Shown here: positions 1 through 64,000 of the stretch, in pieces
Position numbering within the stretch: position 1 is the stretch's first letter
How the letters are laid out: the number at the start of each line of letters is the position of its first letter
Origin: a bacterium BMS3Bbin14
GTDB lineage: Bacteria; Desulfobacterota; Desulfobulbia; Desulfobulbales; Desulfobulbaceae
NCBI GenBank assembly: GCA_002897615.1
Contig: BDTX01000011.1
Location: 1 to 64,000, forward strand
Direction: 5' to 3'
DNA length: 64,000 bases
Position numbers and translations under genes: made by a program
The notes under the pieces: generated by a model
Databases searched by the model: none
Seen by the model: the letters and a program-made list of their open reading frames with translations, nothing else
Told to the model about the DNA's origin: nothing

Positions 1-1
1 C

Positions 2-700
2 GAAGGAGAAAAGATGGCGGCCATCCTGCCGGTAGCCGATCTCGCCCATGCCGATGAATCACAGACCGTGCTGACGGTCACCAAGCTCGGCCGGGTGAAA
101 AAAACCAGCATTGCCGAGTATAAGCGGCCCTTGCGGAAGGGCAAGTTCGGCCTGACCATCAGGGAAGACGACGAAATCCTGACCGCCTGCATCACCTCGG
201 GCGAAGACGATATTTTTCTGGTCACCAAAAACGGCAAATCCATTCGTTTTCCGGAATCCGATGTCCGGGTTATGGGCCGTCTGGCCGCCGGAGTCAGGGG
301 GATCACCCTTGAGGACGATGACGAAGTCGTCGGAGCTGTGGTTCTCAAGGGTGACGATTCCATCCTCACTGTCACCGAAAACGGCTACGGCAAACGGACC
401 GCCGTTGCCGAATACCGGAGACAGAAAAGAGGCGGCAAGGGAGTTATGGCCATCAACACCAGCGAGCGCAACGGCAAGGTTGTCGGGGTCTTGCAGGTGA
501 TCGACGACGACCAGGTGATGCTTATCGCCAACAGCGGCAAGGTGATTCGTATGCCCATGGATACGATACGGATCATCGGCCGCAATACCCAGGGGGTCAG
601 GCTGATCAATCTGGATGAGGGCGAAAAGGTTGTCGGCCTCTCCATCCTGGCCCGGGAATCAGAACTTGAAGAGGATGAACCGGTCGAAGATGATTCATGA
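2..700 (+). CDS. gyrA: DNA gyrase subunit A, C-terminal part (5' truncated by window edge)
   Basis: The reading frame is open from base 2, so the gene begins upstream of the window. What is visible is the DNA-wrapping beta-pinwheel of GyrA, built from repeated blades with recurring K-x-G-x-x-x-R/K and V-x-G-I/V patterns. A GyrA-box-like motif, QKRGGKG, lies near residue 140 of the visible part; it is needed by the family to wrap DNA and introduce negative supercoils. The protein ends in an acidic tail (ESELEEDEPVEDDS), common in GyrA and rare in ParC. The box makes GyrA more likely than ParC. The stop codon overlaps the start of gpsA, suggesting translational coupling. Confidence 0.93.
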   Translation, partial: EGEKMAAILPVADLAHADESQTVLTVTKLGRVKKTSIAEYKRPLRKGKFGLTIREDDEILTACITSGEDDIFLVTKNGKSIRFPESDVRVMGRLAAGVRGITLEDDDEVVGAVVLKGDDSILTVTENGYGKRTAVAEYRRQKRGGKGVMAINTSERNGKVVGVLQVIDDDQVMLIANSGKVIRMPMDTIRIIGRNTQGVRLINLDEGEKVVGLSILARESELEEDEPVEDDS

Positions 701-1715
701 GATCAGGTACTGCGCGGTCATCGGGGCGGGAAGCTGGGGCACGGCCCTGGCTAAACTCCTCGGTGACAAGGGAGAAAACGTCCAACTCTGGGGTCATGAC
801 CCTGAGCATATTGCCTCCCTGGCCCTGAGCCGGGAGAATAAAAAATATCTTCCCCGGGCGCGGCTGCCGGCAGCCGTTCGGCCGACAGCCGACCTCGCGG
901 CGGCGGTACGGGATGCACAGTGCGTGGTCATGGTGGTCCCTTCCCATGCCTTTCGCGGCGTTTTTGCCCAACTCGCGCCGCATCTTCAGGCCGACACCCT
1001 CCTGGTGTCGGCGGTCAAGGGCATTGAAAACAGTACCCTGCAGACCATGACCCAGGTCATGCAGGATACCCTTGACCGGCAGAAAATCGCCCGGAATCTG
1101 TATCTTGGTGTTCTCAGCGGCCCCAGTTTTGCCACAGAGGTTGCCGTCAGCCAACCCACGGCCGTGACCGTGGCCTTTGCTGATAAAGATGCCGCCCACG
1201 CAGTGCAGCGTCTATTTTCCACCTCCTTTTTTCGTACCTATTCCAGTACCGACATTATCGGTCTCGAGATCAGCGCGGCCATGAAAAACGTGGTGGCAAT
1301 TGCCGCCGGTATAAGTGACGGTCTCGGCTACGGCCTCAATACCAGGGCCGCGCTCATTACCCGGGGGCTGGCCGAGATTACCCGTCTGGGGGTCCGGCTC
1401 GGCGCCCTGCCCCACACCTTTTCCGGCCTGGGCGGCCTGGGCGACCTGGTCTTGACCTGTACCGGTAATTTAAGCCGCAACCGCACGGTCGGTCTCAAGC
1501 TCGGCCAGGGGCAGACCCTTGATCGGGCCCTGGGCGGGATGACGATGGTGGCCGAAGGCGTAAAAACAACCAGGTCTTGTTACAACCTGGCGCGCCAAAA
1601 CAGCGTTGAAATGCCGATCCTTGAGCAGGTTTATCAAGTGTTATATAAAGGCCGTGATTGTCGGCAGGCGGTTCAGGAACTCCTCAGGAGGAGCCTGAAG
1701 GATGAGGTTGCCTGA
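690..1715 (+). CDS. gpsA: NAD(P)-dependent glycerol-3-phosphate dehydrogenase
   Basis: Cytosolic enzyme that reduces dihydroxyacetone phosphate to sn-glycerol-3-phosphate, the backbone of phospholipids. An N-terminal Rossmann motif GAGSWG lies at residues 12-17. The family signature KNVVAIAAGISDGLGYG and the GLGGLGDLVLTC stretch follow, with the catalytic lysine region (SAVKGIE) between. From ATG 690 the protein is 341 aa, normal for GpsA. An in-frame ATG at 675 is possible but has its purine-rich site directly against the codon. The reading frame extends further upstream to 615, but that part is antisense-like noise inside gyrA. It overlaps the gyrA end by 11 bp. Confidence 0.95.
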   Translation: MIHEIRYCAVIGAGSWGTALAKLLGDKGENVQLWGHDPEHIASLALSRENKKYLPRARLPAAVRPTADLAAAVRDAQCVVMVVPSHAFRGVFAQLAPHLQADTLLVSAVKGIENSTLQTMTQVMQDTLDRQKIARNLYLGVLSGPSFATEVAVSQPTAVTVAFADKDAAHAVQRLFSTSFFRTYSSTDIIGLEISAAMKNVVAIAAGISDGLGYGLNTRAALITRGLAEITRLGVRLGALPHTFSGLGGLGDLVLTCTGNLSRNRTVGLKLGQGQTLDRALGGMTMVAEGVKTTRSCYNLARQNSVEMPILEQVYQVLYKGRDCRQAVQELLRRSLKDEVA

Positions 1716-1869
1716 GGATTCTGTCAAGCGTCAACCGACCACCTTGCTCGTCCCCGGGCGTTCCTGCTTCGATCTATCTCACGCCCGCCCTGGCGGCTCC
1801 GCCGCGATTCAACACCCGGGCATAAAAAAAACGAATATTTTTTAGAATAGAGAAACCAGGGAGGATGGA
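1716..1869. other. Intergenic gap gpsA to AIM24-like gene
   Basis: This 154-bp spacer is GC-rich with interrupted complementary stretches (CCCGGGC appears twice, in CCCCGGGCG and ACCCGGGCA), then turns abruptly A-rich just before the next gene. No convincing intrinsic terminator is seen on the + strand, because the run after the last GC block is A and not T. A promoter for the downstream gene probably lies in the AT-rich part, but no clear -35/-10 pair stands out. Confidence 0.4.
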
Positions 1870-2868
1870 ATGGAACAGTGGTTTGTGGCTGTAAGGGGCC
1901 GGTCTCAAGGACCTTTTTCCCGGGCGGAGGTCACCGCCGGTATGGCGGCCGGCCGGTTCACCCGGGAAACAATGGTGTGGCGCGACGGTTTCGCCGAATG
2001 GTTGCCCCTGGGCCAGGTCCCTGAACTTACCGCTCAACCGGTCGCTCCGACACCGCCGCCGGCCGCCCCCGGTCGCCGGGCCCACGAAATCGATTATGAA
2101 ATTTTCGGCAATGAAATGCAGTTTATCGAGATCGAACTGGACCCTGGTGAAAGTGCGGTGTCTGAGGCGGGAGCCATGATGTACATGTCTGATTACATCG
2201 AGATGGAAACCATCTTTGGTGACGGCAGCGATGCTTCACAATCAGGCGGCCTGTTAGACCGGATGATCGGGGCGGGAAAAAGACTGATCTCCGGCGAGGG
2301 TTTATTTACAACCATTTTCACCTTTACCGGCCAGGGCAAGGGCAAAGTCGCCTTTGGTGCCCCGTACCCCGGGAAAATCATCCCCCTGGATCTGAAAAAT
2401 TTTGGCAACAGGCTTATTTGTCAAAAAGACGCCTTTCTTTGCGCGGCCAAGGGGGTTGCCATCGGCGTGGCCCTGCAAAAGAAGATCGGCGTGGCCCTGT
2501 TCGGCGGCGAAGGATTCATCATGCAGCGCCTTGACGGCGACGGCCTGGTCTTTGTTCATGCCGGCGGCACCATTGTTGAAAAAGAACTTCAGGCCGGCGA
2601 AACCCTGCGGGTGGATACCGGCTGCCTGGTTGCGCTGACCCAGACCGTTCAATACGATATCGAGTTTGTCGGCAAGGTCAAGTCCGCCCTGTTCGGCGGC
2701 GAGGGCTTTTTCTTTACCACCCTGCGCGGCCCGGGGCATGTCTGGCTGCAATCCCTGCCCTTTTCACGACTTGCAGGTCGGATATGGGAAGCGGCGCCTC
2801 AGGGCGGCGGCCAGGCCCGGGGAGAGGGTTCAGTTCTGGGTGGTATCGCAACCATGTTTGAACGCTGA
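1870..2868 (+). CDS. GYF_2 domain plus AIM24/TIGR00266-family protein
   Basis: The protein has two parts. Residues 1-55 match the GYF_2 (DUF4339) pattern, with WFVAVRGRSQGPFSRAEV and a later VWRDGFAEW, a short module thought to mediate protein contacts. After a proline-rich linker, residues about 70-325 form an AIM24/TIGR00266 beta-sandwich. That region has the characteristic openings YEIFGNEMQFIEIELDPGE and SEAGAMMYM and the glycine-rich GLFTTIF segment. The molecular role of bacterial AIM24 proteins is not established. The start is supported by GGGAGG 5 bp upstream. It is transcribed toward rdgB, and only about 50 bp separate the two convergent stops. No signal peptide or membrane segment is visible. 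Confidence 0.85.
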   Translation: MEQWFVAVRGRSQGPFSRAEVTAGMAAGRFTRETMVWRDGFAEWLPLGQVPELTAQPVAPTPPPAAPGRRAHEIDYEIFGNEMQFIEIELDPGESAVSEAGAMMYMSDYIEMETIFGDGSDASQSGGLLDRMIGAGKRLISGEGLFTTIFTFTGQGKGKVAFGAPYPGKIIPLDLKNFGNRLICQKDAFLCAAKGVAIGVALQKKIGVALFGGEGFIMQRLDGDGLVFVHAGGTIVEKELQAGETLRVDTGCLVALTQTVQYDIEFVGKVKSALFGGEGFFFTTLRGPGHVWLQSLPFSRLAGRIWEAAPQGGGQARGEGSVLGGIATMFER

Positions 2869-2920
2869 GAGGGGGGAAATGATTTTGCGGCGATTCGGGC
2901 ATAAAGACGGGGCACGCCGG

Positions 2921-3604
2921 TCACACCATCCTTTCCTCTGACCAGTCGTTATGTTCGAATTGTTTGTGATCGGGCTTGGGCGGTTTTTCCTCCTGCAGCC
3001 GCTGGCGCAGCCAGGATAATACCTTGTCGAACTCTGCCGCCATTTCAGCCAGGGCTCTGCCCCGATGGCTGACCTTGTTTTTTTCCGCCATCGAGACTTC
3101 GGCAAAGGTCTTGCCCAAGGGGGCGTAGTAAAATACCGGGTCGTAGCCGAAGCCGGCGTCACCGTGCCGCTCCGTGATGATTTCACCCTCGCACCGTCCC
3201 TCCCAGGTCAGAGCCGGGCCGCCGGGTGTGGCCAGGGAAAGGACGCATTCAAAGCGGGCCTTGCGGTTATCCTTGCCCGCCATTTCCCTGAGCAGTTTTT
3301 CGCAGTTATCCCAGTCCCTGGCATCTTCCCCGGAGTAGCGGGCCGAATAGACCCCGGGCCGGCCGTCAAGTGCTTCCACCACCAGTCCCGAATCATCGGC
3401 CAGGCAGGGCAGGCCCAGGACGCGCGCGTAATGGGAGGCCTTTTTATAGGCATTTTCTTCAAAGGTGGCACCGTCTTCAATAACCGGCGGCAACTTGCGG
3501 TAATCATTGAGGCACTTTATTTCAACCGGGAAATCCTTGAACAGTTGCTTGAACTCTTCAACCTTGTTCTTGTTGCCTGTTGCCAGGACGATGATATCGA
3601 TCAT
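2921..3604 (-). CDS. rdgB: XTP/dITP diphosphatase (RdgB/HAM1 family)
   Basis: House-cleaning nucleotide pyrophosphatase that hydrolyses dITP, XTP and related non-canonical purine triphosphates. It carries the family N-terminus IVLATGNKNKVEEFK, the LADDSGLVVEAL motif, the ARYSGE stretch and GFGYDPVFY...KTFAEVS...SHRGRA near the C-terminus. From ATG 3604 it is 227 aa; typical members are about 200, and the extra is a charged tail after the SHRGRAL motif. ATG 3604 is preferred over a reading-frame extension to 3622 because AAGGAG sits 7-8 bp upstream. Its start overlaps the queH stop (ATGA). Confidence 0.95.
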   Translation of the reverse strand: MIDIIVLATGNKNKVEEFKQLFKDFPVEIKCLNDYRKLPPVIEDGATFEENAYKKASHYARVLGLPCLADDSGLVVEALDGRPGVYSARYSGEDARDWDNCEKLLREMAGKDNRKARFECVLSLATPGGPALTWEGRCEGEIITERHGDAGFGYDPVFYYAPLGKTFAEVSMAEKNKVSHRGRALAEMAAEFDKVLSWLRQRLQEEKPPKPDHKQFEHNDWSEERMV

Positions 3605-4188
3605 GATGTACTCTCCTTGCACTCAATATCCTGAAACTCGCTTACGTTTTTTTTGCGCAGTTTTTTGTCATAGCGTTCCTGTTCACTGTAAATACAGCCG
3701 CAGTAGGGTTGCCGGTACAAGCCCATGGCTATCGACTGGTCTATACCCCACTGCCAGCCCTGGCGAAAATCTTCGTAATAAAATTCAATGCCAAGGGTTT
3801 CGGCAAGTTGCTCGCCCTTTTTTTTGATCAGTTCGTGTTTTTGATATCTGGAATAGAGCAGGGTCGTGGTGAATGCGTCGGCGCCCTTTTCCACAGCCTT
3901 TGCCGCTGCCCGTTCCAGGCGCATATCGTAACAGATATTGCAGCGTTTTTCCTCGTTAAAGACCACCTGGCGCAGATATTCGGTCAGGCCGTAATTGCGG
4001 TCGATTTCAACCGCAAATCGCGTCTGCCGGGCCAGGTCGTCCAGGGCCTTGATGCGGCGTTTGAATTCCCGGTAGGGGTGAATGTTGGGATTGTAGAAAA
4101 AGCCCTCAACCCGGTGCCCCCGGTCACGCAGCCTCTGCAGCGGATAGACCGCGCAGGGCCCGCAACAGACATGTAACAGGATTTTCAT
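3601..4188 (-). CDS. queH: Epoxyqueuosine reductase QueH (DUF208)
   Basis: Catalyses the last step of queuosine synthesis, reducing epoxyqueuosine in the anticodon wobble position of tRNA. QueH is the non-cobalamin alternative to QueG. The sequence has the N-terminal HVCCGPC motif (Cys8, 9, 12), CNICYDMR (Cys83, Cys86) and a C-terminal PYCGCIYSEQERY (Cys163, Cys165), the metal/cluster-binding cysteines of the family. The 195 aa length is normal. It overlaps rdgB by 4 bp (ATGA), so the two are probably one transcript. Confidence 0.93.
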   Translation of the reverse strand: MKILLHVCCGPCAVYPLQRLRDRGHRVEGFFYNPNIHPYREFKRRIKALDDLARQTRFAVEIDRNYGLTEYLRQVVFNEEKRCNICYDMRLERAAAKAVEKGADAFTTTLLYSRYQKHELIKKKGEQLAETLGIEFYYEDFRQGWQWGIDQSIAMGLYRQPYCGCIYSEQERYDKKLRKKNVSEFQDIECKESTS

Positions 4189-4208
4189 CAGTTGGTGCTT
4201 GATAGAAG

Positions 4209-5777
4209 CTAGTCGATCTTGAATTGCCTGGGATCAATATTATAACTGTGAATTTTATAATTGATAATGCGCAGGCTGGTATCCAGATAGTTTGCCGCCC
4301 TGGTCTGGTTGCCCTTGGTTTTTTTCAGCGCCTCAATGATGAGTTCCCGTTCAAAATGTTCGACAGCCATGGCCAGTGACGGTGGTCGATCGGAATTAAT
4401 GGACTCGGAGCTCTGCAAAGTCGGGGGCAGATGGTTAGCCATAATTGTATCATCGTCGCAGATCAGGACGGCCCTTTCCATGCAGTTTTGCAGCTCCCGG
4501 ACATTGCCGGGCCAGTGATACTGCATGAGCATGTCAATGGCCGATGTTGATATCCTTTTGATATTTCTGTGGTTATCTGTGAATTTTTCGAGAAAATATT
4601 CTGCCAGCAACAGGATGTCGGTGCGCCGTTCCCGGAGCGGCGGCAGGTAGACCGGAAAGACGTTGAGCCGGTAGTAGAGATCTTCCCTGAAGGCATTTTC
4701 CTTGACAGCGGTTTCCAGGTCGCGGTTGGTGGCGGCCACCAGGCGGATATCGGTTTTCAGGAGTTCCGTGCCCCCGAGACGTTGAAAGGTGTGCTCCTGA
4801 ATGACATTGAGCAGTTTAACCTGCACCGCCGGGCTTATTTCGCCAATTTCATCAAGGAAGAGGGTGCCGCCGCCCGCCTGTTCAAAACGTCCCGTCTTGC
4901 GCGAATTTGCCCCGGTAAAGGCCCCCCTTTCATGACCGAAGAGTTCGCTTTCCAGCAGGGTTTCCGGCAGGGCCGAGCAGTTGACCACGATAAAGGGGCC
5001 GTTGCGACGGGGTGAGTTATGGTGCAGAGCCCTGGCGACCATGGTTTTGCCGGTGCCCGATTCACCGCGCAGGAGTACGGTGGCGTTGGAGTCCGCAACC
5101 CGGTGCACCATATCAAAGACCTCGTGCATGCGGGATGACTTGCCGATGATCTCATCAATGCGATTCTGGGCGGACAGTTCGCGCCGCAGTTGCGAGTTTT
5201 CCCGGCGCAGGGCTTCTTTTTCCTCGTTTACCTTCTGGACCCGCTGCACGGTTTGGGCGATCAGGGAGCTGACAATGCTTAAGAATCGCAGGTCGTGTTC
5301 CGATTGGATACCGAAGTTCTGCGAGTATTCCCGGTCAACGGACAGGGCGCCGATGGTCTTGTTCGCGGCCTTGATCGGGACGCAGAGAAACGAGCTTTTC
5401 TTTTTCTTTTCATCGCCCCGGGTGCGAGTACGGTTGAGAAACAGCGGTTCCTCGCCGATCTGCGGGACCAGGATGGGGTCGCCGGTGGCCACGACCTTGC
5501 CGGTGATCCCCTCCCCCATCTTATACCGGCCCCGGCGCCGGGCTTCAGCCGTGATCGCCGGAGCCACCTCGATTTCCAGCTCACCTGTGGCCTGGTTGAC
5601 AATGGTCACGGTCCCGCTGTTCATGCCTTTTTCGCGGGCCAGGGTAGCCATCACCTGCTCCAGGCAGTCTTGCAGGTTTGTTGCCGAGGCCAGGTACCTG
5701 GTTATGGTGTACAGACAGGCCAGGTTTTTAAGTTCTGTTTCCCCTGGTTCTGCTATGGAATTCATTTTTTCTTTCAT
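4209..5777 (-). CDS. GAF-domain sigma-54-dependent transcriptional activator, NifA type
   Basis: Enhancer-binding protein that would activate sigma-54 RNA polymerase. It has an N-terminal GAF domain (about 20-175) and a coiled-coil linker (about 185-215, [16 protein letters not shown]). The AAA+ core carries Walker A GESGTGKT at 238-245, the sigma-54-contacting GAFTGA loop at 285-290 and Walker B LFLDE near 306-310. A C-terminal Fis-type helix-turn-helix sits near 480-515 ([16 protein letters not shown]). The architecture and HTH resemble NifA. However, the interdomain cysteine motif of oxygen-sensitive NifA is not visible and no nif gene lies in the window, so a role in nitrogen fixation is only one possibility. 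The start at 5777 has no strong ribosome site; ATG 5765 is an alternative. Confidence 0.85.
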
Positions 5778-5802
5778 CTGTTATCCGGTCACGAGGAGAA
5801 TA

Positions 5803-5831
5803 TTGACATGGTCCCCGTGAAATGGTATTTA
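5803..5831 (+). promoter_or_regulatory. Sigma-70-type promoter of the serine tRNA pair
   Basis: A consensus -35 TTGACA (5803-5808) is followed by 17 bp and a -10 TATTTA (5826-5831). Transcription would start about 5 bp before the mature 5' end of the first tRNA. The element also lies in the short gap upstream of the divergent NifA-type gene. Confidence 0.75.
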
Positions 5832-5842
5832 CTCCCCTTACT

Positions 5843-5928
5843 GGAGGGATGGCCGAGTGGTTGAAGGCGGCGGTCTTGAAAACCGTTGAACGAAAGTTCC
5901 GTGGGTTCGAATCCTACTCCCTCCGCCA
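5843..5928 (+). tRNA. tRNA-Ser (anticodon TGA)
   Basis: The acceptor stem GGAGGGA pairs with TCCCTCC, followed by the discriminator G and encoded CCA. The anticodon loop CTTGAAA gives anticodon TGA, reading UCN serine codons. The long variable arm expected of class II tRNAs lies between the anticodon stem and the T arm, which carries GGTTCGAATCC. 86 nt including CCA. Confidence 0.95.
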
Positions 5929-5945
5929 CAACGACAGTCCTGTAC

Positions 5946-6038
5946 GGAGAGATGACCGAGCTGGCCGATGGTGCTCGCCTGCTAAGCGAGTGTGGGGGTT
6001 ATACTCCACCGAGGGTTCGAATCCCTCTCTCTCCGCCA
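5946..6038 (+). tRNA. tRNA-Ser (anticodon GCT)
   Basis: The acceptor stem GGAGAGA pairs with TCTCTCC, then the discriminator G and encoded CCA. The anticodon arm is CTCGCCTGCTAAGCGAG, anticodon GCT, reading AGC/AGU. It has a long class II variable arm and the T loop GGTTCGAATCC. It begins 17 bp after the first tRNA and has no promoter of its own, so the two are likely co-transcribed. Confidence 0.95.
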
Positions 6039-6050
6039 CCTGTTGTCCGG

Positions 6051-6521
6051 CTACCACCCCCAGAGAAGGCTGCGCTTCACCCAGCCAGTCACTCCCTGTT
6101 CGTGCCGAACATGGACCCAGCCGTTTTTCTTATTCAAGGTCTTAAAGACCACTCCATAATAAGCCTTGGCCACAATCCGGTATTTTGTCCCCGGCCCGCT
6201 GCGCACATTGATTCGTTTTTTTGAGTTTTTGTTGACCTTGACAATCATGTGCGCGGACATGTTGACCATATCGCGACGGACCCAGCCAATCGTTCCCTCA
6301 AAATCAGAGACCCTGAGCCACTGCCCCGATTGTCGGTAAACCTTGAGGGGAAAGCCGTTGCTCAGCTCCCATAGTACCCGGTATTTTGTCCCGGCTCCGG
6401 AACGCATGTTGACATCATTTCCCGCAATACTGACCATTTTGGCGAAAGCCGCCGCCGTGGTCAGCAAGAGAAATAAACACACTCCCAAGGATATACATAC
6501 TCGTGTTTTCTTTTTTTTCAT
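6051..6521 (-). CDS. Secreted protein with two bacterial SH3 domains
   Basis: 156 aa. A lysine-rich N-terminus is followed by a hydrophobic core (VCISLGVCLFLLLTTAAAFA), an apparent Sec signal peptide ending near AFA-K. The mature part is two SH3b-like repeats. Repeat one has VNMRSGAGTKYRVLWEL and ends in GWVRRDMV; repeat two has INVRSGPGTKYRIVAKA and ends in GWVKRSLL. SH3b domains of this kind usually bind peptidoglycan or other cell-wall partners in the periplasm. No catalytic domain is attached. The gene converges on the tRNA pair, with a 12-bp gap. Confidence 0.85.
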   Translation of the reverse strand: MKKKKTRVCISLGVCLFLLLTTAAAFAKMVSIAGNDVNMRSGAGTKYRVLWELSNGFPLKVYRQSGQWLRVSDFEGTIGWVRRDMVNMSAHMIVKVNKNSKKRINVRSGPGTKYRIVAKAYYGVVFKTLNKKNGWVHVRHEQGVTGWVKRSLLWGW

Positions 6522-6593
6522 AACTCTACGCGTCTCGCATTTCTCTTTCAGGTTTGAGATTGAGTGTTGATCCTCAGTGAGGTTTTATGTCAA

Positions 6594-6607
6594 TCCTGAA
6601 TCCGTGA
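6594..6607 (+). repeat. Solitary terminal repeat of dispersed family A
   Basis: CCTGAATCCGTGAG matches the terminal inverted repeat of the nine larger family A copies described below. Here it stands alone between the SH3-protein gene and the parB stop, with no recognisable element body on either side. It may be a decayed copy, a target, or a chance match. Confidence 0.4.
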
Positions 6608-6623
6608 GGGATTTATGAATAGA

Positions 6624-7493
6624 TTAACCGGCCAGCAGGTTCACCAGCCGGTCGAGATCGTCACTGGAATAGTAATCAATCTCAAGCTTCCCCCGTTCCC
6701 CGTTCTGGATGATGCGGATGCCGGTATTCATTCGGTTGGCCAACTGATTGATCAAAGACCGGCAATATGAGGCCGGCAGTTCATTTCCCCGGCTTTTCCC
6801 GGGGCGTTGGGCGCCTGGTTTTTCTCTGGGTCGCCGGCAGAGCCGTTCCGTTGCCCGGACCGAGAGGTCCTCCCTGATAATCCGGCCCCGGATTTCCTGG
6901 ATTTTCTGCGCGTCATCCTTGAGACGCAACAGGACCCTGGCGTGGCCTTCACTGATTAGGCCGCTTATGACATCGTCCTGTAGATAATCAGGCAGGCCGA
7001 GAAGACGGAGAATGTTGGTCACTGTTGACCGTTTACGCCCCACCTTGCGGGCAACGCCTTCCTGGGTCAGGCCAAAATCATTGATGAGCCGGGAGTAGGC
7101 CATGGCCTCCTCGATGGGGTTCAGATCATGGCGCTGCAGGTTTTCAATGAGTGCCAGTTCAAGGCTTTCGCCTTTGCCGTTCGAATCCGTGAGTACCACC
7201 GGGACCTCATCCAGTCCGGCTATCCGGGCGGCGCGAAGGCGCCGTTCGCCAGCGATCAGGTTGTAACGGTTGCCCTTGCCCCGGGTCACAAGCAACGGCT
7301 GAATCACGCCCTTTTCGGCAATGGACTCGGCAAGTTTTTGCAGCCGGTCTTCAGCAAAATGTTTACGGGGCTGGTCTTTGTTTGGTTCGATTTTGTCAAT
7401 GTCGCAGAGAAAAAACCGCCCTTCCTCGACACTTGCCAGATCACCGGACAGGAGGGCATCAACCCCTCTGCCCAGAACACTTTTGCCGCTCAT
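6624..7493 (-). CDS. parB: Chromosome partitioning protein ParB
   Basis: Sequence-specific DNA-binding CTP switch that loads at parS and spreads. At 289 aa it has the order expected: N-terminal LGRGVDALL, the ParB/Srx CTPase region with IEPNKDQPRKHF and the box GERRLRAARIAGL (near 85-97), then a helix-turn-helix with LTQEGVARKVGRKRSTVTNILRLL. A C-terminal dimerisation tail follows. Start ATG 7493 is chosen because it overlaps the parA stop as ATGA and gives the conserved N-terminus; the frame runs open to 7556 inside parA. It is co-transcribed with parA. A perfect parS lies 1.1 kb away at 8598-8613. Confidence 0.95.
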   Translation of the reverse strand: MSGKSVLGRGVDALLSGDLASVEEGRFFLCDIDKIEPNKDQPRKHFAEDRLQKLAESIAEKGVIQPLLVTRGKGNRYNLIAGERRLRAARIAGLDEVPVVLTDSNGKGESLELALIENLQRHDLNPIEEAMAYSRLINDFGLTQEGVARKVGRKRSTVTNILRLLGLPDYLQDDVISGLISEGHARVLLRLKDDAQKIQEIRGRIIREDLSVRATERLCRRPREKPGAQRPGKSRGNELPASYCRSLINQLANRMNTGIRIIQNGERGKLEIDYYSSDDLDRLVNLLAG

Positions 7494-8272
7494 TCTTCCT
7501 TGCTCCGTCGTAAAAGTTCGTTTCCCAGTTTGATATAGGCCTTGGCCCCTGGACACTTGCGATCATACTCCAGAATTGTCTTGCCGTAACTGGGGCTTTC
7601 GCTGAGCCGTACGTTTCGCGGAATAACGGTGTTATAGACCTGGGCTCCGAAGTGTTTTTTGACTTCGGTGGCCACCTGGTGGGTCAGCCGGTTACGGCGG
7701 TCATACATGGTCAGCAGGAGTCCTTCAATATAGAGTCCCCGGTTCAGGGTCCGTTTTACTTTTCGTATGGTTTCGACAAGCTGGGCCAGTCCCTCCAGGG
7801 CAAAATATTCGCATTGCAGGGGGATGAGTACCGAGTCAGCCGCGGTGAGGCCGTTGATGGTCAGCAGGCCCAGGGACGGTGGACAGTCAATGATGATGTA
7901 GTGATAGTGTCCATGGGTTGGCCGCAGGATCCGTTTTAGTTTTTTTTCTCGTTCTTTAAGTGAGATGAGCTCAATTTCAACGCCAACGAGGTCAATGGAA
8001 GACGGCAGGATGGATAGTTTTTTGGATCGTGTTTCCAGGATGCAGGACTCGGTATCACGGTTGTTCATGTAGCAGTGATACAGGTGACCATTTTCGTCAG
8101 ACTTGAAGACCCCTACGCCGCTTGAGGCATTTCCCTGGGGGTCGGAATCAACCAGCAGAACTTTTTTTCCTTTCGCCGCCAGGGCGGCTGCCAGGTTTAA
8201 GGAAGTGGTTGTCTTGCCGACCCCGCCTTTTTGGTTGGCAACGGCAATGACCTTTGCTTTGAGATTTGTCAT
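7490..8272 (-). CDS. parA: Chromosome partitioning ATPase ParA/Soj
   Basis: Walker-type ATPase that binds DNA non-specifically and moves ParB-parS complexes. The deviant Walker A is KGGVGKTTTSLNLAAALA near residues 15-32. The VDSDPQGN motif follows, with DCPPSLGLLTINGL in the middle and the C-terminal RNVRLSESPSYGKTILEYDRK patch found in chromosomal Soj proteins. 260 aa is standard. It is the first gene of a parA-parB transcript, its stop overlapping the parB start. The upstream space is filled by a family A repeat. Confidence 0.96.
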   Translation of the reverse strand: MTNLKAKVIAVANQKGGVGKTTTSLNLAAALAAKGKKVLLVDSDPQGNASSGVGVFKSDENGHLYHCYMNNRDTESCILETRSKKLSILPSSIDLVGVEIELISLKEREKKLKRILRPTHGHYHYIIIDCPPSLGLLTINGLTAADSVLIPLQCEYFALEGLAQLVETIRKVKRTLNRGLYIEGLLLTMYDRRNRLTHQVATEVKKHFGAQVYNTVIPRNVRLSESPSYGKTILEYDRKCPGAKAYIKLGNELLRRSKEE

Positions 8273-8275
8273 GAT

Positions 8276-8517
8276 CCTGGATCCGTGACGGCTTGAGGTA
8301 ATATTATAGGCAATATATGGAATTTATTGCATTATTGACGAATAAATGCATTTTATACTCTTCCCCGCGCCGCCCTGCGGGGTGCCCGATAACGGCACAT
8401 CTGCTGCGTTGGCAACAAAGTTGATATCACACCAGGATAATCAACCTCGTTGCCGCCTCGAAGGTCTCGCAGGCTCGCTATCTGCATCTGCACCATTCTC
8501 GAACACTCACGAATTCG
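8276..8517 (+). repeat. Dispersed repeat family A, copy 1 (long subtype)
   Basis: MITE-like element of about 242 bp between parA and nadB. The left end is CCTGGATCCGTGACGG and the right end a diverged inverted copy. The interior has an AT-rich half with ATGGAATTTATTGCATTATT and a GC block CCGCCCTGCGGGG. It also contains a two-step hairpin: GGCAAC (8411-8416) and GTTGAT mirror ATCAAC and GTTGCC (8449-8454). Like copy 5 it carries about 28 extra bases (around GGTCTCGCAGGCTCGC) missing from the other copies. No coding capacity is supported. It ends 80 bp before parS and lies upstream of both parA and nadB, so it may have displaced or altered their promoters. Confidence 0.85.
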
Positions 8518-8540
8518 TGATGATAGGTTCCGTTCTCCTG

Positions 8541-8570
8541 TTGCGTCAACTCGATAAACTATACTATACT
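8541..8570 (+). promoter_or_regulatory. Candidate nadB promoter
   Basis: TTGCGT (8541-8546), an 18-bp spacer and TATACT (8565-8570) form a plausible sigma-70 promoter; a second TATACT overlaps at 8560-8565. Transcription would start near 8577, placing the parS palindrome inside the nadB leader RNA and 25 bp before its start codon. Confidence 0.45.
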
Positions 8571-8597
8571 CCGTAAATATGGTGAACTTTTTTTCGA

Positions 8598-8613
8598 TGT
8601 TTCACGTGAAACA
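8598..8613. promoter_or_regulatory. parS: parS centromere site
   Basis: TGTTTCACGTGAAACA is a perfect 16-bp palindrome identical to the widely conserved chromosomal parS consensus; the symmetry extends to 20 bp (8596-8615). ParB from the adjacent parAB operon would bind here and spread. Its position in the nadB 5' region means ParB loading could also affect nadB transcription. Confidence 0.93.
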
Positions 8614-8637
8614 TCTTATTCTTTTCCAAGAAGCGTT

Positions 8638-10236
8638 ATGTATGAAACCGATGTGTTGATTATTGGCAGTGGTGTGGCCGGTTTGTCGTTTGCCTTAAAG
8701 GTGGCCTCCTTTGCCAGGGTGACCCTGGTGACCAAGAAGAGCTGCGTCGATACGGCGACCAATCTGGCCCAGGGCGGGATCGCGGCGGTCCTCTCGGAAG
8801 ATGACACGGTAGAGGCCCATGTCCAGGATACGCTCCGTTCCGGGGACGGTCTGTGCAACGAGGAGATCGTCAGGTTGGTGGTCAGGGAGGGGCCGGAGCG
8901 GGTTCGCGAGTTGATCGAGCTTGGCGTTCGTTTTATGAAGGCCCAAAACGGCAAGGGGCTGGACCTCGGCATGGAGGGCGGCCATTCTGCCAGGCGGGTG
9001 GCCCATGCCCTGGATTTGACCGGTCACGAGATCGAACGGGCGCTCTTGGATCAGGTTGAAAGAAATAAAGACATCAAGGTGCTGGAGAATCACCTGGCCA
9101 TTGATCTGCTGGTTGAATCAAAGGTCGAAGGGGTCGTTCATCAGGGCCGGGAGAGGTGCCTGGGGGCGTATGTCCTCAATCGCCTGACCGGTGAGGTCGA
9201 GGTTTACCGGGCCAGGGTCACGATACTCTGTACCGGCGGCTGCGGCAAAGTATACCTTTACACCACCAACCCCGATATCGCCACGGGTGACGGGGTTGCC
9301 ATGGCCTATCGGGCCGGTGCCCGGGTGGCCAATCTGGAGTTTGTCCAGTTTCATCCTACATGTTTTTATAATCCCCGGCTGAAGAATTTTTTAATTTCCG
9401 AGGCGGTAAGGGGAGAGGGAGGGGTCCTGATCAATGAGCAGGGCGAGCCTTTCATGCACCGCTACGATGAGCGGCGGGACCTGGCAACCAGAGATGCCGT
9501 TGCCCGGGGCATTGACGCGGAGATGAAGGAAAGCGGGGCTGACTGTGTGTATCTTGATATTACGCATAGGCCCGCCGACTTTGTCGCCAAGCGCTTTCCC
9601 ACGATTTATTCCACCTGTAAGCGCTACGGTGTCGATATGACCAAGGAGCCTATACCCGTGGTGCCGGCGGCCCATTATATGTGCGGCGGGGTCCAGGTCG
9701 ACCAGTGGGGCTGCACGACGATCGACTGTCTCATGGCCCTGGGCGAGACCTCCTGTACGGGCCTGCACGGTGCCAACCGCCTGGCAAGCAACTCGTTACT
9801 TGAAGCCGTGGTCTTCGCGCACCGGGCAAGTATCTGGGTGGCAAAGAACTGGCAGGAGATAACATCGTTACCGGCCAGGCAAGTTCAGGGGTGGCGAGTC
9901 GGCAAGGCCCACTCAATTGAAGAAAATGTGCTGATCAGTCATAACTGGGACCAGATACGACGGCTTATGTGGAACTATGTGGGGATCGTCCGCCGGGAAA
10001 AACGACTCCGGCTGTTGCAGCGGCGCATTGATCCCATATTGGCGGAGATCCGCGAACATTTTCATGATTATCTTTTAACTCCGGACCTGGTGGAGCTGCG
10101 CAATATCGCCGTGCTTGCCGAACTGATCATTCAGAGTGCATCGCTACGGAAGGAATCGCGCGGACTGCATTATATGGTCGATTATCCCTATCGCGACGAT
10201 GTCAACTTCGGCCGGGATACGGTGCTGCCCGGTTAG
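8638..10236 (+). CDS. nadB: L-aspartate oxidase
   Basis: FAD enzyme that oxidises L-aspartate to iminoaspartate, the first step of de novo NAD synthesis; NadA and NadC would complete it but are not in the window. It has the dinucleotide fold ETDVLIIGSGVAGLSFALKVA, TNLAQGGIAAVL, and EFVQFHPTCFY with SEAVRGEGG, the fumarate-reductase-like catalytic segment. AAHYMCGGVQVD, GETSCTGLHGANRLASNSLLEA and a C-terminal helical domain follow. 532 aa is the usual size. A weak purine-rich site (AAGAAG) precedes the ATG. A family B repeat begins on the base after its stop codon. Confidence 0.95.
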   Translation: MYETDVLIIGSGVAGLSFALKVASFARVTLVTKKSCVDTATNLAQGGIAAVLSEDDTVEAHVQDTLRSGDGLCNEEIVRLVVREGPERVRELIELGVRFMKAQNGKGLDLGMEGGHSARRVAHALDLTGHEIERALLDQVERNKDIKVLENHLAIDLLVESKVEGVVHQGRERCLGAYVLNRLTGEVEVYRARVTILCTGGCGKVYLYTTNPDIATGDGVAMAYRAGARVANLEFVQFHPTCFYNPRLKNFLISEAVRGEGGVLINEQGEPFMHRYDERRDLATRDAVARGIDAEMKESGADCVYLDITHRPADFVAKRFPTIYSTCKRYGVDMTKEPIPVVPAAHYMCGGVQVDQWGCTTIDCLMALGETSCTGLHGANRLASNSLLEAVVFAHRASIWVAKNWQEITSLPARQVQGWRVGKAHSIEENVLISHNWDQIRRLMWNYVGIVRREKRLRLLQRRIDPILAEIREHFHDYLLTPDLVELRNIAVLAELIIQSASLRKESRGLHYMVDYPYRDDVNFGRDTVLPG

Positions 10237-10384
10237 AACCTGAATCGTAAGTCGTCACAGGCACCCCATCTTCACGCGGTCACTACCGCCCGCATAGAGG
10301 GACTACCGGAGTCTCCCTTCGGTCGCTTCCATGAGAACGGAAGCGACTACGTAAATCTGTGGCGCCTGTGGCGACTTACAGGTT
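10237..10384 (+). repeat. Dispersed repeat family B, copy 1
   Basis: Inverted-repeat element of 148 bp starting immediately after the nadB stop. The ends are complementary: left AACCTG + GTAAGTCGTCACAGGC (with four inserted bases) and right GCCTGTGGCGACTTACAGGTT reversed. The interior contains CACCCCATCTTCACGCGGTC and CGCATAGAGGGACTA, shared with copies at 14846 and 57748, and an internal hairpin GTCGCTTCC...GGAAGCGAC. The 45 bp that follow are also similar in copy 2. It could act as the nadB 3' structure. Confidence 0.75.
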
Positions 10385-10429
10385 GGATGCAAGGAATAGC
10401 GCAGAGTTTGTAACCCTGTGATCAGTTAC

Positions 10430-10567
10430 CCTGAATCCGTGACGGCTTGAGGTGGTGTTCTGTCCAACATGTGGAATTTATTGTATTATTGCTGAATAAA
10501 AGTGTTTTTTATCCTGCACCGCGCCACCCTGCATCTGCACCGTTCTCGAACGCTCCCCGGATTCAGG
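10430..10567 (+). repeat. Dispersed repeat family A, copy 2 (internally deleted)
   Basis: A 138-bp derivative. It has the left end CCTGAATCCGTGACGGCTTG and the AT-rich half with GTGGAATTTATTG. It then jumps from CACCGCGCCACCCTG straight to GCATCTGCACCGTTCTCGAACGC and the right end CGGATTCAGG, missing the GC block and hairpin. Such internal deletions with both ends kept are typical of MITEs. Confidence 0.8.
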
Positions 10568-10578
10568 CGGAAGAGGCA

Positions 10579-11466
10579 TCATCTGCCAAACAGTCCCTGA
10601 ATCATTTTCATCCCCTGTTGCAGGTTATCCGGCATCTGTCCCGGTCCCTCGCGCCGCCGGCCCCGGGGGGCTGTTGCCGGTTCGCCGCGGGGCGGCATTT
10701 CCATCATGCTGTTCTGTCTGGTCCGGGATCGCATCTTTTCGGCCCCATCAGGCTCCTTGAGCGTGTTTATGATATTTTGCACCATTTGTTTCGTCATGGC
10801 TTCGGCCGCCTCATCGCGGACCGGAGCGATTCCGGCGGGCAAGGCAAAGGCTGCCGGGGGAACTTTTCCCTTATCGATACTGGTGGCCTCGGTTTTTCCC
10901 TGCATGCCCATCATATTCATTTCTCGGCGCAGCATGATGTCCGTGTTGTGGATAAGGTAGACGGTCGTGCCCATGACCGTCGTGCGGTCGCAGTTATATC
11001 CCAGGATGGTGGCGGCATTCTTTACCGTTTCACCGCTGAAATTCCTCAGCATTGAATTGCCGAGTTCTTTGGAATTCTTGAGGACATTTTTTTTCTCCGC
11101 CGCAGAAAGCTTATTAAATTCTTCCTGGTAGATTTTCCCGGGGTTGACTGTTTTGCTGCCGGTTTGTTTTTCCAGGTCGAACGTGTAGTGCCAGTTTGGA
11201 TCGGTAATCTCGAGGCGCCGGTTTCGGGAAGAGAAGCCCATGATGCTGGTGGTGCCTTCGTGAACCAGGGCCCGGCGTTGGCCGTAATCCTGAATAAAGA
11301 GGGTCTCGGTTCCGTTTTCCATGCCCGACACGGTATAGTGGATGGTGAGCTCTTTAAAGGGGAGTTTGCGGTTCCAGGGGGTATCGGCCGAACCGCCGGC
11401 CGGAACCGCGATTATGGTTAAAAAGACCAGCAGGAAGAAACATGTCGTTGAGATAATCTTTTTCAT
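10579..11466 (-). CDS. Secreted DUF4412-like protein of unknown function
   Basis: 295 aa. The N-terminal signal peptide (MKKIISTTCFFLLVFLTIIA) ends near the small residues of AGGSADT. The body resembles DUF4412-type periplasmic proteins: a beta-strand-rich first half (LTIHYTVSGMENGTETLFIQDYG, then DPNWHYTFDLEKQTG) and a segment with GYNCDRTTVMGTTVYLIHN that suits the lipoprotein-like fold of that group. After residue 220 the chain is low-complexity, Arg/Pro/Met-rich (RTRQNSMMEMPPRGEP). I cannot assign a function. It is a single gene flanked on both sides by family A repeats. Confidence 0.7.
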   Translation of the reverse strand: MKKIISTTCFFLLVFLTIIAVPAGGSADTPWNRKLPFKELTIHYTVSGMENGTETLFIQDYGQRRALVHEGTTSIMGFSSRNRRLEITDPNWHYTFDLEKQTGSKTVNPGKIYQEEFNKLSAAEKKNVLKNSKELGNSMLRNFSGETVKNAATILGYNCDRTTVMGTTVYLIHNTDIMLRREMNMMGMQGKTEATSIDKGKVPPAAFALPAGIAPVRDEAAEAMTKQMVQNIINTLKEPDGAEKMRSRTRQNSMMEMPPRGEPATAPRGRRREGPGQMPDNLQQGMKMIQGLFGR

Positions 11467-11567
11467 AAATTTCCAGCTCCATTAATGTTGTGGGGTTGTC
11501 AATCAATGTTACGACTGTTCTGGTGACGGAGATTTTTGCTCCAGGGTGGACAGCGGCCTACCGTCTT

Positions 11568-11684
11568 GGCATCTGCGCCGTTCTCGAACGCCCCGAAGAC
11601 CGGCAAAGGTGTTTATTTGACATATTATACAATAAATTCCATCCATTGTCTGGAGCATTACCTCAAGCCGTCACGGATTCAAGG
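11568..11684 (-). repeat. Dispersed repeat family A, copy 3 (truncated, reverse orientation)
   Basis: The right edge, CCTCAAGCCGTCACGGATTCA, is the reverse complement of the family's left end, and the AT-rich half (ATACAATAAATTCCAT) runs inward from it. The other side, ATCTGCGCCGTTCTCGAACGCC, is the opposite end in forward orientation, so the copy is rearranged and shortened to about 117 bp. The M16 protease stop lies 24 bp away. Confidence 0.65.
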
Positions 11685-11707
11685 TATATCTCAAGCCTGG
11701 TACCCGG

Positions 11708-14632
11708 TTAGATATCCATAATATCGGTAAACAGATCCTTTTCCGCCCTGATTTTCTCCCCGTTGCCGATAGTCGCCCGGTAGCCCCTGTCTCGCAGGGC
11801 GGCAAACAGCGGCGCAAACCGGCGCATGTCGGTGATGGTTGAATCGAGAATTTCGTCAAGCTGTTTTTGCTTGAATTCAGGGGTAATTCCGGAAAGATAC
11901 TCGTTGCGGGCGGTGGCGCCTTTGGCTGCCGGTCCCTGGTGGGGATCAAAGCCGCCATAGGTGCCGATGATTAACTGTTCCATCACCTTGTCGGACAGGT
12001 CGAGCCCTTCAATACGTCGGCCGAGAGCATTATAAGCGGCAAAGGTCTTGCCGATCTGAGGGTCGCGGTAGCTTACCAGCGCCAAATTTCCGGTGATCTG
12101 GTTGAACTGGATGAAGCAGCCGTAGGCCCCACCCTCCTGCCGGACGCTGTTCCAAAGATAATCACGTGATATCCATGTTTTGAGTACTTCAAAATGACCA
12201 TTGTAGCTGTCGGGGTCGGCAAACAGGTGACAACCCTGGACATTGAAAACCACCTCAGCCGAAGTACAGAAACCCTGGTGTTGCGGAAAATTTTGGAATT
12301 GGGGCGCGACAGGTTCGACCTCGGCATCGTTGAGGCTGTCAATAACCGCGGGGCCGTTGTTTTGAAAAGAGTCAATATCTTCCCTGGTCGCGGTCATGCC
12401 GAGAATCAGGCCGTTTTTGCGAAACAAAAGGCGCTGCAGCTCCTGCAGTGCGCCGAGGAAATGTTCTTCAAGCCGATCATAATGTTGAGCCAGATTTTTC
12501 AGCACCTGGTACGCAGTTGCTCCGTTAACATATTCATTATACTTGGCCGCCGGACTCAAATGAGAGAAAACCCGGCAGGAGGCCAGGCCATAGCCTTCAC
12601 TCTGCACGGAGTGTTCGGCCCAGGCGAATTCCCGCAGCACGATCTCCTTGATGTGCCGGCGGTTGCTAAAGGAAACATCAGAAAAGACCTCGCCGACCAG
12701 CGACAGGGCGCGCTCCTGGTAGGAGCTCAGGGCCTTGAGGTGCAGCCAGAGAACCGGCCGGCATTTCCCCCTCGCCTCCATATGGGTATAGGTGTTGAAG
12801 GAATGAGTGAAACCGCCGGTACAGATACCGAGTTCAGTGGCGAACCGCATGTAGTCCCTGGTGCCGGTGCCGATTTCGGTGACAATGGTGCCGAAGAGGT
12901 TCAGGTAGGGCAGCAGGTCGGCCGTCAGCCCGGAACAGTCAAGGCCGAAATCGATATAGGAGATGGAGTTGGTCGGCAGATCGTTGATGAGAAACTGCCG
13001 GCCCTGGATCTCCTCAACCCGGACCTTGTGAAAGTCAATCCTGCGTTGCAGGTCGGCAAGCTTGAGCCGGGGCAGCAGGCTGAGGGTCTTTTCGTCATTC
13101 GGCCGCTGTTGCAGCTCCATCAGCTCCCTGGTGCGCCGGATCAGCTCCTTGCGGCCCTGGTCATCAAGCTGCTGTTCAAAGGCGGCAAGGCGCTGTTGTT
13201 CCTCCTGCAGGGTTCGGATCATTTTTTGCGGATCGGGCCGCAGGATGATCTCTGCCGTTGCCGGATTATCCAGCAGGTATTTTTCGATCAGTTGTTCAAA
13301 ATAGTTGCCGTCAAGGGCTTTGGCGCGGATATCCTTGAAAAGATCTTCTATGCGCAGGGCCTCGAAAGGGTCGATCTCATACTTGAGGGCCGGCAGGGCC
13401 TTGCTGATCAGATCAAGGCCCCGTTGCGCCTTGATCATCTCTTCGCGGACCGAGAACTCGTATTTGTTCAGTTCCGAAAGAACCAGGTCGTGATCGAGCC
13501 CCGAGGCCACCATGGCGGCCAGGGTCTGCTGGTAAATTTTGCGGAATGACTCAAGAGAATCGGGGTCGCTGCCGATAAGATAGGTCATTATGATGGTTTT
13601 AAAACAGGAGTCGGTCAGGAAGAGACCGCCGAAATCCTTGCCCAGGCCGGCATCGATAATAGCCTTTTTCAGGGGGGATGCATCGGAATTGTAGAGAATA
13701 TTGGCAATAACCTGAAAGGCGGCATTGCGCCGGCGATCGAGGACGGTGCCCACCGTTGCGCCGACGGCGAGAAAGGTTTTGCCGTCAATGGCGCTGCCGG
13801 GCTGGATGCCATAGGTGTCTTCAATGACAACGGGTTCGGTGATATCACGGCCCTGGATTATCCGGGCCTTTTCCCCGGTTTTCGCAAAATGGCGGAGAAA
13901 ATTATTCTGAACAAAGGCCAGTTCATCTTCCAGCTTGGCATCACCGTAGAAAAAAAGAGTCGCATTCGCGGGATGGTAGTGGCGCCGGTGAAAGTCGACA
14001 AACTGTTCGTAACTGAGGTCAGGGATGTTTCTCGGGTCGCCGCCGGACTCGTGGGCATAGGTGGAGCCGGGCATCAGCCCCCTGAATATATTATGAAAAA
14101 TGGCCCTGATCGGATCGGAAAAGGCCCCTTTCATCTCATTGAAGACCACGCCCCGGTATTGCAGCGGCTGGTCTTCACTTTCCTTATGATAATGCCAGCC
14201 CTCCTGTTCAAAGGTGGTGGGCAGGAGCAGGGGGTGCAGGGTGACGTCGCAATAGACGTCCATGATATTGAAGTATTCTTTCAAGTTACGGGTGGCAAAG
14301 GGATACCAGGTGGTATCGGACCCGGTCATGGCGTTGAGGAAGGTCATGAGCCCGCCTTTGTTGATTTCGCCGAATACGTCTTTAACCGGGTATTTATGGG
14401 AGCCCATGAGGACGGAATGTTCCAGGATATGGGCCACGCCGGTGGAGTCTTCCGGCACGGTCTGAAAGGCCAGGCAGAACGTCTTGTTGGGGTCACTGTT
14501 TTTGATGGCCAGGGCCGGGGTGCCGAGGCGGGCGTGGGTAAAAAGATAGACGGTGGAGTCGATCTCGGGGATGGTTTCACTGCGTTGCAGGACAAAGCCG
14601 TTGCAGTTTGATCCAATCTCAATATCTGTCAT
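11708..14632 (-). CDS. M16C metallopeptidase (insulinase/presequence-protease family)
   Basis: Large zinc peptidase of 974 aa, the size of the PreP/Cym1 branch, which degrades peptides inside a closed two-half chamber. The inverted zinc motif HILEH is at residues 68-72, in the context GVAHILEHSVLMGS, and the downstream Glu is in the FNEMKGAFSDP stretch about 95 residues later. The middle has the M16C-associated domain (charged helices around 470-530 with LRPDPQKM and RRTRELMELQQRPNDE). The C-terminal half has QEGGAYG near 850, the substrate-binding R/Y-type motif of the family. No signal peptide, so cytoplasmic. Single gene. Confidence 0.92.
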   Translation of the reverse strand: MTDIEIGSNCNGFVLQRSETIPEIDSTVYLFTHARLGTPALAIKNSDPNKTFCLAFQTVPEDSTGVAHILEHSVLMGSHKYPVKDVFGEINKGGLMTFLNAMTGSDTTWYPFATRNLKEYFNIMDVYCDVTLHPLLLPTTFEQEGWHYHKESEDQPLQYRGVVFNEMKGAFSDPIRAIFHNIFRGLMPGSTYAHESGGDPRNIPDLSYEQFVDFHRRHYHPANATLFFYGDAKLEDELAFVQNNFLRHFAKTGEKARIIQGRDITEPVVIEDTYGIQPGSAIDGKTFLAVGATVGTVLDRRRNAAFQVIANILYNSDASPLKKAIIDAGLGKDFGGLFLTDSCFKTIIMTYLIGSDPDSLESFRKIYQQTLAAMVASGLDHDLVLSELNKYEFSVREEMIKAQRGLDLISKALPALKYEIDPFEALRIEDLFKDIRAKALDGNYFEQLIEKYLLDNPATAEIILRPDPQKMIRTLQEEQQRLAAFEQQLDDQGRKELIRRTRELMELQQRPNDEKTLSLLPRLKLADLQRRIDFHKVRVEEIQGRQFLINDLPTNSISYIDFGLDCSGLTADLLPYLNLFGTIVTEIGTGTRDYMRFATELGICTGGFTHSFNTYTHMEARGKCRPVLWLHLKALSSYQERALSLVGEVFSDVSFSNRRHIKEIVLREFAWAEHSVQSEGYGLASCRVFSHLSPAAKYNEYVNGATAYQVLKNLAQHYDRLEEHFLGALQELQRLLFRKNGLILGMTATREDIDSFQNNGPAVIDSLNDAEVEPVAPQFQNFPQHQGFCTSAEVVFNVQGCHLFADPDSYNGHFEVLKTWISRDYLWNSVRQEGGAYGCFIQFNQITGNLALVSYRDPQIGKTFAAYNALGRRIEGLDLSDKVMEQLIIGTYGGFDPHQGPAAKGATARNEYLSGITPEFKQKQLDEILDSTITDMRRFAPLFAALRDRGYRATIGNGEKIRAEKDLFTDIMDI

Positions 14633-14676
14633 GTTGATTGATCCTGTATCTTATTAAAATGGTTAAAAATTTTTAT

Positions 14677-14845
14677 CCTGAATCCGTGAGCGTTCGAGAA
14701 CGGTGCAGATGCAAGGCGGCAACGATGTTGATTATCCTGGTGTGATATCAACGAGTTGTCAACGCAGCAGATGCGCCGCCCTGCGGGGCGCCCGATAACG
14801 GTACATCTATTTTATTGGCAATTTCTTGATATCACAAGGATAATC
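14677..14845. repeat. Dispersed repeat family A, copy 4 (chimeric, two half-elements head to head)
   Basis: From 14677 the sequence is the family in reverse orientation (CCTGAATCCGTGAGCGTTCG, then GGCGGCAACGATGTTGATTATCC). It reaches the central GC palindrome GCGCCGCCCTGCGGGGCGCC and then continues in forward orientation (CCCGATAACGG, TTGATATCACAAGGATAAT). The result is a large imperfect palindrome of two hairpin-bearing halves without the AT-rich half. Confidence 0.7.
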
Positions 14846-14976
14846 GTAACTGGTCACAGGGTGTGGAACTCTGTGCTATTCTTGTGTATAATCTGTAAGC
14901 TGCCACAGGTTTATGTAGTCGCTTCCGTTTGCTATAGTCCCTCTATGCGGGCGGGGAGCGACCGCGTGAAGATATA
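14846..14976 (-). repeat. Dispersed repeat family B, copy 2 (reverse orientation)
   Basis: The reverse complement matches copy 1 from ATCTTCACGCGGTC through CGCCCGCATAGAGGGACTA, GGAAGCGACTAC and CACAGAGTT to GTGACCAGTTAC, including the 45-bp flank that copy 1 shares. It directly abuts family A copy 4, as copy 1 abuts family A copy 2. The remainder of this 524-bp gene-free stretch (to 15156) holds a repeated ACTCGGCTG and a small hairpin GCTTCAGTAATTGAAGC. I see no riboswitch. Confidence 0.7.
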
Positions 14977-15156
14977 ACTACAATTAATAAAAATTATTGT
15001 AACTACTCGGCTGAATTTACTCGGCTGGATTGATTTTTCCAATGATTTTTGTTACGCAGATATGAAAGGATGACCGGAAATTGCTTCAGTAATTGAAGCC
15101 AAACTGCCCCATGCTGCGCAGTCTTGATTTGACCCGAAAATCTCAGTAAGAGTTCT

Positions 15157-15984
15157 ATGACTCAGTCTAACTACTTGACCATTGATGTTGAAGATTATTT
15201 TCAGGTCTCCGCCTTTGAGGGTATTGTCAGTAAAGGTGACTGGGATAGCTTTGATTCCCGGGTGGTGCGAAACACCAGAAAGATTCTCACTCTCCTTGAT
15301 TACCATAACGTACGAGCCACCTTTTTTGTCTTAGGCTGGACTGCGCAGAAGCAGCCGGACCTGGTGAAAGAAATCTCCGGCAGGGGCCATGAAATAGCCT
15401 GTCATAGTTATTACCATCGACTGGTCTACAATCTTTCTCCTGAAGAATTTCATACGGATACTCAACAGGCAAAAGACATCCTGGAGCAGATCACCGGCAA
15501 CAAGGTCAATGGCTACCGGGCTCCAAGTTATTCCATTACCAAGCGTTCCCTCTGGGCCATCGACATTCTGGCGGAGCTGGGATTTCGATATGATTCATCC
15601 ATATTTCCCATTTACCATGACCGGTATGGTATACCGGACGCCCCCAGATTCAGCTACAGACTGCCTGGGCAGAACATGACGGAATATCCCATCTCAACCG
15701 CCCTGTTTTTTGGTAAAAAAATCCCAATCGCCGGTGGCGGCTACTTTCGCCTCTTCCCTTACTGGTTCACCAGAATGGCCCTGCGGCGAATTAACAAAAA
15801 AGAGGGCAAACCATTTGTTTTTTATGTTCATCCCTGGGAAATTGATCCTGAACAGCCTCGGATGAAGGAGGCGAGAGCTCTTTCCCGTTTCAGGCATTAT
15901 GTAAATTTAAATAAAACTTATGACAGACTGCGGCAACTGCTCCATGATTTTTCCTTCGGTCCTCTGGGCTCAGGCCCAGTTTAA
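15157..15984 (+). CDS. XrtA/PEP-CTERM system-associated polysaccharide deacetylase (DUF3473 type)
   Basis: First gene of the exopolysaccharide island. A NodB-fold deacetylase with a DUF3473 tail, expected to remove N-acetyl groups from a polysaccharide. The opening NYLTIDVEDYFQVSAFE is diagnostic for the exosortase A-associated subgroup. The metal-site pieces are the Asp of TIDVEDY (residues 10-13), His83 and His87 in GHEIACHSYYH, and RAPSYSIT. The C-terminal FVFYVHPWEIDPEQPR carries the catalytic His region. 275 aa is typical. No export signal is visible. The ATG has only a weak site (TAAGAG). Confidence 0.93.
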   Translation: MTQSNYLTIDVEDYFQVSAFEGIVSKGDWDSFDSRVVRNTRKILTLLDYHNVRATFFVLGWTAQKQPDLVKEISGRGHEIACHSYYHRLVYNLSPEEFHTDTQQAKDILEQITGNKVNGYRAPSYSITKRSLWAIDILAELGFRYDSSIFPIYHDRYGIPDAPRFSYRLPGQNMTEYPISTALFFGKKIPIAGGGYFRLFPYWFTRMALRRINKKEGKPFVFYVHPWEIDPEQPRMKEARALSRFRHYVNLNKTYDRLRQLLHDFSFGPLGSGPV

Positions 15985-15989
15985 TTTTC

Positions 15990-17042
15990 ATGATTCGTGT
16001 CAGATTAGCTGAACAGTCAGATAGAGAGAAATGGGATGCGTATGTTAATTCGCATCCTGATGCCTCTCCCTATCATGTTTTTGCTTGGGGATTGGCCGTT
16101 AAACAGGCTTATGGTCATAAAGTTTATTATTTTTTAGCCGAAAATGACCAGGCCGTTGTCGGACTCCTGCCGGCAGTACAACTCAAGTTGCCTTTTTTTC
16201 TTAACGAATTGGTTGCCCTGCCTTATTGTGACGTTGGCGGATGCCTTTGTGACGATCAGGAAGCCTGTGAGGCAATCCTGGCCGAGTTCATGGCCTTGGG
16301 CCGCAAGATAAAAGCAAATAAAATCCAACTTCGGGGTCATATGGAATTTTCTCCGGCACAACAATTTAATTGTCTCAAGGAAAGACGTAATAAGGTGCGG
16401 ATGCTTCTTGATCTACCTGAATCATCGGAAGTTCTGATGAAAAGTTTTAAGTCGAAATTGCGCAGCCAAGTTAAGAAGGCAGAGAAAAATGATCTTGTTT
16501 TTCAATGGGGGGGAGATCCGGAGCTGGATAAATATTACGCCGTACTCAGTGAAAACATGCATGCGCTGGGCTCGCCTGTTCATTCCCGGGAGTTATTCAG
16601 AGCTGTTTTGCAACATTTCCAGGAAAAGGCTAAAATAGGTTTAGTCTATTTCCAGCAGAAGCCTGTTGCCGCCGGATTAATATTAATGAATGGCAAGATG
16701 GTGTCAGTTCCCTGGGCATCAACGTTGCGCACCTATAACCGGTTATCACCCAACATGTTGCTCTATTGGAATTTTCTAAAATATTCAGCTGATAACGGCT
16801 ATAATCTTTTTGATTTCGGCAGGTCGTCAAAAGGAGAAGGAACATATAAATTTAAGGCCCAGTGGGGGGCACAATCGATTCCGCTTGATTGGTATTCCTT
16901 GCAGTTGTGCGATCGGCCGCCACAGAATAACAATCAAGCCGGGATGACGGGACGTGATTTTTTTGCCGGCATATGGCAGAAAATTCCTTTGCAGCTGGCT
17001 AACTACCTTGGCCCACGGTTAAGAAGATATATCAGCCTTTAG
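15990..17042 (+). CDS. FemAB-family protein, XrtA/PEP-CTERM system-associated
   Basis: GNAT-fold transferase of the FemAB/BioF2-like group, 350 aa. It has the HPDASPYHVFAWGLAVKQAYGHK opening, a catalytic-domain stretch KSFKSKLRSQVKKAEKND (around 155-172) and a second GNAT half with LLYWNFLKYSADNGYNLFDFGRSSKGEGTYKFKAQWGA, the hallmark of this family. Family members use aminoacyl-tRNA or related donors, but the donor and acceptor here are unknown. It starts 5 bp after the deacetylase stop, so it is co-transcribed. It probably decorates the polysaccharide or a lipid-linked intermediate. Confidence 0.9.
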   Translation: MIRVRLAEQSDREKWDAYVNSHPDASPYHVFAWGLAVKQAYGHKVYYFLAENDQAVVGLLPAVQLKLPFFLNELVALPYCDVGGCLCDDQEACEAILAEFMALGRKIKANKIQLRGHMEFSPAQQFNCLKERRNKVRMLLDLPESSEVLMKSFKSKLRSQVKKAEKNDLVFQWGGDPELDKYYAVLSENMHALGSPVHSRELFRAVLQHFQEKAKIGLVYFQQKPVAAGLILMNGKMVSVPWASTLRTYNRLSPNMLLYWNFLKYSADNGYNLFDFGRSSKGEGTYKFKAQWGAQSIPLDWYSLQLCDRPPQNNNQAGMTGRDFFAGIWQKIPLQLANYLGPRLRRYISL

Positions 17043-17049
17043 AGTTGTA

Positions 17050-17293
17050 CCTGAATCCGTGACGGCTTGAGGTGATATCCCCGACAATCTGTGGAATTTA
17101 TTGCATTATTGACAAATAAAAACATTTTTTGGTCTTCACCGCGCCGGACTGCGGGGCGTTCGAGAACGGCGCATCTGCTGCGTTGGCAACAAAGTTGATA
17201 TCACACCAGGATAATCAACATCGTTGCCGCCTCGAAGGTCTCGCAGGCTCGCTATCTGCATCTGCACCGTTCTCGAACGCTCACGGATTCAGG
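17050..17293 (+). repeat. Dispersed repeat family A, copy 5 (long subtype)
   Basis: 244 bp with both ends intact: CCTGAATCCGTGACGGCTTG on the left and CGAACGCTCACGGATTCAGG on the right. It has the AT-rich half, the central GC block (here GGACTGCGGGGCG), the hairpin GGCAAC...GTTGCC and the same 28-bp extra segment as copy 1. It begins 7 bp after the femAB stop and interrupts the XrtA gene run, so transcription into the aminotransferase must pass through it or restart. Confidence 0.88.
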
Positions 17294-17400
17294 CTGTAGA
17301 AAATGGTTTTGTTGTGAAAATATACTGCTCGTTGTTTTTGCTGGTGGTGAGTGTTTGCTATGGTAGATCTTACAAAGACCGGGGGAGGAGGTTCGAGACC

Positions 17401-17583
17401 ATGAAACTTGAAACCAAAATATTGCAGAATCAAACGAGCGCAGCCGGTAATTCGTGTCCGTCCGGAAGCCGTTTTTTCAAAGCTCTCGCAGGTTCGCTGT
17501 CTGCTGGATTTCTCGGTGTCTGCGCTTACCTGGAGTCTCGCGAACTCGCTTACCTCGTTCTGCTCCAAATTGATCGCCGTTGA
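17401..17583 (+). CDS. Possible 60-aa small protein
   Basis: A short frame with an unusually good ribosome site (AGGAGG at 17386-17391, 9 bp before ATG), ending 7 bp before the aminotransferase start. The product has a moderately hydrophobic second half (FKALAGSLSAGFLGVCAYLE). Against it: no recognised relative, and two stretches inside (CTCTCGCAGGTTCGCTGTCTGC and a weaker one) resemble the extra segment of family A copies 1 and 5, so it may be repeat-derived. It could be a leader peptide. The rest of the gap 17294-17590 shows nothing else. Confidence 0.25.
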   Translation: MKLETKILQNQTSAAGNSCPSGSRFFKALAGSLSAGFLGVCAYLESRELAYLVLLQIDRR

Positions 17584-17590
17584 TTCATCC

Positions 17591-18817
17591 ATGCGAATTT
17601 GCCGCACCCTGCCACCAGCAGCCGCACCCATCCCCCTGCACGAAGTATTAAAGGGGTTTTCTGCAGTTTTTGCCCATAACGAAAACGGATACGAGCAATT
17701 CCAGGCAGAACTTCAAAGCTACTTCGGTCGGAATTATTGCTTTCTCGTCTCATCGGGCAGAGCTGGCCTGGCCTTGATTTTGCAGGCGCTGAAACAGCTG
17801 TACCCTGGAAGAACCGAAGTTCTGATCCCGGCTTTCACCTGCTTTTCCGTCCCGGCAGCAATTAGAAAAGCCGGTTTGGCGATTCGATTATGTGATGTTG
17901 ATCAACAGACTCTGGATTTCAGCCATAATGAACTCAAGAAAATTATGGCGTCGAATAAAGGAAATAATCTGCTCTGCGTGCTGGCAACCCATTTGTTTGG
18001 TTATCCTGCAGATATTGCATCGTTGCGAGAGATCATCGGTGATGAAATTCCGATTGTTGAAGATGCCGCCCAGGCCTTGGGAGGCGAAAATGCCGGGGGG
18101 AAACTGGGTACCCTGGCCGATGTCGGTTTTTTCAGCTTGGGCCGCGGTAAGGCCTTGTCAACGGTTGAAGGTGGTGTGATCCTGACCAACCGCAGAGATA
18201 TGGGGATGGCATTGGCGTCCCTGGTTGCAAGACAACCCGGCTACGGGATGGCTGCAAATGTGAAGCTGGCAATAAAAGCACTGTTGATAACCATACTGCA
18301 ACAGCCGTTTTTGTTCCGGCTTCCTTTGTCGCTGCCTTTTTTGCAATTGGGAGAGACACTCTTTGAGCATGACTTCCCAATATTGAAAATGTCACCCGTC
18401 CAGGCAGCACTAAGCAGAAACTGGCGGGGAAGGCTCCGCAAGCATCAAAACGCCAGAAAAAAAAATACCAAATATTGGGCAGGTAAGCTACAATTAAGTT
18501 GTGGATCATGGTGCCGTACAGAGCAGGGGACTTGTGGCAACCTGATCAGATTCCCGGTATTAGCTGCAAATGGTGAGACAAGAGAAGCGATAGTCCGGGA
18601 AAGTAGACGAAAAGGATTGGGAATTATGCCTTCATACCCCACACCTATTAATGAAATCGCAGAGCTTGCTGCGAATTTTGCAGGGCAGGGCTATCCAAAC
18701 GCCGGTGAAATATGTAAAAAATTATTTACACTGCCCCTGCATGACTATGTAACCAGTATGGATAACGAGAGAATCTGCCGGCTGCTTGCCAGGCACGGCG
18801 TAATAAAAGGTTCGTAA
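17591..18817 (+). CDS. DegT/DnrJ/EryC1/StrS-family aminotransferase
   Basis: PLP-dependent sugar aminotransferase fold, about 408 aa. The conserved segments are LVSSGRAGLALILQAL (cofactor phosphate site), EVLIPAFTCFSVPAAIRKAG, and IPIVEDAAQALG with the PLP-ring Asp/Gln. The lysine position of the family falls in SLGRGKALSTVEGG, where Lys is in GRGK. The group normally aminates keto-sugars, consistent with supplying an amino sugar. The start ATG 17591 gives MRICRTLPPAAAPI, matching how XrtA-locus members begin; the frame stays open upstream to 17408 but without family similarity. It is 3 bp from the exosortase gene. Confidence 0.87.
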   Translation: MRICRTLPPAAAPIPLHEVLKGFSAVFAHNENGYEQFQAELQSYFGRNYCFLVSSGRAGLALILQALKQLYPGRTEVLIPAFTCFSVPAAIRKAGLAIRLCDVDQQTLDFSHNELKKIMASNKGNNLLCVLATHLFGYPADIASLREIIGDEIPIVEDAAQALGGENAGGKLGTLADVGFFSLGRGKALSTVEGGVILTNRRDMGMALASLVARQPGYGMAANVKLAIKALLITILQQPFLFRLPLSLPFLQLGETLFEHDFPILKMSPVQAALSRNWRGRLRKHQNARKKNTKYWAGKLQLSCGSWCRTEQGTCGNLIRFPVLAANGETREAIVRESRRKGLGIMPSYPTPINEIAELAANFAGQGYPNAGEICKKLFTLPLHDYVTSMDNERICRLLARHGVIKGS

Positions 18818-18820
18818 AAG

Positions 18821-19657
18821 ATGACAAGCAACAAGCTCGTAAATGTGTTAGGTGTCGGAGCCTTGGCGCTTATTATAGCTTTTTGCTATTCAGCGGTTTT
18901 TCAGTGGATGTATGGGCGCTATATGAATGCGGATTCCTACTATTCGCATGGTTTCCTGGTGCCTTTTGTCACTTTGTTTTTGATCTGGCTGAAAAGAGAC
19001 CAGCTGCTTAATCAAACACAACAAGGGAGCAGGGCCGGTTTGGTCCTGATTGTTGCCGCACTCTTGTTGCACATTCTCGGTACACTTCTTTATATATTCG
19101 CAGTATCATCCTTCTCTCTTTTTTTTCTGATAATAGGATTGACTTTATACCTTTGCGGCAATGAAATTACTCGAACTATTCGTTTCCCTCTCTTGTTTCT
19201 GATTTTCATGTTTCCTCTGCCCGAGGCCATTCTCGGTATTGTTTCCTTTCCTCTCAAAATCTTTGCAGCCAAGGCGGGAGTATGGCTCGTCGGTCTGCTG
19301 GGGATTCCGATTCATGGAGAGGGGTTCAATATTTTTATTCCTGCGGGAGAACTCCTGGTGGGCAATCCATGCAGCGGCCTCCGCTCCCTCATTGCGTTTC
19401 TGGCGCTGGGTGCGGTTTTCGCCTATTTGTCAAATCTTACGCTTGTGAGGAAATACATACTGTTTTTTATTGCAATTCCTATTGCCATTCTATCCAATAT
19501 CATTAGGGTGCCCATTCTTATTCTGGTGTCATATTATTGGGGGCTTAAGGCCGCCGCGCCGGATACCTTGGTACATACCGCCTCTGGTTTGCTGGTTTTT
19601 GTTCTCGGATTTTTCTTGTTGATGATGTCTGCGAAGGTTCTGGAATGGCGAGCCTGA
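18821..19657 (+). CDS. xrtA: Exosortase (XrtA-like), stand-alone
   Basis: Integral membrane cysteine transpeptidase that recognises PEP-CTERM sorting tails. 278 aa with about eight hydrophobic segments. The catalytic triad of the family is visible: Cys184 in GNPCSGLRSL, Arg229 in SNIIRVP and His252 in LVHTASG. An early motif SYYSHGFLVPFV is also diagnostic. In many organisms exosortase A is fused to EpsI; here EpsI is a separate, overlapping downstream gene. No protein with a PEP-CTERM tail is encoded in the window, so its substrates lie elsewhere. Confidence 0.93.
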   Translation: MTSNKLVNVLGVGALALIIAFCYSAVFQWMYGRYMNADSYYSHGFLVPFVTLFLIWLKRDQLLNQTQQGSRAGLVLIVAALLLHILGTLLYIFAVSSFSLFFLIIGLTLYLCGNEITRTIRFPLLFLIFMFPLPEAILGIVSFPLKIFAAKAGVWLVGLLGIPIHGEGFNIFIPAGELLVGNPCSGLRSLIAFLALGAVFAYLSNLTLVRKYILFFIAIPIAILSNIIRVPILILVSYYWGLKAAAPDTLVHTASGLLVFVLGFFLLMMSAKVLEWRA

Positions 19658-20301
19658 AGTTACGCTATTTGATTGCCCTGGTCCTGCTGTCGGCGGCGGC
19701 GTGTGTCGTTAAAAGCCTGCAGTATGATTCGAAACAGGATGATGTCGCCGGTCTGGCGGCAATTCGGACAATACCCATGCGGCTCGGCAGATGGCAGGGA
19801 CATGATGTTCCTCTTGCTGAAGAGGTATATGATATATTGGAGACCAGGGCAATTCTCAATCGGAAATATGTGTCACCGGAAGGCAATTATATTTTTCTTT
19901 CAATTGTCCATTACAGCGACACCAAGGTTGATTTTCACGCACCTGAAGCCTGCCTCGGGGGAAGGGGTGAGCGAACGACTAAAATTGTAAAGAAAATTTA
20001 CCTGACCCTCAACGGCAAAACCTTCCCCTTGATAATAGCCGAGGTTAAAGCCAAAAATTTTGATTCGCAAAGTCTTTCCTATTATTTTTATAAAGCTGGA
20101 AATTTTATGGGGCAAAGCTACATAAAAATGCGATTGAATATTGCATATAACCGTTTGACTGAACAGAATAAGAGTGGATCGCTTATCCGCATTTCAATGC
20201 CAATGCAACTAATTGTTTCCAAGGAAAAACAGGAAACCCAGCTCGTGCAGTTTCTGCAAGAGCTGGTGCCATTTTTAGTAAGCCACGACAAGGATATTTA
20301 A
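19645..20301 (+). CDS. EpsI family protein (DUF3485)
   Basis: 218 aa. The N-terminal membrane anchor is YLIALVLLSAAACVV. The body has the EpsI features IPMRLGRWQGHDVPL and a conserved DFHAPEACLGGRGER, the counterpart of the HxPExC motif. It overlaps the exosortase by 13 bp, so translation is coupled. In the family this domain is a partner, or C-terminal fusion, of exosortases, and mutants affect exopolysaccharide. The biochemical activity is unknown. It most likely sits on the periplasmic face of the inner membrane. Confidence 0.9.
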   Translation: MASLKLRYLIALVLLSAAACVVKSLQYDSKQDDVAGLAAIRTIPMRLGRWQGHDVPLAEEVYDILETRAILNRKYVSPEGNYIFLSIVHYSDTKVDFHAPEACLGGRGERTTKIVKKIYLTLNGKTFPLIIAEVKAKNFDSQSLSYYFYKAGNFMGQSYIKMRLNIAYNRLTEQNKSGSLIRISMPMQLIVSKEKQETQLVQFLQELVPFLVSHDKDI

Positions 20302-20371
20302 CTGGTGCCCATCCGGAAACGGTTTTTTGGGCCTGATCTCGAACAAAACCTCGTTTACGGATGGATACCAG
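20302..20371 (+). promoter_or_regulatory. 70-nt imperfect hairpin between epsI and SGNH gene
   Basis: It starts right after the epsI stop. CTGGT.CCATCCG.AAACG on the left pairs with CGTTT.CGGATGG.ACCAG on the right, with an inner GTTTT/AAAAC pairing. No T-run follows, so it is not a classic terminator. It could be an RNA-stability element, an attenuator or a small palindromic repeat. Confidence 0.5.
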
Positions 20372-20422
20372 GAAATTTTGGCCAGGCTGTTTTAACGAAT
20401 AAAAACATTATGGAGTCCCACG

Positions 20423-21259
20423 ATGCGAATATTCACCATAAGCGCCACCATTGTCATTGCTGTTGCAATGTCACTTGCGGTTTGCAATGGAAATAAAATG
20501 AATGAAGAAAAATTTGCAGTTAAATCACTGTCGGATGTAACACCTGCTGCCTGGGTCAAATTGGCGCACCAGACAATATATTTTGGCCATCAGTCGGTAG
20601 GTAAAAATATTATTGCAGGTATTCGGGATATCATGAAAGAACATCCGGAAATTAAATTACACATAGTAGAAACAACTGACATTGCCGCTCTCCGGTCTCC
20701 CGTATTCGCTAATTCCCCTGTTGGGAAAAATGGGGCACCTTTGTCAAAGATCAATGGATTTAAAGAGCTGATGGATAAAAGGATGGGTAATCTCGTGAAT
20801 ATCGCTTTTTTTAAATTCTGTTTTGACGATATCAGAGAACGGACCAATGTGAAAATGCTGTTCAAGAATTACAGCCAAACCATGGATGATTTGACCAGGA
20901 AATATCCGAAAACACAATTTGTTTATATAACGGTGCCGCTTCTTAAAAGACAAAAGAGAACCTTGGCTTCCCGGATAAAAGGATTTTTCGGGGGAAAAGG
21001 CTATTTTGCCGATGAAAACAATATCGCGAGATATAAGCTCAATAAGTTAATCCGGGAAAAGTATAAAGGAAGCGGTTTGTTATTTGATTTGGCTCGGTTT
21101 GAGTCGACAAAACCGGATGGTACTCGCGAGAGCTTTGAGAAGAAGGGAAAGATTTATTACGCCTTGGCACCAGCATATACCGGCGATGGTGGCCACCTTA
21201 ACGTAGTGGGACGTAAATATATCGCGCAGCAATTGCTCATATTTTTAGCAAATATGTAG
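20423..21259 (+). CDS. SGNH/GDSL hydrolase-like secreted protein in XrtA locus
   Basis: 278 aa. A short N-terminal hydrophobic segment (FTISATIVIAVAMSLAVC) looks like a signal sequence, possibly a lipoprotein because a Cys follows it. The block IYFGHQSVGKNI near residue 50 is in the position of the GDSL serine block. A C-terminal GDGGHLNVVGRKYIA supplies the D-x-x-H typical of SGNH esterases. That suggests an O-acyl esterase or acyltransferase acting on periplasmic glycan, but the nucleophile block is non-canonical. It starts with GGAGT a few bases upstream of ATG. It lies between epsI and the acyl carrier protein. Confidence 0.7.
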   Translation: MRIFTISATIVIAVAMSLAVCNGNKMNEEKFAVKSLSDVTPAAWVKLAHQTIYFGHQSVGKNIIAGIRDIMKEHPEIKLHIVETTDIAALRSPVFANSPVGKNGAPLSKINGFKELMDKRMGNLVNIAFFKFCFDDIRERTNVKMLFKNYSQTMDDLTRKYPKTQFVYITVPLLKRQKRTLASRIKGFFGGKGYFADENNIARYKLNKLIREKYKGSGLLFDLARFESTKPDGTRESFEKKGKIYYALAPAYTGDGGHLNVVGRKYIAQQLLIFLANM

Positions 21260-21295
21260 GTAGCCTGTCAACTTGTTGAAAAAAAGGAAAAAACA

Positions 21296-21547
21296 ATGGA
21301 TAATTCACTTATAAGCGACATAAAGAATATCATCACAGATACTGTCGGCAGGAATGTAATTCCTGACCCATTACCGGATGACTACCAACTGGTCGGCAAC
21401 TTGCTTGATTCTTTAGCGGTTACTAATTTGATCATTGCCCTGGAAGAATATTTTGGCTTTATTTTTAATGATGACGAACTCTCTGCCGAGGCCTTTGAGA
21501 CTGTTTTGAGTCTTGCTGAATTAGTGTCCGGCAAAATTAAAGCTTAA
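21296..21547 (+). CDS. Acyl carrier protein
   Basis: 83 aa carrier domain. The phosphopantetheine attachment Ser is Ser39 in NLLDSLAVTNLI, and the surrounding helices match the carrier fold. It is acidic, as expected. AAGGAAAAAAC lies upstream of the ATG. It is not near fatty-acid genes. It sits one base from a hydrolase gene and 1.7 kb from an acyl-CoA ligase, so the likely job is to carry an acyl or aminoacyl unit made by this locus. 4'-phosphopantetheinyl transferase would be needed from elsewhere. Confidence 0.93.
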   Translation: MDNSLISDIKNIITDTVGRNVIPDPLPDDYQLVGNLLDSLAVTNLIIALEEYFGFIFNDDELSAEAFETVLSLAELVSGKIKA

Positions 21548-21548
21548 T

Positions 21549-22385
21549 ATGGTGAGAATAGACGAGAAAGTTTTTTTCTTCTCCGGATCCGGCAACCGAA
21601 ATCTTTTTGCTTTTTTGCATCATGCCGAGTCGGTGAAGAATTCGATCGGGGTTGTATACTGTCACCCCTTTGCCGAAGAAAAAAATATGTCTCATTCGAT
21701 TATTGTCAAAGCTGCAAGGATGATAGCCGAAGAAGGATTTCCAGTTTTCAGGTTCGATTTGAGCGGTTGCGGTGACAGTGAAGGAGATTTAGACCATTCC
21801 ACTGTTGAAGACTGGCGGCAAGACCTGGATAAGGCAATTGAAATTTTTCACCAAGAGACAGGTGTCTCGCGATATTTGCTGTGGGGGCTTAGGCTGGGGG
21901 CCGGGCTGGCATTGATGCGGGAACAATGTCCTAAGGATGATGAACCGGCAGGTCTTATCTTGTGGCAACCTGTTCTCGACTTTTCCCTGCATATTGAGCA
22001 ATTTCTGCGCCGGTCAATAAGTTCCCAAATTTTAAAAAAAAGCAATGGTCTGGTATCGGGGATGAATGCCGAGACCGAGATGAGAATTTATGATACCGCA
22101 CATGTTATAGGGTATCCAATTACGAAACATCTCTATAATAGTTTTAATGAGATAGGCAATCAGCCCTTAACAGTTACTCCCTCTTATCCTACTCTTATCG
22201 TGTCTGTTTCTTTGCGGGATCAACCGGCCGTTGCCCTCAAGCAGCATGCAGATCGTCTTCGGCGATCTGGTACGCCGGTAACCTTGTGCCACGTTTCAGC
22301 AGAACCATTCTGGGACCGTTACTGGCAGTGGGAATGTAAAAATGCCGCGGCAGTTACATTGCAGTGGATAAAGAAGTTTTGCTAA
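21549..22385 (+). CDS. Alpha/beta hydrolase, exosortase A system-associated (hydrolase 2 type)
   Basis: 278 aa alpha/beta-hydrolase fold of the TIGR03101-like group: VVYCHPFAEEKNMSHSIIVKAARMIAEEG, then FRFDLSGCGDSEGD. The nucleophile elbow reads WGLRLGA, with Arg115 where a Ser or Cys is expected, so hydrolytic activity is doubtful unless another residue acts. The C-terminal His could lie in CHVSAEPFWD. It starts 1 bp after the ACP stop and its TAA overlaps the next ATG, so it is tightly coupled. The biological function of the family is not established. Confidence 0.88.
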   Translation: MVRIDEKVFFFSGSGNRNLFAFLHHAESVKNSIGVVYCHPFAEEKNMSHSIIVKAARMIAEEGFPVFRFDLSGCGDSEGDLDHSTVEDWRQDLDKAIEIFHQETGVSRYLLWGLRLGAGLALMREQCPKDDEPAGLILWQPVLDFSLHIEQFLRRSISSQILKKSNGLVSGMNAETEMRIYDTAHVIGYPITKHLYNSFNEIGNQPLTVTPSYPTLIVSVSLRDQPAVALKQHADRLRRSGTPVTLCHVSAEPFWDRYWQWECKNAAAVTLQWIKKFC

Positions 22386-23281
22386 TGGTTGGCACGGTTA
22401 TGGAAGAACCTGTTCAATTTATCTGTAACAACAAAAGACTGTATGGAATTTTGCATATTCCTGATAGTGTTGTTACACCTGCAACCATTATGATTATTCT
22501 TACCGGCGGTCCCCAGGTCAGGACCGGGGGGCACCGATTGTATGTGCAGTTGAGCAGATTCCTCTGTGGGCATAATGTTTCCACGTTTCGTTTTGATTAC
22601 GAGGGTTCTGGTGACAGCGAAGGGGATTTTGTCGGTTTTCAACATGCGGGTCCGTCATTAGCGGCGGCGATTCATTTTTTACATAATAGATTTAAAAATG
22701 AATTAAATGTTATTATCTGGTCATTATGTGATGGTGCGGCGGCGGCGGCATTGTATGCGGCAACAAATCAAGAGTACATAAGGGGACTTGTTTTGTGTAA
22801 TCCCTTTGTCATAACAGAGCAGGGAGTGGCTCGTTCGAATATAAAGCATTATTATGGCAAACGTTTTTTTGACAAAGAGTTTTTGCGTAATCTGATTTGC
22901 TTTAGACTTAATTTCAAACGGACGATAAAGTCATTGTTGCAAAATATTATAGATGCTCAATTTTTTACAATGAACAAAACTATAGTAACAACTTCTAATA
23001 AAACTTTTTCACCGGCTTTGGTTATCGACAGTCTCCAAAAATTAAAAAAACCAATCAGGATTATTCTTAGCACTGATGATATTGTTGCCGCTAACTTTCA
23101 GGATGAATTGAAAAAAAATAAAGCAATAAAAAATGATTACAAAAAAAATAAAATTATAAACTCCTTTATCAAAGGGGCAGATCACACATTTGTGGATCCT
23201 TCTGCCAGGGAAAAGCTGTTTTCATTAACGTTGCAAGCCGTCAATGAAATTGAATCAATAGGTTTTGCCAATGTATCCTGA
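22385..23281 (+). CDS. Alpha/beta hydrolase, exosortase A system-associated (hydrolase 1 type)
   Basis: 298 aa, TIGR03100-like: IMIILTGGPQVRTGGHRLYVQLSRFL, then FRFDYEGSGDSEGDFVGF. The elbow is IIWSLCDGA, with Cys115 in the nucleophile position as in dienelactone-hydrolase-like enzymes. The catalytic His may be in GADHTFVD. The ATG is taken at 22385 because it overlaps the preceding stop (TAATG); an upstream ATG at 22364 lies inside the previous gene. The last third is very A-rich (runs of A8), unlike the neighbours. Function unknown; it always travels with the ligase/decarboxylase pair in these loci. Confidence 0.88.
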   Translation: MVGTVMEEPVQFICNNKRLYGILHIPDSVVTPATIMIILTGGPQVRTGGHRLYVQLSRFLCGHNVSTFRFDYEGSGDSEGDFVGFQHAGPSLAAAIHFLHNRFKNELNVIIWSLCDGAAAAALYAATNQEYIRGLVLCNPFVITEQGVARSNIKHYYGKRFFDKEFLRNLICFRLNFKRTIKSLLQNIIDAQFFTMNKTIVTTSNKTFSPALVIDSLQKLKKPIRIILSTDDIVAANFQDELKKNKAIKNDYKKNKIINSFIKGADHTFVDPSAREKLFSLTLQAVNEIESIGFANVS

Positions 23282-24911
23282 AAAGATTATTCGTACCGTT
23301 GGCGATTTAATTATCCATGCGGCAGGTAAAAGTCCTGATAAGCCAGCAGTATTGTATAAAAATGATGCATTGACTTATGCCCAGGTTTATGAACAAAGTC
23401 TCAGGCTGGCCCGGAGATTGATACGATTGGGAGTCGGCAAAGGCGACAGGGTTTGCTTTTATCTTGAAAAACGTTTGGAAAAAGTCGTTTCGATCTTTGG
23501 TATATCTATCGCCGGTGGAATCTTTGTGCCAATCAATCGACTTGCCTGGGCCGGCCAGGCGCTCCATATTATCAAAAATAGTGAAGCAACTGTACTCATA
23601 ACCACATTCTCCCGCCTGGCATCCCTGAAAGAATCTTTGTCAGGCCTGCTGGTCGTAATTGTGATTGATCGGCCTGACGACGATACCCTGGCCATTTCTT
23701 GTCCGGTAATGAGCTGGGAAGAAGTGATGGATGGCAATGCTTGCGCCCAGCCGTCATCTGGCGTCATTGCCAATGATGTCGCTGCAATTCTTTATACCTC
23801 GGGATCGACGGGCCTGCCCAAGGGGGTCGTGCTCAACCATTTAAATATTATTGCAGGAGCATATGCAGTTTCTGAATATTTGAAAATAAGTACGGAAGAT
23901 CGGATCCTGAGTATTCTTGGTTTTGGCTTTGATTACGGTCTTAACCAGCTTATCTCTTCTTTTCTGCAAGGCGCACAACTTGTTTTGTATGATTATCTTT
24001 TTCCCAAAGATATCTTAACGACCGTTGAAAAATATAACATTACCGGTTTGGCTGCTGTGGCGACAACATGGATCCAGCTTTTGCAGATACCATGGGGCAA
24101 CGCTATGAATTCATTACGTTACCTTACCAATTCCGGAGCTTCAATTCCTGTCCCTTGTGTCAAGGAATTAAGGACGCGTATTCCGGCGGCGGAACTCTAT
24201 CTTATGTACGGTTTAACAGAGGCCTTTCGTTCTACCTATCTGCCGCCGGAAATGGTTGATCAACGTCCATCCTCCATTGGCAAGGCGATTCCCGGTGAAC
24301 AGATCTTGGTATTAGATGAAAATAACCAGCCGGTGAAACCGGGAGAGACCGGAGAACTCGTCCACCGGGGAGTCCTTGTTGCGCAGGGGTATTGGGGGGA
24401 ACCGGAATTAACCGCAGAGCGGTTCCGAAAGAATCCCCTGCAGCTAGAAGGGATGCCAATTCGAGAAACGGTGGTTTATTCAGGAGATTATGTCCGGATG
24501 GATGGTGACGGCTATCTCTACTTTGAAGGGCGCAGAGATGAGATGATCAAAAGCGCCGGGAATCGAATCAGTCCTACTGAAATTGAAGAAATTTTATATA
24601 ATTCCCATCTCGTATCGGCAGCGGTGGCGCTGGGAATTCCGCATGAAATTTACGGTCAGGTTATCCTTGCGGTTGTCTCTTTCTCTCATGGGGAAAATGG
24701 GAAGAGTCACACGAAAGATGAGCTTTTAGCTTACTGCCAGCAAAATATGCCACCTCCCATGGTTCCCCGTGAAATTGAGATATGGGACAAACTCCCCATA
24801 AATAGCAATGGCAAGCATGACCGGGCAAAGATAAAAAAAGAGATTTATGAAAAGAAGGGTTTGTTTTCTCGTGCCCCTGACTCTCCGCATTGCCAGGGAT
24901 TGCATCCATGA
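23265..24911 (+). CDS. Acyl-CoA ligase (AMP-forming), exosortase A system-associated
   Basis: 548 aa ANL-superfamily adenylating enzyme of the TIGR03098 type. It activates a carboxylic acid as acyl-AMP and passes it to CoA or the ACP. The motifs are the P-loop AILYTSGSTGLPKGVV (about 175-190), LMYGLTEAFRSTYLPPE (A5), VYSGDYVRMDGDGYLYFEGRRDEMIKSAGNRISPTEIEE (A7-A8) and the C-terminal Lys in INSNGKHDRAKI (A10). It overlaps hydrolase 1 by 17 bp and the decarboxylase by 4 bp (ATGA). The acid substrate is not known. Confidence 0.92.
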   Translation: MPMYPEKIIRTVGDLIIHAAGKSPDKPAVLYKNDALTYAQVYEQSLRLARRLIRLGVGKGDRVCFYLEKRLEKVVSIFGISIAGGIFVPINRLAWAGQALHIIKNSEATVLITTFSRLASLKESLSGLLVVIVIDRPDDDTLAISCPVMSWEEVMDGNACAQPSSGVIANDVAAILYTSGSTGLPKGVVLNHLNIIAGAYAVSEYLKISTEDRILSILGFGFDYGLNQLISSFLQGAQLVLYDYLFPKDILTTVEKYNITGLAAVATTWIQLLQIPWGNAMNSLRYLTNSGASIPVPCVKELRTRIPAAELYLMYGLTEAFRSTYLPPEMVDQRPSSIGKAIPGEQILVLDENNQPVKPGETGELVHRGVLVAQGYWGEPELTAERFRKNPLQLEGMPIRETVVYSGDYVRMDGDGYLYFEGRRDEMIKSAGNRISPTEIEEILYNSHLVSAAVALGIPHEIYGQVILAVVSFSHGENGKSHTKDELLAYCQQNMPPPMVPREIEIWDKLPINSNGKHDRAKIKKEIYEKKGLFSRAPDSPHCQGLHP

Positions 24912-26137
24912 ATCATGCCCTCAAATCAGCCCTTGCCAATTTTACCAGGCAAGGAAGTGAGCTGGTAGTCGGCGGCAAGACTGTCTCCGCTCTCGCGGAG
25001 CAGTATGGGACACCTCTTTATATTTACGACAAACGGATCATTTTGCAGAAGTGTCAGGTCATTCGTAATGCCTTGCCGGACAATTTAAAAATTTACTATG
25101 CGCTGAAGGCCAACCCGAATCATGAAATTATTCAGTTGATGGCCGGGCTATACGATGGTTTTGATGTGGCCTCTGCCGGTGAAATCGAGCGGGTTATTCA
25201 GGCCGGGATTGCTCCGGACAGGATTAGTTTTGCCGGCCCCGGTAAGACCATTTCAGAGTTGCGATACGCGATAAATCAGCAAATCGGTGGTCTGAGTCTT
25301 GAGAGTGAGCAAGAGTTTGGGCATGTTAAAGCAATTTGCCGGCAGCTGGGGAAAACCGCTGATGTTTTTATTCGTGTGAATCCTGATTTTGGCCTTTCCC
25401 AATCCGGCATGAAGATGGGGGGGGGGCCAACGCAATTCGGTGTGGACAGCGAGCGTGTTCCGGACCTTCTCAAGGCCATACAGGATGCCCCGCTGCTCAA
25501 TTTTAAGGGCATTCATATTTTTAGCGGCAGTCAGAATCTTTCAGCAGATGAACTCCTTCGTCTGTTTGAAAATATTTTTGACTACGCAGTTTCTCTTATC
25601 GAGGTAACCGGCATTGCCATCGACAAATTGAATATGGGGGGGGGGTTCGGTATTCCTTATTTTGCTCACGAACAGGAATTGGATCTCTTGGCCGTTGGCC
25701 AAGGTTTAGAGCGGCTTTTCAGGCAATACCGGGCAAAATTGAAAAATACTTCATTCATTATCGAGCTTGGACGATTTTTAGTCGGAGAGAGTGGAGTTTA
25801 TCTTACAAGAGTTTTGTATAGAAAAATATCACAGGGGCAGGTGTTCCTGGTTACAGACGGAGGGATGCATCATCATCTGGCGGCCTCCGGTAATTTTGGT
25901 CAAAGTCTGGTGCGCCGTCCCATGCCTCTGACCGTGGCAAACAGGTTAGGGGGCCCGGTCGAAAAAGTGCATGTGGTCGGGCCGCTTTGCACCCCTCTTG
26001 ACAGTTTTGGCTTTGTCGACCTGCCTGAAGCGCAACAGGGGGATTTGATTGCTGTTTTGAATTCCGGCGCCTATGGATTTTCCGCAAGCCCGCAGCTATT
26101 TTTAAGCCATCCTGCGCCAAAAGAGATCATTGTTTAA
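24908..26137 (+). CDS. PLP-dependent decarboxylase, exosortase A system-associated (DAP/ornithine decarboxylase fold III); carries two G10 tracts
   Basis: 409 aa, TIGR03099 type. The barrel N-terminus has YALKANPN with the PLP lysine at residue 67, then VASAGEIERVIQAG, GGGFGIPYF (phosphate-binding GGG), ELGRFLVGESGVYLTRVLYRK and a C-terminal GPLCTPLDSFGF with the active-site Cys. The expected reaction is decarboxylation of a D- or meso-type amino acid, possibly while bound to the neighbouring ACP (inference). Two runs of ten G (25417-25426 and 25636-25645) encode MGGG both times and could slip during replication, switching the gene off. ATG 24908 is chosen for its 4-bp overlap with the ligase. 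Confidence 0.92.
   Translation: MNHALKSALANFTRQGSELVVGGKTVSALAEQYGTPLYIYDKRIILQKCQVIRNALPDNLKIYYALKANPNHEIIQLMAGLYDGFDVASAGEIERVIQAGIAPDRISFAGPGKTISELRYAINQQIGGLSLESEQEFGHVKAICRQLGKTADVFIRVNPDFGLSQSGMKMGGGPTQFGVDSERVPDLLKAIQDAPLLNFKGIHIFSGSQNLSADELLRLFENIFDYAVSLIEVTGIAIDKLNMGGGFGIPYFAHEQELDLLAVGQGLERLFRQYRAKLKNTSFIIELGRFLVGESGVYLTRVLYRKISQGQVFLVTDGGMHHHLAASGNFGQSLVRRPMPLTVANRLGGPVEKVHVVGPLCTPLDSFGFVDLPEAQQGDLIAVLNSGAYGFSASPQLFLSHPAPKEIIV
25417..25426 (+). repeat. Homopolymer G10 tract 1
   Basis: Ten consecutive G inside the decarboxylase gene (codons about 170-173, read M-G-G-G-P). It is in frame in this assembly. One base gained or lost would frameshift the gene. Confidence 0.9.
25636..25645 (+). 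repeat. Homopolymer G10 tract 2
   Basis: A second run of ten G 219 bp further on, at the conserved GGG phosphate-binding loop (codons about 243-246, read M-G-G-G-F). Elsewhere the longest G run I noticed in the window is seven. Confidence 0.9.
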
Positions 26138-26287
26138 GGGTAAGAGTATTTCACAGCACCCCTCTCCGGAGTTCGTAGGCTCGATTACCTGCCCACCCAC
26201 GCTCGTAGAGGGACAAGAGATGACCACTAGTCTGGAGCGTACACCTCCTGGCATTGCTGCTCTTACGAAAATATGAAATTTTTTTGA

Positions 26288-27733
26288 GTGGATCATAGCA
26301 TCATGATAACATCAGAGCTGCTCACGAAGCAGGTGGATATTAACCGGATTATACCAGAGTGTATAGATCTTGCGAAGGCGAGTGAAGCATCTTTGCCTTT
26401 TCAATATATGCATATGCCGCTTGCCTGGTGGGATTCGTTTCATAATGGTACTGATTCTTTATTTGGGAAAAAACGGGGACAGAATTTTCTTGGCGCCCAA
26501 AGTCGACTCGAAGAGTTTTTTTTGCTGATAGCCAGGGACGGTGACTCTCTGTGCGGGGCGATCCCGCTCGTAAGGCATACGTTGAAAACGCCCAAGAGCC
26601 AAGGGGGACTATGTATAATTACTTTTGCGGGTGATTATATCTTGCTTCCCTTCCAGGATTTTGTGGTTGAACCATCAAGGCGTCAAGAGGTTATTTCATC
26701 ATTTCTGGAGCGAATAGCACAGTTGTTAAAAGCTGGATGCTCTTTTTTCTGGGCCGGACATTTACCCGAAGAGTCACCTAACCTCGCGGTACTCAGGGCG
26801 AGCTGTGCAGCTTTGCAAGGACACCATATAGCAAGCCTGGAGGCCATAAGTTATCAACGAGGCGGGGTTTGGCCCTGGACTATTGGCGGAATTTCGGCAA
26901 CGCTTAAAGAAATGTGCGAAATTTGTACGAAATTTGGGGTAACATTTAATGGACTGGAAGAATTGGCAATAAAGACTGCCGCTTGTACTCCTCAATCACT
27001 TTTGTTCCCCGGAACCAGGAACAATTTATTGCAGGAGCTGAATACCTTGATTGCCGGGATTGATCGCCATGAGTCTCTGGCCGATTTTGCGAAAAGGTTT
27101 AAGTCGTTCCTGAAAAATTCGCCAATACTTTATCCATATATTGAGTTGCCTCTAGACCGGGAAGAGTATCTTGGTTCTCTTAGTTATTCTACCCGCCGGT
27201 ATTTCAGGCGTTATCTGGGAAAATTCCTGGAGGCTGGCGGCAGTTTTGAAATAGTGCGGCCTGACGAAATTACCGCAGAGGATATTGAAGATTATATTCG
27301 GCTGCATCTTCTCCGGTGGGGTAATGGTTCCCATGCAATATGTGGCGAGTCGGCTGATTATCATCGGACAATTTCTGCAGCCATGGCACAACAGGGCATG
27401 TTCCTGTTGTTTTTTGCAAGATATCAGGGCAAGCGCATAGCTGTGCACTCCTGTTTTGATATCGGCTCTCGTCGTGAAGGCTATCTTACGGGACGGGACC
27501 CGGACTACACGAAATTACGCGCCGGCCGGCTTTTGTATATACAGACGATATTTGATGCCATTGATAAAGGTTTCAGCAGGTATGAGCTTGGGGTTATCGG
27601 CTTCGGCTACAAGATGAGTTTTGTTAAAAAAACTACGGTGGCCCACAATTTTTTCCTCTACCCGGCAGATCAAGAGCTTAATTTTGATCAATTTTTTTTA
27701 GGTTTCGAATGCATGGAGCCAATACGGGGGTAA
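26288..27733 (+). CDS. GNAT-fold acyltransferase (BioF2/CelD-like)
   Basis: 481 aa, or 476 from ATG 26303. The N-terminal half has AWWDSFHNG and LEEFFLLIARDGDSLCGAIPLV. The C-terminal half has LDREEYLGSLSYSTRRYFRRYLGKF, the characteristic R-R-x-x-K patch, then LFFARYQGKRIAVHSCFDIGSRREGYLTGRDPDYTKLRAGRLLYIQTI and YELGVIGFGYKMSF, the standard CelD/BioF2 GNAT signature. It would transfer an acyl or aminoacyl group to a cell-envelope glycan or its precursor; the donor is unknown. It follows a 150-bp gap with an inverted GTAAGAG/CTCTTAC pair and no clear promoter. Confidence 0.8.
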   Translation: MDHSIMITSELLTKQVDINRIIPECIDLAKASEASLPFQYMHMPLAWWDSFHNGTDSLFGKKRGQNFLGAQSRLEEFFLLIARDGDSLCGAIPLVRHTLKTPKSQGGLCIITFAGDYILLPFQDFVVEPSRRQEVISSFLERIAQLLKAGCSFFWAGHLPEESPNLAVLRASCAALQGHHIASLEAISYQRGGVWPWTIGGISATLKEMCEICTKFGVTFNGLEELAIKTAACTPQSLLFPGTRNNLLQELNTLIAGIDRHESLADFAKRFKSFLKNSPILYPYIELPLDREEYLGSLSYSTRRYFRRYLGKFLEAGGSFEIVRPDEITAEDIEDYIRLHLLRWGNGSHAICGESADYHRTISAAMAQQGMFLLFFARYQGKRIAVHSCFDIGSRREGYLTGRDPDYTKLRAGRLLYIQTIFDAIDKGFSRYELGVIGFGYKMSFVKKTTVAHNFFLYPADQELNFDQFFLGFECMEPIRG

Positions 27734-27796
27734 GGGTAAGGCGCCAGCAATCCGGTAAACTCCAGGCAGCCGGAAGCTAAAAGGGAGATTTTCAGA

Positions 27797-28348
27797 TTGT
27801 ACAATTGGTTCGTAAGAAAATATTATGATTTTTTAAAAAAGAAAAAAGAATCTTACCTTAAGAAGTTAATAGATAGAGGGTTGATTCTGGGGGAAAATGT
27901 CTCCATTGTCGATACTTTTTTTTTCGATCCATCTCATTGCTTTCTTATTTCTATCGGGGACAATTGCACCATCGCTCCCAGGGTCAGACTTATTGCCCAT
28001 GATGCCAGCACAAAAAAGTTTCTTGGCTATACTAAGATCGGCAGAATAGATATTGGTAAAAATTGTTTCCTCGGCGATAGCGCAATAGTTCTGCCATGCG
28101 TAACAATTGGCAGTGGATCTATTGTCGGAGCAGGTTCGGTTGTGACTAAAGATATACCTGTCGGCATGGTCGTTGCCGGCAACCCTGCCCAAGTAATATG
28201 TTCTGTAAATGAGTATTTAGATAAAATGAAAGCAATGTCCCGCGATAAAAAAATTTTCAATGAAGACTATTTTATTGAAAATTTAAATATGGTCAAAAGG
28301 GATGAAATTCGCCAATCAGTTGATAAGTCAATAGGATTTATTGTTTAG
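27797..28348 (+). CDS. Hexapeptide-repeat (LbetaH) acyltransferase
   Basis: 183 aa. Left-handed beta-helix turns run from about residue 30 to 140: LILGENVSIVDTFFF, SIGDNCTIAPRVRLIAHDAS, IDIGKNCFLGDSAIVLPCVTIGSGSIVGAGSVVTKDIPVGMVVAGNPAQVI. This is the maltose/galactoside O-acetyltransferase (WbbJ-like) type, with the catalytic His in IAHDAS. It would O-acetylate a sugar. The start is TTG at 27797 with GGGAG about 9 bp upstream. It is located in the EPS island next to GNAT genes, fitting O-acetyl decoration. Confidence 0.85.
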   Translation: MYNWFVRKYYDFLKKKKESYLKKLIDRGLILGENVSIVDTFFFDPSHCFLISIGDNCTIAPRVRLIAHDASTKKFLGYTKIGRIDIGKNCFLGDSAIVLPCVTIGSGSIVGAGSVVTKDIPVGMVVAGNPAQVICSVNEYLDKMKAMSRDKKIFNEDYFIENLNMVKRDEIRQSVDKSIGFIV

Positions 28349-28357
28349 TCTTTGCTC

Positions 28358-29380
28358 ATGTCTAAATTTAAGATTATTAAGAGAAACCCACATCAATTCA
28401 AAAAACAGATTTTAGAGTTCTGGGAAAAATATTTGCCCGGAACCCCTGCAAATCGTCTTGATTGGATGGGCAAGAATCCTGCCGGGGCAGCAATCTGGTT
28501 GTTTGCCATTGAACAGAAAACAGGAAAGCTCGCAGGGATAATTTCTCTTTTGCCCAAAAAATTATTTTTAGATAACAAAATAATAAGAGCCGGTATTCTC
28601 GGAGACTTTATGTTGCATTCGGAGTATCGAGCATTTGGCCCTGCCTTGGATTTGCTTAAAGCGGCCATTGCACTTCAGGGGCAAGGAAAATTTGATTTTC
28701 TTTATACCATACCGAACTTGAAATCAAAAAAAATTGCAGAAAGAGCAGGATTTAAGTCTGTGGGTCAACTATATACTCTTATGAGGCCTCAGGAGACTGT
28801 TTTCTGGTTGGAAAAATATATGTCTCCTGTTGCCGCCAAGGTGTTGCAATGGCCGGCCATGTTAGCGGTGAAGATATTATCTCGAGAAACTTATGTTTAT
28901 TGTCGTGGTGACTTTGTCGAGTTGGACTGGAGTGATTCTTCATTCGATGTTTTTGCAGAGCAATGGAAAAAAGATCAATCAGGAATGCTTACCGGTGACC
29001 ATCAATTATCATATCTTAAATGGAGATATTTGGAAAATCCTGAATCTAATTTCCGCATAATTACTTTTAGAAAACATGAAACCGGAGATTTGCTCGGCTT
29101 CTTTGTCGTTTCAATAAAGAATAATCGTTTGGAAATTTACGACCTTGTTGCTGCTGAAAGCAGGTATATTTATACTATGATAAAAAAAATTACTGATATT
29201 TCGAAAAGTGAAAATTGCCGCGGCGTTTATGGGGTGATGTTTGACAAAAATCCATTAATGACATTCGCCAGAAAATGTTGCTTTTTTGATATAAAAGATG
29301 ACGCAGAAATTTTTACTTCCCCTGGAAGCTCTGAGGACATTAGCCAATGGTATTTTACTTCTGCAGATCGCAATATATGA
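28358..29380 (+). CDS. GNAT-family N-acetyltransferase-like protein
   Basis: 340 aa from ATG 28358 (a TTG at 28352 is the alternative). It has the GNAT pieces WLFAIEQKTGKLAGIISLLPKK, GILGDFMLHSEYRAFGPALDLLKAAIALQGQGKFDFLYTIPNLKSKKIAERAGF (acetyl-CoA loop-like) and a second half with HQLSYLKWRYLENPESNFRIITFR. The last is a common signature of polysaccharide-locus GNAT proteins. The substrate cannot be named. It begins 9 bp after the hexapeptide acyltransferase. Confidence 0.72.
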   Translation: MSKFKIIKRNPHQFKKQILEFWEKYLPGTPANRLDWMGKNPAGAAIWLFAIEQKTGKLAGIISLLPKKLFLDNKIIRAGILGDFMLHSEYRAFGPALDLLKAAIALQGQGKFDFLYTIPNLKSKKIAERAGFKSVGQLYTLMRPQETVFWLEKYMSPVAAKVLQWPAMLAVKILSRETYVYCRGDFVELDWSDSSFDVFAEQWKKDQSGMLTGDHQLSYLKWRYLENPESNFRIITFRKHETGDLLGFFVVSIKNNRLEIYDLVAAESRYIYTMIKKITDISKSENCRGVYGVMFDKNPLMTFARKCCFFDIKDDAEIFTSPGSSEDISQWYFTSADRNI

Positions 29381-29502
29381 TTGTTTTCTGTATTCTAAAT
29401 ACATGATGAATTATGTACACAATCTCCGGTCGCCCCTTCATCTGACAGCAAGAGGTTCAGGAATTGACAGGTTTGTCTATTCCGGAAAGAGCTGGCGTAC
29501 AA

Positions 29503-30609
29503 ATGACAACTAATCTGATGCAGATAACACATGACTTGGCGATCGGCGGATTGCAGCAGGTTGTTGTGAATATCTGCAGGGCGATCGACAGGGAGAACTT
29601 TAAAGTATCGGTTCTCTGTCTGAGAGCGTTGGGGGAATTGGTCCCTGATGTGCAGAGCCTCGGTATTAAAGTTTTCTCGCTACCTCAAAAAGAAAGAGGA
29701 GCGGACTACCTTTCATTTCTTAAAGTAGCCAGAATTTTACGCCAAGAAAAGATCGACGTTATTCATACCCATAATACGCAACCATTTGTTGATGGAACCT
29801 TGGGAGCACTATTCTCCGGCGTAAAAACAATAGTCCATACCGATCATGCCCGAAATTTTCCAGATAAGCGCAGGTATATGTTTGCAGAACATATGATGTC
29901 TCACTTCGCCTATAGAGTTGTTGGCGTATCTGATCATACCTCTGCTAATCTTGTAAAGTATGAAAAAATTTATCCCAAGAAAGTTGTTACCATCGCTAAT
30001 GGTATAGACGGCTCAAGATATCAAATTAGAATTGACCGGGGAGCCAAGAGAAAAGAATTGGGGATAATGAGCAATGGTCCAGTTATCGGTTTAGGTGTCA
30101 GGCTGACCGAGCAGAAAGGGATAACGTATCTGCTGCAGGCCATGCCTCAAGTGATTAAATGCTTTCCCGATATTACCTTGGTTGTTGCCGGGGAAGGCAC
30201 TTTGAAAAAAGAGTTACAAGATGAAGCGTTTCATTTGGGTATCGATAAAAGCGTGCTATTTTTGGGCTCGAGGCTGGATGTTCCGGAATTACTTAAATTG
30301 TTTGATCTTTATGTTCTCCCCTCCTTGTGGGAGGGGCTCCCGATGGTCTTGTTGGAGGCTATGGCTGCAGGCTGTCCAATAATTGCCACGGATGTCGGCG
30401 GTGTGTCTACAGTGATAGAAGACAAAAAAAACGGTGTGTTGGTAGCTCCTCGAAATCCTAAGCTTCTGGGCGACAATATTGTAAGGTTACTTTCTGAGAA
30501 TGGCTTACGAGAAGAGTATGTTAAAAATAGTTTACAGAAATTTAAAGATAAATTCAGCTCTGATATCATGACCAGGCAATATGAGAAATTTTATTTAAGA
30601 AAAAATTAG
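29503..30609 (+). CDS. Glycosyltransferase family 4
   Basis: 368 aa GT-B enzyme. The N-terminal domain has QITHDLAIGGLQQVVVNICRAI and DVIHTHNTQPFVDGTLGALF. The C-terminal domain has VIGLGVRLTEQKGITYLLQAMP and YVLPSLWEGLPMVLLEAMAAGCPIIATDVGG, the E-x7-E retaining-transferase signature. It would add a sugar from an NDP donor to a lipid-linked acceptor on the cytoplasmic membrane face. ATG 29503 is preferred; the frame opens at TTG 29464. There is a 120-bp gap to the previous gene with no visible element. Confidence 0.88.
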   Translation: MTTNLMQITHDLAIGGLQQVVVNICRAIDRENFKVSVLCLRALGELVPDVQSLGIKVFSLPQKERGADYLSFLKVARILRQEKIDVIHTHNTQPFVDGTLGALFSGVKTIVHTDHARNFPDKRRYMFAEHMMSHFAYRVVGVSDHTSANLVKYEKIYPKKVVTIANGIDGSRYQIRIDRGAKRKELGIMSNGPVIGLGVRLTEQKGITYLLQAMPQVIKCFPDITLVVAGEGTLKKELQDEAFHLGIDKSVLFLGSRLDVPELLKLFDLYVLPSLWEGLPMVLLEAMAAGCPIIATDVGGVSTVIEDKKNGVLVAPRNPKLLGDNIVRLLSENGLREEYVKNSLQKFKDKFSSDIMTRQYEKFYLRKN

Positions 30610-30702
30610 TAATTTTTTATTGATACATCTGGCTGTAACCACAATAAATGGATCTGCATTGGTGCAAGCTGTCATGTTTAATCTTTTCTTAATGTTCACA
30701 TC

Positions 30703-32151
30703 ATGTCGCTAGCGGCAAAAGCTTTTAAGGGTGGATCATGGTTGGCATTTTTTACAGCAATAAGCCAAGCCTTCTCATGGTTGGTTACCTTTTGGGTCGC
30801 CCGCTTGCTCCTACCTGATGATTATGGCCTGATGGCGCTGGCAACAATTTTTACCGGATATGCTGCCTGGTTCGGTGAGTTGGGACTTGGAGCGGCAATA
30901 ATTCAAGCAAAATCTTCTTCACAGAAGAATTTGTCCTCCATCTTCTGGTTTGCCTTGGGGATCGCGGTGATTCTGGCTTTGGCCTGCTTTCCTATTGCTT
31001 CTGTCTCTGCCTGGTTTTTTAATGAACCCAGATTGGTTGACTTGACCAGGACAGTCTCAATTATTTTTTTATTTAACGGAGTCCAGATAGTTCCTCAAAA
31101 TCTCTTAAAAAGAGAAATGGAGTTTAAAAGATTAGGGTTGATTAAGCTGGCAGCCGTTTTTTGTTCATGTACCTATATGCTGATAAGTGCTTATCTGGGA
31201 GCAGGCGTTTGGGCATTATTAGGTGGTCAGGTAATACTCTCTTTGGTAAGGATGGTTCTTGTGGTCAGCAGTCTCGGGTGGCTACCCTGGGCTCATTTTA
31301 ATTTCAAAGAGATCCGGCCCTATATTCACTATGGTTTGAAAATAGCTATTGGGAGAACGTTATTTTATGTAACTGATAATTCAGATAAATTTATTGTCGG
31401 CAAGATAATGGGGTCGGGTGATGTGGGGTATTACTCTTTTGCCTTGCAATTAGCGCAATTGCCAACTGAAAAAATAACAGTTTTGATCAACCAGGTTTCA
31501 TTCCCTCTCTTCACCAAGCTGCAGTCTACGAAAGATGATTTCAACAGGTATTACCTGAAAATCATCAAAATAATTACCACTCTCGTGTTGCCCTTGTTTG
31601 TTGGTGGCTTTCTTCTGGCCAATGAGCTGATTAATGTGGTTTTGGGTGAAAAATGGTCCCCCATAATTTTGTTATTTAAATATTTGTGTCTTGCGCAGAT
31701 AATGACATCTTTGAGTGCAATCAACAACATTGTACATAATGCGTTAGGGAAATCAGAACTTTCCATGTATTTTAATGGTTTGTGTGCAGTTTTTATGACG
31801 ATATCATTTTATTTCGCTGCAATTTACGGATTAAATGCGATGATTTTTCCATGGATTATAACATATTTTATTTTATGCTCTGTTTGGATCTTGTATACTT
31901 TATACAAGCTAAAGATAAAATTTATTCAATACATCTTTAATATAAAAAATATTTTTCTAAGTGTTGGGTTGATGTATATTTCTGTCTCGAGTGTTAGTTA
32001 TTTTGTGTATAGATACCACCTGGGTCCGACAGGACAGGTTGCATTGCTTTTGACAAAGATTATAGTTGGATCTGTTGTTTATATAATTTCTTTATGTATC
32101 TTTGATAAAGAATTGCTAATCGATCTTGTGAAATTACGTAAAGCTAAATAA
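30703..32151 (+). CDS. Oligosaccharide flippase, Wzx/WzxC-like
   Basis: 482 aa of the MOP superfamily. The opening SLAAKAFKGGSWLAFFTAISQAFSWLVTFWVARLLLPDDYGLMALATIFTGY is the WzxC-type signature, followed by about twelve hydrophobic segments. GLKIAIGRTLFYVTDNSDKFIVGKIMG marks the middle. It would flip undecaprenyl-diphosphate-linked repeat units across the inner membrane. It sits between two glycosyltransferases and 1.2 kb from an O-antigen ligase/polymerase-like gene, so a Wzx/Wzy-type pathway is likely. Confidence 0.88.
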   Translation: MSLAAKAFKGGSWLAFFTAISQAFSWLVTFWVARLLLPDDYGLMALATIFTGYAAWFGELGLGAAIIQAKSSSQKNLSSIFWFALGIAVILALACFPIASVSAWFFNEPRLVDLTRTVSIIFLFNGVQIVPQNLLKREMEFKRLGLIKLAAVFCSCTYMLISAYLGAGVWALLGGQVILSLVRMVLVVSSLGWLPWAHFNFKEIRPYIHYGLKIAIGRTLFYVTDNSDKFIVGKIMGSGDVGYYSFALQLAQLPTEKITVLINQVSFPLFTKLQSTKDDFNRYYLKIIKIITTLVLPLFVGGFLLANELINVVLGEKWSPIILLFKYLCLAQIMTSLSAINNIVHNALGKSELSMYFNGLCAVFMTISFYFAAIYGLNAMIFPWIITYFILCSVWILYTLYKLKIKFIQYIFNIKNIFLSVGLMYISVSSVSYFVYRYHLGPTGQVALLLTKIIVGSVVYIISLCIFDKELLIDLVKLRKAK

Positions 32152-32190
32152 GCTTCAATCTTCAGGTTGAAATGTCATCTGTGCAAAAAA

Positions 32191-33393
32191 ATGGACGAAC
32201 GATTTTTAATGAGAAAAAAACGAATTTTATATATCGAATCAAACCGTGACGGCACTGTAGGCGGTTCGTATTATAGTCTTTTTTATCTTGTGCGAGGGCT
32301 GAATAAAGATCTCTTTCAGCCTATCGTGATGTTCTATGAGGGCAACCCTTTAATTGGTAAGTTTAGAGAATTAGCAATAGAGGTGGTGGTATATGATCAT
32401 TATTCGCCATCAGATGGGCGCATAAGAAATTTTTCTGATTTTATAAAATTTTTCCCGCGATTAGTGAGAGATGTGCTCTGGGGGCACCTTAAGGTAACCA
32501 AAAAACTTGATGAGATTAAGCCCGATATTGTTCATTTGAATAATTCTTACGCAGTAAATCACGATTGGGTTCTGGCCTGCAAGCGGAGGGGCGTGAAAAT
32601 TATTGCCCATGATCGTGGCACAAGGCCACCTGCCAGTTTTCAAACAAGATTTTTTGTCAGATTCCTTGATGCAATAATTAGTGTAAGTGATTCGTATCTT
32701 GAATACGTTACCGGGCAAAATCTTAGACCCAAAAAATCATGCCGGGTTTATAATGGCCTGGATGTTACAGAATTTGATGGCCACTGCTTAGAGCCAAAAA
32801 AGCAAATTCGGCGGAAGCTCAATGTGCCAAACGGCGATATTTTAATTGGGATGGTTGGCAATATTGATTACTGGAAGGGGCAAATTGTCTTGGTTAAAGC
32901 GATGTCCTTGGTGGTGAGGAAGTTTAAGAATGTTAAGGTTGTTTTGGTTGGCAAAACTGCACGTGGAGCGGAAAAATATGAGGAGGAGATTCGAGCATGC
33001 ATCTCGCGACATGGGTTGGATGATAATATAATATTTACTGGATATCGAGATGATATACCTGCATTATTAAATGCATTTGACATATTTGTTCATGCTTCGG
33101 TGGAACCCGAGCCATTTGGCCGGGTTATTCTGGAGGCAATGGCAATGAAGAAGCCTATCGTCGCGACAAATTCTGGAGGAACACCCGAGCAGATTGTCGA
33201 TGGCAAATCGGGCCTGCTGGTGCCGATGGCTGATGAACGGGCAATGGCTGATGCCATACTGACTTGTCTGGATGACAGGCAAAAAGCGGATGAATTGGGA
33301 ATTAATGCGTGGATACGTTTGCAGGATAAATTTTCGATAGAGAAGATGGTGAGCGGAATTGAAGATATATACCAAAAAGTATTGCCTTTATAG
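32191..33393 (+). CDS. Glycosyltransferase family 4
   Basis: About 400 aa. The N-terminal domain has RILYIESNRDGTVGGSYYSLFYLVRGL and DIVHLNNSYAVNHDWVLACKRRG. The C-terminal domain has ILIGMVGNIDYWKGQIVLVKAM, FDIFVHASVEPEPFGRVILEAMAMKKPIVATNSGGTPEQIV and LLVPMADERAMADAIL, the GT4 donor site. The true start is uncertain: TTG 32167, ATG 32191 and ATG 32209 are all in frame and none has a strong ribosome site. It lies directly downstream of the flippase. Confidence 0.85.
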   Translation: MDERFLMRKKRILYIESNRDGTVGGSYYSLFYLVRGLNKDLFQPIVMFYEGNPLIGKFRELAIEVVVYDHYSPSDGRIRNFSDFIKFFPRLVRDVLWGHLKVTKKLDEIKPDIVHLNNSYAVNHDWVLACKRRGVKIIAHDRGTRPPASFQTRFFVRFLDAIISVSDSYLEYVTGQNLRPKKSCRVYNGLDVTEFDGHCLEPKKQIRRKLNVPNGDILIGMVGNIDYWKGQIVLVKAMSLVVRKFKNVKVVLVGKTARGAEKYEEEIRACISRHGLDDNIIFTGYRDDIPALLNAFDIFVHASVEPEPFGRVILEAMAMKKPIVATNSGGTPEQIVDGKSGLLVPMADERAMADAILTCLDDRQKADELGINAWIRLQDKFSIEKMVSGIEDIYQKVLPL

Positions 33394-33402
33394 GCAACTA
33401 TT

Positions 33403-34596
33403 ATGACTTCTTCAGCAAGCAGCGAGCATAATGGCATAAACTTGCCGGTGATATTGATTTCACTTTTTATAATAAATGAATATGCTCGCCCGATTTTTTT
33501 TGCAAAAATGAAATTAGTACTGATTATCGAAGTATTTTTTTTATTTTTCCTTATTACACAACGCGGACTTGCGCAAAATACTAATATTGAAGGGCAGAGG
33601 AAGGTCAGGGTATTATGGGTATTGTTGTTGGTGGAAATGTTTTTCCATATATTTTTCGCTAAAAATAATTATTGGGCTCTTGGGGTGTTTAAAACAATAT
33701 TGTCATATTTCCTTTTATTTCTAATGGCTTCATGCTTTGTTGATACAAAAAAGAAGGCAAATTTTTTGATAATGATTTTTATATTGACTAATTCTTACTG
33801 TGCTATTCTTGGTATAATCGATGGAGGCTTGGTTCATCACAATGCTTTTCTGGAAGATGAGAATGATTTTGCGTTGGCAATGAATATTGCCCTGCCAATA
33901 ACATTTTATTTTGCATTTTGTTATAATGGTATACGGCGTTACTTTTTAATATTTTGTTCATTTCTAATGTTTTTAGGTGGAGTTTATTCATTGTCGCGCG
34001 GCGGAATGGTAGGTATTGCTGTTGTTTTGTTGTTGGTCTGGCTAAAAAGTAACCGCAAGATTCTTGGTTTAGTTGTCTTAACTATTGGGCTCGTTATTTT
34101 TATATATAATATGCCACAAAATTATAAGTCTCAAATGTTTTCAATTGAAACGCAAGGGTATGAAAGCGGAACAGGGCGCACGAGAATAGAATTATGGAAG
34201 GTTGCTTCGAAAGTTTTTTCAGCTTACCCCATATTTGGTGTCGGCCAAGGGAACATTCGTTGGCGTATGTCGGAATTTCAAGGCCATGATTATTGGAAAC
34301 GTGGGATTGGTGGAACGGCGGTTCATTCGATCTATTTTACTTTGTTGCCGGAACTGGGGCTGGTTGGCTGCGTTATTTTTGCTTTATTAGTCAAGGCGTT
34401 ATATGGCAATTGTAAAGACCTTGCCGCAAGCCGGGATCCCGACGAAATTTTATTTGCCAAAGGAATTATCATTGCTTTCGTAGGTTTTTTTGTTACCGGG
34501 GCTTTTTTATCTGTTTTGTATTATCCGCATTTTTGGATATTGGCGACATTAACACATGTAATGTGGCGGAACAGAAATGCCGTTGATGTTGTTTAA
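33403..34596 (+). CDS. O-antigen ligase/polymerase family membrane protein (Wzy/WaaL-like)
   Basis: 397 aa with ten or more hydrophobic segments. The family region is the large periplasmic loop with YESGTGRTRIELWKVASKVFSAYPIFGVGQGNI and the following VHSIYFTLLPELGLVGCVIFALL. The Arg in TGRTRIELW and the His in AVHSIYF are the residues expected in the O-antigen ligase motif. LSRGGMVGIAVVLLLVW precedes it. Polymerase and ligase functions cannot be told apart by sequence alone. With the flippase two genes upstream, a Wzy role is favoured. Confidence 0.87.
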   Translation: MTSSASSEHNGINLPVILISLFIINEYARPIFFAKMKLVLIIEVFFLFFLITQRGLAQNTNIEGQRKVRVLWVLLLVEMFFHIFFAKNNYWALGVFKTILSYFLLFLMASCFVDTKKKANFLIMIFILTNSYCAILGIIDGGLVHHNAFLEDENDFALAMNIALPITFYFAFCYNGIRRYFLIFCSFLMFLGGVYSLSRGGMVGIAVVLLLVWLKSNRKILGLVVLTIGLVIFIYNMPQNYKSQMFSIETQGYESGTGRTRIELWKVASKVFSAYPIFGVGQGNIRWRMSEFQGHDYWKRGIGGTAVHSIYFTLLPELGLVGCVIFALLVKALYGNCKDLAASRDPDEILFAKGIIIAFVGFFVTGAFLSVLYYPHFWILATLTHVMWRNRNAVDVV

Positions 34597-35393
34597 GGCT
34601 CCGGCTCCCCTGGGAATAGTGTTATTTTAAAAAGAGAAAATCTGGTTTTGGTGGGCAGGCGAAGAAACTGTTGACGGATCAAATTTGTTTGCGGGGTGCA
34701 TGGCGATGAATACGTTTTTTCGTACCTTCCCGTGGAAGTTGGTCTCATCGGTTACTCTTTTTATTTTGGTGGTTACGAAAAAGGAATTCGGGCAGGCGGG
34801 AATCAGGTGCCAGGTTCAAAACCTCTTGAAAGTTTGGCCGCAAATGGTTTGGGCCGGGGGGCTCTTTTTATTATTGCAAGGTAATCAATCACAACGCGAT
34901 CTGCTTCGTTAATAGCAGGTTCGCGTACCGATTATAGCTCACCTGCCGATGCCTTGCATCTCCGGCACCTTGTAACCGTTTACGTTGCGAGTTCAGTTTT
35001 ATAAGAATTGGGGCCGGGTTATTGTGATTCCCATGAGTTACCTGCAGGGTTGGCCTAAGCGGACAAGGCGACAATTTCGTCCAGTTGCCAACCTCTACCT
35101 GCATAATATCGCCAATATCCTTCATTCTTTGCTTGTTGTTTCCAATATGATTTAAGTTTCTTTTTTTGCCGGTACGCCTTAGCTTTGAGTGGGAATTGGA
35201 AAAATATTTGTGTTGAGGAAATGAAAAAGATAAAAATAAATAAACTGCCGAGTTTTAAATAGGACCCGACTTTGATTCTTGGCATTTAAATTGCTTTATT
35301 CGAATTGATTGCCGCGCCGCTGTTTACGTTCGCTGATTATCGGTACAGTGCATTAATTGTGTGAAAAGTTCTAGGATAAGGGAGATCAACACA
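34597..35393. other. 800-bp region without a supported gene
   Basis: Between the O-antigen ligase-like and beta-helix genes. A plus frame (34696-34884) and a minus frame (35055-35285, with one hydrophobic stretch) are open, but they have no ribosome sites or recognised families. I see no tRNA, no family A or B repeat and no clear terminator. It may be remnant DNA of an older gene. The GGGAG ribosome site of the beta-helix gene is at its end. Confidence 0.5.
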
Positions 35394-37109
35394 ATGAAAA
35401 AAGTTAGTTTTTGTATTGTCGTTTTGTTTTCTGTTCTCTTTTTTTCATCGTATCTCTATGCGGCTAATATTTATGTGGACAAGACCCTGAGCGGTAACAT
35501 TACGAATGGCTCATATTCTACGTCAAATCGGGATAACAGTGGCTCGGATGGCGATGCTTACACCACTGTCCAGGCAGCAATAAATGCAATGAAACCCGGG
35601 GATCATATCCTGATGAGGGGCGGTACTTATCGGGAGGGTCATATAGACATTCCTTTGTCCAAAAACGGTACAAGCTGGAAAGAGGGGGACTACAACAAGC
35701 TTTCGTCGTATCCCGGTGAGTGGGCTATCCTTGATGCGCAATACACTGCACGTGACAAAGAGCCTGTCTATGGAGCTACTTTGGGGCATGCTGTGTACGA
35801 TGATTCAAATGCTTTTGATTTGAAATATTGGTGGTTTGAACGATTTGAAATAACCGGTGGCGGCAATTCTGTTGGCGGGGCTGGTTTTTTTGGCGGTGGC
35901 GGCCCTTTTAAGTTTAGGTACATGTACATTCATGATAATTATAGTCCAAGCGGCGGCCAGAATCCGGCGGGAATCAAAGGTCATCATTGGCATGATTCAT
36001 TAGTTGAATACTGTTATTTTAACAATAATGGAATGCAAACAGGAACAAATAATAATGCGGCCAATATCGCTATCTATAGTGATTACAATTGGTCTTATAC
36101 CGCTAAGGATGGTTACGATAACAACGACAAGAGTCATAGGCCCATTGCCAGAAATATTATACGATACAATTATTTTAAAAATGGTGTGGTAGGTTTTAAG
36201 CATAAAGGCGGTCAGATTTTTAGCGGTAGAAATCCCTCTGGCGGGCATGGCTGGGATGACACCTATGATACTTATGGAGATAAAATACATCATAACATTT
36301 TTGATGGAATGCGGGCGTATGCGATAGGGGCAAACCAGGACTTTGCACAAGTGTATAATAATATTATCATTAATTGCAACAAGGGTATTATGATACAGTA
36401 TGAGCCTGCCTATCCTTTTTATAAAGTTGTTACATATAATAACACTATTTTCAAAACTAATGCTGAGCCCTTGGTCAGGTATGTCTCTGATACTTTTTCT
36501 TTTGAGCCTCGTGACTACTACGGCTGGGATTTTAACAATATTTTTGATCAGGGTAGTTCTTACTGGAGTTATTATAATGCCCGCAGCTTAAATGTAGCAC
36601 TTGTTGGCAGTAGTGGTCCAATGTATAATTTAAGTAATTATACCGCCTCAAACAATTATTTTTACCGTCCTCAAAGCTCAGAGGTAATTGTGTTAGACAA
36701 CAAGACCTTCTCAGCCAGTGCATTTGAGGACCAGACGTTAACTCATAGTCCAAGAATTGCTTATCAGAATGCCTATGTTTCGAGTGATCCGTTGGTTGAA
36801 GGAAAAACAGGTGCCGCTCGACTCATTACCAGGGGGGCTCATAGCCTGGGAAGCGGCGTAACCATAAGCAATGGTGGAATTGGGATATTGCATCCATACC
36901 TTGCTGGAGTTAAAATCCCCTCTTATGTCGGGGCGACAAACCCTGACGACCATGCCTGGGTTGCCGGTGTTTTGGGCCTGGCAAATGTACAAAACCTCAT
37001 GCATGGAGGGGAAGGTGCCCCTGATTGGGTCGAAGGGAGCAGTAAAGCTATCGGTGCTGCAAATCCTACCCCAAAACCTGTAGGTTTTAGTTTTAAGCAG
37101 AATCCGTGA
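35394..37109 (+). CDS. Secreted right-handed beta-helix protein, 3' end remodelled by a repeat
   Basis: 571 aa from ATG 35394 (GGGAG about 9 bp upstream). The Sec signal peptide is MKKVSFCIVVLFSVLFFSSYLYA, cut before ANIYVD. The mature chain opens like DUF1565/pectate-lyase-fold proteins (IYVDKTLSGN, DAYTTVQAAINAMKPGDHILMRGGTYREG) and continues through beta-helix coils with HHNIFDGMRAYAIG and NNIIINCNKGIMI. It could be a polysaccharide lyase or epimerase acting on the polymer made here. The final codons and stop (AATCCGTGA) come from a family A repeat, so the natural C-terminus may be lost. No PEP-CTERM tail is present. Confidence 0.82.
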   Translation: MKKVSFCIVVLFSVLFFSSYLYAANIYVDKTLSGNITNGSYSTSNRDNSGSDGDAYTTVQAAINAMKPGDHILMRGGTYREGHIDIPLSKNGTSWKEGDYNKLSSYPGEWAILDAQYTARDKEPVYGATLGHAVYDDSNAFDLKYWWFERFEITGGGNSVGGAGFFGGGGPFKFRYMYIHDNYSPSGGQNPAGIKGHHWHDSLVEYCYFNNNGMQTGTNNNAANIAIYSDYNWSYTAKDGYDNNDKSHRPIARNIIRYNYFKNGVVGFKHKGGQIFSGRNPSGGHGWDDTYDTYGDKIHHNIFDGMRAYAIGANQDFAQVYNNIIINCNKGIMIQYEPAYPFYKVVTYNNTIFKTNAEPLVRYVSDTFSFEPRDYYGWDFNNIFDQGSSYWSYYNARSLNVALVGSSGPMYNLSNYTASNNYFYRPQSSEVIVLDNKTFSASAFEDQTLTHSPRIAYQNAYVSSDPLVEGKTGAARLITRGAHSLGSGVTISNGGIGILHPYLAGVKIPSYVGATNPDDHAWVAGVLGLANVQNLMHGGEGAPDWVEGSSKAIGAANPTPKPVGFSFKQNP

Positions 37110-37153
37110 GCGTTCGAGAACGGTGCAAATGCAAGATGGCAACGATGTTGTGA
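37096..37153 (-). repeat. Dispersed repeat family A, copy 6 (fragment)
   Basis: About 58 bp: AGAATCCGTGAGCGTTCGAGAACGGTGCA, then GGCAACGATGTTG, after which similarity stops. It is the right-hand end of the family in reverse orientation. Its TGA at 37107-37109 is the stop codon of the beta-helix gene. Confidence 0.75.
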
Positions 37154-37285
37154 CCAGCGACAATTATAATTTCCCCCCGCATTGCCTCAGGTAAAATCGC
37201 ACTTTGACAAAGTACTTGCCTCATGGAAAATGTAACTCAATACTTATTTTAAAAAATGAGTGGAGGGTGCAAAGTGAGGTTAACA

Positions 37286-37540
37286 ATGAGTTTTAGAACA
37301 AGAAGAGAATTATTGATTCAAATCATTCCGCGATATCGGGAAGCAGGTCGCAATCTTAAAAAAACATCCTTGATGAATTTGTTGCATCTACCGGTTATTC
37401 AAGGAAATATGCCATCCGGTTGCTATCCTCGAAAAAGCCTTCTGTCACAAAAGTAATTAAAAGACCGATCCTATTATTATGGCACTGAGGATCAAGAAAT
37501 CGTCAAATTAGCCTGGTCTGCAGCCAATATTAGCAGCTGA
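37286..37540 (+). pseudogene. Decayed IS transposase, N-terminal (HTH) fragment
   Basis: Read across frames, the region resembles the N-terminus of an integrase-core transposase. It begins MSFRTRRELLIQIIPRYREA. After a frameshift near 37365 comes LDEFVASTGYSRKYAIRLL and SVTKVIKRPI. A second shift gives YYGTEDQEIVKLAWSAAN, then a stop. The DDE catalytic domain is absent. I recognise the pattern of the start and the K-R-P...YG...LAWSAAN spacing but cannot name the IS family. A preceding GGAGGG supports an old gene start. The rest of 37541-37653 shows nothing clear. Confidence 0.7.
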
Positions 37541-37653
37541 TCAGTTTACGACTAAGCTCCAGGGTAAGATTGCTCGTGAGGCAGTTATTTGAGTTCGGTA
37601 TGATTTGTTCATGAGGCAATGCGACCGGGAGAAATAATTGTCGTTGATCAATT

Positions 37654-38886
37654 ATGAACAGACACAAATATGGCTGGATTGAATCTATGCAAAATGATTC
37701 TGCAGTATATATCAAGGCCGTAGGCGATCTGTGTCCCGGCGATTTTTCCGTTGATGGTTTCGGGGTTGGTAGTTTAACGAAAAGAAAAGGCTGTGATTAT
37801 CCTTTTAAGAGCTTGGATGGTGCCTTGGATGGAGCGGACATCCTGATTGCTAATCTTGAGGGTGTCCTGTCCGCACGTTGCCATAATGAGTATCTTTCTT
37901 TTGGTGGATTGCCTGAAATGGCCGCTGCTCTTCGGGCGGCAGGTTTTGGAATAATAACGCTTGCCAATAATCATGCCTTTGAGCATGGGGCGGAGGTCCT
38001 GGAGGAAACAATCTATTATTGCAAAAAGGCAGGGCTCAAGATTTGTGGCTTACGTGACCAAGGGCAATATTATTGCGAACCGGTAGTTATTGAGAAGAAA
38101 GGAGTTTCGCTTGGAATCCTGGCATATAATTGGGTGGGGTTATGGGATCAAGTGGAAATTGATAAGTATCTTGCGACAATCTCTGATGGGTTGGTTAATT
38201 ATACCTGGGATCGCGACAGAGAGAAGGATAGGTTGGCCCGACAACTGATTCAGGAGAAAAATGAATATGTTATCCAGGATGTAAAAAGGCTGAAAAATGA
38301 GGTTGATGGAGTCATATTGTTGCCGCATTGGGGGTATGAATGGACTCCATATCCACCCTATGGGGTAACCTTGGAGGCGAGATCTTTTATTGATGCAGGA
38401 GTTGATTTGATCATTGGTTCGCACCCACATGTCGCCCAGGGAATTGAAGTGTATCGAGATAAAATTATTGCCTATAGTCTTGGTAATTTTCTTTTCGATC
38501 CAGAACCGGAAAAAAAATTCCATGGGATGGTTTTTGAGTGTGTAATGGAAAAGGATAGAATTGTAAAATATAATTATTTCGCTATTGCGTCTGACGACAG
38601 GTGTCAGCCAGAACGTCCAGGTGCTGCTGAACAGAAGAAATTTAAACAAAAAATTGAACTGTCTGCCTCTGCAATAATATCAGCTTCGGCCGAAATTGAA
38701 TTAGATGATGATTTAATTTATAAAGAATTTGAAAAAAGTTATAATCGACGAAAAGTTAAAAAAATAAAATACTTGTTCGTTGCAATGCTGAAGCATCCAT
38801 CCATGATAAAATCAGTATTCAGGAAAGTGATTAATTTGCTGGAGTTAATATTTCGGCGCTTGCAGGGGCAACGGGTGCGCTGGTAA
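37654..38886 (+). CDS. CapA family protein (poly-gamma-glutamate capsule-type metallophosphatase fold)
   Basis: 410 aa, or 399 from ATG 37687. It has the PGA_cap fold: VGDLCPGDFSVDGFG (metal-binding Asp), ILIANLEGVLSAR, FGIITLANNHAFEHGAEVL with the conserved NNH, ILLPHWGYEWTPYPP and LIIGSHPHVAQGIEVYRDKIIAYSLGNFLFDP. Members take part in capsule or EPS synthesis, though the reaction is usually unproven. A charged, poorly conserved C-terminal 80 residues follow. It sits just upstream of a GT4 gene with a 3-bp gap. Confidence 0.9.
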   Translation: MNRHKYGWIESMQNDSAVYIKAVGDLCPGDFSVDGFGVGSLTKRKGCDYPFKSLDGALDGADILIANLEGVLSARCHNEYLSFGGLPEMAAALRAAGFGIITLANNHAFEHGAEVLEETIYYCKKAGLKICGLRDQGQYYCEPVVIEKKGVSLGILAYNWVGLWDQVEIDKYLATISDGLVNYTWDRDREKDRLARQLIQEKNEYVIQDVKRLKNEVDGVILLPHWGYEWTPYPPYGVTLEARSFIDAGVDLIIGSHPHVAQGIEVYRDKIIAYSLGNFLFDPEPEKKFHGMVFECVMEKDRIVKYNYFAIASDDRCQPERPGAAEQKKFKQKIELSASAIISASAEIELDDDLIYKEFEKSYNRRKVKKIKYLFVAMLKHPSMIKSVFRKVINLLELIFRRLQGQRVRW

Positions 38887-38889
38887 CCG

Positions 38890-40011
38890 ATGAATATACT
38901 TCATGTTATTCCCGGTGACCTTTGGGCGGGCGCCGAAGCACAGGTGTATTATACTGTCAGAGAATTGAATAAATTTTCTCCGCATAAGATTAGAGTCATA
39001 CTTTTCAATAAAGGTGAACTGTATAAAAGATTGTTGGCGGCGAATGTTGAGGTGACGCTTCTGGATGAGAACCGTCTTGGCAATGTCTCCATATGCAATG
39101 GTATCAAGCAGCAACTGATTGCCGGTGATGTGCATATTGCTCATGTGCATGAATACAAGAGTCATATATTAACCACGCTCGCAAGGCTGATGGCGGGGAA
39201 AAAAGACTGTGCTCTGTTTAGAACGCTACATGGGCAGAGTTTACCCAGCAGGTTTAAATCCTATTTGGTCCTAGGGGGTCAAAAGTTTTTTTTACGGTAT
39301 ATGACCGATCATCTTATCGCTGTCTCTGAGCAATTAGAAAAGAGGCTTTCGCGGCAATCGACCAGGGCTGACGTTCATTTGATCTATAATGCGGTTGATT
39401 TCAGGGCATTACCCTCGCCAGCCGAGGTGCTAGAAGTCAGGAGGTCATGCGGCCTCACGGCAAAGCAATTTTGGATAGGTACTGCCGTGCGCCTTGAAGT
39501 GGTAAAAAATTTACAAATGCTTATAAAAGCCGCCGGATATTTAAAAGATCGGCATCCGGAGTTGAGTTTTCGCGTTTCTATTTTTGGCGAAGGGTCCTTG
39601 CGAGATGTCCTGAAATCGCAAATTTTGCAACACGGATTAACTGAACACGTATTTTTGGAAGGGCATAATAACAATATCATGCCGGTGTTGCAGTCTCTTG
39701 ATGTTTTTACCCTCACTTCACTGCATGAAGGCCTGCCCATGAGTCTGCTTGAGGCAATGTCTGTTGGAACTATTCCGGTCTGTACGGCGGTCGGCGGCAT
39801 GAAAGAGGTCATCTCGCACGGTGAGGATGGTTTCCTGGTCGCTCCTGCCGCTGCCGGTGAGTTAGCTGAGACCTTCGCGTATATTAACAGTGAAGGAATG
39901 AAGTTGAATCCTGTCCGCGTCAGAGCCCGGGAGAAAATCAAGCAGGAGTTCTCGGTTGGGCAGAATTGTCAAAAATTATTTTCACTGTATGTAGAATCTT
40001 GCCAAGCATAA
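38890..40011 (+). CDS. Glycosyltransferase family 4
   Basis: 373 aa. The N-terminal opening is MNILHVIPGDLWAGAEAQVYYTVREL, then HIAHVHEYKSHILTTLARL. The donor domain has RLEVVKNLQMLIKAAGYLK and DVFTLTSLHEGLPMSLLEAMSVGTIPVCTAVGGMKEVI with the E-x7-E signature. A retaining transferase predicted to build the repeat unit. ATG 38890 follows the capA-like stop by 3 bp; coupling is likely. Confidence 0.9.
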   Translation: MNILHVIPGDLWAGAEAQVYYTVRELNKFSPHKIRVILFNKGELYKRLLAANVEVTLLDENRLGNVSICNGIKQQLIAGDVHIAHVHEYKSHILTTLARLMAGKKDCALFRTLHGQSLPSRFKSYLVLGGQKFFLRYMTDHLIAVSEQLEKRLSRQSTRADVHLIYNAVDFRALPSPAEVLEVRRSCGLTAKQFWIGTAVRLEVVKNLQMLIKAAGYLKDRHPELSFRVSIFGEGSLRDVLKSQILQHGLTEHVFLEGHNNNIMPVLQSLDVFTLTSLHEGLPMSLLEAMSVGTIPVCTAVGGMKEVISHGEDGFLVAPAAAGELAETFAYINSEGMKLNPVRVRAREKIKQEFSVGQNCQKLFSLYVESCQA

Positions 40012-40026
40012 TGATATGCTGAGATA

Positions 40027-41154
40027 ATGAGTAAATTGCATGAGATATCTACATTTCTGCAGATTGTCCTTTATGATTTTTTTAAAAAAAGTCATTCGGA
40101 AAACAGTATTGATTCGGCATTGCATGACGCTGTTGATTGGCTGTGCAGGGCTCAGGACAGTAGTTCTGATGATGGTGTATCCGAAGGATATCATTTAAAA
40201 CATGGTTGGTTGCCATCATATCCTGAAACGACCGGCTATATCATAGAAACTTTGTGTGACTATTCGGAACTGTCTAACAATACATCGTTAAAAGACCGCG
40301 CGCTTCGCATGACGGACTGGCTGGTAATGATTCAGTCTGAAGATGGTTCAATACCTGACAGCTATTTTAAGAAAAAGATGGTGTTTGATACCGGGCAGGT
40401 ATTGTTCGGTTTTGTCCGGGCCTTTGAAGAAACCGGGAAACCTCGATACCGGGAGGCGGCGCTCCTGGCAGGGAAGTGGCTGATTGACGTCCAGGAGCCA
40501 AATGGGACCTGGCGAAAATTTGCTGTTGGTGGAATCCCCCATGCCTATTATGCGAGAGTTGCCTGGAGCCTGGCTCGCCTGCATCATCTTACCGGTGATG
40601 ATTACTATAAAGAGAGTTGTAGAAAAAACGTTGAATGGGTGCTGTCGCAGCAATTGAAAAATGGCTGGTTCGATCATGCCTCTTTTGCACGGGCGAAACA
40701 CGTCCGACCTTATACGCATACAATAGCGTATACAATAAGGGGGGTGCTGGAATCAGGAATGTATCTGCGGCGCGATGATTTTATTGATGCAGCTCGTAAG
40801 GCCATGGATGGTCTGCTTGGGGTTGTGCCTGATAGTGGCGGCCTCTATGGCTCTTATGACAAAAAATGGCAAAGGGAGGGGCGCTTCAGTTGTTTAACCG
40901 GCAATGCGCAATTGGCCATTATTTTTTTTAAACTGTATCAGTTAACAGACAACCAACAGTATCTGGCTGCAGGGCGAAAGATTAACAGTTACTTGTTGTC
41001 GAAACAGGAAAAGCGAATAAATAACAAAAATGTTTTTGGTGCCCTTGCTGGTTCCTGCCCTATCTGGGGAGAATATATTCACTTTATGTATCCTAACTGG
41101 GCGACTAAGTTTTTTATTGATTCCTTGATGCTTGAGAAAAAACTGACAGCATAG
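40027..41154 (+). CDS. Alpha/alpha-toroid protein of unknown function in EPS locus
   Basis: 375 aa made of repeated helical pairs with aromatic-glycine turns: AVDWLCRAQDSSSDDGVSEGY, MTDWLVMIQSEDGSIPDSYF, AGKWLIDVQEPNGTWRKFAVGG, VEWVLSQQLKNGWFDHASF, MDGLLGVVPDSGGLYGSYD. The W-x5-Q-x2-D-G-S spacing is that of (alpha/alpha)6 barrels, shared by unsaturated glucuronyl hydrolases, GH-type enzymes and prenyltransferase-like toroids. It may process or bind the glycan. No signal peptide. It is flanked by GT4 genes with 15- and 13-bp gaps. Confidence 0.7.
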   Translation: MSKLHEISTFLQIVLYDFFKKSHSENSIDSALHDAVDWLCRAQDSSSDDGVSEGYHLKHGWLPSYPETTGYIIETLCDYSELSNNTSLKDRALRMTDWLVMIQSEDGSIPDSYFKKKMVFDTGQVLFGFVRAFEETGKPRYREAALLAGKWLIDVQEPNGTWRKFAVGGIPHAYYARVAWSLARLHHLTGDDYYKESCRKNVEWVLSQQLKNGWFDHASFARAKHVRPYTHTIAYTIRGVLESGMYLRRDDFIDAARKAMDGLLGVVPDSGGLYGSYDKKWQREGRFSCLTGNAQLAIIFFKLYQLTDNQQYLAAGRKINSYLLSKQEKRINNKNVFGALAGSCPIWGEYIHFMYPNWATKFFIDSLMLEKKLTA

Positions 41155-41167
41155 GCTTCTATGTCCA

Positions 41168-42340
41168 ATGGGGAAGACAATATTATACATATGGGATTCA
41201 GATTATCCTTGGGATGTCCGGGTAGAAAAGATCTGCCGGAGCCTTATGTCAGCCGGACATGAGGTGCATGTTGCTTCCCGAAATTTGCAGCGTAACCCCA
41301 CCTACGAGGAAGATCAGGGGCTTCATATTCACCGGATAAGAACCTGGAAGAATGACAGGCTCAATTATGCTTTTTCCTTCCCCGCTTTTTTCAGCCCCTT
41401 TTGGAAAAGGTTTTTTGATTCGATTATTACCGGCTACCATATCGATCTGATTATTGTTCGTGATCTGCCCATGGCCATAGCCGGAATATGGTCAGGGAGG
41501 CGACATGGCTGTCCGGTTATTTTTGACATGGCCGAGGACTATGTTGCCATGGTTCGTGATATCTGGCGGGCCAGAAAATTTCAGGGGTTTAACCTGGTTG
41601 TACGCAACCCCTACCTCGCAGGTATGGTTGAACATTATGCCCTGCCGCGTTTTGATCACGTATTGGTTGTGATTGATGAAGCAAAAAAGGTGGCAATGCG
41701 GGCTGGTGCTTCTTCAGATAAGATAACAATTGTTGGCAATACGCCACAGTTGGCAGATGACAAGAGTGTGCCGGAACCATTATCTCAGTTCCAAGACCAT
41801 TATCTCGCTGTGTATACCGGAGGGATTCAGCTTGGCCGTGGATTGCAGGTTGTTTTTGAGGCGATCCCGTTAATCGTCACAAAAATTCCGCACTTTATGT
41901 TTATCATAATCGGTGCGGGATATGCGGTCGAGCAACTGAAACAAATGGCCCGGGAACAAGCTGTTGATCGATTCATTTGTTGGGTAGGATGGGTAAACCA
42001 TGAGGTCTTGTTTCAATATATAGGTACCGCCGATATCGGGATAATCCCCCATTATCGGTCAGCGCATGTGGATACGACAATTCCAAATAAAATATTTGAC
42101 TACATGGCGTGCGGACTTCCGGTTATTGCTTCAGACGCACCTCCTCTGCAGCGTGTTGTTGAGGAAACCGGCGCGGGCCTTGTTTTTAAAAGTGGTGACA
42201 GTGCTGATCTGGCACAGGTGGTCATGCGGGTATACTCTTCGCCTGAAAATTATGGAGAAAAAGGAGGTGCTGCTGTGCGCAAAAAGTATAATTGGTCTAT
42301 TGATAAAAAGAGATTATTGGATGTTGTAAATGGTTTTTGA
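41168..42340 (+). CDS. Glycosyltransferase family 4
   Basis: 390 aa. The opening KTILYIWDSDYPWDVRVEKICRSLMSAGHEVHVASR is a common GT4 start, followed by DLIIVRDLPMAIAGIWSGRRHG. The donor domain is HYLAVYTGGIQLGRGLQVVFEAIP, then ADIGIIPHYRSAHVDTTIPNKIFDYMACGLPVIASDAPP, with the E-type donor site replaced by a P-N-K-x-F-D-Y-M pattern typical of the N-acetylglucosaminyl/fucosyl group. It is the last gene before a family A repeat. Confidence 0.88.
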   Translation: MGKTILYIWDSDYPWDVRVEKICRSLMSAGHEVHVASRNLQRNPTYEEDQGLHIHRIRTWKNDRLNYAFSFPAFFSPFWKRFFDSIITGYHIDLIIVRDLPMAIAGIWSGRRHGCPVIFDMAEDYVAMVRDIWRARKFQGFNLVVRNPYLAGMVEHYALPRFDHVLVVIDEAKKVAMRAGASSDKITIVGNTPQLADDKSVPEPLSQFQDHYLAVYTGGIQLGRGLQVVFEAIPLIVTKIPHFMFIIIGAGYAVEQLKQMAREQAVDRFICWVGWVNHEVLFQYIGTADIGIIPHYRSAHVDTTIPNKIFDYMACGLPVIASDAPPLQRVVEETGAGLVFKSGDSADLAQVVMRVYSSPENYGEKGGAAVRKKYNWSIDKKRLLDVVNGF

Positions 42341-42362
42341 ATTTGTGCAAGAAGCGGTATGA

Positions 42363-42569
42363 CTAAATCCTTGTGACGACTTGAGGTGATGCTCTCTGTA
42401 ATGTGTGGAATTTATTGCATTATCGCTGGGTAAAATCATTTTCCGGCCTTCACCGGGTCGCCCGATAACGGCGCATCTGCTGCGTTGGCAACTCATTGAT
42501 ATCACACTCGGATAATCAACATCGTTGCCGCCTTGCATCGGCACTGTTCTCGAACGCTCACGGATTCAG
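42363..42569 (+). repeat. Dispersed repeat family A, copy 7
   Basis: About 207 bp. The left end is diverged (CTAAATCCTTGTGACGACTTG) and the right end intact (CGAACGCTCACGGATTCAG). It has the AT-rich half with GTGGAATTTATTGCATTAT, CCCGATAACGGCGCATCTGC and the hairpin GGCAAC...GTTGCC. It splits the EPS gene run between a GT4 and an ATP-grasp gene, ending 12 bp before the latter's ATG. Confidence 0.85.
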
Positions 42570-42580
42570 ATAAATTTTAA

Positions 42581-43699
42581 ATGCCGGGATTTTTTCATTT
42601 TATGTTTGCAGAAAGTCATCCATATATCCGCAGGATCATCCGCTTCTGTCTTTTGCCATATTGTTATTTTAAACTTGTTCCGTGGCGTGAATGCCCACAT
42701 AGCAGGTTGCGCGTCGCGCAGGATCTACTCTATATCTTCTTTAAATTTAAATATTATCCGGGTAATTACGGCCTTTGTTGTTTATGGGAAAAGGACCGTA
42801 GTGAGTGGGCTTATTATTATGGGGCTTCGTATGATCCATATCAGCGGCAGCGATTACGACAATTGGTCCAACGCTATGCTTATCAGATAGTATTTGATGA
42901 CAAGGAGTTGTGGGAGCAATTTTGCCGAGGACTCAAGGTGCCGATGCCGGCATTTTATGGAACTTTAGAGCCTGGTGGCTCATACCGAAAACAAATAGAG
43001 ATTTGCCTGGAAAAAAGCGCCGGCAAGGAATTATTTATTAAGCCGATAATGGGACGCGGCGGCAAGGGCATTATGAAGGCGGTCAAAGGGCGGAATACGA
43101 TCATTGTCAAAACTGCAAGCGGTGAGACTGACATTGCTGATTTTGTCTTGACAGAAAAATGTGTACTCCAGGAGGGGGTTGGTCAGCACCGGGCGGTATC
43201 GCAGATTGCGCCGTCATCTGTGAATACTATTCGCATTGTAACCTTGTTGACCGCCGGTTTGGATGTCATCATGCTTGGTGCCTTAATGAGATTCAGTAAA
43301 GAAGGTTCATTCGTAGACAATACAAGTACTGGCGGAATATCTATTGGTATCGACTGCAACAAAGGTGAGTTAAGAGAAGTTGGTTTTGACTTTTCCTGTA
43401 ATACGTATACGAAACATCCTGACACAGGATTTATTTTTGCGGGGTTCACCATACCATTTTGGAAAGAAGTAGTGGGCTTGGCTGTAACGGTACAAAAATC
43501 CTGCAAATTTTATCGTCTGATCGGCGTTGATATTGCCGTTACTCCAAGTGGACCGGTGCTGATTGAGGCCAATGCAAATCCGGATATCATCGGGATCGAA
43601 CAAGTAAATGGGCCAATTTTAGCGGATAAAATGGTATTTGATGAGTTTGCGAAATACGGTCTGCTTGTTAATCAATATCAAAGGGTATTATATGATTGA
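42581..43699 (+). CDS. Sugar-transfer-associated ATP-grasp protein
   Basis: 372 aa. The ATP-grasp core is ELFIKPIMGRGGKGIMKAVKG (ATP-binding Lys and Gly loop, around 148-168), VLQEGVGQHRAVSQIAPSSVNTIRIVTLLT and a C-terminal IGVDIAVTPSGPVLIEANANPDIIGIEQ with the metal-binding E-x-N. This is the ATPgrasp_ST pattern found in polysaccharide loci, thought to ligate an amino acid or acid to a sugar through an acyl-phosphate. The start may be shaped by the adjacent repeat: ATG lies 12 bp after it, with no clear ribosome site. Confidence 0.85.
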   Translation: MPGFFHFMFAESHPYIRRIIRFCLLPYCYFKLVPWRECPHSRLRVAQDLLYIFFKFKYYPGNYGLCCLWEKDRSEWAYYYGASYDPYQRQRLRQLVQRYAYQIVFDDKELWEQFCRGLKVPMPAFYGTLEPGGSYRKQIEICLEKSAGKELFIKPIMGRGGKGIMKAVKGRNTIIVKTASGETDIADFVLTEKCVLQEGVGQHRAVSQIAPSSVNTIRIVTLLTAGLDVIMLGALMRFSKEGSFVDNTSTGGISIGIDCNKGELREVGFDFSCNTYTKHPDTGFIFAGFTIPFWKEVVGLAVTVQKSCKFYRLIGVDIAVTPSGPVLIEANANPDIIGIEQVNGPILADKMVFDEFAKYGLLVNQYQRVLYD

Positions 43700-43738
43700 G
43701 CCCCTGAAAAAATATAAGATTAGCCGGTATGCCGTCTT

Positions 43739-45112
43739 ATGAACGTAGGAGTGGCGAAAATTTATTACCAGCTCCCGGCGGGCCTGCAGAATGTTTTTCT
43801 CTCCACGTATGGTCTTTATCTTCAGAAGATTCGTCACGGTCCGCAGTACCGGGATTTTTGCCGGCAGGTGAATAGCCATCTGGCTTTATCGAAAGGAGAG
43901 CTTGCGGAAATTCAATGGCAAGGTTTTTGTAAGTTGCTGGATGATAGCCGAAAATACGTTCCCTATTACAGAAAAACACTGAAGGATATATCCGCACCGG
44001 AAGTTAAATGTCTTGATGATATGCGGAAATTGCCTTTGCTGGAAAAGGAGGTTTTGCGTGCTTCCCCGGAAACATTGGTTGACGAGCGCTATGAAAAGAA
44101 AAAATTGCTTATTGTTCATACGACCGGGACCACAGGGACCCCTTTAAAGATTTATTGTACTCCGGATGTAAGAAAAAAGAATTATGCGTTTTATCGCCGA
44201 TTTTTGCAACAGGCCGGGATAGACTACTCGGGCAAACGTGCGACCTTCGGTGGCAGGATAATTGTTCCGCATGGCCAGAAACAGCCGCCATTTTGGCGGC
44301 ACAGTTATTTTCAGAAAAATATTCTTTTTTCCTCCTATCATTTAACAGAAAAAAACCTCCCTTCATACATTACCGCTCTGCGGAAAATCAGGCCTGAGTA
44401 TATCGATACCTATCCATCAAGCCTGTTCACACTTGCAAAGTATGCCGTGCAGCAAGGTATTTCGTTAAAAGGTATTTCCAGGGCCATTGTAACCTCTGCG
44501 GAAACATTATTTCCAGAACAGCGCAAGATTCTTGAAGATGTTTTCGACGCACAGATCTTTGATCAGTATGGAGCTGCGGAAATGTGCGTGTTCCTCGGCC
44601 AGTGTGCCCATGGCTCGTACCATGTCCATTCCGATTACGCTATAATAGAGTTTCTTCGGGAAGATGGAAGCTGGGCCGCACCAGGTGAGGAGGCAGAGGT
44701 TGTCTGTACCGGCTTGATAAATTCGGTTATGCCCCTCATCCGTTACCGTATTGGCGACCGAGCTGTATTGAGCGATAGGGAATGTGAATGTGGCAGCCAT
44801 TTCCCGGTGGTCGAAAAAATTATTGGGCGAGCTGATGATGTAATTTTGACGCCGGACGGCAGGAGAATAGGTCGATTGAGCCCTGTTTTGAAAGGGTTTC
44901 CGGTTAAGGAGGCGCAATACCGGCAAAAGGTTATTGATGAGATAGATGTCTTGCTGGTCAAGGATCAGGGGTTTTCCGTTGACACGGAAAAAAGTATAAT
45001 CATAGAATTAAAAAAACGCATGGGGGCCAAAATCAAAATAAATATTGAATATGTGGAAGTAATAGAACGAGCAAAAGGCGGGAAATTGAAGTCAATTGTT
45101 TCTGAACTATAA
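43739..45112 (+). CDS. Phenylacetate-CoA ligase-like adenylating enzyme (PaaK/CapK family)
   Basis: 457 aa ANL-superfamily protein. The AMP loop is LLIVHTTGTTGTPLKIYCTPD (about 120-140), with VTSAETLFPEQRKILEDVFDAQIFDQYGAAEM and PLIRYRIGDRAVL...KIIGRADDVILTPDGRR as the later core motifs. CapK-like members occur in capsule loci and are presumed to adenylate a carboxyl group; the substrate is unknown. It lies 39 bp after the ATP-grasp gene, an attractive pair for an amide-forming decoration of the glycan. Confidence 0.86.
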   Translation: MNVGVAKIYYQLPAGLQNVFLSTYGLYLQKIRHGPQYRDFCRQVNSHLALSKGELAEIQWQGFCKLLDDSRKYVPYYRKTLKDISAPEVKCLDDMRKLPLLEKEVLRASPETLVDERYEKKKLLIVHTTGTTGTPLKIYCTPDVRKKNYAFYRRFLQQAGIDYSGKRATFGGRIIVPHGQKQPPFWRHSYFQKNILFSSYHLTEKNLPSYITALRKIRPEYIDTYPSSLFTLAKYAVQQGISLKGISRAIVTSAETLFPEQRKILEDVFDAQIFDQYGAAEMCVFLGQCAHGSYHVHSDYAIIEFLREDGSWAAPGEEAEVVCTGLINSVMPLIRYRIGDRAVLSDRECECGSHFPVVEKIIGRADDVILTPDGRRIGRLSPVLKGFPVKEAQYRQKVIDEIDVLLVKDQGFSVDTEKSIIIELKKRMGAKIKINIEYVEVIERAKGGKLKSIVSEL

Positions 45113-45156
45113 TTTTTTTTTACTGCAAAAAGTCGGATTTTTCCAGAGCCAACTCC

Positions 45157-46179
45157 TTGAAGACGTCTATTATATTCAAAAAGATTTTCTCGTCAGTTTT
45201 TTTTAAGTCCGGCTTGGTTGACAATAAAATACGTCAACTTGGTGCAAAGGATTTGACTCTCATCCTGATGTACCATCGGGTTGTTCCGGCAGGTCAATTG
45301 GTTCAGGCCGGTATGTATGTGAGTCCTGCAACCTTTGTAAGCCATCTTATCTTTCTCGCCAAATATTTTAATGTGGTCCCTTTAAACTCTTTAACGGTAA
45401 AGAATGGGCTGGCCGGGATTGCCGAGAGTGGCAAGCCACCATGTGTACTGACTTTTGATGATGGGTGGCAGGACTTTTATGAATATGCCTATCCTCTTTT
45501 AGTGAAATATCAGCAACCGGCCACAGTTTTTTTGCCCACAGAATTTATTGGCACCGGAAAACAATTCTGGACAGATTGTTTTGCCGATCTTCTTTCTCGT
45601 CGTCAGGCAACAATTCCGGGGAAATTGTCTGCCCCTGACATTTTGACAGCTGTTGCATACCTGGACGGTTTGCCGGGTTCCTTTGAGAATCAACTGGAAG
45701 CGGGGATTGAGTATTTAAAAAAATACCCGTTAAACAAAATAGAGAAGGTGTTGGCTGGGTTGTCTGAAACTTGGCAGGTCGATTTGGCCGGGGCGGGCCG
45801 GAATTTTTTAAACTGGGCGGAAATCGCTGAAATGAAGGATTCCGGGTTGGTTTCTTTCGGGTCGCACACGGTCAACCATCAAATATTGACAACCTTGGAT
45901 AATACGGCGATTAAAAATGAATTAATTGATTCCCGAAAAGAACTCTTGCAAAGAAAGGTGGTTGATAGCTCATGTGTTTCTTTTTGTTATCCAAACGGTA
46001 ATCATACGAAAGAGATTGCGGCTATGGTTCGTTCCGCAGGATATCACCTGGCGGTGACGACGAAAAAGGGCTGGAACCATGCCGATGCTGATAAGTTTAC
46101 CTTGAAGCGGATCGGTATCCATGAAGATATGACCTCAACCCCGGCACTCTTTGCCTGTCGGATAGCCGGTTTAATTTAG
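45157..46179 (+). CDS. Polysaccharide deacetylase (NodB fold)
   Basis: 340 aa from TTG 45157. The NodB-type catalytic core is ILMYHRVVPAGQ, PPCVLTFDDGWQDFYEYAYPLL (catalytic base/metal Asp-Asp), ATVFLPTEFIGTGKQFWTD and GLVSFGSHTVNHQILTTL (metal His pair). CVSFCYPNGNHTKEIAAMVRSAGYHLAVTT follows. It would N-deacetylate a sugar or glycan. No signal peptide. The N-terminal 30 residues are uncertain because the only upstream start is TTG without a good ribosome site. Confidence 0.88.
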   Translation: MKTSIIFKKIFSSVFFKSGLVDNKIRQLGAKDLTLILMYHRVVPAGQLVQAGMYVSPATFVSHLIFLAKYFNVVPLNSLTVKNGLAGIAESGKPPCVLTFDDGWQDFYEYAYPLLVKYQQPATVFLPTEFIGTGKQFWTDCFADLLSRRQATIPGKLSAPDILTAVAYLDGLPGSFENQLEAGIEYLKKYPLNKIEKVLAGLSETWQVDLAGAGRNFLNWAEIAEMKDSGLVSFGSHTVNHQILTTLDNTAIKNELIDSRKELLQRKVVDSSCVSFCYPNGNHTKEIAAMVRSAGYHLAVTTKKGWNHADADKFTLKRIGIHEDMTSTPALFACRIAGLI

Positions 46180-46220
46180 GGCTGTTTTTTAGTTCCTGCC
46201 GAATAAAATGGTGTTGGTTT

Positions 46221-47324
46221 ATGAAAAATAAACGCGTGCTCTGTGTGGTTGGCACCCGGCCAGAAGCAATAAAAATGGCGCCGGTCATTCTGGCCTTGCA
46301 AAAACAGGAATGGGCTGATGTTCAAGTTCTTGCTACTGCACAGCATCGACAAATGTTAGACCAGGTTTTAGCTGTTTTTGGCATTGTTCCTGATTATGAC
46401 CTGGACATTATGCGGTCGAACCAGGGGCTGACGGAGTTGACAGCCAGGTTGTTGGTCGCCTTGGACAAAATATTGGCAAAGGCTTCTCCTGATATAGTTT
46501 TGGCACAGGGTGACACGACAACGGTGATGACAACTTCACTGGCCTGTTTTTATCGGCAGATTTCATTTGGTCATGTGGAAGCCGGCTTGCGAACCGGTAA
46601 TATTTACAATCCTTTTCCCGAGGAGATGAATCGGGTGGTGGCAAGCCACTTATCCGCCATGCATTTTGCTCCGACAACGTCGGCAAAAGAGAATTTGCTG
46701 CGGGAAAATATTTCTGCAGATTGTGTTTATGTGACGGGCAACACGGTCATTGATGCTCTTCTGGAAACCGCCAGGCAAGATTTTGCTATTGGAATAGACC
46801 TGGATGCTGCGAAGCAGTTGATTTTGCTCACTTCGCATCGCCGTGAAAATTTCGGTGCACCGATGCGGGATACGTTTACTGCTATGCTGGAGCTGGTAGA
46901 GCGAAATGATACGGTCGAATTACTTTACCCTGTCCATCCGAATCCAAATGTTACCCGACCTGCTTATGAGATTCTGGGGGGCCACTCTCGTATTCATTTG
47001 GTGGAGCCGCTTGGCTATACCCAGTTTGTCCAAGCCATGAAGCAGGCGTATTTGATCATTTCCGACTCGGGAGGTGTTCAGGAGGAGGCCCCGGCCCTGG
47101 GGAAGCCGGTCCTGGTGTTAAGAGAAGAAACCGAACGTCCGGAGGCTGTTGCGGCCGGAGTTGTCCGTCTCGTCGGGACCAATCAGTCCCTTATTATCTC
47201 TGAAGCGGAAAAATTGCTTACTGATAAAGAATATTACCGGTCAATGGCACGTGGAGTTTCCCCCTATGGGGACGGTAAAGCGGCGGCAAGGATTGTCTCT
47301 ATAATCAAAAATCGAGATTGTTAA
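46221..47324 (+). CDS. wecB: UDP-N-acetylglucosamine 2-epimerase (non-hydrolysing)
   Basis: 367 aa. It interconverts UDP-GlcNAc and UDP-ManNAc, feeding ManNAc/ManNAcA-containing glycans. The motifs are VVGTRPEAIKMAPVILAL, QHRQMLDQVL, VLAQGDTTTVMTTSLACFY, GHVEAGLRTGN, FPEEMNRVV, SHRRENFG and SDSGGVQEEAPALGKPVLVLREETERPEA. It is the last + strand gene of the island. Its TAA shares the TTAA at 47321-47324 with the stop of the convergent GC-rich operon, leaving no room for a terminator between them. Confidence 0.95.
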   Translation: MKNKRVLCVVGTRPEAIKMAPVILALQKQEWADVQVLATAQHRQMLDQVLAVFGIVPDYDLDIMRSNQGLTELTARLLVALDKILAKASPDIVLAQGDTTTVMTTSLACFYRQISFGHVEAGLRTGNIYNPFPEEMNRVVASHLSAMHFAPTTSAKENLLRENISADCVYVTGNTVIDALLETARQDFAIGIDLDAAKQLILLTSHRRENFGAPMRDTFTAMLELVERNDTVELLYPVHPNPNVTRPAYEILGGHSRIHLVEPLGYTQFVQAMKQAYLIISDSGGVQEEAPALGKPVLVLREETERPEAVAAGVVRLVGTNQSLIISEAEKLLTDKEYYRSMARGVSPYGDGKAAARIVSIIKNRDC

Positions 47325-48127
47325 CCTTGGTCATCAACCTTGCCGGCCGGGCGGAGGAGCGTCTTGAAGTTGCAGCAGGACACGGCCTGATGCGTCTTCA
47401 GGAGGGGCAGCAGGAGATCCAGAAAGGCGAAGGCGGTATTGTTCATCCGCTGATGATGAATCATAATGCCCATGCGGCCGCAGCGGGCAGCCTCCCCGAA
47501 CTCCGACAGCAGGTTGGCCCAGCCCTGTCGAGGATCTTGTTCCCGGCGGGTATGCAGGTCCACGTTGACATCCAGATCGGGTAGGTTCGCGGGAGAGGAC
47601 GGTTTCGCCCCCTGCGCCCGCGAAATTGCCGCATAGCCGAGTTCGGGGAGCGCCTGCAGGGTCGCCTCGCCGCACCGGTTCCAGGGCGGGGTGAAGACCG
47701 GGACCAACAGCGGGCCGAGAATTTCCTCCAGCCGGTCCCGGCCCCGGTGCAGATCGGATACTATGGCTTCCCTTGTCCGGCTGTTGCCGAATTCGCTTTT
47801 TTTCCCCTGCGCTTCATGGTTTTGGTGCTGCCAACCGTGCTGATGCCAGCACCAGCCGGGGTTTTCCGGCTCGAACCGCTGCATTTCCCGCCAGCGCTCC
47901 TGATTGAGCCATTCCGGAACCACGGCCAGGCAGAGCGGCATGTGATGGCTTGCAAAGAGGCGCATCAGGCGGCGGAATGGTTCGTCAACCGGGCCGATGT
48001 CATCGGCCCGGAAAAAAACCTGCGTCGGCCGGTTCCTGTCAATACCGGTGCGCAGCAGATCGTGCAGCTGCCTGCTCAATCCGGCCGGGGGATCAGCGGA
48101 CCAGAGGCTGGAAATCGTCGCCGTCAT
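47321..48127 (-). CDS. Polysaccharide deacetylase-like protein
   Basis: 268 aa from ATG 48127 (GGGAG 7 bp upstream). The pieces fit a NodB-like fold: PTQVFFRADDIGPVDEPFRRLMRLFASHHMPLCLAVVPEWL (acidic pair DD), GWCWHQHGWQHQNHEAQGKKSEF (His-rich metal segment), VPVFTPPWNRCGEATLQALPELGYAAIS and MGIMIHHQRMN. The motif set differs from canonical NodB, so the substrate is open. It is the last gene of a seven-gene minus-strand operon, 2 bp downstream of a glycosyltransferase stop. Confidence 0.8.
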   Translation of the reverse strand: MTATISSLWSADPPAGLSRQLHDLLRTGIDRNRPTQVFFRADDIGPVDEPFRRLMRLFASHHMPLCLAVVPEWLNQERWREMQRFEPENPGWCWHQHGWQHQNHEAQGKKSEFGNSRTREAIVSDLHRGRDRLEEILGPLLVPVFTPPWNRCGEATLQALPELGYAAISRAQGAKPSSPANLPDLDVNVDLHTRREQDPRQGWANLLSEFGEAARCGRMGIMIHHQRMNNTAFAFLDLLLPLLKTHQAVSCCNFKTLLRPAGKVDDQG

Positions 48128-48129
48128 TT

Positions 48130-49290
48130 TCAGCTCCCTGCGTCCGTGCATTGCGAGAGCCAGTCAGCGGTCTGTCTGGCCCCCTCAAGGCGGATGGCCG
48201 GGCGCCGCTCTTCCCGCCTGCCGCTCATCCCGGCCATTTTCCCGGCCAGCACTGCCGGTTCCAGGTCGCTCTCGTCCAGCACCGACAGGTCGGCCAGGCC
48301 GGCCAGGCGTTCGGCCCGCAGCCGCTGTTCCCGGTTCTGGCCAAACGGCAATACCAGGGCCGGAGTCCCGGCGGCAACCACGTTCATGGAGGTGTTGTAG
48401 CCGCCCATGGAGACGGAGAGGTCGGCGGCCGCCAGCCAGGCCGGAAAGTTATCGGTGAAGCGCTCGACCGTGGCGCCCGGCGCGGCAAGCCGGGGCAGGG
48501 CGGCAAAGAGGTGGTCATCGAGATAGGGGCCGGTGAAGACCTGCATTCTTCGAGCCCGGGCAGGCATGAGGGCATGGGCCCGGAGCGCCGATTCCAGCAG
48601 CCGATGGCCCACGCTACCGCCGCCGGCGCTGACAACGATCAGCTGGTCTTCTGGGCCGAGTTGCAGCCGGGCCCTGATGGCCTGCCTGTCGCCCGGCTGC
48701 GGCTTTTGGCAGATATAGCCGGTATAGACCACGGGGACCGTGATCTCCCGCCGCCGGGAAAAGGTGGCGTCAAGCTTGATGACCTCCGGGTCGCCATGGA
48801 CCAGCACGGCGTCGAAAAAAGGATTGAGCCGGTCGAGCACCCGTTGTTCGTATTTCTGCTGATTCTTTTTTTCCACCAGGATATCGCGCAGGCTGCAGAT
48901 GACCCGGCAGGACGGCAGCCGGCCGTCCCGGACGGCGTGCAGCAAGGGTCCCAGTTCAAAATTAAATCCGGACCGGCCGAAGGGGTAAAGTTCAACAAGC
49001 AGCAGTTCCGGCCGGATATCCCGGACCAGGTCTGCCAGCAAAATTTGCCGCTCTTTTTTGATCTCCGCAACTGCTCGTCCCGGCTCAACCGGCAACAGCC
49101 GCGAAAACTCCGCATCCATCATCAAGCCCGGCAGCCGGACCACGCGAACGTGACCGGGGACGGCAACCGCAACCGGTGGGCCGCCGAGGACCAGGGTCAC
49201 CCGGTGCCCGGCCAGGGCTTCGGCGATAGCCAGGGTCCGGAACAGGTGGCCGATGCCGAGCACGTGCTGACAGTAGATGATGATGTTCAT
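48130..49290 (-). CDS. MurG-like glycosyltransferase, paralogue of the gene at 52349
   Basis: 386 aa from ATG 49290 (GAGGG 6 bp upstream). The N-terminal domain begins NIIIYCQHVLGIGHLFRTLAIAEALAGHRVTLVLGGPP. The C-terminal domain has LIVVSAGGGSVGHRLLESALRAHAL, FTGPYLDDHLF and SVSMGGYNTSMNVVAAGTPALVLPFGQNREQRLRAERLA, the GT28/MurG donor-binding arrangement. The similarity to the second MurG-like gene in this operon is clear across both domains. It could transfer an N-acetylhexosamine or similar sugar. Confidence 0.82.
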   Translation of the reverse strand: MNIIIYCQHVLGIGHLFRTLAIAEALAGHRVTLVLGGPPVAVAVPGHVRVVRLPGLMMDAEFSRLLPVEPGRAVAEIKKERQILLADLVRDIRPELLLVELYPFGRSGFNFELGPLLHAVRDGRLPSCRVICSLRDILVEKKNQQKYEQRVLDRLNPFFDAVLVHGDPEVIKLDATFSRRREITVPVVYTGYICQKPQPGDRQAIRARLQLGPEDQLIVVSAGGGSVGHRLLESALRAHALMPARARRMQVFTGPYLDDHLFAALPRLAAPGATVERFTDNFPAWLAAADLSVSMGGYNTSMNVVAAGTPALVLPFGQNREQRLRAERLAGLADLSVLDESDLEPAVLAGKMAGMSGRREERRPAIRLEGARQTADWLSQCTDAGS

Positions 49291-49332
49291 GGATTCCCTC
49301 GAAATATGCAAAAAACGCTCTGTGGCGCCTTA

Positions 49333-49953
49333 CTACCGATGGAGGGACCGGCTGTTCAGCTCTTCAAGGTACAGCGTCCGGCCCAGCTGTTCAAGCAGAT
49401 GGAGGCGATAGCCCTTGAGCAGCCGCAGTTCATGGGGCAAAAAACTTCGTCCCGCCAGGTGATAGAGCAGGCACTTGATCACGCCCCCGTGACAGACAAC
49501 CAGGATGGTCTCACCGGGCCAGGCCAGGTGGGCCGCATGCAGGGCCGCCAGGCTCCGTTCGAGCACCTGCTGCCGGGATTCGCCGCCCGGCGGCCGGAAG
49601 AGCCAGCCCGCCGCCTCCTGTTGCCGCAGCGTTTCCGCCTGGCCGGTCTTCAGCTCGGCCAGCGTCATGCCGTTCCATTTTCCCCAGTCCTGCTCCCGGA
49701 GCCGTTTGTCCGGGTGAACGGGCAGCTTGAGCGTCTGGTTGAGCAGCTTCGTTGTTTCCCTGGCGCGGCCCAGGTCACTGCAGACAATCCGCTGCCAGGC
49801 CAGGTCATGCAGCTCCCTGCCCCAGCTCTCGGCCATCCGGCGGCCGACCGTGGAAAGCGGGCTGTCCAGCCAGCCCTGGATTCTCTTCTCTTTATTCCAC
49901 CGGGTCTGGGCATGGCGGATGAGGCCGAAGCGGGTTGCACTGGTCTTGGTCAT
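49333..49953 (-). CDS. Histidine phosphatase (phosphoglycerate-mutase-like)
   Basis: 206 aa from ATG 49953 (AAAGGTG upstream). It has the catalytic RHG-type motif FGLIRHAQTRWNKEKRIQGWLDSPLS, the second motif IVCSDLGRARETTKLL, the acid in LREQDWGKWNGM and the C-terminal catalytic His in LVVCHGGVIKCLL. It is a CobC/GpmB-like phosphatase. In a glycan operon it could remove phosphate from a sugar-phosphate intermediate, though this is not shown. The frame is open to 50124 inside the next gene, but that part has no similarity. Confidence 0.88.
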   Translation of the reverse strand: MTKTSATRFGLIRHAQTRWNKEKRIQGWLDSPLSTVGRRMAESWGRELHDLAWQRIVCSDLGRARETTKLLNQTLKLPVHPDKRLREQDWGKWNGMTLAELKTGQAETLRQQEAAGWLFRPPGGESRQQVLERSLAALHAAHLAWPGETILVVCHGGVIKCLLYHLAGRSFLPHELRLLKGYRLHLLEQLGRTLYLEELNSRSLHR

Positions 49954-49960
49954 GTCAGGT

Positions 49961-51088
49961 TCACCTTTTTTGGCCATGGCCGGCAACAACCCGGTCCAGG
50001 ATTTTTTCCAGTTGCCGATAGTTCCGTTCAAGGTCGTGCTGCTCGCGGATGTAGCCGGCGGCCCGGCGGCCCATCCGTTGGCGTGTCTCCTTATCGGCCA
50101 GCAGCGTGGCAACGGCCTGGTCAAAGGCGTCCTGGTCGAAAAGGGGCGTGAGGAAACCGGTCTCCCCGTTCATGACGACTTCGGGAATCCCGCCGTTGTC
50201 GAAGGCCACCACCGGCAACCGACAGGATTGCGCCTCCAGGAAGACCATGCCCAGCGATTCATTGATTCCGGGAAAGACAAAGAGGTCGCCGCCGCTGTAG
50301 AAGCGGGCCATCTGCCGGCGCGGGACCTGGCCGACCAGGAGCACGTTTTTTCCCAACCGGTTGCCGGCCAGGTTCGTGAGGCGTTTTCTCTCCCGGCCTT
50401 CCCCGGCAATGACCAGGAGAAAATCATACCCCCGGTCCCGGAGCCTGGCGCAGCTCTCGATCACCCGGATAAGACCCTCGGTCTTGACATCGGGCCGGAA
50501 CATGGCCGCGGAGAGGATAACCGGGCGGCCATCGGCCTGCCAGGCGGTCCGCATCTCCCGGCGGGCCTCTTCATCCCTGGCGAACCGGGCCGGGTGGATT
50601 CCGGGCCTGATGTAACCGAGTCGTTTTTCAGGCAGCAGCCGCTGCAGGTTGACATGATCATCACGGCGGTTTGTCAGGACCATGTCCGCGGCCAGCAGGG
50701 CTTTTCTGTTCAGTTCAAAGCCGGGCCGGGTGAGCCATTTTCGCCGGACCTTGGTGGCGTAACTTCCCTGGAAGATGAGGTAGGGGATGTCGAGCTTTGC
50801 CGTGACCGCGGGGCCGAGCAGGTCCGGGGCCTTGTAGTAGCAGTGATAGGTGAGCCACAGGTCAACGGGCCGGCGGGTCAGCCGGCGCCCGAGACGGAGC
50901 CGTTCTGAAAAGGCCTGCGCCAGGCGCCACGGCTGCCAGTAGATCCAGCGGCAGCGCAGGGTGCTGAGGACGCTCAGCCGGTGTCCCCGGGCCTGCAGAT
51001 AATCGTGCAGGCCGGTGGCGATAACCAGGTCGCCGGACGGACTGGGATGGGCCAGGGGTTTGAATGGGGCGTAAAAACCGATGTGCAT
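49961..51088 (-). CDS. Glycosyltransferase family 4
   Basis: 375 aa. It opens MHIGFYAPFKPLAHPSPSGDLVIATGLHDYLQARGH. The donor domain has PVILSAAMFRPDVKTEGLIRVIESC, DLFVFPGINESLGMVFLEAQSCRLPVVAFDNGGIPEVVMNGETGFLTP and the E-x7-E retaining signature. The middle of the operon; the histidine phosphatase starts 7 bp downstream of its stop. Together with two MurG-like and one further GT4 it would assemble a tetrasaccharide or larger unit. Confidence 0.88.
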   Translation of the reverse strand: MHIGFYAPFKPLAHPSPSGDLVIATGLHDYLQARGHRLSVLSTLRCRWIYWQPWRLAQAFSERLRLGRRLTRRPVDLWLTYHCYYKAPDLLGPAVTAKLDIPYLIFQGSYATKVRRKWLTRPGFELNRKALLAADMVLTNRRDDHVNLQRLLPEKRLGYIRPGIHPARFARDEEARREMRTAWQADGRPVILSAAMFRPDVKTEGLIRVIESCARLRDRGYDFLLVIAGEGRERKRLTNLAGNRLGKNVLLVGQVPRRQMARFYSGGDLFVFPGINESLGMVFLEAQSCRLPVVAFDNGGIPEVVMNGETGFLTPLFDQDAFDQAVATLLADKETRQRMGRRAAGYIREQHDLERNYRQLEKILDRVVAGHGQKR

Positions 51089-51092
51089 GAGC

Positions 51093-52352
51093 TTAGGCGC
51101 AGTTCAGGGCCGGGATATTCCGGCAGGAGATGGCGGCCAGCTGCCTGATCAGTTGCCGGTTATCAAAATCGGCATGGACCAGCCGGCGGCCCCGGCCGAT
51201 GACCCGGTCGCGCAGGGTCTTGTCCGAGAGCAGGCGGCGCATGGCTGTGGCCAGGGCCGGGGGATCGCCCGGCGGCACGAGCAGGCCGGTGTCCCCGTCG
51301 CGGACGATTTCCGGCAGGGCTGAAACCCTGGTGGCTGCGGCCGGCAGGCCCATGGCCAGGCTCTCGACCAGGACATTGGGAATGCCGTCCCGGTCCCCGT
51401 CCGGCGCGACTTCGCAGCCGAGAACAAAGAGATCGGCGCGGGCAAATTCGCCGATAACCCGGTCATGGGCCATGGTGCCGGGCCAGCGGCAGCGGTCGAG
51501 CAGTCCCAGCTTTGCCATGAGGCGAAAAATCGTCTCCCGGTCATCGCCGTCGCCGATCAGGGTGTATTCAAAATCGATCCCCTGGTCCCGGAGAATGGCC
51601 AGGGCCTGCAGGATGGTCGGGATGCCCTTTTTGGCCGTCAGCCGGGCCACGCTCAGGATTCGATACGGCGGCCGGGGAGTGGTGCGGCGTTCGCCGGCCG
51701 CGCCGTTGAAGAGCCCCAGGTCGATGCCGTGATAGACGCAGTGGATGGGCGTCGCGCTGTCGGGGGCCAGGCGCCGCAGGAATCGTTTATTGTATTCGGT
51801 GCAGGTGATGACCAGGGAGGCCAGGTTGATTTTCTCCCGCAACTGGCCCGGGTCGGAGGTGTAAATATCCTTGGCGTGAGCCGTAAAACTGAAGTCCGGA
51901 CCGCCGAGCAGCCCGGCAAACAGGGCCACCGAGGTCGGCGAATGGGCGAAATGGGCGTGCAGGTGGACGACCTCGGGTGAGCGGCGCAGATATTGATTGA
52001 CCAGGTAGGCGGCCTGCAGCAGGTGCTTGATCGTGCCCAGGTTCCGGGTCCGCTCGAAACGGACTGCCGCCTGACGCAGGGCGGCAAGAAAACGGCGGGG
52101 CTCACGCACTGCCAGGAAGGCGGCGGGCGGCAAGAGCCGGGGAAAGTCAAAAAACAGTTCGGTGGGCAGGTAATCGACCCTGGCCCTGATCCGCCTGACG
52201 CTGTCGTGACAAAAGGGTTCGCGCGGCCGGCGCATGGAAAAGATGCGGATGTTCAGCCCCATCTGCTCGAACAGCAGGATTTCATTGGAAATAAAGGATT
52301 CCGAAATGCGGGGATAGCCCTTGAGGATCATCCCCAGTACCGGCCCGCTCAT
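51093..52352 (-). CDS. Glycosyltransferase family 4 (colanic-acid-type)
   Basis: 419 aa. The N-terminus LGMILKGYPRISESFISNEILLFEQMGLNIRIFSMRRP resembles WcaL/AmsK-type transferases, followed by VVHLHAHFAHSPTSVALFAGLLGGPDFSFTAHAKDIY. The donor domain is YRILSVARLTAKKGIPTILQALAIL, ADLFVLGCEVAPDGDRDGIPNVLVESLAMGLPAAATRVSALPEIV. The unusual D-G-D-R-D-G before the E-type motif is typical of that subgroup. Its start overlaps the upstream GT stop by 4 bp. Confidence 0.88.
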   Translation of the reverse strand: MSGPVLGMILKGYPRISESFISNEILLFEQMGLNIRIFSMRRPREPFCHDSVRRIRARVDYLPTELFFDFPRLLPPAAFLAVREPRRFLAALRQAAVRFERTRNLGTIKHLLQAAYLVNQYLRRSPEVVHLHAHFAHSPTSVALFAGLLGGPDFSFTAHAKDIYTSDPGQLREKINLASLVITCTEYNKRFLRRLAPDSATPIHCVYHGIDLGLFNGAAGERRTTPRPPYRILSVARLTAKKGIPTILQALAILRDQGIDFEYTLIGDGDDRETIFRLMAKLGLLDRCRWPGTMAHDRVIGEFARADLFVLGCEVAPDGDRDGIPNVLVESLAMGLPAAATRVSALPEIVRDGDTGLLVPPGDPPALATAMRRLLSDKTLRDRVIGRGRRLVHADFDNRQLIRQLAAISCRNIPALNCA

Positions 52353-53545
52353 GGTCGTGACCCTTTGAAATGGCGCAACCGGTTTTTGATAAAGTCAATG
52401 CCGTCCAGCGGAAAACCGGCGATGGCCTGCCGGTAAGGCTGCAGGTCGTCGAGCATGGCCAAGAGCTGATGATGCAGGCGCTCCGGGTTCAGCGCCGACC
52501 AGGGAATAAACTCGATCAACCGCTGTTTTTTCAAGGCCTCGGCCCGCAGGAGCTGTTCCAGGCGCGGTGTTTCCCGCGGGATGATGAGCGCCGGTGTCTG
52601 CTGGCTCAGGATTTCGCAGACCGTGTTATAGCCGCCCATGGTGATCACCAGGTCGGCCGCGCCAAACATCTCTTCCATGCGCGGATAGAACGGCAGGACC
52701 GTGATCCGGTAGGGCCGGGCGCGCTGCGCAAGAAGTCCGCGCTGCTCCCGGGGCATGAAGGGGCCGGTGATCAGGATGCTTTTGATGCCGGGGACCGGCC
52801 GGGATTCGTGCATGGCAAGATAGGTGTCCATCATCTTGAAACCGTCGCCGCCGCCGCCGGCGGTCAGGACGATCAGGCGGTCTTGGTCCCGGACGGCGAA
52901 CTTTTGCCGCGTTTTCAGGCTGCGTTTGGCCGAGGCGACCGGGCGCTGGAGATAGCCGGTAAAGAACATTTTGTCCCGCACGGCGGCCGGGATGTCATAC
53001 TCCACGGCCGGGTCGTAGATCTCCTGCCGGCCGTAAACCCAGATCTCCGAGTACAGTTCTTCAAGATAATGATAGACGTTCCGGCGCCGCCAGTCCCGGC
53101 GCACGGTGGCGCGGTCATCCATGATATCACGCAGGCCGAGGATCGTCCGGGTCTGCGGGCTGTGCCGCCGGAACCACTGCAGGACGGGCAGGACTTCCCG
53201 CTTCAGGCCCAGCGGTTCCTTGTCCACGATAAACAGGTCGGGCCGGAAGGTTGCGGCCGTGGCGGAGATGATCGCCTTGCGGATGGTCACGGCATGTTCC
53301 GGATCAATCCTGATGGCCAGGGCCTGGTATTCATCGTTGGTCTTCTTGATCATGCCGGGGATGCGGACAAAATCGACATTGTCCGGGAAGCGGAAGCGGC
53401 CGGCAACGGGCGAGCCGGTCAGGATCAGGATATTGGTTGAGGCCGAGCGCAGATACCCGGCAATCGCCAGGGTGCGCCGGATGTGTCCCAGACCGTAGGT
53501 GTCATGGGAGTACATCAGAATATTGTATAGTTCGTGCTCGCCCAT
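52349..53545 (-). CDS. MurG-like glycosyltransferase
   Basis: 398 aa. It opens MYSHDTYGLGHIRRTLAIAGYL after a short leader and carries the C-terminal GT28-like domain: LIVLTAGGGGDGFKMMDTYL, SILITGPFMPREQRGLL and DLVITMGGYNTVCEILSQQTPALIIPRETPRLEQLLRAEAL. Both domains parallel the gene at 48130, including GLGH-x-R-R/F-T-L-A-I and MGGYNT. Start 53545 overlaps the acetyltransferase end by 31 bp; ATG 53515 (TGATG overlap) is a shorter alternative that loses NIL before the conserved MYSHD. Confidence 0.83.
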   Translation of the reverse strand: MGEHELYNILMYSHDTYGLGHIRRTLAIAGYLRSASTNILILTGSPVAGRFRFPDNVDFVRIPGMIKKTNDEYQALAIRIDPEHAVTIRKAIISATAATFRPDLFIVDKEPLGLKREVLPVLQWFRRHSPQTRTILGLRDIMDDRATVRRDWRRRNVYHYLEELYSEIWVYGRQEIYDPAVEYDIPAAVRDKMFFTGYLQRPVASAKRSLKTRQKFAVRDQDRLIVLTAGGGGDGFKMMDTYLAMHESRPVPGIKSILITGPFMPREQRGLLAQRARPYRITVLPFYPRMEEMFGAADLVITMGGYNTVCEILSQQTPALIIPRETPRLEQLLRAEALKKQRLIEFIPWSALNPERLHHQLLAMLDDLQPYRQAIAGFPLDGIDFIKNRLRHFKGSRP

Positions 53546-54096
53546 GTGTCTTTGAGGTGTTCCCGCAGGGAAAAGGATTTGCGGTCGAGCAGCTGCCGGA
53601 TCTCGTCCGGAGCCAGGTCGCGGCGCTCGCCGATCTTCCGGGCCGGCACCCCCGCCCAGATCTCATACGGCCCCGGATTTCGAGTGAGTACCGCGCCCGC
53701 GCCGATGACCGCCCCGTCCGGAATCTCCGTCACCTGGTACAGGACCAGCACATTTTCATGGATCCAGACATCCCGGCCGATATACTTGTCCTGCCAGAGG
53801 ACCCCGAACTGCTCCTGCCGGGCGAGCAGGGGTTCCAGGCCGTCATGGATATGGTCATGGGTGTAGATGCGGCTCCGGGCGCCGATCATGCACCAGGGGC
53901 CGAGGTGAATGCTGCCGGTGCAGTCGAAAATGGCAAACGGGCTGATACTGAGATTGGTCCCGGTTCCCGCATGAGTAAAGGCCTCGGGCGGGATATAGAG
54001 CCTGCCATGGTGGATATTGCCGTGCGGCCGCCGCACCACTTTTTTCAGCACTGCCCGCAGTTCGTCGCCGGTTTGTGTCGCCGCTTCAAATTCCAT
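53515..54096 (-). CDS. Hexapeptide-repeat acetyltransferase (WcaF-like)
   Basis: 193 aa. Left-handed beta-helix coils: HAGTGTNLSISPFAIFDCTGSIHLGPWCMIGARSRIYTHDHIHDG, then YIGRDVWIHENVLVLYQVTEIPDGAVIGAGAVLTRNPGPYEIWAGVPARKIG. The catalytic His region is THDHIH. The likely reaction is transfer of an acetyl group to a sugar. First gene of the minus-strand GC-rich operon. The 175-bp space to the porin terminator shows no strong promoter by eye. Confidence 0.85.
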   Translation of the reverse strand: MEFEAATQTGDELRAVLKKVVRRPHGNIHHGRLYIPPEAFTHAGTGTNLSISPFAIFDCTGSIHLGPWCMIGARSRIYTHDHIHDGLEPLLARQEQFGVLWQDKYIGRDVWIHENVLVLYQVTEIPDGAVIGAGAVLTRNPGPYEIWAGVPARKIGERRDLAPDEIRQLLDRKSFSLREHLKDTWASTNYTIF

Positions 54097-54211
54097 TAAT
54101 TATTTCCGTTTGCTTATTCTTGGAAATACAACGTATAGCATCTTGTTGAATGGAGTTAAAGAGAAGTTTTCGTACCGGACCGGCGCCGCCGGACAGTTGT
54201 CGGGGCGCAAT

Positions 54212-54242
54212 AAAAAAACCCCTGCCGGCAGCCCGGCAGGGG
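54212..54242 (-). terminator. Intrinsic terminator of the porin gene
   Basis: A perfect 10-bp stem, CCCCTGCCGG / CCGGCAGGGG (54219-54228 with 54233-54242), has a four-base loop. On the minus strand it is followed by seven T (54218 down to 54212). It lies 30 bp after the porin stop and 115 bp before the acetyltransferase start. Confidence 0.92.
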
Positions 54243-54271
54243 TCAACATCATGCCCTGGTCTCGAAAGAGA

Positions 54272-55633
54272 TCAGAACTTCATGGTCAGGTGATGGCTGA
54301 CCAGGTAAACGTCCTGGGTGTCGAAGTCGGGATTGCCGAGCTTGGCGAAATCGCCAACGGCCCAGTAACCGAAGTGTACTTCATAGGTCAGGTTCTTGTA
54401 CAGTTTATAGGCGGCGCCAAGGTCGAATTCCCAGCCATAGGCATCGTCAACTCCCGCCGGTGCGTCATCGGCCCAGCCCGCGCCGACCCCGCCATGGAGG
54501 GTCAACTTGTCAGTGGTTTGGTAGTCGGCCAGGGCAACAAAGGCGTCAACTCCAGCCTGGCGAACAGCCGTGCCTACCAGGTTGGGCCCGCGATCACCGT
54601 TGAGGATGTCGGTGGCGGAACCGGTCAGGATATATAGCGGCTGAAAGTCGGCGCCGGTACCGTTGACGACGTCATAGGCGTGGTCCGTGTTGTCCTGAGG
54701 ATTGCCGTCGCCGTCGATGTGAGCATAACCCAAAGTGGTACTCAGGTTGCCATAGTTCCCGGCCAGGGCGGCAAAGTAGGCCCAGGCGTTGATATCCAGA
54801 TCGGGCTTGCTGGTGTCGGTGAATTCCTTATGTCCCCACTTGTAATCGAATTCCCCGACCAGGGTCAGGTTGTCGGTGAGACCCTGCTGCACAAAACCCA
54901 TGGTATGATAGGTCGTAATCTTCCGAAAGTCTTTTCCGATTGCTGGCTGTTTGTACAGCGTGTCTACAGGGTCCTTATCCAGCGTCAGGCCAGCGCCCAG
55001 CCAGGCATTGGTCCGGTTCTTGGTATAGCCGGCTGAGACTTCGTAGTAGTCGCTGTCGTTATCGTCAAGGTTGCTGTGGTAGGCGTCATTCTCCAGCTGC
55101 TTTTCCAGGAAGGCGTAGCCATGCCAGTGCTCGGGCAGGTTGGGACGAAACATGATTCGGTCAGCAGCGGTGCCGGAGTTGACAAAGTCACTTCCCCAGG
55201 AACCGGCCGGCCGGCGGCCGATTTCCCAGCGGCCGATGGGTGAATCGTACAGCAGCCAGAGTTTTCTGACCTTCATGTTGCCGCCATTTGCCGTCTGCAG
55301 GTCTGCCTGGTGGCCCCAGACCGTGTTGCTGTCGATGAGACGGATGTCGCTCTTGATCTGAACCTTGTCGTTGATGATCAGGTTCGGCTTGATACGGAAT
55401 TCATGCTCATACCAGTCGTCATTACCGGGAGTGCCGGTCTTGCCCGTAATGGCCCGGTATGTAGCATCGTTCCAGGGTATAACTCCGCCGTCACCGGCCG
55501 CGCCGTTACCCTGGTTGAGGTAGTACCCGTCAACTTGGTAACTACCTTTGATTTTCAGCTCCAGTGCCGAGGCGGAAGCGGCGACGCCGACTACCAGGCC
55601 CAGAGCCACAGCTGTTGCAAGGATTTTCTTCAT
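54272..55633 (-). CDS. Outer-membrane porin
   Basis: 453 aa from ATG 55633 (AAGGAG, 7-8 bp upstream). It has a signal peptide, MKKILATAVALGLVVGVAASASA, cut before LELKIKG. The mature chain is rich in alternating amphipathic strands (LELKIKGSYQVDGYYL, NLIINDKVQIKSDIRLID) and Asp/Asn/Gly turns, and ends YLVSHHLTMKF. A C-terminal Phe is the usual BAM recognition residue of outer-membrane barrels. The closest described type is the general porin of deltaproteobacteria; solute specificity is unknown. It has its own promoter (55726-55753) and terminator. Confidence 0.85.
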   Translation of the reverse strand: MKKILATAVALGLVVGVAASASALELKIKGSYQVDGYYLNQGNGAAGDGGVIPWNDATYRAITGKTGTPGNDDWYEHEFRIKPNLIINDKVQIKSDIRLIDSNTVWGHQADLQTANGGNMKVRKLWLLYDSPIGRWEIGRRPAGSWGSDFVNSGTAADRIMFRPNLPEHWHGYAFLEKQLENDAYHSNLDDNDSDYYEVSAGYTKNRTNAWLGAGLTLDKDPVDTLYKQPAIGKDFRKITTYHTMGFVQQGLTDNLTLVGEFDYKWGHKEFTDTSKPDLDINAWAYFAALAGNYGNLSTTLGYAHIDGDGNPQDNTDHAYDVVNGTGADFQPLYILTGSATDILNGDRGPNLVGTAVRQAGVDAFVALADYQTTDKLTLHGGVGAGWADDAPAGVDDAYGWEFDLGAAYKLYKNLTYEVHFGYWAVGDFAKLGNPDFDTQDVYLVSHHLTMKF

Positions 55634-55725
55634 CTCTTTTCTCCTTTCCTTCTTGTACTGAAGACGACACCATGCCGTCCTTTGTTCAACCTGTGCAATG
55701 TACAAAAAACTTTACCATGTAATTT

Positions 55726-55753
55726 TTTATACCACCTTTAAGAGGCCTGTCAA
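55726..55753 (-). promoter_or_regulatory. Promoter of the porin gene
   Basis: On the minus strand TTGACA (55753-55748), 16 bp, then TATAAA (55731-55726). This gives a strong sigma-70-like promoter and a leader of about 85 nt before the porin ATG, fitting an abundant outer-membrane protein. Confidence 0.8.
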
Positions 55754-55846
55754 GAAAATATGCACTTTTTTTACGGTGATTATTCTTTTTTTCAAGAGGG
55801 TAACATGTTGAATTCACATTATAAAAATATTTACGGAGGGCTGGAA

Positions 55847-56011
55847 ATGAATTTCCCGGGGCAAATCGGTTGCGCTGGAAAAATTAATTCGGAGGAATAT
55901 GTTGTTATTATTGCATTTGTTGAGGAAAGGTACGATTGGTCACCTTGTTTAAAACTGTCCCCGAAATGGGAAGATTCAGTTTTTTTTGAAAAGACTCGCT
56001 TTTTACGGTAG
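55847..56011 (+). CDS. Possible 54-aa protein of unknown function
   Basis: A short frame starting at ATG 55847 with GGAGGG 7 bp upstream. It encodes an unremarkable soluble peptide with IVIAFVEERYDW-like content, no recognised motif and no signal sequence. The longer frame from 55760 has no site. It is in an AT-rich pocket between the porin promoter and a family A repeat. The ribosome site is the only evidence for it. The rest of 55754-56078 shows nothing else. Confidence 0.3.
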   Translation: MNFPGQIGCAGKINSEEYVVIIAFVEERYDWSPCLKLSPKWEDSVFFEKTRFLR

Positions 56012-56078
56012 ATGAGAGTTGACTTTGCAAAACGGGCGACAGAAATGTCATTGAATGGAATCAGCGAAGAAATTTAAA

Positions 56079-56295
56079 CCTGAATCCGTGACGGCTTGAG
56101 GTGATGTTCCATACAATATATAATTTATTGCATTTTTGACGAATAAATGCTTTTTATCCTCTTCACCGCGCCGCCCTGCGGGGTGCCCGATAACGGCGCA
56201 GCTGCGGCGTTGACAACTCGTTGATATCACACCAGGGTAATCAACATCGTTGCCGCCTTGCATCTGCACCATTCTCGAACGCTCACGGATTCAGG
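56079..56295 (+). repeat. Dispersed repeat family A, copy 8 (near-consensus)
   Basis: 217 bp with near-perfect ends: CCTGAATCCGTGACGGCTTG left, CGAACGCTCACGGATTCAGG right. The flanks extend the complementarity (TTTAAA outside the left end, TTAAA outside the right). It has the central CCGCCCTGCGGGG block and the hairpin with GTTGAT...ATCAAC. It ends 9 bp before the GTG start of the MFS exporter. An ATG at 56221 inside it creates a false N-terminal extension of that gene. Confidence 0.9.
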
Positions 56296-56304
56296 TTAAA
56301 GAAA

Positions 56305-57807
56305 GTGACTGATCAAGATTATCCGCACCGCCGCCGGTTGTTTCTGGTTGTTTCGGTGGGCGTTTTTATGTCCACCATGGACAGCTCCATGGTCAACGTG
56401 GCCTTACCGACCCTGATGGAAGACTTTCAGAGTTCCCTGGCCCTGACCGAGGGGGTTGTCCTGGTCTATCTTTTGACGATTACGATCCTGCTTCTGCTCT
56501 GGGGCCACCTGTCAGACCGCCGGGGGCGTGGCCGCGTATACTCATGGGGCATGCTCATTTTTACCGGCGGCTCCCTGTCCTGCGGCCTGGCGCCGGAAAT
56601 TTATTCCCTTATTTTGTTCAGGTTTATCCAGGCCCTGGGCGCCTCAATGATGATGGCCACCGGGCCGGCCCTGATTAAATCGATTTTTCCTGCCGACCGC
56701 CTCGGCCGCGGCCTGGGCTTGATCGGGGTTGCGACTTCGCTGGGCCTGATGGCCGGCCCGCCCATCAGCGGCCTGCTCATTCGCTGGGTGAACTGGCGGG
56801 CCATTTTCTGGGTTACGGTACCCATCGGCCTTTTGTTTTTTGTCTTGGGCCGGGGGCCGCTTACCGGTTCGTCCCGGCCGCCGGCAATCGTCCGGAGTCC
56901 AGAGCCCTCGCGGCGTCATGGTTTTGATTGGCGCGGCGCCATGTTATGGGCTGCGGCCGTCACCCTGACCATCCTGGTCGCCACCAATGTGAGCGCGCCG
57001 GTCGCCGGAAGGGAGTTGGCGTGGTCAGCGATTCTGGGCGCCGGCCTGGTCCTGATTTTCCTGGTCTGGTTTGTCTTTCTGGGGCACGAAAAACGATGTT
57101 CGGCCCCGCTCCTGCCCCTGCCGCTTTTCAGACAGCGCTTTTTTTCCATGGCCCTGGTCAGCGGCATGCTCTCGTTTGTCGTCCTGTTTTTCGTGTTGAT
57201 CCTGACCCCTTTTTACCTGGACCGGATTCTCGGTCTGCCCCCGGACCAAATCGGCTATGTCATGATGGCCGTGCCGCTGTGCGTGTTTATCGTCTCCCCC
57301 GTTGCCGGCAGGATGCATGACGGCATGGGCGCCAGGATTGTGGCAACCGGCGGTCTTTTGTGCTGCCTGATCAGCATGGTGCTGTTAACCGGAATAACTG
57401 CGGAGACCTCGCCGTTTGCGGTTGCCGCCCGCCTGGCCCTGCTGGGCTTCGGGGAGGCCATGTTTCTGTCGCCGAACAGCGCCGCCGCCCTGGCCGGAGT
57501 GCCTGACGACCAGGTCGGCGTCACCGCCAGCCTGCTGGCCACGGCCCGCAACCTTGGCATGCTTCTCGGCACCGCCCTGGCCGGCCTTATTTTCGCCCTC
57601 TATTTTTCCCATGCGACCGGCGGCCTCGACATGAAGGATTTTACTCCGGCGTCAACGGCCGCATTCATGTTCGCCCTGCATCGATCGTTTCAGTACGGGG
57701 CGGTTTTCGCCCTGGCAGGACTGCTGGCCTCATGGCTGCGACCGGGTAAACCATCAGGGGCACCCCATCTTCCCGCGGTCGCGCCTGACCACATAGAGGG
57801 ACTATAG
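56305..57807 (+). CDS. MFS multidrug-type exporter (DHA2, EmrB/QacA-like)
   Basis: 500 aa from GTG 56305, a 14-segment major facilitator. The motifs are SVGVFMSTMDSSMVNVALPTL (motif D1, TM1), LLLLWGHLSDRRGRGRVYSWG (motif A), FRFIQALGASMMMATGPALI (motif B) and GLIGVATSLGLMAGPPISGLLI (motif C), then HGFDWRGAMLWAAAV. It would export drugs or lipids driven by protons. The ends look repeat-shaped: a family A copy ends just upstream, and the last 19 codons and stop are supplied by a family B copy (57748-57851). Confidence 0.88.
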   Translation: MTDQDYPHRRRLFLVVSVGVFMSTMDSSMVNVALPTLMEDFQSSLALTEGVVLVYLLTITILLLLWGHLSDRRGRGRVYSWGMLIFTGGSLSCGLAPEIYSLILFRFIQALGASMMMATGPALIKSIFPADRLGRGLGLIGVATSLGLMAGPPISGLLIRWVNWRAIFWVTVPIGLLFFVLGRGPLTGSSRPPAIVRSPEPSRRHGFDWRGAMLWAAAVTLTILVATNVSAPVAGRELAWSAILGAGLVLIFLVWFVFLGHEKRCSAPLLPLPLFRQRFFSMALVSGMLSFVVLFFVLILTPFYLDRILGLPPDQIGYVMMAVPLCVFIVSPVAGRMHDGMGARIVATGGLLCCLISMVLLTGITAETSPFAVAARLALLGFGEAMFLSPNSAAALAGVPDDQVGVTASLLATARNLGMLLGTALAGLIFALYFSHATGGLDMKDFTPASTAAFMFALHRSFQYGAVFALAGLLASWLRPGKPSGAPHLPAVAPDHIEGL

Positions 57808-57851
57808 CGGACAGACACGACTGCGCAAATCTGGGGCACCCCGGATGGTTT
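57748..57851 (+). repeat. Dispersed repeat family B, copy 3 (overlaps MFS 3' end)
   Basis: 104 bp bounded by AAACCATCAGGGGCACCCC and the inverse of GGGGCACCCCGGATGGTTT. The interior CACCCCATCTTCCCGCGGTCGC and ACATAGAGGGACTAT match copies 1 and 2. The MFS stop codon at 57805-57807 lies inside it. Confidence 0.78.
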
Positions 57852-57880
57852 AAGTTAATAACTCCTTGGAATTCGCGACG

Positions 57881-59713
57881 TTAATCCTGTTTTTCGCCGG
57901 TCGGCAACGGGAAGATGATCCTGGCCTCGGTCCCGCCCTGTTTACTCTTGCCAATTTTCAGGGTGCCGTCATGGTCCTGGACGATACGATGGGCCATGGC
58001 GAGCCCCAGGCCGCCGCCAAAGGTCTTGGTTATAAAGAGGGGGTCTGTTGAGGGGTTGAGGCCGCCGCCGGTATCATGGATGGAAATGGAAACCTTGGTG
58101 TCATCGGACTCTGCCGCGATGGTCAAGGTGCCGCCGTCCGGCATGGCCTCGATGGCGTTGCGGATCAGGCACACAAACATCTGGCGGATCTGGCGTTGGT
58201 CAATTTTCAGCATCGGCCCGGGCTCCGGCAGAACAATATGGTCTTCAATATGCTGTTTTTTCATGTCGCCGTAAAAGAGCAGCAATGATTTACGGATCAG
58301 CGGATAGAGAGGGGCCATCTCCCGGGCCGGGGTCTCCTGCTCGACAAAACTGAAAAGATCCTCCAGGGTCGTCTCGATCTTGGCCGTCTCCGTGATCATG
58401 GCGTTGAGAAACGTGAGCCACTCCGGATCATCGGTCTTGCGGGCGAGCAACCGTGCCGTGCCGCCGATGGTCGTAATCGGATTGCGGATCTTGTGCACCA
58501 GCTGGGCAGCCATGTGGCCCAGGGTGGCATAACGCTCCGCTTCCACCAGCAGGTCTTTGCTTTGCTCCAGCTCGTGGGCCATGGCTTCCAGTTCCTTGAT
58601 CTTGCTCTCCATGTTCATGTACAGATGACAGTGCTCGATGGCCAGGCTGGCCTGGCTGGCAAAACTTTCCAGGGCCTGGATCAGGTCCTCGGTGATGGGC
58701 TGGCGGGTCACAAAATGATCGGCAATAAGAACGCCCAGCGATTTACCCGGCGAGTAGAGCGGGACGACCACAAAGGTGTCCTCCTGCAACAGTGAGATCA
58801 GGTCAGGCGGCACCGGATATTCGCAGCGGCCGTTGACAACATTCATAGACTGTCGGCTCCGGGCGGCGCGGATCAGGATATGCTCGCTGTCGCCGGCATC
58901 TACCTTGAGAGAGCGGATAATGGTATTGACCTCGGAATCGCCCTCCATGCAGCTGTCCTTGATATTGGCAATGATGTCGCAGAAATGCAGGTCCTTTTCC
59001 CGCATTTCCTGCCAGATGTGCCCAGCCTCTTCTCGGCACCCCGGACCGATTGCCAGCCGGCCTTCAAGGGTCTGGCCCGCCTCGTCGAACAGGGCCAGGA
59101 AGGCCCGGTTGAACTGCAGTCCCTCTTTTGCCGTGATGCCGACCAGGATTGCCTGCAGGATCTCGTCAAGCTCCACCATGCTCAGGTAGGCGGAATTCAT
59201 CTTCAGGGACAGATCGTGCAGCAGCTGGATGCGGAATTTTGCCTGTTCGATCTGACGTTGATAGCGGCGGTTGTTGATGGTCAGGCGTCTTTTTTCCAGG
59301 ACCTTGCGCACCGTTTCATAAAACTCGGTGAACTGGACCGGCTTGGTCAGGTAATCATCCGCTCCCAGGCGCATACACTCCAGGGCCGTATGCAGGTCGG
59401 CCGAGGCGGTAAGCATGATGACCGAGGTGTCCGGGTAATCGCGAACAATTCCGGGGAGCAGCGCCATGCCATCACCATCGGGCAGGGCGATATCGAGAAC
59501 TGCAAGGGCGATATTGTTTTCCCGCAGGGCCAGGCGGAGTCCGGCAGCGGAGCCGGCAGTCAGAGTCGGCAGATCGTGGTCCTCGAGAAATTCCTTCAGC
59601 AGCAGAACAATATCGGGATAATCATCTACCAGGAGAATGCTTTCCTGACCTTCAAGGAGTTGGCTGGCGGGCACTGAGGATAAAGGAGGCATATCAGTGG
59701 ATAAAGAAGGCAT
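57881..59713 (-). CDS. Hybrid REC-GAF-histidine kinase
   Basis: 610 aa from ATG 59713 (59692 possible). The N-terminal receiver domain has ESILLVDDYPDIVLLLKEFL, phospho-acceptor Asp in LAVLDIALPDGDGM, VIMLTASADLHTALECMRLGADDYLTKPVQFTEFYETV. A coiled coil and a GAF-like domain follow (EILQAILVGITAKEGLQFNRAFLALFDEAG to FVVVPLYSPGKSLGVLIADHF). Then comes the kinase: H-box HMAAQLVHKIRNPITTIGGTARLL, N-box CLIRNAIEAMPDGGTL, and DTGGGLNP with KTFGGGLGLAMAHRIVQDHDG. No membrane segment, so a soluble sensor kinase. Its partner is not in the window. The open frame upstream to 59830 is family A repeat sequence. Confidence 0.9.
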   Translation of the reverse strand: MPSLSTDMPPLSSVPASQLLEGQESILLVDDYPDIVLLLKEFLEDHDLPTLTAGSAAGLRLALRENNIALAVLDIALPDGDGMALLPGIVRDYPDTSVIMLTASADLHTALECMRLGADDYLTKPVQFTEFYETVRKVLEKRRLTINNRRYQRQIEQAKFRIQLLHDLSLKMNSAYLSMVELDEILQAILVGITAKEGLQFNRAFLALFDEAGQTLEGRLAIGPGCREEAGHIWQEMREKDLHFCDIIANIKDSCMEGDSEVNTIIRSLKVDAGDSEHILIRAARSRQSMNVVNGRCEYPVPPDLISLLQEDTFVVVPLYSPGKSLGVLIADHFVTRQPITEDLIQALESFASQASLAIEHCHLYMNMESKIKELEAMAHELEQSKDLLVEAERYATLGHMAAQLVHKIRNPITTIGGTARLLARKTDDPEWLTFLNAMITETAKIETTLEDLFSFVEQETPAREMAPLYPLIRKSLLLFYGDMKKQHIEDHIVLPEPGPMLKIDQRQIRQMFVCLIRNAIEAMPDGGTLTIAAESDDTKVSISIHDTGGGLNPSTDPLFITKTFGGGLGLAMAHRIVQDHDGTLKIGKSKQGGTEARIIFPLPTGEKQD

Positions 59714-59755
59714 ATCAATATTCGATTGTCGACCCCGGTTGACTCGTTTATAAAA

Positions 59756-59974
59756 CCTGGATTCGTGAGCGTTCGAGAACGGTGCAGGTGCAAGGCGGCA
59801 ACGATGTTGATTATTCTGGTGTGATGTCAACGAGTTGCCAACGCGGCAGATGCGCCATTCCCGGGCGCCCCGGAGGGCGGCGCGGTTAAGACCGGCAAAT
59901 GCATTTATTCAGAAATAATGCAATAAATGCCACATATTGCATAAAATGCTATCTCAAGCCGTCACGGATTCAGG
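59756..59974 (-). repeat. Dispersed repeat family A, copy 9 (reverse orientation)
   Basis: 219 bp. Read on the minus strand it runs from CCTGAATCCGTGACGGCTTG to the other end; on + it begins CCTGGATTCGTGAGCGTTCG and ends CAAGCCGTCACGGATTCAGG. It has the hairpin GGCGGCAACGATGTTGATTA with GTCAACGAGTTGCC and the AT-rich half. The central GC block is expanded (GGGCGCCCCGGAGGGCGGCGCGG). It lies in the gap of about 400 bp between the kinase and the helicase genes. Nothing else is evident there. Confidence 0.88.
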
Positions 59975-60115
59975 TTGAACTATTACCTGGGAAGCAAAGA
60001 TGTGTCAAGAAGATGGATGCATTCCCGGATTGCCTGCCCGGCGAGGCCGTGTTATGGATGTGGTTTTACAGGGAGAAGAGGATGAGACAATGATTGAGAA
60101 GGAGACTAGGGAAAA

Positions 60116-62122
60116 ATGGCGGCGTCCGGGTCGATAAAAAAAATTTTCGGCCCCGATGGCGTCCTGGCCGGTCATCTTGGCGGCTATGAACCCCGGCCCG
60201 GCCAGCAACAAATGGCGGCGGCAGTGGCAACGGCCCTGGGGGGTTCGGATGAGATAAGCTTTACCGAACCGGACCAGGCCGTCTGCCTTGTGGTCGAGGC
60301 GGAAACCGGCCTGGGCAAAACCCTGGCCTATCTCGTCCCGGCGGTCCTGAGCGGCCGCAAGGTTGTGGTCTCCACCAATACCCGCAACCTGCAGGACCAG
60401 ATCCTTAAGCATGAAATACCATTTATCCGGAAATATATCGAGCCGCAGCTGCGGGCGCTCTGTGTCAAGGGGCGGCAGAACTATCTCTGCCTGTACCGCT
60501 GGCATCAGTACCGGGCCGCCGGGCAGCCGGCCCTGGTTGCCGACCAGGCCGCGGACCGGATAGACGGCTGGCTGAAAAAAACCACCTTTGCCGACCGCGC
60601 CGAGCTGACATGGCTACCCGGCGCCTCGCCGCTATGGCGGAAAATCTGCTGTCTTCCCCATTTCTGCCTGGGCGGCGACTGTCCTGACGGCGCGGCTTGT
60701 TTTCTCAACCGCCTGCGCCGCGAGGCGGCCGCCAGCCGCCTTCTGGTGGTCAACCATCACCTGCTTTTCTCCGACCTCGCCGTCCGCCGCAGCGGCCATG
60801 GCGAGGTACTGCCCCGCTACGAAGCGGTTATTTTTGACGAGGCCCATCATGTCGAAAACGTGGCCACCACCTTTTTCGGTTTTTCCTTCAGCCGCTACCA
60901 GGTGCTTGACCTGGCTGCCGATGTGGAGCGCAGCGCCCGGTCGGGACTGGCAGGGGAAAAACAGCAAGAGGTGCAGGGGGCGGCCGGCTCGCTGGTCGGC
61001 CTGCTGGAACAGTTTTTCTCCCGGTTCCCCGCCGCCCTCGGCCGTTTTCCCCTGGCCGGCCTGCGGGATACCCAGCCGGAGTTCGAGCGCCGGCGCGACA
61101 CGCTGCTCGAGGCTTTTCATCGCCTGGCCGGGTCAATGGACGGCCTGGACAACCGGGAAGAGCCCTGGGGCCAGTACATCCTGCGCTGTGAAGAGTTGGC
61201 CTCCCGCCTGGACACCATCACGGCCGAGACCTTTACGGACATCCCGGCCGAGGACGTTCGCTTTGTCCACTGGTATGAACGCCGGGAAAAGAACCTGGTG
61301 CTTTCGGCCACGCCCATTGATGTGGCCGATGACCTGCAGGAAACGCTCTTTACCTCGATGGCCGCCGTTATCCTGACCTCGGCCACCCTTTCCGCGGGAG
61401 GCGATTTCACCTATTTTCGCCGGCGCCTGGGCCTGCCGGAAGAGACATCGACCCTGGCTTTTCCGTCGCCCTTTGATTATGCCAACCGTACCCTGCTCCA
61501 TGTGCCGGACAAAATGTTTCCGGAGCCGGCCGCGCCGGGCTACGGCGCGGCCCTGCACCAGCGGATAGAGGAACTGATCAGGCTGGCCGGCGGCCGGGCT
61601 CTGGTGCTGTTCACCTCCATCCAGGCCATGGAGAATGCCTGCCGGGCCCTGGAAGAGCGCCTGGAATTTCCCCTGCTGCTCCAGGGAACCGGGCCCCGCC
61701 ATGAACTGTTGTCCCGTTTTGCCAGGGAAAACGAGTCGGTACTCTTTGCCGTGTCCAGCTTCTGGGAGGGGGTCGATATCCCCGGCGAATCGCTGAGCCT
61801 GGTGATCATCGATAAATTACCGTTTGAAGTCCCGAGCGACCCTGTTATTATGGCACGGATCAACCGCATTCGCGCGGCCGGGGGAAATCCGTTTTTTGAC
61901 TTCCAGGTGCCCCGCGCCGTGCTCGGGCTGCGCCAGGGTGCCGGGCGGCTCATGCGCCGTACCAGTGACCGCGGGGTCATCGCGGTGCTCGATGTCCGGC
62001 TCTTCACCAAGGGCTACGGCCGTCGTTTTCTAAAAAGCCTGCCGCCGAGTCCTGTCTGCCGGGATCTGGACCGGGTCAAAACTTTTTTTGCCGAGGAACA
62101 TGACCACAATCAAACCGGCTGA
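60116..62122 (+). CDS. dinG: ATP-dependent DNA helicase, DinG/XPD family
   Basis: 668 aa superfamily 2 helicase. It has motif I VEAETGLGKTLAYLVPAV (Walker A), motif II VIFDEAHHVENVA (DEAH), KNLVLSATPI, VILTSATLSAGG, motif V/VI SSFWEGVDIPGESLSLVIIDKLPFEVPSDPVI and RQGAGRLMRRTSDRGVIAVLDVR. The four-cysteine Fe-S segment is C in VKGRQNYLC, then CCLPHFCLGGDCPDGAACF. The family unwinds damaged or RNA-bearing DNA. The start has AAGGAG about 12 bp upstream. Its end overlaps the next gene by 23 bp. Confidence 0.92.
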   Translation: MAASGSIKKIFGPDGVLAGHLGGYEPRPGQQQMAAAVATALGGSDEISFTEPDQAVCLVVEAETGLGKTLAYLVPAVLSGRKVVVSTNTRNLQDQILKHEIPFIRKYIEPQLRALCVKGRQNYLCLYRWHQYRAAGQPALVADQAADRIDGWLKKTTFADRAELTWLPGASPLWRKICCLPHFCLGGDCPDGAACFLNRLRREAAASRLLVVNHHLLFSDLAVRRSGHGEVLPRYEAVIFDEAHHVENVATTFFGFSFSRYQVLDLAADVERSARSGLAGEKQQEVQGAAGSLVGLLEQFFSRFPAALGRFPLAGLRDTQPEFERRRDTLLEAFHRLAGSMDGLDNREEPWGQYILRCEELASRLDTITAETFTDIPAEDVRFVHWYERREKNLVLSATPIDVADDLQETLFTSMAAVILTSATLSAGGDFTYFRRRLGLPEETSTLAFPSPFDYANRTLLHVPDKMFPEPAAPGYGAALHQRIEELIRLAGGRALVLFTSIQAMENACRALEERLEFPLLLQGTGPRHELLSRFARENESVLFAVSSFWEGVDIPGESLSLVIIDKLPFEVPSDPVIMARINRIRAAGGNPFFDFQVPRAVLGLRQGAGRLMRRTSDRGVIAVLDVRLFTKGYGRRFLKSLPPSPVCRDLDRVKTFFAEEHDHNQTG

Positions 62123-63113
62123 TCCGTCAGCGCTCCGCACCTTTGCCAGCCGGCAGGCGGCAGTCATTGAAACCGCCATGCGCCGGGACCTGGCCGGGGC
62201 GCTGACCGATAACGACCCGCTGCTGGCCGAGGTGTTGAATTACGCCCTTTTCGGCGGCGGCAAACGTATCCGGCCCCTGTTGGCCGTTCTGTCCGCCCGG
62301 GTTTGCGGCGCGGCCGGGGAGGAGATCTACCGGCTGGCCGCCGCCTTTGAGTACCTGCATGTGGCCACCCTGGTGCACGATGATGTGATCGACCACGCCC
62401 GGGACCGGCGCGGCCGCGAATCCGTGGCGCGCAGGTACGGCATGGCCGCCGCCATTCTCGCCGGCGACTGGCTGCATGCCCGTTCCATGCACCTGATCGG
62501 CCGCTTTGCCGGGTCCCGGGGCCTGGACGTATTCTGCAGCTCCACGGCCGGCATGGTGGACGGCGAGTTTCTGCAACTTCGCCATGTGGCGGACGCCGGG
62601 ATGACGGAGCAGCAATACTTTGCGGTCATCCATCGCAAAACCGGTCTGCTCATCGCCGCCACCTGTGAGATCGGGGCGCTCCATGCCGGTGCCGGGCCGG
62701 AGCAGCAGGCGGCGCTGGCGACCTACGGCCGCAAACTGGGGGCGGCCTTCCAGGTGATCGACGACCTGCTCGATTATCTCGGCGACGCATCCAGTACCGG
62801 GAAAAAGACCGGCAATGATTTTATCGAGGGCAAGGTTACCCTGCCCCTGATCCATACCCTGTCTGCCGCTGAACCGGCGGCAAAAAAACGGTTGCACGAT
62901 CTCCTCCGGGGCGATCGTACCGCTCCCGGGGCGCTGGCTGTTGTCCACCGCCTGATCGAAGACTGCCATGGCTTCGAGTCTGCCCGGCAGACCGCGGAAC
63001 AACTGGTTGCCGAGGCGCTTGACACGCTTGCGCTGTTTGCTGAAACCGCGGAGCCGGAGAGCCTCTCCATGCTCGGCGGCCTGGCGCTCTACGTCCTGGC
63101 CCGGGACCGCTGA
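62100..63113 (+). CDS. Polyprenyl diphosphate synthase
   Basis: 337 aa from ATG 62100 (GAGGA 5 bp upstream; ATG 62088 possible). It has the first Asp-rich motif VATLVHDDVIDHARDRRG (DDxxD), GGKRIRPLLAVLS, and the second QVIDDLLDYLGD, all of the trans-isoprenyl diphosphate synthase family. It makes long-chain prenyl chains, likely octaprenyl-like for quinones, as the IspB type does. It starts inside the helicase 3' end, so they are co-transcribed. The next gene begins within its stop (TGATG). Confidence 0.92.
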   Translation: MTTIKPADPSALRTFASRQAAVIETAMRRDLAGALTDNDPLLAEVLNYALFGGGKRIRPLLAVLSARVCGAAGEEIYRLAAAFEYLHVATLVHDDVIDHARDRRGRESVARRYGMAAAILAGDWLHARSMHLIGRFAGSRGLDVFCSSTAGMVDGEFLQLRHVADAGMTEQQYFAVIHRKTGLLIAATCEIGALHAGAGPEQQAALATYGRKLGAAFQVIDDLLDYLGDASSTGKKTGNDFIEGKVTLPLIHTLSAAEPAAKKRLHDLLRGDRTAPGALAVVHRLIEDCHGFESARQTAEQLVAEALDTLALFAETAEPESLSMLGGLALYVLARDR

Positions 63114-64000
63114 TGTCCGGGCGAGGGCGCCCGTGGCTGCGGCTCGGCCTGGTCCTGCTCCTGGCCGGAGTCGCCGTTTTCTCGATCCGTCAGCAAGAAG
63201 AGCAGCACCCCCCGGAACAGAAACAGGAAAAAACTGTCATCGAGACCCTCTCCACTGTGGTGGTGCCGGAGACTACGGCGCCTGTTTTTGAAGAACCAGC
63301 CCCGCCCGCGCCGGAGCAGTCCGGGCAGTCCGAGGCCGAAGGCGGCGAAAAGAGCGTCGCCGGGGGGCAGGAACTGCCGCGCGTCGCCATTATCATCGAT
63401 GACATGGGCCATCACCGGCGGCTGGGCGCGGAACTGCTGGCCCTGGGCATGAACCTGACCTTTTCCTTTCTGCCCCACGCGCCCGTAACTGCCGAACAGG
63501 CTGAACAGGCCTGGCAGACAGGCCATGACATCCTGGTGCACATGCCCATGGAGGCGCGCGACCAGGCCTTTGATCCCGGGCCCGGCACCCTGTACCTCAA
63601 TGATTCGCCGGCAAAGATCAGGTCCCTTGCGGCGGAAAACCTGGCCCTGGTCCCTCATGCCATCGGCATGAACAACCATATGGGGTCCCGTTACACCGAA
63701 AATCGTCCGGCCATGCACGAGGTGTTGGCGCTGTTGCGGCAAAAGGGACTTTTTTATGTCGATTCCATGACCACGCCCCGAAGCGTCGGCATGGACGAGG
63801 CCCGTAAAATGGGCATCAAAACAGGCCGCCGCCGGGTTTTTCTCGACAACGTCAAGACCCGGAAAGATATCTGTCACCAGTTGAGACTCCTCGTCGCTGC
63901 GGCGAAAAAATATGGGCAGGCCATCGGGATCGGCCATCCCGACGAGGCAATGCTGAAGGCCCTGACCCGGTGCCGCGACCACCTGCTGCGGCAGGTCAGG
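63113..64000 (+). CDS. Divergent polysaccharide deacetylase (DUF610/YibQ type), 3' truncated by window edge
   Basis: ATG 63113 overlaps the prenyl synthase stop (TGATG); 296 codons are present and the frame is open at the window end. An N-terminal membrane anchor (WLRLGLVLLLAGVAVFSI) is followed by a charged Gln/Glu/Pro-rich linker (about 28-85). The catalytic domain begins RVAIIIDDMGHHRRLGAELL, with DD as metal ligand, then FLPHAP, HDILVHMPMEAR, IGMNNHMGSRYTENRPAMHEVL, FYVDSMTT and AIGIGHPDEAML, the divergent deacetylase set. It is predicted periplasmic, anchored in the inner membrane, with the linker spanning toward the wall. Confidence 0.9.
   Translation, partial: MSGRGRPWLRLGLVLLLAGVAVFSIRQQEEQHPPEQKQEKTVIETLSTVVVPETTAPVFEEPAPPAPEQSGQSEAEGGEKSVAGGQELPRVAIIIDDMGHHRRLGAELLALGMNLTFSFLPHAPVTAEQAEQAWQTGHDILVHMPMEARDQAFDPGPGTLYLNDSPAKIRSLAAENLALVPHAIGMNNHMGSRYTENRPAMHEVLALLRQKGLFYVDSMTTPRSVGMDEARKMGIKTGRRRVFLDNVKTRKDICHQLRLLVAAAKKYGQAIGIGHPDEAMLKALTRCRDHLLRQVR

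Follow-up and report, generated by a model that had tools for sequence, protein, structure and literature searches.

A putative carrier-protein amino-acid decarboxylation module in an exosortase-associated polysaccharide operon

In the 64,000-nucleotide stretch of contig BDTX01000011.1 that we analysed (hereafter the window; bacterium BMS3Bbin14, Desulfobulbaceae), five consecutive genes probably constitute a carrier-protein amino-acid decarboxylation module feeding the N-acylation of an amino sugar in an exosortase-linked polysaccharide, a reading to which we assign a probability of about 0.62. Comparisons of the predicted proteins with characterized relatives support well that an amino acid would be loaded and decarboxylated on the carrier; its exact identity, the transferring enzyme and the acceptor are what we infer. 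The new elements are the VinN-like pocket of the ligase, a decarboxylase closest to BtrK, the Cys triad of one hydrolase-like protein (hyd1) and the Arg elbow of the other (hyd2), together with the tie of both hydrolases to XrtA in 150 Burkholderiales genomes and the recurrence of GNAT-fold genes beside the module. Four families that are widespread among bacteria of the environment, and whose annotation is limited to 'exosortase A system-associated', become testable enzymes, and the proposed chemistry (amino-dicarboxylate loading, on-carrier decarboxylation and sugar N-acylation) predicts amine-bearing polymer substituents. The five genes are:

21296..21547, + strand: acyl carrier protein (ACP) of 83 amino acids, a weak match to PF00550 (25.8 bits)
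21549..22385, + strand: 'hydrolase 2' (hyd2), TIGR03101-like (134.4 bits, below the cut-off of 202.75)
22385..23281, + strand: 'hydrolase 1' (hyd1), TIGR03100 (209.9 bits, above the cut-off of 168)
23271..24911, + strand: ANL-family ligase, TIGR03098 (616.8 bits, above the cut-off of 592)
24908..26137, + strand: fold-III PLP decarboxylase, TIGR03099 (510 bits, above the cut-off of 478)

An earlier sequence-only reading had described five overlapping or abutting genes belonging to exosortase A-associated families of no known function, and both statements hold. All five open reading frames are present, co-directional and translationally coupled, with a 1 bp gap between the ACP and hyd2 genes, a TAATG overlap between hyd2 and hyd1 (ATG at 22385), an 11 bp overlap between hyd1 and the ligase gene (ATG at 23271) and an ATGA overlap between the ligase and decarboxylase genes (ATG at 24908). 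NCBI files the ligase, the decarboxylase and both hydrolases under that description; hyd2, which lacks the catalytic nucleophile, scores below its curated cut-off, but TIGR03101 is still its best family and its gene position and key residues fit. Since the ACP-hyd2-hyd1 order and the adjacency of ligase and decarboxylase are repeated in homologous loci from independent phyla, this arrangement is not due to chance. Literature searches for exosortase A together with an ACP and a decarboxylase, for the NCBI family phrase, or for exosortase with the pyridoxal decarboxylase name retrieved no paper, an absence that proves little.

The ligase would activate an acidic amino acid at its side-chain carboxyl, most likely L-Asp and next L-Glu or methyl-Asp, its alpha-carboxylate being held by Arg320 and its amino group by Asp221, and would load it on the phosphopantetheine of ACP Ser39 (codon 21410-21412), a residue kept in 41 aligned ACPs. 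Its pocket contains Asp221 (23931-23933), Tyr222, Ser288, Phe319 and Arg320 (24228-24230). When the pocket region was compared with the PDB, VinN (3WV4/3WVN) was the top match, with no gap at the diagnostic short beta13-beta14 loop. The VinN residues, whose roles are reviewed in PMC11253843, have equivalents: Asp221 corresponds to D230, the bulky Tyr222 to F231, Ser288 to S299 and Arg320, in the short loop, to R331. Only Lys330 of VinN, which lies beside Arg331 and is specific to the 3-MeAsp enzyme, is replaced by Phe319, both in the window ligase and in 78 of 80 aligned sequences; the carboxylate would thus be held by a single Arg, and for this reason we consider that the ligase works like VinN but do not assign it as a VinN orthologue. 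We annotate it as a predicted amino-dicarboxylate:ACP ligase, with a pocket resembling that of the beta-amino-dicarboxylate:ACP ligase VinN. Position 222 is Ala instead of Tyr in 28 of the 80 aligned ligases, so that substrates may differ among subfamilies. The same genome encodes a second ligase (L091), in which Lys-Arg stands at the positions of Phe319 and Arg320.

Alternatively, what the ligase loads on the ACP might be a fatty acyl, a hydroxyacyl or another acyl group that serves to acylate lipids or sugars, with the decarboxylase acting separately on a free amino acid. Its ANL membership, its strong but generic hits to models of fatty-acyl ligases and the 'acyl-CoA ligase' name would agree with this, but we consider it unlikely. 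Asp221 and Arg320 occur in 78 of 80 aligned ligases and the pair is missing from 12 of 13 other ANL paralogues of two genomes, the fatty-acyl ones having Cys, Ile or Val at the first position and Pro at the second. Moreover, the PDB relatives of the ligase are for the most part amino-acid-activating domains, with VinN the best for the pocket, and in almost every locus the ligase gene has the decarboxylase gene as a neighbour.

Following loading, the PLP decarboxylase would strip the free alpha-carboxylate on the carrier, generating an omega-aminoacyl-ACP (beta-alanyl-ACP or GABA-ACP). The protein carries the PLP residue Lys67 (25106-25108) and a CTPLD motif starting at Cys361 (25988). BtrK was first among its PDB relatives (E 2.9e-87; 296 bits versus 177 for the best DapDC), with 39.7% identity versus 31.4% to the genome's own LysA. 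BtrK and the window protein have the GPLCTP and GGMHHH motifs in common, and GPLCTPLD is found in 74 of 89 aligned decarboxylase sequences, whereas LysA, encoded on the same contig (C11:94868-96046), reads GPICESGD at this place. We thus predict an aminoacyl-ACP decarboxylase of the BtrK type. A housekeeping role was ruled out: the genome has its own LysA and its own PanD, so that neither lysine nor beta-alanine supply explains this enzyme.

Several known systems resemble this part of the module. The butirosin side-chain system BtrI-BtrJ-BtrK contains the closest solved decarboxylase, BtrK (40% identical, CTP and GGMHHH motifs), which acts on glutamyl-ACP, but it delivers its product to an aminoglycoside, and BtrJ is an ATP-grasp ligase whereas the window ligase belongs to the ANL family. 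The VinN-VinL-VinO (vicenistatin) and FlvN (fluvirucin) starter modules share with the window a stand-alone ligase with a matching pocket (Asp230, aromatic 231, Ser299, Arg331), a free-standing ACP and a PLP decarboxylase acting after loading. However, their products go to polyketide synthases, and a second aminoacylation and VinK are involved; the window module has no polyketide synthase, lies in an exopolysaccharide/exosortase island, includes two alpha/beta-hydrolase-fold proteins and has Phe319 in place of VinN Lys330. Decarboxylation takes place on the carrier in both VinN-VinL-VinO and BtrI-BtrK (PMC11284099, PMC7857480).

The distribution of the module was examined in 150 Burkholderiales genomes, 40 with and 110 without XrtA, for which the Fisher values ignore shared ancestry. 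In this sample, hyd1 occurs in 22 of the 40 XrtA-containing genomes and in none of the 110 others (p 9e-16) and never without hyd2 (p 2e-25), both being restricted to genomes with XrtA; the decarboxylase accompanies hyd1 in 20 genomes (p 6e-16) and XrtA in 24 (p 1e-12), XrtA being absent from 5 of 29 genomes that have the decarboxylase. With the VinN-type pocket and the BtrK-type decarboxylase, this co-occurrence supports the adenylation, Ser39 loading and on-carrier decarboxylation that had been proposed for the window; the protein acceptor proposed as an option found no direct support.

Because known carrier-bound decarboxylations serve antibiotics, it might be possible that the same reactions release a soluble metabolite or a lipid, in the manner of natural products, instead of a polysaccharide-bound group. 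In fact, some ligase-decarboxylase pairs have acyl-CoA dehydrogenase genes alongside instead, and some ligase-decarboxylase-ACP loci without exosortase contain acyl-CoA dehydrogenase, MatE or KAS III-like genes. Nevertheless, the confinement of hyd1 and hyd2 to XrtA genomes in the Burkholderiales sample and the position of the window module inside a polysaccharide/exosortase operon make such a released product improbable.

Our preferred reading, the polysaccharide-directed module, leaves a role for the two proteins that had been called odd hydrolases. Both indeed have the alpha/beta-hydrolase fold, but residue alignments and AlphaFold2 models correct this description to a Cys-triad enzyme and a probable dead partner. 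In hyd1 (numbering from 22391), the triad Cys113-Asp230-His265 (codons 22727-22729, 23078-23080 and 23183-23185) occupies canonical positions in the model (pLDDT 83.8), Cys113 being invariant and Asp230 and His265 at least 90% conserved among homologues; its fold matches are S33 lipases/esterases, and we predict an acyl-transferring or thioester-cleaving enzyme. The fold of hyd2 (pLDDT 89) also matches lipases/esterases, but its nucleophile elbow, which follows strand 108-114 and precedes helix 116-124, carries Arg115 (codon 21891-21893), invariant in 17-19 homologues, in place of a Ser, Cys or Asp nucleophile, and the catalytic His is absent, with Trp255 near its position. Given this invariant Arg and the missing His, hyd2 is, despite its misleading name, probably not a hydrolase but a pseudo-hydrolase, the catalytically dead partner of hyd1. 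Together the two would process the thioester, in a transfer or a proofreading role.

A variant of the preferred reading goes further and makes hyd1 and hyd2 the acyltransferase itself, with a Cys-dependent and a dead subunit, the GNAT genes encoding unrelated polymer acetyltransferases. The intact hyd1 triad and the constant pairing of hyd2 with hyd1, next to the ACP, suit this variant, which we regard as possible but rather doubtful: hyd1 is absent from 10 of 36 decarboxylase-bearing genomes, and several phyla repeat the placement of a GNAT gene next to the ACP. In the module as we prefer it, a GNAT- or FemAB-fold enzyme would carry out the last step, the N-acylation of the amino sugar of the exosortase-linked exopolysaccharide. 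The surrounding genes include:

15157..15984, + strand: TIGR03006 polysaccharide deacetylase (407 bits, above cut-off)
15990..17042, + strand: TIGR03019 FemAB-family protein, a VimA relative and alternative transferase (286.9 bits, above cut-off)
18821..19657, + strand: XrtA-like exosortase (TIGR03109 (XrtA) 179.6 bits, cut-off 208; TIGR02602 174 bits, cut-off 105.55)
26288..27733, + strand: GNAT-fold (Acetyltransf_6) protein, gnat481, candidate transferase of the ACP-bound group (PF13480, 65 bits)
28352..29380, + strand: GNAT-like protein of 342 amino acids (gnat342), with homologues flanking the ACP in the Acidobacterial locus L072

The FemAB and GNAT proteins are thus as first described, and what had been named an XrtA island does encode an exosortase, but one that misses the XrtA cut-off and makes 'XrtA-like island' the better term. 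The deacetylase is probably a supporting part that would expose the sugar amine. A precedent exists in the type IX secretion of P. gingivalis and T. forsythia, where the deacetylase VimE and the transferase VimA, stated to be related to TIGR03019, attach an amino acid to a sugar amine, the site at which sorted proteins are joined; the authors themselves drew the parallel with exosortase (PMC7468200). That pathway uses Ser or Gly, and an ACP/decarboxylase module is not reported for it, whereas the window has a dedicated carrier pathway; on the side of the window, the comparison with the Wbp/Vim linking-sugar pathway covers the presence of the TIGR03006 and TIGR03019 genes. These type IX papers surfaced in a literature search on polymers with beta-alanine or GABA, which itself gave nothing usable. 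By analogy with the seryl or glycyl linking sugars, the module might build the exosortase attachment point, a carboxylate-free beta-alanyl or GABA group on a deacetylated polysaccharide sugar, whose primary amine exosortase would link to the cut PEP-CTERM C-terminus; we hold this to be quite improbable. More generally, the module offers a handle on what exosortase joins proteins to.

Transfer to the polymer by a GNAT or FemAB protein, already suggested from the sequence, stays conjectural but is strengthened by the VimE/VimA precedent and by recurrent GNAT neighbours. FemAB does not depend on the five-gene module, since it is present in 38 of the 40 XrtA genomes against 24 of 40 for the decarboxylase. 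GNAT-type genes were found in 32 of 80 loci, at most 4 kb from the decarboxylase in 25 and directly adjoining the ACP in 6, and none was found in the other 48, some of which lie on short contigs. These neighbours represent several families (gnat481, gnat342 and a double-GNAT) and not one orthologous set; gnat481 was rejected as an orthologue of the conserved double-GNAT neighbour, with only 13.5 bits to its model. A homologue of gnat481 also adjoins the decarboxylase in three other loci (L009, L010 and L011).

The five adjoining reading frames of the module, as their coordinates, the TAATG and ATGA junctions and an 11 bp overlap confirmed, are real and translationally coupled:

21296-21547, + strand, ACP, with a weak but clear PP-binding domain
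21549-22385, + strand, hydrolase 2, closest family TIGR03101, below its cut-off
from ATG 22385 (TAATG), + strand, hydrolase 1, over the curated NCBIfam cut-off
from ATG 23271 (11 bp overlap), + strand, ANL ligase, over the curated NCBIfam cut-off
ATG 24908 (ATGA) to 26137, + strand, PLP decarboxylase, over the curated NCBIfam cut-off

The sequence-only reading had assigned these genes to exosortase-associated families within an XrtA island. NCBIfam profile searches upheld the families for three proteins, which exceeded the curated cut-offs of TIGR03098, TIGR03099 and TIGR03100, but not for hydrolase 2. The surrounding operon encodes a TIGR03006 XrtA-system polysaccharide deacetylase, TIGR03019 FemAB and a DegT aminotransferase, along with EpsI, glycosyltransferases, a flippase and an exosortase (18821-19657). 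The exosortase scored 179.6 bits, below the XrtA cut-off of 208, although the remainder of the island is XrtA-type. Two island ORFs, 20423-21259 (278 aa, separating EpsI from the ACP) and 35361-37109 (582 aa), had no Pfam or NCBIfam match at the thresholds used. The DegT ORF (17408-18817) carries ~90 additional residues N-terminal to its Pfam match; its real start is probably downstream of 17408.

Most PDB matches of the full-length ligase were amino-acid-activating domains, and its pocket region alone matched best the vicenistatin ligase VinN (3WV4/3WVN), above every NRPS domain. The two align without gaps across the YGxTE loop and, counting along the alignment (chain numbering minus 16), Asp221, Tyr222, Ser288, Phe319 and Arg320 correspond to VinN D230, F231, S299, K330 and R331. 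VinN Arg331 probably binds the alpha-carboxylate, as we read the description in a review. That review describes D230 as the coordinator of the beta-amino group, F231 and S299 as bulkier residues on the opposite side, and the K330/R331 loop, which lacks one residue relative to alpha-amino-acid domains, as accommodating the C1-C2 bond of 3-methylaspartate (PMC11253843). When the window ligase was aligned with 79 matches, Asp221 and Arg320 were each present in 78 of the 80 sequences; at least one exception (L061:15142) is a second AMP-binding gene, a paralogue. Two subtypes are defined by position 222, which is Tyr in 49 sequences and Ala in 28; the Ala222-subtype ligase-decarboxylase pairs of four loci (L060, L061, L069, L088) adjoin acyl-CoA dehydrogenase-like genes, a differing context. 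The Asp and Arg pair was missing from 12 of 13 other ANL enzymes from the window's genome and one Massilia genome. The sole control possessing it, L091, is also VinN-like: it is the second such ligase in the window's genome, with Lys-Arg (L104:5262-6833, where L104 is G000:C21:202000-218000). No decarboxylase lies beside it; its neighbours are an ACP and two amidotransferases, one asparagine-synthase-like and the other of the WbuX type for N-acetyl sugars.

The closest solved structures to the decarboxylase were two entries of the butirosin decarboxylase BtrK (296 and 293 bits), followed by diaminopimelate decarboxylases (177 bits) and the decarboxylase SbnH (6KNH, 168 bits). The window decarboxylase was 39.7% identical to BtrK versus 31.4% to LysA of the same genome. 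The motifs GPLCTP and GGMHHH are common to it and BtrK and are replaced by GPICESGD and AGMNDL in that LysA. BtrK decarboxylates glutamyl-S-BtrI, and VinO acts on 3-methylaspartyl-S-VinL only once the thioester has formed (PMC7857480, PMC11284099). The VinN-like pocket and BtrK-like decarboxylase support the earlier proposal that an acid is loaded on the ACP and then decarboxylated or otherwise processed; more precisely, an amino dicarboxylate would be loaded through its side chain and then decarboxylated on the carrier. Aspartate (giving beta-alanyl-ACP) would be favoured over glutamate (giving GABA-ACP), because residue 222 is bulky, as in VinN.

The "two odd hydrolases" of the sequence-only reading share one predicted fold. 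Hydrolase 1 (pLDDT 83.8) retains Cys113 at the nucleophile elbow, Asp230 after beta7 and His265 after beta8, and its fold search returned lipases and esterases. Hydrolase 2 (pLDDT 89), by contrast, appears to be a non-catalytic partner, since its elbow residue is Arg115 in all homologues, among which no conserved His was found at the required catalytic position; its annotation is corrected here. The order ACP-hydrolase 2-hydrolase 1 is preserved across homologous loci, and hydrolase 2 accompanied every hydrolase 1 found among 150 Burkholderiales genomes. One genome with XrtA and no decarboxylase match has an in-frame TAG inside hydrolase 1 (G466:C19:40952-41755), which might reflect decay in the absence of its pathway.

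In those 150 genomes (40 XrtA-positive, 110 XrtA-negative; shared ancestry ignored), hydrolase 1 occurred in 22/40 versus 0/110, the decarboxylase in 24/40 versus 5/110 and FemAB in 38/40 versus 3/110. The module is therefore accessory to the exosortase system, and FemAB is core. The whole window genome contained a single PEP-CTERM match (G000:C21:106821-106895, 27.8 bits), so its exosortase may serve one protein only.

On the basis of mass spectrometry and mutants, Veith et al. proposed that the deacetylase VimE and the TIGR03019-related transferase VimA put Ser or Gly on the sugar that receives type IX cargo, and speculated on a similar process in exosortase bacteria (PMC7468200). For a linking sugar of this kind, the module could provide an amine-bearing group other than Ser or Gly; such a group is disfavoured as a general exosortase acceptor because the decarboxylase is missing from 16 of the 40 XrtA genomes. 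Inspection of the deacetylase and FemAB sequences revealed no obvious secretion signal, which would fit a lipid-linked sugar being modified in the cytosol. The module proteins are ordinary family members, yet their functional assignment is specific and testable, and apparently not previously reported in the literature searched.

The 80 homologous loci came from Deltaproteobacteria, KSB1, Alpha-, Beta- and Gammaproteobacteria, Acidobacteria, Planctomycetota and one myxobacterium. The ligase adjoins the decarboxylase in nearly all of them, and 42 have a further exosortase-system gene nearby (by a loose criterion). GNAT-fold genes, belonging to more than one family and often adjoined by a DegT aminotransferase gene, were present in 32 loci; 25 loci have one no more than 4 kb from the decarboxylase, and 6 have one next to the ACP. 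In an acidobacterial locus (L072:4753-7113), upstream of the ligase and decarboxylase, the ACP gene lies directly between two GNAT342-like genes.
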